A stretch of 36,334 nucleotides of DNA from Pseudomonadota bacterium (GTDB taxonomy: Bacteria; Pseudomonadota; Alphaproteobacteria; Rhizobiales; Hyphomicrobiaceae). Below are positions 1-36,334 of this stretch, piece by piece; within the stretch, counting starts at the first letter, position 1, and each line of letters begins with the position of its first letter. The stretch lies in assembly GCA_963205015.1 (NCBI GenBank), contig CAUJKI010000540.1, positions 1 to 36,334 of the forward strand, written 5' to 3'. The notes beneath the pieces are model-generated. The model was not told the origin of the DNA. It saw nothing but the letters and a program-made list of their open reading frames with translations, and ran no database searches. The translations under genes and the position numbers were made by a program.

Positions 1-1053
1 GGCATCATCGAGCCGGGCCACTTCAGGTTCCACGCCAATGGCGAGACGGTCGTGCGGCTTGAGGAGCGGTTCGGCTACGCGCACAAAGGCGTGCAGGGGC
101 TGATGCGCGGCGCCCCGCTCGCGCGTGCGGTCCGGCTCGCTGGACGCGTGTCGGGCGACAGCACGGTTGCGATCGCGCTCGCGTTCGCCCGCGCGGTCGA
201 GGCGGCCGCCGGCGTCGAGGCGCCGGCGCGTGCGCAGGGATTGCGTGCGGTCATGGCCGAGCTAGAACGCCTTGCCAATCACCTCGGCGATTTCGGCGCC
301 ATCTGCAACGATGCCTCCTTCTCGCTGATCCATGCCCATTGCGGTGCGCTGCGCGAGCAGGTGCTGAGGTGCGCGAACGTTGGCTTCGGTCATCGCCTGA
401 TGATGGATCGCGTGGTGCCGGGTGGTGTCGCGCGCGATCTGGACGAGGCCGGCGCGGCCAACATTCGCGCTCTGATCGCCTACATCCGCCAGCATCTGCC
501 CAACCTGGTGCGCATCTACGATCGCACGGCTTCGCTGCAGGATCGCACGGTTACGACGGGCATTCTGAAGCCAGAGCTGGCGCGGCAGTACGGCGCCGGC
601 GGTTATGTCGGCCGCGCCTCGGGCCGCGCGTTCGATGTGCGCCGGGCACTCCCCTATCCGCCCTACGAAGCCTTACGTTTCGAGGTGCCGGTGCGCACTG
701 CGGGCGATGTCGACGCGCGCGTCTGGATCCGCATCGACGAGATCGGCGAGAGCCTGTCTATCATCGAGCAGTGCCTGGAGAAACTACCCGAGGGCCCGAT
801 TGCGGCTCCGCTGGATGCTGCCCTCGCGAGTGCCGCCGGTCGAGAAGCGACGACGCTCGTCGAAGGCTTCCGCGGCGACGTGCTCGCCTGGGTGCGCCTC
901 GGTGAGGGCGGCACGATTGCGGACGCCTATATCCGCGATCCTTCGTGGCTACAGTGGCCGTTGCTCGAAGCCGCGATCGAGGGCAACATCGTCGCGGACT
1001 TCCCCATCTGCAACAAGTCGTTCAACTGCTCCTATTCGGGGCATGATCTCTGA
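1..1053 (+). CDS. Group-4 [NiFe]-hydrogenase-like / NuoD-like large subunit (HyfG/HycE family, Ehr-type), 5' truncated by window
   Basis: Frame +1 is open from base 1 (GIIEPGHFRFHANGETVVRLEERFGYAHKG...), the conserved NuoD/HycE N-terminal motif. L1 motif reads RVSGDS in place of RxCGxC; C-terminus FPICNKSFNCSYSGHDL. The GTG at 52 in the ORF track is internal. Confidence 0.88.
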   Translation, partial: GIIEPGHFRFHANGETVVRLEERFGYAHKGVQGLMRGAPLARAVRLAGRVSGDSTVAIALAFARAVEAAAGVEAPARAQGLRAVMAELERLANHLGDFGAICNDASFSLIHAHCGALREQVLRCANVGFGHRLMMDRVVPGGVARDLDEAGAANIRALIAYIRQHLPNLVRIYDRTASLQDRTVTTGILKPELARQYGAGGYVGRASGRAFDVRRALPYPPYEALRFEVPVRTAGDVDARVWIRIDEIGESLSIIEQCLEKLPEGPIAAPLDAALASAAGREATTLVEGFRGDVLAWVRLGEGGTIADAYIRDPSWLQWPLLEAAIEGNIVADFPICNKSFNCSYSGHDL

Positions 1054-1062
1054 GGCTGCTTC

Positions 1063-1590
1063 ATGCGCCGATTGCTCATCGAGGGACTCCTGAAGGCGCC
1101 GCTCACCGAGGCGCGGCCTAGCGATGACGATGCCGTTCTCGCCGAGCTGGCGGAGCGGCTGCAGAAATCGGCACGCCGCGCGCTCGGCCACAGCCTGTCG
1201 ATCCGTCAGGTGGATGCCGGCTCGTGCAATGCCTGCGAGCTGGAGATTCATGCGCTCAGCAATGTCTATTACGACTTGGAGCGCTTCGGTCTTCGCTTTG
1301 TCGCCTCGCCGCGTCACGCCGACGTTCTGCTGGTGACCGGGCCGGTGACCAAGAATATGCGCGAGGCGCTCGAGCGGACCTACAACGCGACGCCCAATCC
1401 GAAATGGGTCGTGGCGGCCGGCGACTGTGCGTGCGGGAGCGGACTGTACAACGGCTATGCGACCGTCGGCAGCGTCGACAAGGTCGTCCCCGTCGATCTG
1501 CACATCCGCGGGTGTCCACCGACACCAACAGCCCTGCTGCAGGGGCTCGTCGCGCTCATGGAGCGCGCGGCTGCCGTTGGCGAGCGTTGA
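1063..1590 (+). CDS. NADH-quinone oxidoreductase subunit B-like / hydrogenase small subunit (HyfI/HycG-like), [4Fe-4S] protein
   Basis: Protein has CNACELE, GDCACGSG and RGCPPTP motifs of the NuoB/HycG family; follows the large subunit gene by 9 nt. Confidence 0.88.
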   Translation: MRRLLIEGLLKAPLTEARPSDDDAVLAELAERLQKSARRALGHSLSIRQVDAGSCNACELEIHALSNVYYDLERFGLRFVASPRHADVLLVTGPVTKNMREALERTYNATPNPKWVVAAGDCACGSGLYNGYATVGSVDKVVPVDLHIRGCPPTPTALLQGLVALMERAAAVGER

Positions 1591-2077
1591 GCAGGTATCT
1601 TTCGATCTCGCGGCTCTTGCGGAAAGTCAGCATCTGCCCTTTGAACGTCCCGAGCCTTGCCACGAGCCCGGGGCGGCGCTTGCGCGGATAATTCCACACA
1701 TACTTCAGGAACTCCCAATCAAACCGCTCGGGACATCCGTCGGCGAGGTCGGGGCGCGTGCGCCCGTAGCTCATACTGATCCGCTTCAGAACGCGCGTGA
1801 TGCAGAGCCAGCGCGGCAGATCCAGGAAGAAGACCGTGTCGGCATCGCGCAATCGCATGTCGAGCGTGCCGCCATAGTCCCCATCGATGATCCAGCGGGG
1901 CCGCGTAAGAAGCTCCTTTACCGTGTCGTGCCAAACATCCCCGTCGGGCTCGGTCCAGCCGGGCAGCCAGTAGTGCTGATCCAGATGCACGACGGGAAGC
2001 CCGGAGAGCTTCGCAAGCCGCCGGGCGAACGTGGATTTTCCCGCACCGGGGCTGCCGAGAATGAGCACGCGCTCCAT
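1556..2077 (-). CDS. P-loop nucleoside kinase-like / topology modulation protein (FlaR-like) family
   Basis: MERVLILGSPGAGKSTFARRLAKLSGLPVVHLDQHYWLPGW...: Walker A GSPGAGKST and HLDxxYW. Convergent with the upstream gene, sharing 35 bp at the 3' ends. The longer track ORF (to 2881) is a spurious extension. Confidence 0.8.
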   Translation of the reverse strand: MERVLILGSPGAGKSTFARRLAKLSGLPVVHLDQHYWLPGWTEPDGDVWHDTVKELLTRPRWIIDGDYGGTLDMRLRDADTVFFLDLPRWLCITRVLKRISMSYGRTRPDLADGCPERFDWEFLKYVWNYPRKRRPGLVARLGTFKGQMLTFRKSREIERYLLNARQRQPRAP

Positions 2078-2118
2078 GACAGTGACCAACTGCTGTTTCG
2101 AGCGGTGCTCTTTGCTGC

Positions 2119-3462
2119 CTACTCTGCCGCAGCAGGCCGGAATGCCGGGAGTGCTGCGCGTGCGGATTTGTCCATGGGCTTCGGCCACCACTTGTCCTCC
2201 CATTCCGAGAACAGCGGTTTCAGCTTCGGCATGACCTGCTCGGCGAAGAGCTTCGTATTGTACTTCGTCAGCTCCTTGGACATGTTTCCGTACTGGAGGA
2301 GCAGCATGAAGTGGCCGACGTTGAGCGTCTTGGCGACGTACTCGAGCTGCTCGGCCACGTCCTTCGGCGAGCCGACGACGACATAGCCGCGATCGACGAT
2401 CTCCTCCATGTTGCGCGCGACCATGTTGAAGCGCGTGCCGGCCGTGGTGCCGGTCGTCACGCCGGCGAGCTGGTCCTTGGGTTTGTTGTGTCCCGGCTGA
2501 GCGCTTTCGGCCTGGGCCCGTGCGGCCTCGTCGGCTGCGCGCTTGACCTGGCTTTCGAGACCCGCACGCATGGTCGCCTCGGTGTTGTAGCCGGGGGGCG
2601 AGGCAAAGCGCGGATCGACGTGCAGGCAGCGGCCGTAGAAATATTCGGCAGCTTCGGCGTAGCGCTCCATGGCTTCCGAGCGGCTCTCGGCGACGCCGAC
2701 GAACTGGAGGAAACCTGCGCGGTACGGATTGCGGTCCTTGCCGAGCCGGTCCATCTCGTCCCAAAAGCCCTGCATGGTCGCCTGCCCGGCCTTGTAGCCG
2801 TAGTAGGAGAGATAGCAGTAGACGTAGTCCATCTCCGCGCACCACCGCCACGTCTCGACGGAGCCGCCGCCAGGGATCCATACCGGCGGATGCGGTTGCT
2901 GGATCGGCCGCGGCCAGATGTTGACGTAGCGTTGCTGGTTGAAGCGGCCGTTGAAGGCGAAGGTGTCCTTTTCCTGCCAGGCGCGCATGACGAGATCGTG
3001 CGCTTCCAGATACCGCTCGCGCAGCATCGAGGGATTCTGGCCGTAGGCGAAGGTCGTGTCCATGGGGGTGCCGACGGGAAAGCCGGCAATGAGGCGTCCG
3101 CCCGAAATGCAGTCGATCATAGCGAACTCTTCCGCAACCCTTGTCGGCGGATTGTAGAGCGCGAGGCTATTGCCCATGACGCAGATGGCCGTGTCGGTAG
3201 TCCGACGTGCGAGTGCCGTCGCGATCAGGTTCGGCGAGGGCATGAGGCCATAGCCGTTGGAGTGGTGCTCGTTGCAGCAGATGGCGTCGAAGCCGCAGTC
3301 CGCTGCGAACTCCATCTCGTCCATGAAGTCGTTGTACATGTGGTGGGCGCGCTTGGGGTCGAACAGCGAGGAATGGATATCGACCCACACCGAAGGATGC
3401 TTCTCCCGAAAATCGTCGGGAAGCTCGGTATACGGCATAAGGTGGAACCACATCAGCTTCAT
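2119..3462 (-). CDS. LLM class flavin-dependent oxidoreductase (bacterial luciferase-like)
   Basis: MKLMWFHLMPYTELPDDFREKHPSVWVDIHSSLFDPKRAHHMYNDFMDEMEFAADCGFDAICCNEHHSNGYGLMPSPNLIA is typical of luciferase-like monooxygenases; ATG at 3462 on the minus strand. Confidence 0.85.
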   Translation of the reverse strand: MKLMWFHLMPYTELPDDFREKHPSVWVDIHSSLFDPKRAHHMYNDFMDEMEFAADCGFDAICCNEHHSNGYGLMPSPNLIATALARRTTDTAICVMGNSLALYNPPTRVAEEFAMIDCISGGRLIAGFPVGTPMDTTFAYGQNPSMLRERYLEAHDLVMRAWQEKDTFAFNGRFNQQRYVNIWPRPIQQPHPPVWIPGGGSVETWRWCAEMDYVYCYLSYYGYKAGQATMQGFWDEMDRLGKDRNPYRAGFLQFVGVAESRSEAMERYAEAAEYFYGRCLHVDPRFASPPGYNTEATMRAGLESQVKRAADEAARAQAESAQPGHNKPKDQLAGVTTGTTAGTRFNMVARNMEEIVDRGYVVVGSPKDVAEQLEYVAKTLNVGHFMLLLQYGNMSKELTKYNTKLFAEQVMPKLKPLFSEWEDKWWPKPMDKSARAALPAFRPAAAE

Positions 3463-3862
3463 GGGACGCGCTCCTCTTGGGGCCGGGCGGCCGATCGTTG
3501 GCCTTCGTGTCTCCTCGCTCGGCGGCATGGGCTGCCGCTCGTCCTCTTGTTGCCCGCGCCGGCCGGGGCACTTCAACAGGTGTCCGGACAGAGTGAGTTA
3601 ACCGACCGCCGGAGACAAGCCCCGTGCGTGAAAGGGGGCGATTCGGCCCGAGGGGAGGCGCTGCGTTGCAGAAAGAACCGCCGCCCTGCGGCTCATGCAA
3701 CTGTCACCGGCCAAGCCCCGGCTCCTGCTTGACAGGCGTCGGAAAATCGCCCTTCTCTAGTCCCGTTTCTGCGTCGAGTTGTCGCCTGCGGCCGGGGTGG
3801 CACAATCTGCCGAGGCAGATTTTCCGAATGACGTTTGATCGGCCCATTTCAGGAGATGCAAC

Positions 3863-4402
3863 ATACGCCGTCCAATGCGCGCAGGTCCGGAGCGCGAACC
3901 ATCCGGTCCCAGAACTAACGACGGGATTCGCTCGCGAACAGTCCGCCTCATAAACGCCGACGGCGATAACGTCGGCGTCGTCGAGACGCTTGACGCTTTG
4001 CGCCAGGCCGAAGAAGCCGGGCTCGACCTCGTCGAGGTGTCGCCCGACGCCGATCCGCCGGTCGCCAAGATCCTGGACTATGGCAAGTACAAGTTCCAGG
4101 AGCAGAAGAAGCAGGCCGAAGCCCGCAAGAAGCAGAAAATCGTCGAGATCAAAGAGATCAAGATGCGCCCGAGCATCGATGATCACGACTACGACGTGAA
4201 AATGCGCGCCATCCGGCGCTTCTTCGAGGAAGGCGATAAGGTCAAGGTGACCCTGCGGTTCCGCGGCCGCGAGATGGCCCACCAGCAGCTCGGCATGGCC
4301 GTGCTCCAGCGGGTCAAGGCCGAGGTGCAGGAGATCAGCAAGGTCGAATCTGAGCCGCGCCTCGAGGGCCGCCAGATGGTCATGGTGCTCGCGCCAAAAT
4401 AG
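3863..4402 (+). CDS. infC: Translation initiation factor IF-3; probable non-canonical AUA start (ATG alternative at 3875)
   Basis: [48 protein letters not shown]... is diagnostic of IF-3. AGGAG (3851-3855) is 7 nt before ATA CGC CGT CCA (IRRP); the ATG at 3875 is 19 nt from it. Confidence 0.92.
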
Positions 4403-4584
4403 CCGCGCGCCGCCTGCCGCCGCGCCACGGAGGCCCGGCGGCTGACGAGTGGCAGGCCGGGCGGCACCGGATGGGGCCGCCGCCTGCCCATGCGGTTGAA
4501 ATTCACCTGAAATCGTTCCATGAGTGGCGCCGCCGGCGATGATGCCGCCTGTCCGGCGGCCGCGCCTCATTGCGAGATCCGTTC

Positions 4585-7008
4585 ATGAAATTCACGTTCA
4601 ACTGGCTCCAGGACCACCTCGACACGACCACGCCGCTCGACGAGATCGTCGATCGGCTGTCGATCATCGGCCTCGAGGTCGAAGGCGTCGAGGAGCCGGC
4701 CAAGGTGCTGAGCCCCTTCGTGGTGGCCCGCGTGGTCGATGCCAAGCCCCATCCCAATGCCGACAAGCTGCGCGTCTGTCAGGTCGACGCCGGCTCCGGC
4801 GTTGTCGAAGTCGTCTGCGGAGCGCCGAATGCGCGCGCCGGCATGATCGGGGTGTTCGCGCCGCTCGGCAGCTACATCCCCGGCACGGGCATCACGCTCG
4901 ACAAGCGCCCCGTTCGCGGCGTCGTGTCTAACGGCATGCTCGTCTCCGAACGCGAGCTCGAGCTTTCCGAGGACCACGAGGGCATCATCGACCTCGGCGA
5001 CGGCCATGCAAAGGACGTGGGCAAGCGGTACGTGGACGTCATGGGCCTCGACGATCCCGTCGTCGAGGTCAAGCTCACGCCAAACCGGCCGGACTGTACG
5101 GGCGTGCGCGGCATCGCGCGCGACATCGCCGCTTGCGGCCTCGGAAAGCTCAAGCCTGAGCTGCCCACACCCGGCGTCGAAGGCAAGTACGAGTGCCCGA
5201 TCGATATCCTGCTCGAGTTCCCGCCCGAGCTGGCGCACGCCTGCCCGGTCTTCGCCGGCCGCTATATCCGCGGCATCAGGAATGGCGCCTCGCCCGCGTG
5301 GGTGCAGCAGCGCCTCAAAGCTATCGGGCTCCGGCCCATCAATGCCGTCGTCGATGTGACGAACTACGTCAGCATGGATCGTGGCCGGCCGCTGCACGTC
5401 TATGACGCCGACCGGGTGATCGGCGCGATCCGCGCCCGCAACGGCCGCAATGGCGAGCGCTTCCTCGGCCTCGACGGCAAGGAGCACTCCGTCGAGGATG
5501 GCATGTGCGTCATCGCCGACACGCAGCGCGTGCTCGGCTTTGGCGGCATCATGGGCGGCGAGGAGTCCGGCTCCACGCACGAGACGACGAACGTGCTCAT
5601 CGAGTGCGCCTACTTCGACCCGCTGCTGACGGCGGCGACAGGCCGCAAGGCCGGCCTGCAGACGGATGCGCGCTACCGCTTCGAGCGCGGCGTGGATCCG
5701 GCGTTCATCAAGGGCGGCCTCGACCTTGGCACCCGGCTCATGCTGGACTTCGCGGGCGGCGAGCCCTCGCGTGCGAAGATCGCCGGCAAGGCGCCGGTTA
5801 AGAAGACAGTCGTCTCGTTTGCCTTCTCGCGCGTGAAAAAGCTCGCGGGGCTCGATATCAAGACGAGCGAGGCGCGCAAGACTCTCGATGCGCTCGGCTT
5901 CGCGGTCGAAGGGCCGGGCGAGACGGTCAAGGTGACGGTGCCGACGTGGCGGCCGGACGTACATGGCGCGGCCGATATCGTCGAGGAGATCGTGCGTATC
6001 GCCGGTCTCGACAAGGTGCCGCCGGCTGCCATGCCGCGCCAGCACGGCGTCACGCGCTCGGTGCTGACGGACGTGCAGAAGCGGGCACGGCGGGCGCGGC
6101 GCGTGCTTGCGACGCGGGGCTTCGTCGAGGCGATCACATGGTCGTTCACGCCGCGCGCCTGGGCCGAGCATTTCGGTGGCGGCAGCGACGCCCTCGAGCT
6201 TGCCAATCCCATCTCGACCGAGATGAGCTCGATGCGCCCGAGCCTGCTTCCTGGATTGCTGGCGTCGGCGCAGCGCAACCGGAACCGCGGATTTGCAGAC
6301 GTTGCGCTCTTCGAGGTCGGGCAAGCCTACAAGGGCGACAGGCCCGAGGATCAGCTCCTGCTCGCCTCCGGCGTGCGGGTCGGCGCGGCGCAGCTTCTAG
6401 GACATGGCCGGCACTGGGATGGCGCGGCGAAGCCCGCTGACGTGTTCGATGTGAAAGCAGATGCCGCGGCAGCGCTGGCGGCGCTTGGTATCGATCCAGC
6501 ACGGGCGCAGATCACACGCGACGCGCCGGCATGGTTCCACCCCGGTCGCTCTGGGACACTGCGGCTCGGGCCGAAGGTCGTGCTCGCATACTTCGGCGAG
6601 ATCCATCCTCTGACGCTGAAGGCGCTCGATGTGACGGGGCCGGCCTCGGCCTTCGAGGTATTCGTCAGCGCGCTGCCCGCCGAGAAGCGCAAAGCGCGCG
6701 CGCGTGCGCCTTTGGCGTCTGCCGATCTGTTGCCCGTCACACGTGACTTCGCCTTTCTGCTCGATCGCGACGTGGCGGCCGGCGATGTCATCAAGGCGGC
6801 TTCCGCCGCCGACAAGGGGCTGATCTCAAGCGTGCGCGTGTTCGACCTCTTCGAGGGCGATGCGCTCGGCGCCGGCAAGAAGTCGCTCGGGCTCGAAGTG
6901 ACGCTTTCGCCGACAGAGAAGACGCTCACCGACGCCGAGATCGACGCGGTCTCAAAGAAGGTTATCGCCGAAGTGAAGCGCGCCACGGGCGGTGACGTGA
7001 GGGGTTGA
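4585..7008 (+). CDS. pheT: Phenylalanine--tRNA ligase subunit beta
   Basis: MKFTFNWLQDHLDTTTPLDEIVDRLSIIGLEVEGVEE... with tRNA-binding domain (PHPNADKLRVCQVD), B3/B4/B5 regions and C-terminal anticodon-binding domain; about 807 aa. Confidence 0.96.
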   Translation: MKFTFNWLQDHLDTTTPLDEIVDRLSIIGLEVEGVEEPAKVLSPFVVARVVDAKPHPNADKLRVCQVDAGSGVVEVVCGAPNARAGMIGVFAPLGSYIPGTGITLDKRPVRGVVSNGMLVSERELELSEDHEGIIDLGDGHAKDVGKRYVDVMGLDDPVVEVKLTPNRPDCTGVRGIARDIAACGLGKLKPELPTPGVEGKYECPIDILLEFPPELAHACPVFAGRYIRGIRNGASPAWVQQRLKAIGLRPINAVVDVTNYVSMDRGRPLHVYDADRVIGAIRARNGRNGERFLGLDGKEHSVEDGMCVIADTQRVLGFGGIMGGEESGSTHETTNVLIECAYFDPLLTAATGRKAGLQTDARYRFERGVDPAFIKGGLDLGTRLMLDFAGGEPSRAKIAGKAPVKKTVVSFAFSRVKKLAGLDIKTSEARKTLDALGFAVEGPGETVKVTVPTWRPDVHGAADIVEEIVRIAGLDKVPPAAMPRQHGVTRSVLTDVQKRARRARRVLATRGFVEAITWSFTPRAWAEHFGGGSDALELANPISTEMSSMRPSLLPGLLASAQRNRNRGFADVALFEVGQAYKGDRPEDQLLLASGVRVGAAQLLGHGRHWDGAAKPADVFDVKADAAAALAALGIDPARAQITRDAPAWFHPGRSGTLRLGPKVVLAYFGEIHPLTLKALDVTGPASAFEVFVSALPAEKRKARARAPLASADLLPVTRDFAFLLDRDVAAGDVIKAASAADKGLISSVRVFDLFEGDALGAGKKSLGLEVTLSPTEKTLTDAEIDAVSKKVIAEVKRATGGDVRG

Positions 7009-7071
7009 TCGGCGCCGAGCGCACAAGCCTACCGGAACGCGTGGCTCCTCCGCGTGTTCTGCAAAATAGCA

Positions 7072-7089
7072 CTGTAACAAATCTGTCAT
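7072..7089 (+). promoter_or_regulatory. Candidate PhoB box (CTGTAAC-AAAT-CTGTCAT)
   Basis: Two 7-bp direct repeats spaced 11 nt start to start, matching the Pho-box form CTGTMAY-N4-CTGTCAY, upstream of a Na/Pi cotransporter gene. Confidence 0.7.
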
Positions 7090-7182
7090 ATTTGCTTGCG
7101 CCCCTGGGCGAATGGGACCAGATTTCCGAGCTTGGTCCGCAACTTGGCGCGGCTTGCCGCCGCCGATCGAGGAGGCGCGGAA

Positions 7183-8871
7183 ATGCAGGCCACCTTCGTT
7201 CTGCTCCAGCTTGCCGGCTTCGTGGCCCTGCTGCTCTGGGGCATGCGCATGGTGCATACGGGCATGGTGCGCGCCTTCGGCGGCAACCTGCGCCAGTTTC
7301 TCGCGACCGGCCTCAAGAACCGTTGGAAGGCGTTTCTCGCCGGCATGGGCGTCACTGCGCTCCTACAGAGCAGCACGGCGACGGCCCTCATGTCGACGAG
7401 CTTCATCGCCGCCGGCTTCATGACGATCGTCCCTGCGCTCGCGGTGACCCTCGGCGCCAACGTCGGCACGACGCTGATTGTGCAGGTGCTGAGCTTCAAC
7501 GTGTCGGCGGTGGCGCCGCTGTTCATGCTGGCCGGGGTGGTCGCGTTCAACAAGGGCGGCAAGACGCGGACGCGCGATCTCGGCCGCGTGTCGATCGGCG
7601 TCGGGCTCATCCTGCTTGCCCTGCATCTCATCGTTGCAACCATCGAGCCGGTCGAGAAGACGGCCGCATTGCGTGATCTGTTCGCGATCGTATCCGGAGA
7701 TCCGATCATCGATATTGCGCTTGCGGCGCTGCTGACGTGGGCCGCCTACTCCAGTATCGCCGCAGTGCTCCTGATCATGACACTGGCCGAGCACCAGATC
7801 GTGACGCCAGTGGCCGCGGTCGCTCTCGTCCTCGGCGCCAATCTCGGCAACATCATCCCGCAGTATTTTGCCGCGGGCACCAACAGGTCGGCGCGCCAGC
7901 TCGCGCTCGGCAATCTCATCGTGCGCGGTGTGGGCTGTCTGATCGCCATGCCGATGCTGCCGTGGCTGGCGCAGGCGATGACAGCGCTGGACGCAAGTCC
8001 CGCCCGTCAGGTCGCCAACTTTCACACGCTATTCAACGTGGCGCTGGCGGTAGCCTTCATAGGCCTGCTGGATCCGCTGGCGCGCCTCTGCGTGAAGCTC
8101 ATTCCTCCGGGCGCCTCCGCCGCCGATCCCGGCGCGCCGCAATACCTCAATGCCGCCGTCGTCAAGTCGCCGAGCCTGGCGCTGGCCGACGCGACGCGCG
8201 AGGTGCTCCGCATGGTGGACATCGTGCAGGCGATGCTGACGACGTTCCTCGATGCCCTTCGCAACGATGATCGCAAGCTCCTCGCGACGCTGGCCGATAT
8301 GGACGATGATCTCGACCGGCTCCACAACGCCGTGAAACTACACCTGATGGCCATCAGCCGTCAGGACGGCCTCAGCGATGCCGATGCGAAGCGCTGCTCC
8401 GACATCCTCGCGTTCACGATCAATCTCGAGCACATCGGCGACATCCTCGACAAGAATCTGCGCGATCTCGCCGCGAAGAAGATCAAGCGCAAGCTCACCT
8501 TCTCCGATGACGGTCTGGAGGAGATCACCAACATGCATCGCTGCCTGCTGGACAATCTCCATCTCGCTACGAGCGTTTTCGTGATCGGAGACATTCAGTC
8601 GGCGAGAGCGCTGCTCGCGGAGAAGGACCGGATGCGCGACCTTGAGCAGGAAGCCAACGAGAACCATCTGCGCCGACTCAGAGAGGGCAAAACGCAGAGC
8701 ATCGAGACCAGTTCGCTTCACATCGACATTACCCGCGACCTGAAGCGCATCACGGCGCACATCGCGTCGGTCGCCTATCCGATCCTGGAGCGCACTGGAT
8801 CGATCCGGAGATCTCGGCTACTGGATGATGATGGCAAGGTGCCCGCCGATCCGCAGGGGCGGCCGAACTGA
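7183..8871 (+). CDS. Na+/phosphate cotransporter family protein (NptA/YjbB-like) with C-terminal PhoU-like helical domain
   Basis: Repeated TALLQSSTATALMS / GANVGTTLI and GANLGNIIPQ motifs with several TM segments; ATG at 7183 follows GGAGG at 7171. Confidence 0.88.
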   Translation: MQATFVLLQLAGFVALLLWGMRMVHTGMVRAFGGNLRQFLATGLKNRWKAFLAGMGVTALLQSSTATALMSTSFIAAGFMTIVPALAVTLGANVGTTLIVQVLSFNVSAVAPLFMLAGVVAFNKGGKTRTRDLGRVSIGVGLILLALHLIVATIEPVEKTAALRDLFAIVSGDPIIDIALAALLTWAAYSSIAAVLLIMTLAEHQIVTPVAAVALVLGANLGNIIPQYFAAGTNRSARQLALGNLIVRGVGCLIAMPMLPWLAQAMTALDASPARQVANFHTLFNVALAVAFIGLLDPLARLCVKLIPPGASAADPGAPQYLNAAVVKSPSLALADATREVLRMVDIVQAMLTTFLDALRNDDRKLLATLADMDDDLDRLHNAVKLHLMAISRQDGLSDADAKRCSDILAFTINLEHIGDILDKNLRDLAAKKIKRKLTFSDDGLEEITNMHRCLLDNLHLATSVFVIGDIQSARALLAEKDRMRDLEQEANENHLRRLREGKTQSIETSSLHIDITRDLKRITAHIASVAYPILERTGSIRRSRLLDDDGKVPADPQGRPN

Positions 8872-8879
8872 GACGGTGC

Positions 8880-9362
8880 TCAATCGTCGGAGCCATCGCT
8901 CAGTTTCTTGCGAAGCAGCACCTGATAGGGCGCGAAGCCCTGCGCGGCGAAGAATTCCTGTGCGCCAGTGTTTGCCGCCCAATGCGAAAGGGCGATCTCG
9001 ATGATGTCCTCGCCTTCGGCAAAGGCCTCGGCGTGGGCCATCAGTGCGCCGGCAATGCCACGGCGACGGGCGTTCGGTGCGACCGACAGGTGATGGACGT
9101 AGAGACGCCTTCGCGCCGGCGAGAATGGACTGGCGGGACGTGTCTGGATATCGAACCAGATGTAGCCGGCCGGTTTCCCGTCGAGTTCCGCGATCGCGAC
9201 GTTCGCAAGTCTCGGCGCGAGCAGGGACTTGAGGCTTTGTGCATCGACCAGCTTCTCGAAGTCCTCGGGATAGAGGTCGTGATGGACGCTTTGCACGACC
9301 TGATTGAGCTGCACGAGTAGATCCAGATCCGCTTCCGCCGCGAACCGCACGACGATCGTCAT
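8880..9362 (-). CDS. GNAT family N-acetyltransferase
   Basis: VHHLSVAPNARRRGIAGALMAHAEAFA acetyl-CoA binding motif A. Confidence 0.88.
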   Translation of the reverse strand: MTIVVRFAAEADLDLLVQLNQVVQSVHHDLYPEDFEKLVDAQSLKSLLAPRLANVAIAELDGKPAGYIWFDIQTRPASPFSPARRRLYVHHLSVAPNARRRGIAGALMAHAEAFAEGEDIIEIALSHWAANTGAQEFFAAQGFAPYQVLLRKKLSDGSDD

Positions 9363-9370
9363 GTCTCTAT

Positions 9371-9424
9371 CCCTCTTCTCCTTCTCCCCGTTCTTACGGG
9401 GAGAAGGTCGGGATGAGGGGCGGG
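9371..9424. repeat. REP-like palindromic intergenic element (inverted orientation)
   Basis: ccttctccccgttcttacggggagaaggtcgggatgagggg: internal palindrome plus a tail matching the reverse of the element at 9454. Confidence 0.6.
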
Positions 9425-9453
9425 AACTCGTTGAAACGTTGGCGTATGCCGCC

Positions 9454-9499
9454 GCCCCTCACCCTAACCCTCTCCCCGCAAGCGCGGGGAGAGGGGATG
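9454..9499. repeat. REP-like palindromic intergenic element
   Basis: cccctcaccctaaccctctccccgcaagcgcggggagagggga; pairs with 9371-9424 in inverted orientation; related core again at 25675. Confidence 0.6.
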
Positions 9500-9621
9500 T
9501 TCGCCCCTTTCCAGCATCCCTTGGCCGCGAATGCTGCGCTCTCGATATGGCCGCCGCGGGCCTGCCCCAAACGGCAGAAGGCGAGCACCTCTTCCCAGCA
9601 GCCCGCGGCAAGAAAATTCAT

Positions 9622-10026
<405 letters not shown>

Positions 10027-10031
10027 ATAGG

Positions 10032-10060
10032 CAGCAATAAGGGGGGCGCATGGCCCCCCG
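10032..10060 (-). terminator. Putative rho-independent terminator of the aldehyde dehydrogenase gene
   Basis: Minus-strand hairpin GGGGGGC-catgc-GCCCCCC followed by TTATTGC; short T-tract. Confidence 0.4.
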
Positions 10061-10092
10061 TCAAGGTTTTCGCGTTGTTCGGGTTACCGGGA

Positions 10093-11526
10093 TCAGGCGG
10101 CGTTCCAGCCCATGACGGATTTGATCTCGAGATACTCCTCGATCCCGTGCCGGCCCCATTCGCGCCCGTTGCCCGACTGGCGATAGCCGCCGAAGGGTGC
10201 GGCCGGATCGGCGTTGGCCATGTTGACTGTCACCATGCCGGCGCGGATCTGGCGGGCGACGCGCTTCGCGCGCTCGCGATCGGACGAATGGACATAGCCC
10301 GCGAGGCCGAACATGTGGTCATTGGCGATGCGCACGGCATCCGCCTCGTCGCTATAGGGCAGGATCGAGAGCACCGGCCCAAAGATCTCCTCGCGCGCGA
10401 TCCGCATTTCCGGCTTCACGTCGGCAAAGATCGTTGGCTTGACGTAATAGCCCTGGTTGAGGCCTTCCGGCTTGCCGGGGCCGCCGGTTACGAGCCTCGC
10501 GCCTTCGGAAATGCCGGACTGGATGAGGTCCTGGATCTTGCGCCACTGCAGATCCGAGACGACGGGCCCCATGTCGCTGTCGGCCGCGGCTGGATCGCCG
10601 ACCTTCACGCTGAGCGCAGCGGCCTTGGCGATCTCGGCGACCTCGCCGATGCGATCCGCCGGTACAAGCATCCGCGTCGGCGCGTTGCACGACTGACCAG
10701 AATTGCGGAAGCAGAGCTTCACGCCTTCCGTGACCGCCTTCGACCAGTCCACATCATCGAGCAGGATATTCGCCGACTTGCCACCGAGCTCCTGGCCGAC
10801 ACGCTTGACCGTCGGCGCGGCGCGAACAGCAACATCGATGCCGGCACCCGTCGAACCTGTGAACGACATGCAGTCGATGCCCGGATGCTCAGCCATGGCC
10901 TGGCCCACGACCTTGTCGCCATGCACGAGATTGAACACGCCTGCCGGCACGCCTGCCTCTTCCAGCATCTCGGCAATGAGGATGGCCGAGAACGGCGCGA
11001 CCTCGGAAGGCTTCAGCACCATCGTGCAGCCGGCGGCGAGCGCGGCCGCGACCTTGCAGGAGATCTGGTTCGCCGGCCAGTTCCACGGCGTGATCATGCC
11101 GATGACGCCGATCGGCTCGCGCAGGATCTCCGTCGCGCCGTGCGCCTCCTCGAAGGGATAGGTCTTGAGAATGCCGTGCATGGTGCGGAAGTGGCCCATG
11201 CCGGCGCCGGCCTGGAAGCGCGTCGCGAAGGAGAGCGGGGCGCCCATCTCGCGGCTGATGATCTCGCCCATCTCCCCGAAGCGGCGCTTGTAGATCGCGG
11301 CAATCTTCTCGAGAAGAGCGAGGCGTTCCTCGCGCGCGCTTGCGGCGAATGCCGGGAATGCTGCGCGGGCTGCAGCGACGGCCCGATCCACGTCCGCCCT
11401 GGTCCCGAGCGCCACCTTGGCGAAGGGCTGCTCGGTTGCGGGATTGATGACGTCGATTGTGGTCGCGCCTACGGGTTCGACCCAGGCACCGTTAATGAAA
11501 TACTTCAGACCCTTCTCGAAACTCAT
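10093..11526 (-). CDS. Aldehyde dehydrogenase family protein
   Basis: FTGSTGAG, QELGGKSANILLDD, FRNSGQSCNAPTR (catalytic Cys) and EEIFGPVLSILPY motifs; start MSFEKGLKYFINGAWVEP. Confidence 0.94.
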   Translation of the reverse strand: MSFEKGLKYFINGAWVEPVGATTIDVINPATEQPFAKVALGTRADVDRAVAAARAAFPAFAASAREERLALLEKIAAIYKRRFGEMGEIISREMGAPLSFATRFQAGAGMGHFRTMHGILKTYPFEEAHGATEILREPIGVIGMITPWNWPANQISCKVAAALAAGCTMVLKPSEVAPFSAILIAEMLEEAGVPAGVFNLVHGDKVVGQAMAEHPGIDCMSFTGSTGAGIDVAVRAAPTVKRVGQELGGKSANILLDDVDWSKAVTEGVKLCFRNSGQSCNAPTRMLVPADRIGEVAEIAKAAALSVKVGDPAAADSDMGPVVSDLQWRKIQDLIQSGISEGARLVTGGPGKPEGLNQGYYVKPTIFADVKPEMRIAREEIFGPVLSILPYSDEADAVRIANDHMFGLAGYVHSSDRERAKRVARQIRAGMVTVNMANADPAAPFGGYRQSGNGREWGRHGIEEYLEIKSVMGWNAA

Positions 11527-11765
11527 GCTTGCTCTCCCGCTGAATGTTGCATTGCGCTGCATCAGGGCGCAGCGGCTGTTCGCGGCCAGCTTTAGGCCTC
11601 GGGGCGCTGCTGATCAATGGTTTGAAAGGCCGCGCGGATTTGTGCGCTGCACGCCTCGTCGGTGCGCAGACTGACCTTTCCCCTTGCAAGCCCCCGGGCG
11701 ATGGCCCAACTTAAACAAATGGACGCGGCACCAATTTTGTACCGCGCGCGTCCCGAGACGCAGCG

Positions 11766-11800
11766 ACGAACGGTTCCATCGGCCACGATGACCGGTTCGT
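11766..11800. other. Long inverted repeat / hairpin upstream of the CBS-domain gene
   Basis: acgaacggttccatcg-gcca-cgatgaccggttcgt: arms complementary with small bulges. Confidence 0.5.
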
Positions 11801-11878
11801 GGAGCGACAGGGCTGATGGGGGCGGGGCGCCCTGTACCCGCGTGATGGGTCATCCGACCGGTGAACGGGAGGATATCC

Positions 11879-12310
11879 ATGCATGTTGCCTCGATACTCA
11901 AGGTCAAGGGCCACGGCGTAGAGACGGTTCGCGCCGATGCAAAACTGACGACCGTGGCCAGCCGCCTAGCAGACAAGCGCATCGGTGCCGTGGTCGTGAC
12001 CGACAGGGCTGGCAGGATTGCCGGCATCGTCTCCGAGCGCGACGTTGTCCACGCCCTCGCAAGGGAAGGCGCGGAGTGCCTTGGCTGGCCAGTCTCGGAG
12101 ATCATGACGCGCGAAGTGCTCACCTGCGCCGAGGATGACACCATCGACGAGATCATGAGCCGCATGACCATGCGGCGGTGCCGGCATCTGCCGGTGGTCG
12201 CCAGCGGCCGGCTCGCCGGCATCATCTCGATCGGCGACGTCGTGAAGCATCACATCGCCGAGGTGGAGATGGAGGCGATGGCCATGCGCGATTATATCGC
12301 CACCGCCTGA
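11879..12310 (+). CDS. CBS domain-containing protein (two CBS motifs)
   Basis: MHVASILKVKGHGVETVRADAKLTTVASRLADKRIGAVVVTDRAGRIAGIVSERDVVHAL...CRHLPVVASGRLAGIISIGDVVKHHI; GGGAGG ribosome-binding site. Confidence 0.92.
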   Translation: MHVASILKVKGHGVETVRADAKLTTVASRLADKRIGAVVVTDRAGRIAGIVSERDVVHALAREGAECLGWPVSEIMTREVLTCAEDDTIDEIMSRMTMRRCRHLPVVASGRLAGIISIGDVVKHHIAEVEMEAMAMRDYIATA

Positions 12311-12324
12311 CGCGTGACGGCGCA

Positions 12325-12362
12325 CACCGCGCAGCGCCAGCAGGCGCTGCGCGGTGATTTTC
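12325..12362 (+). terminator. Rho-independent terminator of the CBS-domain gene
   Basis: Perfect 14-bp stem CACCGCGCAGCGCC-agca-GGCGCTGCGCGGTG followed by ATTTTC. Confidence 0.85.
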
Positions 12363-12390
12363 GTGTCTGCCTCGGCTATTCGGCGCGTCT

Positions 12391-12660
12391 CTAGAACCGC
12401 CAGCAGTTGCGTCGATCGTTGGCTGCGCCGCTGAGCGCCGACTTGATCTCGCTTCGGTCGATGCCGATGTCCTTCAGCATACGGTCATCGAGCGCGTGGA
12501 GTTCCTTCTCCGCGGCTCTGAATGACCGGTAGCGGATAACTTCCGTCACGACCTGCTTGAGGAAGCCAAAGGAACCAGACAAGGCGCTGGTGCTTGAGGC
12601 CGTCAAGGGACCTTCGGCGGCGCCATAGGGCGCGCCTATTTCACACTTCTGCGTAGACAT
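12391..12660 (-). CDS. DUF1127 domain-containing protein
   Basis: YRSFRAAEKELHALDDRMLKDIGIDRSEIKSAL is the DUF1127 signature. Confidence 0.82.
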   Translation of the reverse strand: MSTQKCEIGAPYGAAEGPLTASSTSALSGSFGFLKQVVTEVIRYRSFRAAEKELHALDDRMLKDIGIDRSEIKSALSGAANDRRNCWRF

Positions 12661-12710
12661 GGGGAATTGCTCTCGAAGCTCGAGTTGAGACCGGATGTGA
12701 ATCGGGGCGA

Positions 12711-12929
12711 TCAGGCGATATTGAATCGTCGGATGCCGTTCACATTCCAAATGAGCTGGACGATTTGCTGTGCCGTCCAATGGCGCGCCACGTGTTTACG
12801 TACGCGCACTGCAAGCATTTTCGGCGGCGTTACAAATGCGCTCAGAAAAGCAGCAGTTTTCGGCGTCGTCTGAGGCGCGCCGTCTTCCTTGTGCATCGCG
12901 CTCATGGTGGTGCTCTCGCTCATTGTCAT
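12711..12929 (-). CDS. Small hypothetical protein (72 aa)
   Basis: ORF with a good Shine-Dalgarno (AGAGGAGAG, minus strand) before ATGACAATG, co-directional with and upstream of the DUF1127 gene; no family recognised. Confidence 0.45.
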   Translation of the reverse strand: MTMSESTTMSAMHKEDGAPQTTPKTAAFLSAFVTPPKMLAVRVRKHVARHWTAQQIVQLIWNVNGIRRFNIA

Positions 12930-12965
12930 CTCTCCTCTGAGTCCTTATCAGCGCGTCGGCCGAGG

Positions 12966-12989
12966 ATTAACCGCGCGGGCGAGGTTAAT
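12966..12989. promoter_or_regulatory. Perfect inverted repeat ATTAACC-N10-GGTTAAT, candidate operator
   Basis: Seven-bp perfect arms in the divergent region between a 72-aa ORF (-) and a LysR-type regulator gene (+). Confidence 0.45.
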
Positions 12990-13184
12990 GTCATGCTTCG
13001 GTTGGTTTGATAATCCGCTGTTGCGGACAAAGATTGCGGAATTCCGTTCGCAGATCCGGGTCTCTCCGTGTTAAATGCGGCAATCCCGGCTATCCAATGA
13101 ACTGGTGCGAAAGGCGGCCGCCTCGGCGGTCGAGATGCTTGCGCGGCATGAGCGCTGGTGCCGGTCGGATCCTGCAGGTGTGCA

Positions 13185-14084
13185 ATGGGACAGCCCGATG
13201 AAATGCTGGTGATGGTGCGCGTCGCCGACCGCGGAGGTTTCACGGCGGCTGCCGAGGATGTCGGCCTGACGCCGTCGGCCGTTGCGAAGCTCGTGTCGCG
13301 CCTGGAGCAGCGTCTCGGCGTGCGCCTCCTCAACCGGACGACGCGCCGCGTAACGTTGACTGCCGAAGGCGAGCGCTATGTCGCTCGTGCGCGCAAAATT
13401 CTTGCCGACATCGACGAGTGCGAGGCGGACGTGATGGCACAAGGTGCCGCGCCGCGCGGCGAGCTTCGCGTCGCCTGTGCGACCGGCGTGGGCTTCACGA
13501 CCATCGTCAACGCACTGCCGCGGTTTCGCGAGCGCTATCCGGATGTCCGCATCGAGTTCGCCATAGGCAGTCGTCGCATCGACCTCGTCGAGAATCAGAT
13601 CGACGTCGCGATCCGGCTCGGAGCACTGCCCGATAGCTCGTTCGTCGCCCGAAAGCTCGCCACATTCCGTCGGATCGTCTGCGCGGCACCAACATATCTT
13701 GCGAATGCGCCCCGGCTCGAGACGCCCGACGACTTGCTTCACCACGAATGCCTGTTCGCGTCGACGTCGGCGGATCTCGACCTCTGGCCATTCAAGGATG
13801 GAGTGCGCACGCGGCGCATCAAGGTGAACAGCCGCTACACCTTCGATGACGGCATGGCCTGCTATCTCGCGAGCCTTGCCGGCGTCGGGATCATACGTCT
13901 GTCGGACGAGCAGGCGGCGCGGGCACTGAAGGTCGGTCGTCTTGTGCCGGTTCTGGAGGAGGCCCATGTTTCGGAGGCCGTACAACTGCACGCGGTCGTG
14001 CCGCACGGCCGCCAGAGCTCGCCGAAGGTTCGCGCATTCATCGACTTCCTTGCCGAGGCCTATGAGCAGGAGGGGTGGAGGTAG
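13185..14084 (+). CDS. LysR family transcriptional regulator
   Basis: N-terminal HTH: MLVMVRVADRGGFTAAAEDVGLTPSAVAKLVSRLEQRLGVRLLNRTTRRVTLTAEG. Confidence 0.94.
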   Translation: MGQPDEMLVMVRVADRGGFTAAAEDVGLTPSAVAKLVSRLEQRLGVRLLNRTTRRVTLTAEGERYVARARKILADIDECEADVMAQGAAPRGELRVACATGVGFTTIVNALPRFRERYPDVRIEFAIGSRRIDLVENQIDVAIRLGALPDSSFVARKLATFRRIVCAAPTYLANAPRLETPDDLLHHECLFASTSADLDLWPFKDGVRTRRIKVNSRYTFDDGMACYLASLAGVGIIRLSDEQAARALKVGRLVPVLEEAHVSEAVQLHAVVPHGRQSSPKVRAFIDFLAEAYEQEGWR

Positions 14085-14110
14085 GAGGGGCGTGCCGCTG
14101 CTTCGGCGTG

Positions 14111-14280
14111 AGCGCTCCCACTTCCTGAGCGCGCGACTGCGCGTCGGCGCGAGCGCCGCCCCCGCGGAGCCGATGAGCGCAGCGAATGCGGCGTAAGCGC
14201 TCCCACTTCCTGAGCGCGCGACTGCGCGTCGGCGCGAGCGCCGCCCCCGCGGAGCCGATGAGCGAAGCGAATGCGGCGTG
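14111..14280. repeat. Tandem duplication, 85-bp unit x 2
   Basis: agcgctcccacttcctgagcgcgcgactgcgcgtcggcgcgagcgccgcccccgcggagccgatgagcg(c/a)agcgaatgcggcgt at 14111 and 14196, near identical. Confidence 0.9.
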
Positions 14281-14290
14281 AGCGCAAATA

Positions 14291-14377
14291 TGGTGCGGAC
14301 GGTGGGAATCGAACCCACACGACGTTGCCGTCTCAGGATTTTAAGTCCTGTGTGTCTACCAGTTCCACCACGTCCGC
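14291..14377 (-). tRNA. tRNA-Leu (anticodon TAA), CCA encoded
   Basis: Minus strand GCGGACGTGGTGGAACTGGTAGACACACAGGACTTAAAATCCTGAGACGGCAACGTCGTGTGGGTTCGATTCCCACCGTCCGCACCA folds as a class II tRNA. Confidence 0.96.
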
Positions 14378-14473
14378 GCGCGAAGCCGGGCACTGAGGCC
14401 CGGCTCCGACCCACTGGGCTATAGATCGTCGCGCATCCTTCGACAACAGCAGGTTGGCCGACCGCGCGCGCCA

Positions 14474-15595
14474 TCACCTGAAGAAAACGTCGGCGCGCAT
14501 GCCTGGCAGCAGCGGAGAGCTGCCTTCGAGGTCGACCATGACCTCCATCACCTCGACATCCGTGGCACGGCGCGCCCCGCGAGAGCCCATGCGCGGCATC
14601 GCGAGCGAGGGCGCAAGATCCTTCACCGTGCCGCTGAACTCCCGACCTGGATAGGCCGTGCTGCGCACGAAGACCTGCTGCCCAGCCTTGATCTTCGCGA
14701 CGTCCTGCTCGTCGACCTCGGCGCGGACGCGCATCAGTGTCAGATCACCCATGATCAGAAGAACGTGCTCGCTGGAGGGCATGGCAAGCTCGCCGGCTTT
14801 GGCGTGGATCTGTAGTACCGATCCGGTAAGGGGCGCGCGAACGCGCATCTTCTCGACCATTTCCTCGGCGAGGGTCAACTCGGCGCGGGCCGCGATGAGC
14901 GCCGCCTCGACGCGATTGGGTGCCGGCACTTTGGATTTGGCATGCGCCATGGCCAAAGCCGTGCGCTCCTGTCGTAGCTTGTCCTCGGCCTGTGCGAGCT
15001 GATTGCGCGCCTGGATGAGTGCCTGCGGATTGCCGGCTGCCCTGCGATCCGCAGCGATCACGCCGTCGAGGGCGAAGCGTGCGTTGGTCGAGGCGCGCTC
15101 GGCAGTATAGAGCGCGTCCTCGGCCTTGCGCACGTCCTCGCGCCCGGCCGTCTCGGGCTGCGCGTCGCGCTCGCGCTGGCGCACGGAGACTTCGACCTCG
15201 GCCGCCGCGAGGCGCGCGCGCGCTTCCTTGTCGTTGAGGCGGACCAGCACGTCGCCCTTGGTGACGCGGTCGCCGGTGGCGGCATTCACCTCCTGAATGC
15301 GGCCCGGCGCGAGAGAGCTCACGCGGATCTGCCCCGAGCGCGGCTCGACCCGTCCGGGTGCCGCTGCGATCCACGTCGTTTGCGGACGTTCGGTAACCGG
15401 CTGCGCGGGAATTGCGGAAGCTGGTGCGATCGCTGCCGCGAAATGCTTGGGTGCGGCCTGCATCGCCGCGAGGACGGAGGCCGAGCCTGCAGCGAAGAGG
15501 CCGAGCATCAGGACAAGTCGGCGTCCTCGCCCATGGGAGCGGTCTGCGTTTGCCATCGACTGCGGTTGGCTGGTGGTCTGCTGGTGCGACTGCAT
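14474..15595 (-). CDS. HlyD/DevB-like periplasmic adaptor (membrane fusion) subunit of an ABC exporter
   Basis: N-terminal TM, then PGRVEPRSGQIRVSSLAPGRIQEVNAATGDRVTKGDVLVRLNDKEARARL (lipoyl domain), coiled coil and MRVRAPLTGSVLQIHAKAGE...LTLMRVRAEVDEQDVAKIKAGQQV. Confidence 0.88.
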   Translation of the reverse strand: MQSHQQTTSQPQSMANADRSHGRGRRLVLMLGLFAAGSASVLAAMQAAPKHFAAAIAPASAIPAQPVTERPQTTWIAAAPGRVEPRSGQIRVSSLAPGRIQEVNAATGDRVTKGDVLVRLNDKEARARLAAAEVEVSVRQRERDAQPETAGREDVRKAEDALYTAERASTNARFALDGVIAADRRAAGNPQALIQARNQLAQAEDKLRQERTALAMAHAKSKVPAPNRVEAALIAARAELTLAEEMVEKMRVRAPLTGSVLQIHAKAGELAMPSSEHVLLIMGDLTLMRVRAEVDEQDVAKIKAGQQVFVRSTAYPGREFSGTVKDLAPSLAMPRMGSRGARRATDVEVMEVMVDLEGSSPLLPGMRADVFFR

Positions 15596-15690
15596 GGCAA
15601 ATCCTCCTGGGTGGCCCCGCGGGGCTCGGCACAGAGGCTCCCCCTGCGCTTGTTCAACGCTGGCACCCTAGGCGGCGCGTAGCGCGCGGT

Positions 15691-15708
15691 CTGTTTCGCA
15701 GGGAACAG
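15691..15708 (-). promoter_or_regulatory. Palindromic operator A (CTGTTTCGCAGGGAACAG)
   Basis: One of six matching 18-mers; upstream of the DevB-like gene; TAGGGT hexamer 29.5 nt from its centre on the minus strand. Confidence 0.75.
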
Positions 15709-15742
15709 GCCTCCCCAATCCGGCGCGATCGAAAAATGCAGT

Positions 15743-15760
15743 CTGTTATGCCGGTAACAG
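15743..15760 (+). promoter_or_regulatory. Palindromic operator B (CTGTTATGCCGGTAACAG)
   Basis: One of six; upstream of the small CSP/OB-like gene; AATGCT 29.5 nt from its centre. Confidence 0.7.
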
Positions 15761-15847
15761 CGCCCGTGCAGCCGCCCTGCAATGCTTCTCCCATCACGCA
15801 GACGGCCGCAGCCGGCATCGACCGGAGGCTACATCAAGGAGAGTGCC

Positions 15848-16072
15848 ATGCAGGGCGAAATCACGAAATATCGCGACGATCTCGGGTTCGGCGTCATCAC
15901 GACCGATGACGGGCGCCGCTATCGCTTCGCCAGGAAGCAGGTCATCAGCGCCTCGGCGGACCTTGTCGGGCAGGAAGTCGATTTCCTCATTTCGGGGAAC
16001 CAGCCGGCGGAGATCATCGTCCTATCGGGATCGGCGTGGACAGCCTTTGGCGGCATTCCCGGAACGGCATGA
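15848..16072 (+). CDS. Small cold-shock/OB-fold-like protein (74 aa)
   Basis: MQGEITKYRDDLGFGVITTDDGRRYRFARKQVISASADLVGQEVDFLISG resembles a CSD-like G-x-I...GFGxI pattern; ribosome-binding site AAGGAGAG. Confidence 0.72.
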   Translation: MQGEITKYRDDLGFGVITTDDGRRYRFARKQVISASADLVGQEVDFLISGNQPAEIIVLSGSAWTAFGGIPGTA

Positions 16073-16103
16073 AAACGACGCAAGATGCGCAAGAGACCAA
16101 GTC

Positions 16104-16140
16104 GAGCCCTTCGGACCTCTGGCCGGAGGGCTCATTGTTT
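16104..16140 (+). terminator. Rho-independent terminator of the CSP-like gene
   Basis: GAGCCCTTCGG-acctctgg-CCGGAGGGCTC followed by ATTGTTTT. Confidence 0.6.
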
Positions 16141-16255
16141 TGGGCGAGCCCTGCTTCTTCCCCGCGGTCCGACGTCGTGATGGACGTGCATGAGGCCGCA
16201 GGCAGGGTGCGCCGCGGCCTCCGAATATTCGCGACCAAATTCGGTGCTGTGCCCG

Positions 16256-16453
16256 TCAGCGCGCGTGAACGCGCAGGATAGGGGCGCGCAACCAGAGGAG
16301 GTTCGGGCAGAGCGTCTGCGTGCACTGGCGCGTGGCGGAAGCGCCATCTTCCGCTGGCGTGGTGGGAGATGCGGTGGCCCAGCTTCCGACGAAGGTGCCG
16401 ATCATGACGGCGGCGAGCATGGCCAGACTACGAGGTTTCATCAGCGTGTGCAT
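16256..16453 (-). CDS. Small secreted protein (65 aa) with signal peptide
   Basis: MHTLMKPRSLAMLAAVMIGTFVGSWATASPTTPAEDGASATRQCTQTLCPNLLWLRAPILRVHAR: Lys/Arg plus hydrophobic h-region and AxA-like cleavage site; operator C lies 60 bp upstream. Confidence 0.55.
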   Translation of the reverse strand: MHTLMKPRSLAMLAAVMIGTFVGSWATASPTTPAEDGASATRQCTQTLCPNLLWLRAPILRVHAR

Positions 16454-16512
16454 GGCAGCGGCTCCACATCGACGAGTGTGCCGCAAGTGTGCCAGTCGCA
16501 CCTGATGTAAAG

Positions 16513-16530
16513 CTGTTCCGTCCGGAACAG
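16513..16530 (-). promoter_or_regulatory. Palindromic operator C (CTGTTCCGTCCGGAACAG)
   Basis: Perfect palindrome in its outer 7-bp arms; upstream of the 65-aa secreted ORF; CACACT about 30.5 nt from its centre on the minus strand. Confidence 0.75.
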
Positions 16531-16543
16531 TGGGCTGGCGGGG

Positions 16544-17887
16544 CTAAAGTGTCGAGCGCGCCACCGGACCTGCCAGGGTGCCCTCTTGCGGCACCAGTAG
16601 CGGTTCGCTCGTGGTGACAGTACCGCCGCGGTGCTCAGGGCGCCGTCCTTTCAGGAACCAGGTGTGCACTGCGCCATATCCCTTGATGTCGATGCTGCCG
16701 TTCGGCTCGAGCCGGTAGCCATCGCCGAGGCGGATCTGCGTCAGTTCGGATACGAGGATGGCATGGGGTTGGCTCAGGTTCTCGAGGCGCGAGGCGAGGT
16801 TCACCGTATCGCCCCACACATCGTAGATCAGACGCTTCGCCCCGATCACGCCGGCCAGCACGGGCCCGCTGGCTATGCCGATGCGAAGCGCGATGTCGAC
16901 GTCGTGCTCCTTTGATATGCGCTGAGCAGCATCGAGCATACCGAGTGCCATGCCGGCAATTCGATCCGCATGATCTGCAGCAGGCACCGGCAAGCCGGCC
17001 GCAGCCATATAGGCGTCGCCGATGGTCTTGATCTTCTCCACGCCGCAGCGCTCGGCCAGCTCATCGAAGGCGCGCACGATCGTGTTGAGAAGCGCAACTG
17101 TTCGCGCGGGGCCAAGCTCTTTGGCGAGCGCAACGAAGCCCTTGATGTCGGCAAAGAGGACGGACGCCTCGTCGAACTCGTTGGCAATGGTCGTGTCGGG
17201 CGCCTCTTTCAGTTTGCCGACGATAGTGTCCGGCAGGATATTGTGCAGGAGCGCGTCCGTTTCGGCTTCGGCCTGCTCGACGAGGCGGAACGCATAGTAG
17301 AGCACGATCGAGATGACACAGAATGTGGTGGCCACGGCGGTGACGTGAAGCGACGCGATGTCGGCGGCGGAGATGACCAGCCCTTGGGCACTCTCGAGAA
17401 AGAACAGCCAGGCCATCAGATACAGGGTGATCGCGACGGCGATGGCGACGACGATGAGCTTCAGCCGTTCGACGCCCAGGATGACGAAGAAGGCCGCGGG
17501 GGCAGCGAAGTACTGCATATGGATGCCCGTTTCGCGCCCGACGTAGGAGGTCAGGACGAAGATGCCGACGAGCTCCGAGATCAGGATCGCCATGGGGCCG
17601 ACCAGCTCGCCATAGCGATGCAGGAAAGGAATCGACAGGGCAACCATGGCCATCAGGAAATTGATGATGATGACCGGCTTCCAGGATTGGTAATCCAGGA
17701 ACATCTGCTGGAAGGCATAGACGAGGGTGAAGAGCGCGATCACGTACGCCGTGACATTCATGATCTTGAGGCGGCGTCTCACGCGGGGAGGATAGCCCTC
17801 GGTGCCATACGCAGACAGCCGCGAGAGTGAGCTGGCGAGCTTGCGTAGGACCGGGTTATCCAAAAGTGGGATGCGAGACCGCCCCAT
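16544..17887 (-). CDS. Membrane-anchored class III adenylate cyclase
   Basis: About six N-terminal TM segments, then VLFADIKGFVALAKE, EKIKTIGDAYMAAAG and IYDVWGDTVNLASRLE: metal-binding Asp pair, Lys/Asp ATP specificity pair and Asn/Arg transition-state residues all present. Confidence 0.92.
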   Translation of the reverse strand: MGRSRIPLLDNPVLRKLASSLSRLSAYGTEGYPPRVRRRLKIMNVTAYVIALFTLVYAFQQMFLDYQSWKPVIIINFLMAMVALSIPFLHRYGELVGPMAILISELVGIFVLTSYVGRETGIHMQYFAAPAAFFVILGVERLKLIVVAIAVAITLYLMAWLFFLESAQGLVISAADIASLHVTAVATTFCVISIVLYYAFRLVEQAEAETDALLHNILPDTIVGKLKEAPDTTIANEFDEASVLFADIKGFVALAKELGPARTVALLNTIVRAFDELAERCGVEKIKTIGDAYMAAAGLPVPAADHADRIAGMALGMLDAAQRISKEHDVDIALRIGIASGPVLAGVIGAKRLIYDVWGDTVNLASRLENLSQPHAILVSELTQIRLGDGYRLEPNGSIDIKGYGAVHTWFLKGRRPEHRGGTVTTSEPLLVPQEGTLAGPVARSTL

Positions 17888-18053
17888 CCTGCGTCTCCAA
17901 TTCGGGTGGGACAATATCCGGCGAACGACCCGCCATCTCAACCCTGTTCAGATGGCTTGGTTCATGCGTCCGACATGATAGGATGCGCCGCTTCCCGCCC
18001 GCCTTTTAGCCCGATGGCACGTTGCGGGCCATAGACTCCTCGGATGTGGCCGC

Positions 18054-18755
18054 ATGGATCACAAGACAATTGCCCTACTGCTGGCGCAGACGGATCTTTT
18101 CCGCGATCTCGATGATGGCGACCGGCTGGCCGTCGTCGGCCGCATGCGGCGCGTTCAATTCGAAACGAACCAGATGATCTTCTCGCGCGGAGACCCCGGC
18201 CGGGAGATTTATCTTGTGCTCGATGGGCGCATTCGCCTGTCGGTGCTGTCGGCCGAGGGACGGGAGCTGTCGTTCGCGCACGCCGGGCCAGGCCAGCTCT
18301 TTGGCGAGATCGCGACGCTCGACGGCGGTGAGCGGACCGCGGGTGCGACGGCGATCGGTCCTGTCAGCGCCATGAGCCTTCCCCAGAAGGCACTCATCGA
18401 GTTGATCGAGAACCACCCCAAGGTGGCCAAGGCGGCCATCCGTTTCCTCTGCCAGCGTCTCAGGGATACGGACCATAAGCTCGAGGCCATCGCGCTGCAT
18501 CGCATCGAGGTACGCCTCGCGCGGCTCATGCTTTCCGCGATCAAGCTGCAGGGCGCGGTGCCGAAGAACGGCGAAGTCAGGCTCGATCTCGGGCTTTCGC
18601 AGAGTGAGGTGGGGCTCCTGATCGGCGCGAGCCGGCCGAAGGTCAATCTGGCGCTCACGGCACTCGAGGACATGGGCGCGATCACGAGATCGGGCGCCGC
18701 CTACGTCTGCGACATCGAGGTCCTCGGCTCCGTGGCGGATATGGATACGGCCTGA
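18054..18755 (+). CDS. Crp/Fnr family transcriptional regulator
   Basis: cNMP-binding domain (FGEIATLDGGERTAGATA) and C-terminal HTH (LGLSQSEVGLLIGASRPKVNLALTALEDMGAI). Confidence 0.93.
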   Translation: MDHKTIALLLAQTDLFRDLDDGDRLAVVGRMRRVQFETNQMIFSRGDPGREIYLVLDGRIRLSVLSAEGRELSFAHAGPGQLFGEIATLDGGERTAGATAIGPVSAMSLPQKALIELIENHPKVAKAAIRFLCQRLRDTDHKLEAIALHRIEVRLARLMLSAIKLQGAVPKNGEVRLDLGLSQSEVGLLIGASRPKVNLALTALEDMGAITRSGAAYVCDIEVLGSVADMDTA

Positions 18756-18867
18756 GAAACGCGCTCCTCATTATTGCCCGCGCATTTCCCCGCTTCCTCC
18801 AATGAATGCCTGAATTGATCGGATTTCTGCTTCTAGGCGGCTCTTTTCGGGCTTCCGCAGGCGTCGC

Positions 18868-18885
18868 TTGTTCCAGGCGGAACAG
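18868..18885 (+). promoter_or_regulatory. Palindromic operator D (TTGTTCCAGGCGGAACAG)
   Basis: One of six; upstream of the esterase gene; TACGGT at 18906, 29.5 nt from its centre. Confidence 0.75.
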
Positions 18886-18944
18886 CGCCTGAGCGGTCCG
18901 TTGCCTACGGTTCGAGCATCGTCACTCGAGCCGGGGTTGAGCAC

Positions 18945-19805
18945 ATGACCTTCGAGAACCAGGGCTACTATGTCGCCGGCGGCCGTACCGGTGTGCTGCT
19001 GATGCACGGCCTGTGCGGCACGCCGACCGAGATGCGCTTCGTGGCAAACGGCCTGGCGCGGACGGGATGCACCGTCTACTGCCCCATGCTTGCAGGCCAT
19101 GGCGGCACGGAAGCGGACATCAAGTCCACCACCTGGCAGGACTGGTACGGGAGCGCGGAGCGAGCCCTCGACCGCCTGTGCAAGGAGTGCGACACCGTCA
19201 TCGTCGGCGGCCTTTCCACGGGCGCCGTGCTCGCCCTGCTGCTCGCCGCGCGCCGCCCCGCCGATGTGCAGGGCACGGCCCTGCTGGCGCCGACGCTCTG
19301 GCTCAACGGCTGGCTCATTCCCTGGTATGCGCGGCTTTTCCGCCTCGTTTTCAGCACGCGCGTTGCCAACCTGATCGGCTTTCCCGATCTCCATCCGCAC
19401 GGCATCAAGGACGAGCGCATCCGCGAGTTCATTCGCAATGCGCTCTTCAGCGGCGATGGCTCCGTGGCCGGCCTGCCGTCCACGCCGGGCGGCGCAGTCC
19501 TGGAGCACCGGCGTCTGGTCCAGGCCACGTGCGCCGAGCTCGGCCGTATCGAGCAGCCGACCCTGATCATTCACCCGCGCGAGGACGACTACGCCGACCT
19601 CGACAACGCCTGGTACCTCCAGCGCCGACTCAAGGGCTTGGTCGACATGGTGGTGCTCGATGACAGCTATCACATCGTCACGGTCGATCGTCAGCGCCAC
19701 GTGGTCGTCGAGCGGATTGCCGCGTTCGTGGGGGCCGTTGCGGCCCGCTTGAGCGGCAAGGCGGGCTCCGCCCGCAACGGCGCGACGGCACGTGCAGCGG
19801 CCTGA
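18945..19805 (+). CDS. Alpha/beta hydrolase, carboxylesterase/monoacylglycerol-lipase-like
   Basis: VLLMHGLCGTPTEMRFVANGLA, nucleophile elbow GLSTG, HPREDDYAD and DDSYHIVTVD complete a Ser-Asp-His triad like Est30/YvaK. Confidence 0.88.
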   Translation: MTFENQGYYVAGGRTGVLLMHGLCGTPTEMRFVANGLARTGCTVYCPMLAGHGGTEADIKSTTWQDWYGSAERALDRLCKECDTVIVGGLSTGAVLALLLAARRPADVQGTALLAPTLWLNGWLIPWYARLFRLVFSTRVANLIGFPDLHPHGIKDERIREFIRNALFSGDGSVAGLPSTPGGAVLEHRRLVQATCAELGRIEQPTLIIHPREDDYADLDNAWYLQRRLKGLVDMVVLDDSYHIVTVDRQRHVVVERIAAFVGAVAARLSGKAGSARNGATARAAA

Positions 19806-19830
19806 TCGGCGGATGCGAAAAACTTCGCGC

Positions 19831-19848
19831 CTGTACCCCGCGGAACAG
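19831..19848 (+). promoter_or_regulatory. Palindromic operator E (CTGTACCCCGCGGAACAG)
   Basis: One of six; upstream of the secreted protein and DevC-DevA genes; CACAAT at 19869, 29.5 nt from its centre. Confidence 0.72.
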
Positions 19849-19905
19849 CGCCCCCGCCGCACCTCCCACACAATGCTTACACCTCGAACACGAAAGGAAC
19901 GCCCA

Positions 19906-20553
19906 ATGACCAAGCTTCCCATCGCCCTCGCCACCCTGGCCATTGCTGCTGCTTCGTCCATCACGCTCACCACCGAAGCCGATGCTCGCGGAGGACATCG
20001 CGGACACTTCCGCTTCCATCACATCCACGTCGGTCCCCCCATCTATCGTTATGAGGAGCCGGAGCGCGTCTATCGCAAGCCGAAGGTCGTGAAGCCGGTT
20101 GCGGCTCCCGCCCCCGCTCCCGTCGTCAAGTTCGCGGATGGCGAAGGACGCATGTTCGATCGTGCCAGCAAGACGTGGTTCGACGGCGCCGGCGTCTGCT
20201 GGAAGGGCGAGAAGACGTTCGCTTACCGCAGCGGTTCCTGGTTCTACGGCGATGCGCGCTGGGTGCAGACGAGCACCGGTTGGGGCGTCTCCTCGGGTGA
20301 TCTCCCCGAGCAGGTCGACTGCAGCGCGGTCAAGGCGTTCGTCGGCAAGATCAAGGCGGTGAGCACCGCTGCGGAAGAATCCGCGAACGTGGAGCCAAAG
20401 CCCTCCGCAGCCAAGCAGGCGTCGCCGGTCCGCACCGTTGACCCGGCGCCCGCCATCGTCGCGCCGAAGGCGCCTGAAGCCACGGCCAACGCGAGCGACT
20501 GCAAGAAGTATCTCCCGAGCCTCGGAGAGACCGTCTCCGTTCCCTGCACCTAG
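19906..20553 (+). CDS. Secreted hypothetical protein with signal peptide
   Basis: MTKLPIALATLAIAAASSITLTTEADARGGHRGH...; central Trp/aromatic-rich FDRASKTWFDGAGVCWKGEKTFAYRSGSWFYGDARWVQTSTGWGV; Lys/Pro/Ala-rich C-terminal region. Confidence 0.72.
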   Translation: MTKLPIALATLAIAAASSITLTTEADARGGHRGHFRFHHIHVGPPIYRYEEPERVYRKPKVVKPVAAPAPAPVVKFADGEGRMFDRASKTWFDGAGVCWKGEKTFAYRSGSWFYGDARWVQTSTGWGVSSGDLPEQVDCSAVKAFVGKIKAVSTAAEESANVEPKPSAAKQASPVRTVDPAPAIVAPKAPEATANASDCKKYLPSLGETVSVPCT

Positions 20554-20603
20554 TAGGCGGCTTGCCCGCTCGAAGGCCCAACGACACGCCTGGGAGACCT
20601 ACG

Positions 20604-21812
20604 ATGCATACGACGGCTGAAGCCACTTCCATCGCCATGCCGGGCCGACCGATGCCGGCCCGCAAGGGGGCGATGCGCCTCCCGATGGTCCCGAAGCTCG
20701 CCTATCGCAATCTCTTTCATGACCGCCTCGGGCTGATTGTGACGGTGGTCGGCATCGTCTTCTCGGTCGTCCTGGTGGCGGTCCAGTTCGGGCTGTACCT
20801 CGGCTCGGAGAACCGCATCGCCGCCATGTTCGATCATGCCGAAGGCGATCTCTGGGTCGTGCCGCTCGGCACGAAGAGCTTCGACGATCCCGCCATGCTC
20901 TCCGGACGCGAGCGCCACAATATCCTCTCAATGCGTGGCGTCGCGAACGTGCAGGAGCTGGCCGTCGGCTTCGTCAACTGGCGCAAACCGAAGGGAGGCT
21001 CGACAGCGGCGCTGCTGGTCGGCTCGGAGATCAGGCAAGGCTCGGCATTGCCGTGGAGCGTGATCGAAGGCAGCGCCAACGCGCTCGCCGCGCCGTCGGC
21101 CGTCGCTGTCGATAGCACGTATTTCCAGGAGCTCGGCATCGCGCGCATGGGCGATCGCGCCGAGATCAATAATATGGACGTCACCGTGCAAGCCGTGACC
21201 AAGGGCATCCGCTCGTTCACGACGCTGCCGTATGTCTTCACCACTCTTTCGACCGCGCGCACGCTGCTCGGCGCATCTGCAGACCAGTCGTCCTACACGC
21301 TCGTCTCGGTTGCGCCAGGCACCTCGGTCGAGGATCTCCGTGCCGCGCTTACGAAGCGCCTGCCGGATACCGAGATCCTGACGCACGCCGAGTTCCGCAA
21401 GCGCAGCCTCGACTACTGGCTGTTCGAGACGGGGGCGGGTGCGGCGCTGATCGCAGGCGCACTGCTCGGTATCATCGTCGGCATGGTGATCGTTGCGCAG
21501 ACGCTCTACGCGAGCACGAAGGATCACCTCAATGAATTCGCGACGCTGCGCGCGCTCGGGGCCTCGGCGAGCTACATCAACAAGGTCATTCTGATCCAGG
21601 CCATTCTCAGTGCAGTGATCGGCTACGTCCTCGGCATGGTTCTGAACCTCATTGTCATCTGGGCCGTGGAAGACTCGACGCTCCTGATCGTCATGACACC
21701 GCGTCTGGCGCTCATGCTGCTCGCCCTGACGGTCGGCATGTGTGTGCTCGCGGCCCTCTGCGCCATCTTCAAAGTCATCCGCATCGATCCGGCCGTGGTG
21801 TTCAGCCGCTGA
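20604..21812 (+). CDS. ABC exporter permease, DevC/FtsX-like
   Basis: LAYRNLFHDRLGLIVTVVGIVFSVVLVAVQFGLYLGSENRIAAMFDHAEGDLWVV...; FtsX-type C-terminal TMs TLYASTKDHLNEFATLRALGAS. Confidence 0.9.
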   Translation: MHTTAEATSIAMPGRPMPARKGAMRLPMVPKLAYRNLFHDRLGLIVTVVGIVFSVVLVAVQFGLYLGSENRIAAMFDHAEGDLWVVPLGTKSFDDPAMLSGRERHNILSMRGVANVQELAVGFVNWRKPKGGSTAALLVGSEIRQGSALPWSVIEGSANALAAPSAVAVDSTYFQELGIARMGDRAEINNMDVTVQAVTKGIRSFTTLPYVFTTLSTARTLLGASADQSSYTLVSVAPGTSVEDLRAALTKRLPDTEILTHAEFRKRSLDYWLFETGAGAALIAGALLGIIVGMVIVAQTLYASTKDHLNEFATLRALGASASYINKVILIQAILSAVIGYVLGMVLNLIVIWAVEDSTLLIVMTPRLALMLLALTVGMCVLAALCAIFKVIRIDPAVVFSR

Positions 21813-21836
21813 CCGCCTTCACTTGGAGAGACGACC

Positions 21837-22568
21837 ATGACGAACTTCATGCTCGAAGCGCGCGACATCACGAAGGTCTACCGCTCGGAAGCCGGTGACA
21901 TCATGCCCCTCAAGGGCGTCAGCGTTGAGCTGGCCGCCGGCGAGCTCACCCTGCTCATGGGCCCGTCCGGCAGCGGCAAGACCACGCTGCTCTCCATCCT
22001 CGGCTGCATCCTCTCGCCGACGAGCGGCAGCCTTCAGATTGCTGGCCACGCGACGGCAGGTCTCAGTGCCGAGGGCATGGCCGGTCTCCGCCGCCGTCAT
22101 GTCGGGTTCGTGTTCCAGTCCTACAACCTCGTGCCGACGCTGACGGCGCTCGAGAACGTCATGCTCGCGCTCGACTTGAGGGGGGCTTCGCGGGCCGAAG
22201 CGCCGGATCTCGCCTGGGAAGCCCTGAGCGCTGTCAGGCTCTCGCATCGCGCGCATGTCATGCCGAGCAAGCTCTCCGGCGGCGAGAAGCAGCGCGTGTC
22301 GATCGCGCGCGCACTGGCCGGCGCGCCGTCAGTGATTCTCGCCGACGAGCCGACAGCGGCGCTCGACAGCGAGAATGGTCAGGCCGTCATGGCGCTGCTT
22401 GCCGAGGTGGCGCGGGACACGCGCCGCGCGGTCCTCGTCGTCACGCACGATCATCGCACGCTCAAGTACGGCGATCGTATGATCCGCATCGAGGATGGCC
22501 GCATCGCAAGCCGCGCCCGTCGCCGCAGTGCGACGGTTGCCGACGTCGAGCTCGCCCCTGCTGCGTAA
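21837..22568 (+). CDS. ABC exporter ATP-binding protein, DevA/LolD-like
   Basis: Walker A GPSGSGKTT, signature LSGGEKQRVSIARAL, Walker B VILADEPTAALD. Confidence 0.95.
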   Translation: MTNFMLEARDITKVYRSEAGDIMPLKGVSVELAAGELTLLMGPSGSGKTTLLSILGCILSPTSGSLQIAGHATAGLSAEGMAGLRRRHVGFVFQSYNLVPTLTALENVMLALDLRGASRAEAPDLAWEALSAVRLSHRAHVMPSKLSGGEKQRVSIARALAGAPSVILADEPTAALDSENGQAVMALLAEVARDTRRAVLVVTHDHRTLKYGDRMIRIEDGRIASRARRRSATVADVELAPAA

Positions 22569-22579
22569 TTTTCGCGATC

Positions 22580-22597
22580 CTGTTTCCGGCGGAACAG
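22580..22597 (+). promoter_or_regulatory. Palindromic operator F (CTGTTTCCGGCGGAACAG)
   Basis: One of six; upstream of the DUF2147 gene; CATACT at 22618, 29.5 nt from its centre. Confidence 0.75.
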
Positions 22598-22694
22598 CGC
22601 CGCACTGCCCCAATCAACATACTGCCCCCTGCGCCGACCTGAAGAACGGGTCGGGCAACACCAGGACCCAACGGACAAGCCAAAGGAGAGTGTC

Positions 22695-23114
22695 ATGATC
22701 GTTTCCGTCAAGCGCATGGCCCGTGCTGCCGCCCTCTTCGCCGCGAGCATAGCCACGACGACGCCGTCTGCTGCCAACGAGGCGACCGGCCTCTGGTTCG
22801 ACCACACCGGCCGCGGCGCTGTCGAGATCACCAACTGCGGCGACGCACTTTGCGGCCGCATCATCTGGCTCAAGGACACAGCCAACAACAAGACCTGTGG
22901 CAAGCAGGTGATCGGCAACGTAAAGGCTGTTGGCGCCGGCAAATGGGACAAGGGTTGGATCTATGATCCGGAGGACGATGCGCGCTACAGCGTCGAGATC
23001 ACCCCTTTCGGGGGCGACCGGCTGAAGGTCATGGGCTATATGGGAAGCAAGATGCTCAGCGAAACCATGACGTGGCGGCGGGCGCCGGCCGATCTCAAGC
23101 GTTGCAATGCCTGA
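22695..23114 (+). CDS. DUF2147 domain-containing secreted protein
   Basis: GLWFDHTGRGAVEITNCGDALCGRIIWLKD...GWIYDPEDDARYSVEITPFGGDRLKVMGYMG is typical of DUF2147; N-terminal signal peptide. Confidence 0.87.
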   Translation: MIVSVKRMARAAALFAASIATTTPSAANEATGLWFDHTGRGAVEITNCGDALCGRIIWLKDTANNKTCGKQVIGNVKAVGAGKWDKGWIYDPEDDARYSVEITPFGGDRLKVMGYMGSKMLSETMTWRRAPADLKRCNA

Positions 23115-23127
23115 TTCGAAGCCATTG

Positions 23128-23172
23128 GCGCCCCGTCCCTGCATGTCGCGCAGGGCGGGGCGCAATCGTGTT
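23128..23172 (+). terminator. Putative rho-independent terminator after the DUF2147 gene
   Basis: GCGCCCCGTCCCTGC-atgtc-GCGCAGGGCGGGGCGC, near-perfect stem, then aatcgtgttt. Confidence 0.55.
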
Positions 23173-23395
23173 TGAGTGCCACGGCTGCGCTTGCTTATTG
23201 CATGAATCAATCTCTCAGGCGACGCACGGGTCATGCCGCGCTACAACCTGCGGCCGTACAGTTACCCGAGCTTCAATGACCACTTTCGCGTGACCGCATC
23301 CCGCATCCGCGCGTGCGCTCTTCCATCACGGGCAATCCCGTTCTACTCCATCGGTGGAACGCGGCGGTCCACGATGCCCTATGGAGCGGATACCC

Positions 23396-24790
23396 ATGGT
23401 GAGCCCGAGCGATGCCCTGGCCGATATCTGGCGGACAATCGGCGGCGAGAGCGCCGCGCTCGCGCGTGTGAGCCTGACCGGCGCGGAGCCCGCTCTGCCT
23501 TCCTCCTTCAGGACCGGAACGATCGCCCAGGCGACGATCGCGGCTTCGGCGTTGGCAGCGAGCGAGGTCGATCGTGTGCGCAATGGCCGCGCTCAGAAGG
23601 TGTCGGTCGATATGCGCCACGCCGCCGCCGAGTTCGTCGCCGAGCGGCTGTACACGATCGACGGAAAGCCGCCGCCTCCGGCATGGGATAAGATTGCCGG
23701 AACCTACCAGACGGGCGACGGACGCTGGGTGCGCCTGCATACGAACTTCCCGCACCATCGCGACGGCATTCTCGACATGCTGCGCATTCCCTACGATCGC
23801 GATCAGGTCGCCGCGGCGCTCAAAGGCTGGACCGGCCAGGACTACGAGGACGAGGTCGCACGGCGCGGTCTCGTCGGCACCATGATGCGCAGCCCCGCCG
23901 AGTGGGCGGCGCATCCTCAGGGCCAGGCGATTGCGGGCCTTCCCCTCATGGAGATCGTGAAGATTGCGGATGCGCCACCGCAGGCCGTGCCGCCGGGGGC
24001 GCGGCCCCTTTCGGGTATCCGCGTGCTCGATCTGACGCGCGTGCTTGCGGGGCCGGTGTGCGGCCGTACGCTCGCAGCGCACGGTGCGGACGTCTTGCGC
24101 GTGACAGGGCCGCATTTGCCCGACATTCCCGGTCTCGATGTCGATACGGGCCGCGGCAAACTCTCGGCGCACATCGATCTCAGGAGTGGGGAAGGCAAGG
24201 TCGCGCTTTCGGCGCTGATCGAGACGGCCGACATCTTCGTGCAAGGTTACCGGCCGGGCGGCATCACTGAGCGAGGCTTCTCTCCCGAGCACGTCGCGAG
24301 GCTGCGTCCCGGCATCGTCTACGTTTCACTTTGCGCCTGGGGCCATGTGGGGCCGTGGGCGCAGCGGCGCGGCTTCGACTCGCTCGTGCAGACGGCGACC
24401 GGCATCAATCGCGCCGAGGCCGAGGTCGCGGGCGTCGATCGGCCGGTCGAGCTTCCCTGCCAGGCACTCGATCACGGCGCCGGATACCTCATGGCGGCCG
24501 GCGCTATGGTGGCGCTCAAGAGACGGGCGGAGATGGGCGGCTCGTGGCTCGTGCGCGTGTCACTTGCGCAGGTCGGGCACTGGCTGTCAGGCCTTGGCCG
24601 AACGCCCGACGGGCACAAGGCGGCGAAGATCAATCGCGCCGCCGTGCAGGACCTGTTGGTGGACCTGCCGAGTGCATTCGGCGCCATGTCGGCGCTGAGC
24701 CACGCCGGTCGGCTCTCCGAGACGCCGCCGTACTGGGATCGCCCGTCCGTCGCGCTCGGCACGCATGCGGCGGCATGGCCGCTGGCCTGA
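23396..24790 (+). CDS. CaiB/BaiF (family III) CoA-transferase family protein
   Basis: PLSGIRVLDLTRVLAGPVCGRTLAAHGADVLRV...DIFVQGYRPGGITERGFSPEHVARLRPGIVYVSLCAWGHVGPWAQRRGFDSLVQTATGI. Confidence 0.88.
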   Translation: MVSPSDALADIWRTIGGESAALARVSLTGAEPALPSSFRTGTIAQATIAASALAASEVDRVRNGRAQKVSVDMRHAAAEFVAERLYTIDGKPPPPAWDKIAGTYQTGDGRWVRLHTNFPHHRDGILDMLRIPYDRDQVAAALKGWTGQDYEDEVARRGLVGTMMRSPAEWAAHPQGQAIAGLPLMEIVKIADAPPQAVPPGARPLSGIRVLDLTRVLAGPVCGRTLAAHGADVLRVTGPHLPDIPGLDVDTGRGKLSAHIDLRSGEGKVALSALIETADIFVQGYRPGGITERGFSPEHVARLRPGIVYVSLCAWGHVGPWAQRRGFDSLVQTATGINRAEAEVAGVDRPVELPCQALDHGAGYLMAAGAMVALKRRAEMGGSWLVRVSLAQVGHWLSGLGRTPDGHKAAKINRAAVQDLLVDLPSAFGAMSALSHAGRLSETPPYWDRPSVALGTHAAAWPLA

Positions 24791-24869
24791 GGGAACCTAT
24801 TGCGCTTGAGTGAGCTTCGCGGGACAAGGGCGGCAAGTTCGGTCTGCTGAAAGAATGGAGCACAAGATC

Positions 24870-25649
24870 ATGAGCTTGAAAGGCCGGAATGCAATCGTTA
24901 CGGGCTCGACGTCCGGAATTGGTCTCGCCATGGCGACGGCGCTGGCGAAGGCGGGTGCGAACGTCATGATCAACGGTCTCGGCAGCGAAGCGGAGATCGC
25001 CGAGGCGACGAAGGAAGTGGCGGCGGCGGGCACGCGTGTCCTCTATGATCCCGCCAACATGCTCCGCCACAATCAGATTGCCGAGATGATCGAGCGCTGC
25101 GAGAGGGATCTCGGCTCGGTCGACATCCTCGTCAACAATGCCGGCATCCAGCACGTGGCGCCAGTCGAGGAATTCCCGATCGAGAAGTGGGACGCGATCA
25201 TTGCGATCAACCTCACCTCGGCCTTTCACACGACGCGCGCCGCCGTGCCCGGCATGAAGAAGCGCAACTGGGGGCGCATCATCAATCTCGCTTCAGCGCA
25301 CTCCCTCGTTGCCTCTCCATTCAAGTCGGCCTACGTCTCGGCGAAGCACGGCCTCGCCGGATTCACGAAGACCGTCGCGCTGGAGCTGGCGCAGACGGGC
25401 ATCACGGCCAATGCGATATCGCCGGGTTTCGTGAAGACGCCGCTCGTTGCCAAGCAGATCCCCGACCTCGCGAAAAGCAAGGGCATCACGGAAGCCCAGG
25501 CGCAGAAGGAGATCCTCGAAGCGCAGCCGACCGGTCGCTTTGTCGAGGCCGAGGAGATCGGTGCGCTGGCGGTGTTTCTCGCCAGCGACGCTGCGTCCTC
25601 CATCACCGGCGCCAACTTCTCGATCGACGGTGGCTGGACGGCGCGTTGA
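24870..25649 (+). CDS. 3-hydroxybutyrate dehydrogenase-like SDR
   Basis: MSLKGRNAIVTGSTSGIGLAMATALAKAGANVMINGLG...NNAGIQHVAPVEEFPIEKWDAIIAINL...SAYVSAKHGLAGFTKTVALE is characteristic of BdhA/HbdH. Confidence 0.87.
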   Translation: MSLKGRNAIVTGSTSGIGLAMATALAKAGANVMINGLGSEAEIAEATKEVAAAGTRVLYDPANMLRHNQIAEMIERCERDLGSVDILVNNAGIQHVAPVEEFPIEKWDAIIAINLTSAFHTTRAAVPGMKKRNWGRIINLASAHSLVASPFKSAYVSAKHGLAGFTKTVALELAQTGITANAISPGFVKTPLVAKQIPDLAKSKGITEAQAQKEILEAQPTGRFVEAEEIGALAVFLASDAASSITGANFSIDGGWTAR

Positions 25650-25674
25650 TCGAGTGCCGCGGGCTGCTCCGCCT

Positions 25675-25707
25675 TTCCCCTTCTCCCCGCTAGCGGGGAG
25701 AGGGGAT
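25675..25707. repeat. REP-like palindromic intergenic element (third copy, partial)
   Basis: ccccttctccccgctagcggggagaggggatg; core matches 9380-9408 and 9470-9498. Confidence 0.55.
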
Positions 25708-25730
25708 GATCAAGCCACTTCGCTCCCGCC

Positions 25731-26981
25731 TCAGCTCCGATAATCCGCGTTGACTGAGATGTAGCCGTGCGTGAGATCGCACGTCCAGATCGTGGCCTTG
25801 CCGGCACCGATGCCGAGATCGACCTTGATGGTGATCTCGAGGTTTTTCATGTACGCGGCGACTGTCTCCTCGACATAGGTGGGTGAGCGCTCGCCGTCCT
25901 TCGCCACCTGATGCGGCCCGAACCAGATCGCGAGCCGGTCGCGGTCGGCAGCTTCGCCAGCTTTACCGACAGCCATGACGACGCGGCCCCAGTTCGGGTC
26001 CTCGCCGGCAATCGCGGTCTTCACGAGCGGCGAGTTGGCGATCGCAAGGCCGATTGTCCGTGCCGCGCGGTCGTTCTCTGCGCCCTCAACGTCGATGGTC
26101 ACGAACTTCGAGAGCCCCTCGCCGTCCTTGGCCACCATGATCGCTAGCTCGCGCATGAGGTCGTGCGCCTTGGCGGTGAAGTCGGCGAGAACCGGATCGT
26201 CGGCGCTGGCAACGGCTTTCTGCCCGCGCGCGGCCGCCTTGCCCGTCGCGAACATCAGCATCGTGTCGCTGGTGGACGTATCACCATCGACGGTCATGCA
26301 GTTGAAGCTCTTTTGCGCGCCGGCCGCGAGCAGGCTCTGGAGCGCCGGCGCCGCGATGGCCGCATCCGTGAAGATGAAGCACAGCATGGTCGCCATGTCG
26401 GGCGCGATCATGCCGGCACCCTTGCAAAAGCCGTTGATCGAAACCTGGACGCCGCCGATCGTCGCGGTGCGCGTCACAAGTTTGGGGAATGTGTCCGTGG
26501 TCATGATCGCCCGCGCGGTATCGGCCCAGGCATCGGGCTTCGCGGACTTGGCGAGCCCATCGAGCAGGTGTGCGAACCTGCCCGCCTCCAGCGGCTCGCC
26601 GATGACACCCGTCGAGGCGAGATAGACATCGCTCCGCGCACAGCCGACGGCCTTCATGGCGAACTCGGCCGTCAGCTCGACGGCTTCGCGGCCCTTCTTG
26701 CCGGTGAAGGCATTGGAGTTTCCGGAGTTCACGACGAGCGCCCTCGCGCGGCCGGACTTCAGGCTCTCGCGGCACCACAGCACAGGCGCCGAGCAGGTCT
26801 TGGACTGGGTCAGGACGCCCGCGGCGACCGTCCCCTCGTCCATGACAGCGATCATGAGGTCCTTTCGGTTGCGGTACTTGATGCCGGCCTCGCACGCCGC
26901 AAAGCGCACGCCGTCGATGACGGGGACCTCGGGGAGGGCCTTGGGGGCGAACGGGGACACGGCGGCATCAGCTTTGGCCAT
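25731..26981 (-). CDS. argJ: Bifunctional glutamate N-acetyltransferase / amino-acid N-acetyltransferase
   Basis: [30 protein letters not shown] (autocleavage Thr) and [17 protein letters not shown] motifs. Confidence 0.95.
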
Positions 26982-27152
26982 GGAGCGGCTCCGGCAGCGA
27001 AAAAGTTCGGGGAAGGAACGCAATACTGCCTGCGATGCCGACGGCGCAAGGTGAACGTGGTCCGCGTGTTCGGCGCCCCGCGCGGGACGCGGATGCAACA
27101 TTGTTGCCTTCACCCTTTACAGGGAGCCCGGCGCGGCCCAAAAGTCTCGGCC

Positions 27153-27950
27153 ATGATCGAGCCCTTCCTGCTTCGCGCGCTCATTGCCGGCCTCGGCATT
27201 GCCATCGTGGCGGCGCCGCTCGGCTGCCTCGTGGTGTGGCGGCGCATGTCCTATTTCGGCTCGACGGTGGCCCATGCGGGCCTGCTCGGGGTTGCCTTCG
27301 GCATTGCCTTCGACATCGACCTGACGCTCGGCGTGATCGTGGTTTCGCTCGCCGTCGGCGCCCTGCTGGTCGTGCTGGAGCGCCAACCGCTGCTGCCTGT
27401 GGACAGTCTGCTCGGGATCCTCTCGCATGCGGCGCTGGCGCTCGGGTTGATTGCGGCAGCGCGCCTCTCCGGCCAGCGCCTCGATCTCATGGGCTACCTC
27501 TTCGGCGACATCCTGGCCGTCACCGAGGGCGATCTTCTTTGGGTGTTCGTCGGCGGGGCCCTGGTTCTGGTGGCGATCGCACTCTTCTGGAAGACGCTGG
27601 TGGCGGTCGCGGTCCACAAGGAGCTGGCGGCTGCCGAGGGGCATAATACTGCCCGCGCGGAAGCGGCGCTGATCATGTTGCTGGCGTTTATCATTGCCGT
27701 CGCCATGAAGGTCGTCGGCGTACTGCTGATCGTCGCCTTCCTGATCATGCCCGCGGCGGCGGCGCGGCCCTTCTCGGGGACGCCGGAGGTGATGGTGATG
27801 GGTGCCGCGGGCCTCGGCATCGCCGGCACGGCCGGAGGGCTCGCCCTCTCGGTGGCCTGGGATGTGCCCGCCGGACCGGCCATCGTCGTGATACTGTCGG
27901 CTTTTTGCCTCGCCTCGCTCGCCGCGGCATTCTCGCTGCAGCGGCGGTAG
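27153..27950 (+). CDS. Metal ABC transporter permease (ZnuB-like)
   Basis: [30 protein letters not shown]...[23 protein letters not shown], the conserved ZnuB/ABC-3 permease pattern. Confidence 0.9.
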
Positions 27951-27961
27951 TTGGCTGTGAC

Positions 27962-29245
27962 ATGAAGGTGTGGCAAGCAGAGGCGCCGGAACCGCGAACA
28001 GGCCGAAACATGCTGACGAGCCCAGCTGAACGCCGCCAGACCCATGCCGTGAATGTCGGCGGGGTGATCGTCGGCGGCGGTGCACCGGTCGTCGTTCAGT
28101 CGATGACCAATACGGACACCGCCGATGCCGAGGGGACGGCGCGGCAGGTCGCGGCCCTCGCGCGGGCCGGCTCCGAGATCGTCCGCATCACTGTCGACCG
28201 CGACGAATCCGCAAAGGCCGTCCCGGTGATCCGCGAGAAACTCGCGAAGATGCGCGTCAGCGTGCCGATCGTCGGCGATTTCCATTACAACGGCCACACG
28301 CTGCTTGCCGAGAACCCTGCCTGCGCGGAAGCCCTCGACAAGTATCGAATCAATCCCGGTAATGTCGGCTTCAAGGACAAGAAGGACCGCCAGTTCTCGG
28401 CGATCATCGACCTCGCGCTCCGTCACAACAAGCCCGTGCGGATCGGCGTCAACTGGGGCTCGCTCGACCAGGAGCTGCTCACGCACCTCATGGACGAGAA
28501 CGCCAGGAGCTCCACACCCCGGCCCGCCCGCTCGGTCATGCACGAGGCCATCGTGCAGTCGGCGCTGCTCTCGGCGGAACGTGCGGAAGAGCTCGGCCTC
28601 GGCGGCGATCGCATCGTCATTTCGGCGAAGGTCTCGGCCGTGCAGGATCTGATTGCGGTCTATGGGATGTTGGCCGATCGCTGCCACTATGCGCTGCACC
28701 TGGGGCTTACCGAGGCCGGCATGGGCTCGAAGGGCATTGTCGCGTCCTCGGCTGCCATGGGCATCGTCCTCCAGGCCGGCATCGGCGACACGATCCGCTA
28801 TTCGCTGACACCCGAGCCCGGCGGCGACCGTACGCTCGAGGTTCAAGCCGCGCAGGAACTGCTGCAGACCATGGGCCTCAGAACGTTCATGCCGATCGTG
28901 GCGGCTTGCCCGGGGTGTGGGCGCACGACCTCGACCGTGTTTCAGGAGCTGGCGCGTGATGTACAGGCCATGATCCGCGAGCGCATGCCCGAGTGGCGCG
29001 CGCGTTATCCTGGAGTCGAGGGGCTGAACCTCGCCGTCATGGGCTGTATCGTGAACGGGCCCGGCGAGTCCAAGCATGCCGACATCGGCATCTCGCTTCC
29101 CGGTACGGGCGAGACGCCCTCGGCGCCGATCTTCATCGACGGCAAGAAGGCCATGACGCTGCGCGGACCGAATATCGCCAGCGAGTTCAAGACGATCGTC
29201 GAGGACTACATCGAGAAGCGCTACGGCGCGAAGGCGGCGCAATAG
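27962..29245 (+). CDS. ispG: (E)-4-hydroxy-3-methylbut-2-enyl-diphosphate synthase
   Basis: [37 protein letters not shown]...CPGCGRTT...[24 protein letters not shown], the [4Fe-4S] ligand motifs of IspG. Confidence 0.96.
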
Positions 29246-29379
29246 GCGCCCGGTACGCACAGCAGGCGCATTGCCGGGCCTCGAGGCACGATTTAGCCGA
29301 GACAAAGCGGGGCGCGACCCCATAAGATCAACGAGGCCGCTGACGGCGGCCGCTCGTGCCAATTTACCGAGCTCATCCC

Positions 29380-29772
29380 ATGTACGAACAGGTCACGCGC
29401 TCGATCCGCGTGCGCGTCCGGCCGGAGTACCTCGAAGCGCAGTCTGCCCCTGAAGATGGGCGGTTCTTCTGGGCCTACACGGTCGAGATCGTCAACGAAG
29501 GCAGCGAGACGGTGCAACTCCGCTCGCGCCACTGGCGCATCACCGATGCCAACGGTCACGTGGAGGAAGTGCGCGGCCCGGGCGTCATCGGTCAGACGCC
29601 GGTGCTCGGCCCGGGCGAGTCCTTCGAGTATACGTCGGGCTGTCCGCTCAGGACGTCGTCGGGGATCATGGTCGGCTCCTATCAGATGATCAAGGACAAC
29701 GGCACTCTGATCGACGTCGCCATCCCCGCCTTCTCGCTCGACAGCCCGTTCGCCCGGCGCAGTCTGAACTGA
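29380..29772 (+). CDS. apaG: ApaG family protein
   Basis: [75 protein letters not shown]. Confidence 0.95.
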
Positions 29773-29801
29773 CCCCGGCGAACTGATCCCAAGGAGTTTG
29801 A

Positions 29802-30962
29802 ATGTCGTCCCTTCTCTCCGACACCAAGGCTTTGCTTGCGAAGCTGGTGTCGTTCGACACGACGAGTGCGAAGACCAACCTCCCCTGCGCCGAGTTCATC
29901 CGCGATTATCTTGCGGGACACGGCATCCTCGCGACGCTCCTTCCGTCGGACGACGGCATCCACGCCAATCTGTTTGCAAGTATCGGCCCGCAGGGGGACG
30001 GCGGCATTGCTTTCTCGGGACACATGGACGTCGTGCCGGTGGCGGGCCAGCCCTGGGAGACCGATCCCTTCGAGATGGTCGAGCGGGACGGGCACCTCTA
30101 CGGCCGCGGCACGTGCGACATGAAAGGCTATCTTGCGTGTGTTCTGGCGCTGGTGCCGGAGATGAAGAAGCGCGCGTTGAAGCGACCGCTCTACGTCGTG
30201 TTCTCCTATGACGAGGAAGTGGGCTGCACAGGCGTCAAGCCCATGATCGCCGAGTTCGGCAAATCATTGCCGACGCCGGGCATCGTGCTCGTCGGCGAGC
30301 CGACATTGATGACGGTCGTCGATGCCCACAAGGGCGGCTATCGCTTCCGCACGGAGATCACCGGCCAGGCGGCGCACTCATCGAAGCCGCAGCTCGGCGC
30401 TTCCGCGATTTTTGCGGCGGCCGATCTTGCCATGGAGCTGAGGCGTATCGAGGAGCGACTCAAGGCGCGTCAGATCAATCCGCGCTTCGACCCACCCTAT
30501 TCCTCGATTTCGGTCGGCTCGATCTCGGGCGGTGTGGCACACAACATCGTCCCGCCGCACTGCGAGATGAACTGGGGTGTCCGTGCGCTGCCGGGCCTCG
30601 ATGTGTCGGCGCTCGCCAAGGAGTTCGACGACTACGCGCAGAAGCATGTGCTGCCGCCCATGCGCGCGGTGAGCGAGGATTGCGCGATCGTGACAACGCC
30701 GACCGGCGTCTTGCCGGCGTTCTCGTCAGGCGAAAATTCCGCGGCGACATCGCTGGCCCTGAAGCTCGTCGGGCAGAACGAGACGTTCGCCGTCGCCTAC
30801 GGCACCGAGGCGAGCCATTTCCAGGCGGCTGGATGCTCGTCGGTCGTGTGCGGGCCGGGCAGCATCGACCAGGCCCATCAGGCCAATGAATTCGTCGCAA
30901 TCAGTGAGCTCGAACGCTGCCTGACGTATCTGGGTCGCGTGATCGATACCGCGAGCGAGTAG
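29802..30962 (+). CDS. argE: Acetylornithine deacetylase
   Basis: M20 peptidase motifs GHMDVVPVAGQPWETDPFEMVERDGHLYGRGTCDMKG, SYDEEVGC; 386 aa. Confidence 0.93.
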   Translation: MSSLLSDTKALLAKLVSFDTTSAKTNLPCAEFIRDYLAGHGILATLLPSDDGIHANLFASIGPQGDGGIAFSGHMDVVPVAGQPWETDPFEMVERDGHLYGRGTCDMKGYLACVLALVPEMKKRALKRPLYVVFSYDEEVGCTGVKPMIAEFGKSLPTPGIVLVGEPTLMTVVDAHKGGYRFRTEITGQAAHSSKPQLGASAIFAAADLAMELRRIEERLKARQINPRFDPPYSSISVGSISGGVAHNIVPPHCEMNWGVRALPGLDVSALAKEFDDYAQKHVLPPMRAVSEDCAIVTTPTGVLPAFSSGENSAATSLALKLVGQNETFAVAYGTEASHFQAAGCSSVVCGPGSIDQAHQANEFVAISELERCLTYLGRVIDTASE

Positions 30963-30988
30963 CAGGGCCGTATCTCAACGGAGGCCCA

Positions 30989-31243
30989 ATGGTAGCGAAA
31001 ACCAGCGGCTCCGTCCGCAAGCTCATCGAGTTCGATGGCGAAACGTGGCGTGCGCTCGAAGGCCTGTCGCACGACAGTTTGGCGACCCTGCAGGAGCTTG
31101 CCGACGAAGCCTTCCGCGATCTCCTTAAGAAGCATCACCGCCCGGTGACGCTGCGGGAGGCCTTGAAGGCCAGCAAGCGCGCCATTCCTGCGAACGATGC
31201 GGGGCGTGCTGCGCGAAGCCGTCCAAAGCCGCCCCGCTCTTGA
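30989..31243 (+). CDS. Small hypothetical protein (84 aa)
   Basis: MVAKTSGSVRKLIEFDGETWRALEGLSHDSLATLQELADEAFRDLLKKHHRPVTLREALKAS; GGAGG upstream; intact ORF filling the gap. Confidence 0.62.
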   Translation: MVAKTSGSVRKLIEFDGETWRALEGLSHDSLATLQELADEAFRDLLKKHHRPVTLREALKASKRAIPANDAGRAARSRPKPPRS

Positions 31244-31993
31244 TCAATACGTCGCTCGCCCGCCCGAGATGTCGAGGACGCTGCCGGTCGTGAACGAGCA
31301 GTCCTCGGACGCGGCGAAGGCCGCGAGCGCCGCGATCTCCCCGACATTTACGAAGCGTGCCCGCGGGATCTTCGAGAGCATGTAGTCGATCTGCTGCTGC
31401 GTCATCTGGTCGAAGATCGCGGTCTTCGCAGCGGCCGGCGTGATGGCGTTCACCGCGATGTCGTATTGCGCCAGCTCCTTGGCGAGGCTCTTGGTCAAGC
31501 CGATGACACCGGCCTTCGAGGCTGAATAGTGGGCCGCATTGGGATTGCCTTCCTTGCCGGCGATCGAGGCGATGTTGATGATACGCCCGTACTTCTGCGC
31601 GATCATGGTCGGGACGACGGCGCGACAGCAATAGAAGGGTCCGTCGAGATTGATGCGAATGACACGCTGCCAATCGGCGATCGGCAGCTCCCAGGTCGGC
31701 GCGTTGCCGCCCGCGATGCCGGCATTGTTGACGAGGATATCGATGCGGCTGAAATCCGTGAGTGTCGCTTTGACGGCACCCTCGATCGATTCCGGATTGG
31801 TCACGTCGACGGCATAGGCCTTGGAAGCCTGTCCGAGTGCTGCGGCCGTCTTGTCGGCAAGGGGTTTGTCCATATCCCAGATCGCCACTTTGGCACCCGA
31901 GGCGATGAAGCGCTCGGCTATCGCACGGCCGATGCCCTGCGCGCCACCCGTGATAACAGCAACCCTATCCTTGAGATCAATCGCATTGGCCAT
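31244..31993 (-). CDS. SDR family oxidoreductase
   Basis: VAVITGGAQGIGRAIAERF...NNAGIAG...YSASKAGVIGLTKSLAKEL. Confidence 0.93.
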   Translation of the reverse strand: MANAIDLKDRVAVITGGAQGIGRAIAERFIASGAKVAIWDMDKPLADKTAAALGQASKAYAVDVTNPESIEGAVKATLTDFSRIDILVNNAGIAGGNAPTWELPIADWQRVIRINLDGPFYCCRAVVPTMIAQKYGRIINIASIAGKEGNPNAAHYSASKAGVIGLTKSLAKELAQYDIAVNAITPAAAKTAIFDQMTQQQIDYMLSKIPRARFVNVGEIAALAAFAASEDCSFTTGSVLDISGGRATY

Positions 31994-32024
31994 GGCGTAT
32001 CCTCGGTTTGATCGTTGACTGAAT

Positions 32025-32657
32025 TCATCGGAAGCGGCGTTCCAGCTCGGCGACCTGCTCGTCCGTCAGGAGGCGCAGGCGTTCCCCGCGCAGCATGAGA
32101 AAGAGCTTGGCCGTTTCCTCGAGCTCCTCGATGGCGTCCTGCGCAGACGAAAGGCTCGTGCCCGAGACGACGGGGCCGTGGTTGGCGAGCAGCACGGCAT
32201 GATGCTTGCCCGCGAGTGCGCCAACCGCGGTGGCGAGTGTCTCGTCGCCCGGTGGATAGTAGGACACGAGCGGCAGGCGGCCGATCCGCATGGCGTAGTA
32301 GGCGGTGATCGGCGGCAGACAGTTATTGTGATCGATATTCTCGAGGCAACTCACGGCGACGGAATGCGTCGAATGTAGATGTACGACGGCGCCGCTTCCG
32401 GGCCGCGCGCTGTACATCGTCGTGTGAAGGAAAGCCTCCTTGGTCGGCCTGTCGCCGTCGACGAGCCGGCCAGCGGTATCGAGCTTCGACAATCGTGCCG
32501 GATCGAGCGTGCCGAGCGACGACCCCGTCGGCGTCATGAGCCAGCCGCCATCGGGAAGCGCGACGGAGATGTTGCCGGTCGAGCCGTGCGTCAGCCCGCG
32601 ATTGAAGAGCGACGCGCCGGCTCTCACGATGTCCTCGCGCAGGCGGCTTTCGCTCAC
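32025..32657 (-). CDS. otnC: 3-oxo-tetronate 4-phosphate decarboxylase (class II aldolase)
   Basis: GSTGNISVALPDGGWLMTPTGSSLG...VVHLHSTHSVAVSCL...LLANHGPVVSG; 4-bp overlap with the upstream kinase gene. Confidence 0.88.
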   Translation of the reverse strand: MSESRLREDIVRAGASLFNRGLTHGSTGNISVALPDGGWLMTPTGSSLGTLDPARLSKLDTAGRLVDGDRPTKEAFLHTTMYSARPGSGAVVHLHSTHSVAVSCLENIDHNNCLPPITAYYAMRIGRLPLVSYYPPGDETLATAVGALAGKHHAVLLANHGPVVSGTSLSSAQDAIEELEETAKLFLMLRGERLRLLTDEQVAELERRFR

Positions 32658-33919
32658 GACAGCTTCTCCCAGGCTTTGAGAAAGAAATCGGGTGCGCCGA
32701 AATTACCGGACTTGAGCGCGAGAACCATGTCGCGCTCGCCGATCGCACGCGTCCACGGCACGCCGGGGTCGATCTCGGGGCCGATCTCGAGCGCGGTCAC
32801 GCCGAGGCCGTTGACTACGGCGCCCGACGTTTCGCCGCCCGCAACGATGATGCGGCTGAAGCCAGCGTCGCTGAGCCCGATGGCGACCTTAGCCAACGCT
32901 TCCTCGACGATGGCGCCCGCCTTGTCGCGTCCGAGTTTGGCTTGTGCCGCGCCGACCGCTTCCGGGTCGGCACTCGAATAGACGAGTGGCGGCCGTTCGG
33001 CGGCCTGATCTTTCACCCAGGCGACGATGCGCGCGGCCGTCAATTCGCCCGATGCAAGGGCGAGCGGATCGATGCGCAATGTGGGCAGACCAGCAGCGAT
33101 CGCGGCCTGCACTTGGCCACGTGTCGCGGTGCTGCAGCTTCCGGCGAGGATAAGCGCGCGGCCCTTTGGCGCGCGCATGGATGCCGGCGCGTCGGCGGCT
33201 TCCATCAGCCCCTCGCGCACGAAGTTCGCGGGAAGGCCGAGTGCGACGCCGGAGCCGCCGGTGATCAGCTTCATGCCGGCGGCGGCCGTGCCCATGTCCA
33301 CGAGATGGCGGTCGGTGATCGCGTCGAGGACGAGAAAGCGTTCGTCGCGCTGGTCTGCGGCGGCGATTGCCGCTTTGATCGCATCCGCGCCCGCATCGAC
33401 AACCGCGAAAGGCACAAGCCCAACCTTGAGCTTTGTCTGTCGCTGCAGGACGCGCACCAGGTTCGAGTCGCGCATCGGCGTCAGCGGGTGGTCCTTCATC
33501 GGGCTCTCGGCGAGCGGTACGTCGCCGACAAAGAGATTGCCCTGATAAACGGTCCGTTTGTTCGTCGGAAAGGCCGGGCACACGATTGCCTGCCGTGCGC
33601 CGAGATGCTCGAGCAATGCCTCCGCGACGGGGCCGATATTGCCCTCGTCCGTCGAGTCGAACGTCGAGCAGTATTTGAAGAAGAGCTGCTTCGCGCCGCC
33701 CGCGAGCAATGCATCCGCCGCTTCAAGCGAGAGCGAGACGGCCTCGCCGACTGGGCACGTTCGCGTCTTGAGCGCGACGACGACGGCATCGAAGCCGGAA
33801 AGGTCGGTCCCCTTGTCCGGCACCTGCATGACCTGCACGGTTCGCATGCCGCCGCGCGTCAGCATGAGCGCGAGATCGGTCGCGCCGGTCAGGTCATCAG
33901 CGATGCATCCGAGCAGCAT
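32654..33919 (-). CDS. otnK: 3-oxo-tetronate kinase (four-carbon acid sugar kinase, formerly DUF1537)
   Basis: MLLGCIADDLTGATDLALMLTRGGMRTVQVMQVPD...KYCSTFDSTDEGNIGPVAEALLE...VAGGETSGAVVNGLG. Confidence 0.92.
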   Translation of the reverse strand: MLLGCIADDLTGATDLALMLTRGGMRTVQVMQVPDKGTDLSGFDAVVVALKTRTCPVGEAVSLSLEAADALLAGGAKQLFFKYCSTFDSTDEGNIGPVAEALLEHLGARQAIVCPAFPTNKRTVYQGNLFVGDVPLAESPMKDHPLTPMRDSNLVRVLQRQTKLKVGLVPFAVVDAGADAIKAAIAAADQRDERFLVLDAITDRHLVDMGTAAAGMKLITGGSGVALGLPANFVREGLMEAADAPASMRAPKGRALILAGSCSTATRGQVQAAIAAGLPTLRIDPLALASGELTAARIVAWVKDQAAERPPLVYSSADPEAVGAAQAKLGRDKAGAIVEEALAKVAIGLSDAGFSRIIVAGGETSGAVVNGLGVTALEIGPEIDPGVPWTRAIGERDMVLALKSGNFGAPDFFLKAWEKLS

Positions 33920-33961
33920 GGCGTCGGCCTCCCTGGGGCAGCGTGGTTTCCTGGCGATCTT

Positions 33962-36277
33962 TTATGCCGCCTTGGCCTTTCGCGCACTCTCGATGGCCTG
34001 CCAGATTCGCGCTGGCGTCGCCGGCATCTCGATGTGGGTGATTCCGAGCGGGGCGAGCGCATCGCAGACGGCATTGATCGTGGCCGCGAGCGAGCCGACC
34101 GTGCCGGCTTCGCCGACGCCCTTGGCACCGAGCGAATTGACCTTGGTCGGCACTTCCCGCGTGCGAATGTTGATGTTCGGCAGGTCCTGCGCGCGCGGGA
34201 TCATGTAGTCCATGAACGAGCCCGTCGAGAGCTGCGCCGTCTCCTGATCATAGACGATCGTCTCGCCGATGGCCTGGGCGATGCCTTGCGCGACACCGCC
34301 ATGGATCTGGCCGCGCGCGAGTGTCGGATTGATAACCGTGCCGATGTCCTCGACGATGGTGTAGCGCACGATCTCGAGCGAGCCCGTGTCCGGATCGATC
34401 TCGACCTCGCACATGTGGCAGCCGTTGGGGTAAGTGACCGATGGCGGCTGGAACTCTCCCGCGGCGGTGTATCCGTCCTCGTTCGTCTTCTCCACGTGCT
34501 CGGCAATCTCGAAGAGAGAGATGGAGCGGTTGGTGCCGGTGCGGCGGAAATGCGCCTCTGCAAACTCGATTTCCTCGGGTTTTGCCTCAAGGAGCTCGGC
34601 GGCGATGTCACGTCCCTTGGCAATCGTGTTGTCGATCGTGATCGCGACGCAGGCACCGCCGACGCCGACACTGCTCGAGCCGCCATTGCCGCGGCCGCCC
34701 GGCAGCAGGTCGGTGTCACCCTGCACGTAGCGCACCTTGTCGACCGGCACGCCGAGACGCTGGGCAACGAGCTGCGAGAGCATCGTCTCGAGGCCCTGGC
34801 CGACGCTCATCACGCCCGCATGGAGCGTCACCGTACCATCGCTCGAGACGCGGATTGCGGAGAAGTCCTTGCCGGGCTTGACGAAGGGGCCGCCGGCCAC
34901 CTCGATCGGATTGGCGATGCCGAGGCCGCGCAGCTTGCCACGCTTCGCCGCCTCCGTGCGGCGCGCCTCGAAGCCGGCGCGGTCGGCAAGCTCGGCCGCG
35001 CCCGTCATGTTCCCTTCGAATTCGCCGCAGTCGTAGATGAACGTGAAGCCCGTGTCGTAGGGCATGGCCGTCGGCGGCACGAGATTGCGCAAGCGGAGCT
35101 GATAAGGATCGATCTTCATCTCGCGCGCGGCGAGATCGATCAGGCGCTCGATGGCATAGGTCGCCTCGGGGCGGCCGGCACCGCGATAAGGGGCCGAGGT
35201 CTGCCGGTTGGTGAAGATTCCGCGCACGCTCGCGACGATGGTGGGGATGCGATAGACGCCGGCGATGCCGCCGAGATTGCCGATCATGAACAGCGAGCGG
35301 CCGCTGAGATAGCAGCCGATATTCACGTCGAACTTCCCCCGCAGACCCAGGAACTTGCCGTCCTTGTCGAGCGCCAGCTCGGCGTCAATGCGCACGTCGC
35401 GCCCGTGATCGTCCGAAAGGAAGGATTCGCGCCGCTCGGAGATCCAGCGCACAGGGCGGCCGAGACGCTTCGCCGCCCAGAGCACGAGCACGTCCTCGGG
35501 ATAGGCGCCGCTCTTCATGCCGAAGGAGCCGCCGACGTCGCCGGCGAGAATGCGTACCTTCGACTGGTCGACCTTGAAGAGGCCCGCCAGCGTTGGGCGC
35601 ATGTTGAACGGGCCCTGCGTCGAGGCGTGAATGACGAAGCGTCCTTCGTCGTCGATCAGGCCGAGTGCGCCGCGCGGTTCCATGCTGCAGGCGGTGACCC
35701 GCGAGACATGCGACTGCAGGCGGACGACGTGCGCGGCGTCGGCGGCCGCCTTCTCGAAGGCGGCGTTGTCACCTTTCTTCCAGAGATAGGCGATGTTGTC
35801 GGGAACCTCGTCCCATACGGCCGGCGCGCCGGATGCAAGAGCTGGCTCGAAGTCCGCGACGGCATCGAGTGGCTCGTAGTCGATCTCGACCAGCTCGCCC
35901 GCGACTTCCGCCTGCTCGACGCTCTCCGCGACGACAAGCACAACGCACTCGCCGACAAAGCGGACGCGGTCGCGTGCGAGCACGGGGCGCTTGGCCTGAT
36001 GGGCCTTCTGGCCGTCGGACTTCGGCAGCTCGACGCCGCAGGGAAGATCGCTGATGCCGTCCGCGGCGAGATCGGCCCCAGTCAGAACAGCGAGCACGCC
36101 CGGCACGGCCTTGGCGGCCGTCATGTCGATGCTGCGGATCTTCGCGTGCGCGTGCACCGAGCGGACCGTGAAGGCGTGCACGAGGCGCGGCAGACGCAGG
36201 TCGGCCACATAACGACCACGGCCCGTCGCCAGACGCTCATCCTCGATCCGGCCCGTGTACGCGATCGTCTCGGTCAT
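33962..36277 (-). CDS. Xanthine dehydrogenase family protein molybdopterin-binding subunit (form II CoxL-like)
   Basis: GGSFGMKSG, PYRGAGRPEATYAIERLID and SLGAKGVGEAGTVGSLAATINAVCDAL active-site motifs; 771 aa. Confidence 0.93.
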   Translation of the reverse strand: MTETIAYTGRIEDERLATGRGRYVADLRLPRLVHAFTVRSVHAHAKIRSIDMTAAKAVPGVLAVLTGADLAADGISDLPCGVELPKSDGQKAHQAKRPVLARDRVRFVGECVVLVVAESVEQAEVAGELVEIDYEPLDAVADFEPALASGAPAVWDEVPDNIAYLWKKGDNAAFEKAAADAAHVVRLQSHVSRVTACSMEPRGALGLIDDEGRFVIHASTQGPFNMRPTLAGLFKVDQSKVRILAGDVGGSFGMKSGAYPEDVLVLWAAKRLGRPVRWISERRESFLSDDHGRDVRIDAELALDKDGKFLGLRGKFDVNIGCYLSGRSLFMIGNLGGIAGVYRIPTIVASVRGIFTNRQTSAPYRGAGRPEATYAIERLIDLAAREMKIDPYQLRLRNLVPPTAMPYDTGFTFIYDCGEFEGNMTGAAELADRAGFEARRTEAAKRGKLRGLGIANPIEVAGGPFVKPGKDFSAIRVSSDGTVTLHAGVMSVGQGLETMLSQLVAQRLGVPVDKVRYVQGDTDLLPGGRGNGGSSSVGVGGACVAITIDNTIAKGRDIAAELLEAKPEEIEFAEAHFRRTGTNRSISLFEIAEHVEKTNEDGYTAAGEFQPPSVTYPNGCHMCEVEIDPDTGSLEIVRYTIVEDIGTVINPTLARGQIHGGVAQGIAQAIGETIVYDQETAQLSTGSFMDYMIPRAQDLPNINIRTREVPTKVNSLGAKGVGEAGTVGSLAATINAVCDALAPLGITHIEMPATPARIWQAIESARKAKAA

Positions 36278-36334
36278 CCGTATTCTCCGTAAAACCTCTC
36301 AGGCTTGGCGACAACCATAGTGGCGGAGCGCCGT

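Follow-up and report, generated by a model that had tools for sequence, protein, structure and literature searches.

A Clr-type Crp regulator of Hyphomicrobiaceae very probably reads Clr-like operators near its own gene, and natural variants suggest a residue that sets one base

Clr of Sinorhizobium meliloti binds the DNA site HGTYHCNNNNGRWACA, with the core GTNNCNNNNGNNAC, as determined by ChIP-seq, EMSA, and a crystal structure (PMC10127613). In the Clr-DNA structure, Q184, R195, and N199 read TGT, and GGT on the opposite strand is read by K197, S194, and L152. The equivalent of R185 in E. coli CRP, R200, makes no DNA contact (PMC10127613). Clr answers to both cAMP and cGMP, and CgrA of Rhodospirillum centenum, another cluster G member, is reported to be activated by cGMP (PMC10127613).

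The window, which is the whole 36,334-nucleotide stretch of Hyphomicrobiaceae DNA that was analyzed, encodes a protein at 18054-18755 that the initial annotation had described as a Crp/Fnr regulator. We found the open reading frame, the FGE...RTA pocket, and the helix GASRPKVNLALTALE all present as described. The protein matched the Pfam families cNMP_binding (PF00027, 75 bits, 4e-21) and HTH_Crp_2 (PF13545, 36 bits, 8e-9), both over the cut-off. It has a cNMP-binding domain and a C-terminal Crp-type HTH, which is the architecture of the Crp-Fnr superfamily. Its nearest solved structure is Clr (7PZA/7PZB), with an E value of 1e-42. E. coli CAP is far behind in the same comparison, at about 4e-13, and the protein thus lies nearer to Clr than to CRP of the main cluster, as is expected of cluster G. 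The RE(T/M)VGR helix and TGTGA half-site of main-cluster CRP were not found in the protein and its sites, and the NCBIfam CRP model NF008732, with its cut-off of 266, gave the protein only 58.7 bits. By homology, the protein is a Clr-type Crp in cluster G of the superfamily, a kind already known. The initial annotation had treated the DNA specificity as new. The altered code appears to be real, but it is the Clr box that has already been described.

The likeness to Clr extends over the two-domain Crp architecture, the helix GASRPKVN, the site GTNNCNNNNGNNAC, and the presence of class III cyclases in the circuit. Five contact residues are identical (Q183, S193, R194, K196, and N198 in the window protein, corresponding to Q184, S194, R195, K197, and N199 in Clr). 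In Clr numbering, the window protein differs by Leu for Arg 200, Ile for the contact residue Leu 152, and Asp for Thr 141. Furthermore, a single 7-kb cluster holds nearly all exact sites of the window's genome, whereas the Clr regulon is genome-wide. With E. coli CRP/CAP the protein shares the fold (by homology), the Arg equivalent to R180, a 16-bp two-fold site, and the -41.5 class II spacing, but CRP has an RETVGR helix and a TGTGA half-site. The literature places CgrA in the same cluster G (PMC10127613).

With up to one mismatch allowed, TGTTC-N6-GAACA matches the window five times, compared with 0.55 expected, and none of 100 shuffles reached that number. These near-palindromic boxes are all intergenic and near the regulator gene (TGTTTC-GCAG-GGAACA, TGTTCC-GTCC-GGAACA, TGTTCC-AGGC-GGAACA, TGTACC-CCGC-GGAACA, and TGTTTC-CGGC-GGAACA), and all five fit the Clr core. 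The palindrome and the spacing of the proposed operator outline were borne out. However, half-site base 5 is C or T and base 6 is an invariant C, and therefore TGTWYC-N4-GGAACA describes the boxes better than TGTTC-N6-GAACA. The 5.56-Mb genome (687 contigs) matches TGTWYCNNNNGGAACA exactly in six places, five of them within one 6.9-kb stretch. Because the pattern was read off the five window sites, their count is given by construction, and the informative part is that only one match lies elsewhere. That sole further site (L010 1501-1516; G000:C685:2752-2767) stands before a short ORF of about 41 codons for a small membrane-type peptide. The coordinates of the features in the window are collected in Table 1.

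Table 1. Regulator, cyclase, candidate operators, and predicted target genes in the window
Feature	Position	Strand	Remarks
Clr-type (cluster G) Crp/Fnr regulator, 233 aa	18054..18755	+	Pfam, Clr homology
Recognition helix GASRPKVNLALTALE, residues 191-205	18624..18668	+	GASRPKVN as in Clr
Membrane adenylate cyclase, MASE7 + class III catalytic domain	16544..17887	-	PF20967 + PF00211; divergent neighbour of regulator
Clr box TGTTTCGCAGGGAACA	15692..15707	.	Faces HlyD/DevB-like gene; conserved in L070, L071
Weaker site TGTTATGCCGGTAACA, one mismatch to Clr core	15744..15759	+	Faces small ORF 15848-16072
Clr box TGTTCCGTCCGGAACA	16514..16529	.	Just past cyclase stop; conserved in L070, L071
Clr box TGTTCCAGGCGGAACA	18869..18884	+	Faces alpha/beta hydrolase; conserved in L070, L071
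Clr box TGTACCCCGCGGAACA	19832..19847	+	Faces secreted protein + DevC/DevA-like genes; conserved in L070, L071
Clr box TGTTTCCGGCGGAACA	22581..22596	+	Faces DUF2147 gene; conserved in L070, L071
Predicted target, HlyD/DevB-like membrane fusion protein	14474..15595	-	
Predicted target, small protein, no Pfam family	15848..16072	+	
Predicted target, alpha/beta hydrolase (Hydrolase_4)	18945..19805	+	Pfam
Predicted target with signal-peptide-like start, no family	19906..20553	+	
Predicted target, DevC-like FtsX/MacB permease	20604..21812	+	
Predicted target, DevA/LolD-like ABC ATPase	21837..22568	+	
Predicted target, DUF2147 protein	22695..23114	+	PF09917, 4.6e-22

The boxes have the geometry of a class II activator. 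Among 101 non-redundant oriented contexts, 27 have a [TC]AnnnT hexamer that starts exactly 21 nt past the site, compared with about one at each other offset. Four of the five window sites have such a -10-like element at 21 nt: TAGGGT for 15692 (on the minus strand), TACGGT for 18869, CACAAT for 19832, and CATACT for 22581. If the hexamer occupies -12 to -7, the 21-nt spacing puts the center of the site at -41.5, which is the class II position of CRP. No -10 element was found at class II distance from the box at 16514, which is upstream of a small ORF (16256-16453, minus strand) with a signal-peptide-like start. The GGAACA half is usually followed on the promoter side by GCGCC (GGAACAGCGCC at many sites), as seen at 18869, 19832, 22581, and 15744 and in relatives. 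The HlyD, FtsX/MacB permease, and ABC ATPase genes (14474-15595 and 20604-22568) resemble the exporter components DevB, DevC, and DevA, with scores all under the curated cut-offs.

We then compared the regulator and its sites across 103 Hyphomicrobiaceae genomes, counting as orthologues those with E below 1e-40. An orthologue was found in 88 of the 103 genomes. The Clr system, which was described from Sinorhizobium, thus seems close to universal in this family, where it comes with a partner cyclase and a fitting operator. In the 88 genomes, TGTWYCNNNNGGAACA had 973 matches against 187 for a reversed-pattern control, about five times as many. In the 15 genomes lacking an orthologue, it had 28 matches against 41, which is not above the control. 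The motif excess differed between the two groups (Mann-Whitney p 2e-7), but the controls did not. Four of the 88 genomes had no TGTWYCNNNNGGAACA match (G005, G007, G035, and G039). Two of these, G035 and G039, encode SRPKVN and lack TGTWYC-N4-GGAACA; each has two TGTAYC-N4-GRTACA sites, which fit the Clr core. Conversely, the motif was present and the orthologue undetected in G071 and G089. Both assemblies are fragmented, and the gene may simply be missing from them.

The sites are also conserved in place. In two genomes of the same genus (L070 and L071), all five window sites stand before the same genes, and TGTTATGCCGGGAACA occupies the place of the weaker site at 15744. In another genus (L103 and L136), the cluster is rearranged, yet sites still precede orthologues of the target genes, including the hydrolase (18869) and DUF2147 (22581) genes. 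Among the relatives, the locus L057 is 89% identical. A scan of named genomes turned up a single near-identical locus; the other Crp proteins it returned were distant, and those with a readable helix were of the SRES type and had no such sites. In same-genus genomes without Clr, the hydrolase homologues are no closer than paralogues in the window's own genome, which makes these genomes uninformative as controls for the targets. One same-genus genome carries a second Clr-type paralogue with the helix SRSKVNRAL (L076; G027:C2:1243215-1243883), and we found no operator near it.

Taken as a whole, the locus is in all likelihood best explained by a Clr-type Crp acting with a cyclic nucleotide on class II boxes. 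The nucleotide would bind the N-terminal domain of the regulator and is most likely cAMP, with the neighboring MASE7 adenylate cyclase as its source. The ligand-bound dimer would then bind the TGTWYC-N4-GGAACA boxes centered at -41.5 and activate the local genes in class II fashion, namely the exporter parts, the alpha/beta hydrolase, the DUF2147 protein, and small secreted proteins. It is extremely improbable that the boxes are instead -35 elements of EcfG, the general stress sigma factor of alphaproteobacteria (GGAAC-N16/17-GTT). A GTT does follow GGAAC after 16 nt at 18869, but L070 and L071 do not conserve it and the other window sites lack it; the boxes are two-sided palindromes, and what is conserved downstream, at 21 nt, is a TAnnnT-like element. 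We rejected the EcfG reading because GGAAC-N16/17-GTT is not conserved. The initial annotation had linked the protein to the operators and had named another Crp/Fnr paralogue as what would count against that link. The window's genome does have six other HTH_Crp_2 matches over the cut-off, at least one of which looks like another HTH type. It is nevertheless very improbable that one of these reads the boxes while the 18054-18755 protein reads something else. The SRPKVN-type helix is absent from the other Crp-type proteins found in the genome, and their helices are quite different (for example, TLHTVS, TIETVS, RRQTIT, and VVHMNR). The motif also tracks orthologues of the window protein across the family, and the box is the Clr site. 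From the homology to Clr with its published site, the co-occurrence in 103 genomes, the conserved sites, and a helix unique among the Crp-type proteins found in the genome, we infer that the 18054-18755 protein very probably reads the window operators, in support of the proposed link.

The identity of the ligand has to be weighed separately. The cyclase at 16544-17887 has the membrane adenylate cyclase 7yzi as its best solved relative (3e-73), and the alignment includes the segments EKIK..GD and YDVWGD, whose Lys and Asp substrate residues we take to mark adenylate cyclases. In most loci of the family, a related cyclase gene adjoins the regulator. In the regulator, the FGE and RT pocket residues are kept. 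On the C-helix, the pair that reads the base (residues 139-140), equivalent to T127/S128 in CAP and T140/T141 in Clr, has the sequence T-D in the window's genus, and most of the family has A-D there (loci L070-L149). Because the window protein has T-D in place of T140/T141, the ligand cannot be transferred from Clr. The Asp could favor guanine or could still bind the adenine amino group. One may then read the protein as a receptor of cGMP rather than cAMP, similar to CgrA, with the C-helix Asp reading guanine and the rest of the mechanism unchanged. The substitutions in this pair and the response of Clr to both nucleotides (PMC10127613) speak for that reading. We consider it unlikely, given that an adenylate cyclase is the best match of the neighboring cyclase, which also carries the corresponding Lys and Asp residues. 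Since the Clr system is so widespread in the family, a cyclic-nucleotide circuit and its predicted targets are open to testing in cultivable relatives.

The initial annotation had explained the altered half-site by three positions of the recognition helix. Of these, the Arg at the R180 position is indeed kept, and in Clr it contacts TGT. The Leu equivalent to R185 does not account for the site: the same motif is found with Leu, Ile, Val, Thr, or Ala at this position (199) in orthologues, and Clr has a non-contacting Arg there with the same type of site, so Leu 199 explains nothing. The case of the Pro at position 195, equivalent to E181, is mixed. This position is not among the listed Clr contacts, but in a clade where Gln replaces Pro, the matching base pair has changed from T to C. 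Position 195 is Pro in nearly all orthologues and Gln (SRQK) in four proteins, from G005, G007, G003, and G001; the last two genomes also carry an SRPK form or a second orthologue. In a comparison that scanned 5' 500 and 3' 300 bp, GTCNC-N4-GNGAC occurred within 500 bp upstream of 4 of 4 SRQK genes and 1 of 75 SRPK genes (Fisher 3e-6), a value that is partly circular, as the motif was first noticed in these upstream regions and only the downstream sites came from a later genome-wide search. Sites of the form TGTCMC-N4-GKGACA flank the regulator in G005 (two of the three in the genome) and G007 (both of two), with one before the regulator gene and one before a neighboring AAA/class III cyclase gene.

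In CRP, E181 reads position 7, and the sites of the SRQK clade have their T-to-C change at the equivalent position. These natural variants suggest that one residue sets one base. We see an even chance that, in Clr-type regulators, the residue at the E181 position sets half-site base 4, with Pro going with TGT(T/A)- and Gln with TGTC-. All four SRQK proteins form one clade (96/88), and therefore the switch is a single evolutionary event; other differences within the clade could also cause the change of site. Our literature searches on the E181 rule and on Hyphomicrobium Crp found no relevant open paper. If the assignment is true, the E181/position-7 rule of CRP extends to a family whose usual Pro is no listed contact, and the SRPK and SRQK forms found in nature give a clean way to test whether one residue can switch the specificity for one base in the Crp family.

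The two SRQK genomes that lack an SRPK form, G005 and G007, have no TGTWYC site other than parS-like ones. The parS site of ParB shares its 16-bp outline with a relaxed Clr box and raises the counts of scans. A genome-wide count with the relaxed pattern TGTWYCNNNNGRWACA is misleading for this reason, since that pattern also matches parS (TGTTTCACGTGAAACA). G005 has 19 exact copies of parS, eight of which lie within about 7 kb (for example, C62:25834-32879).
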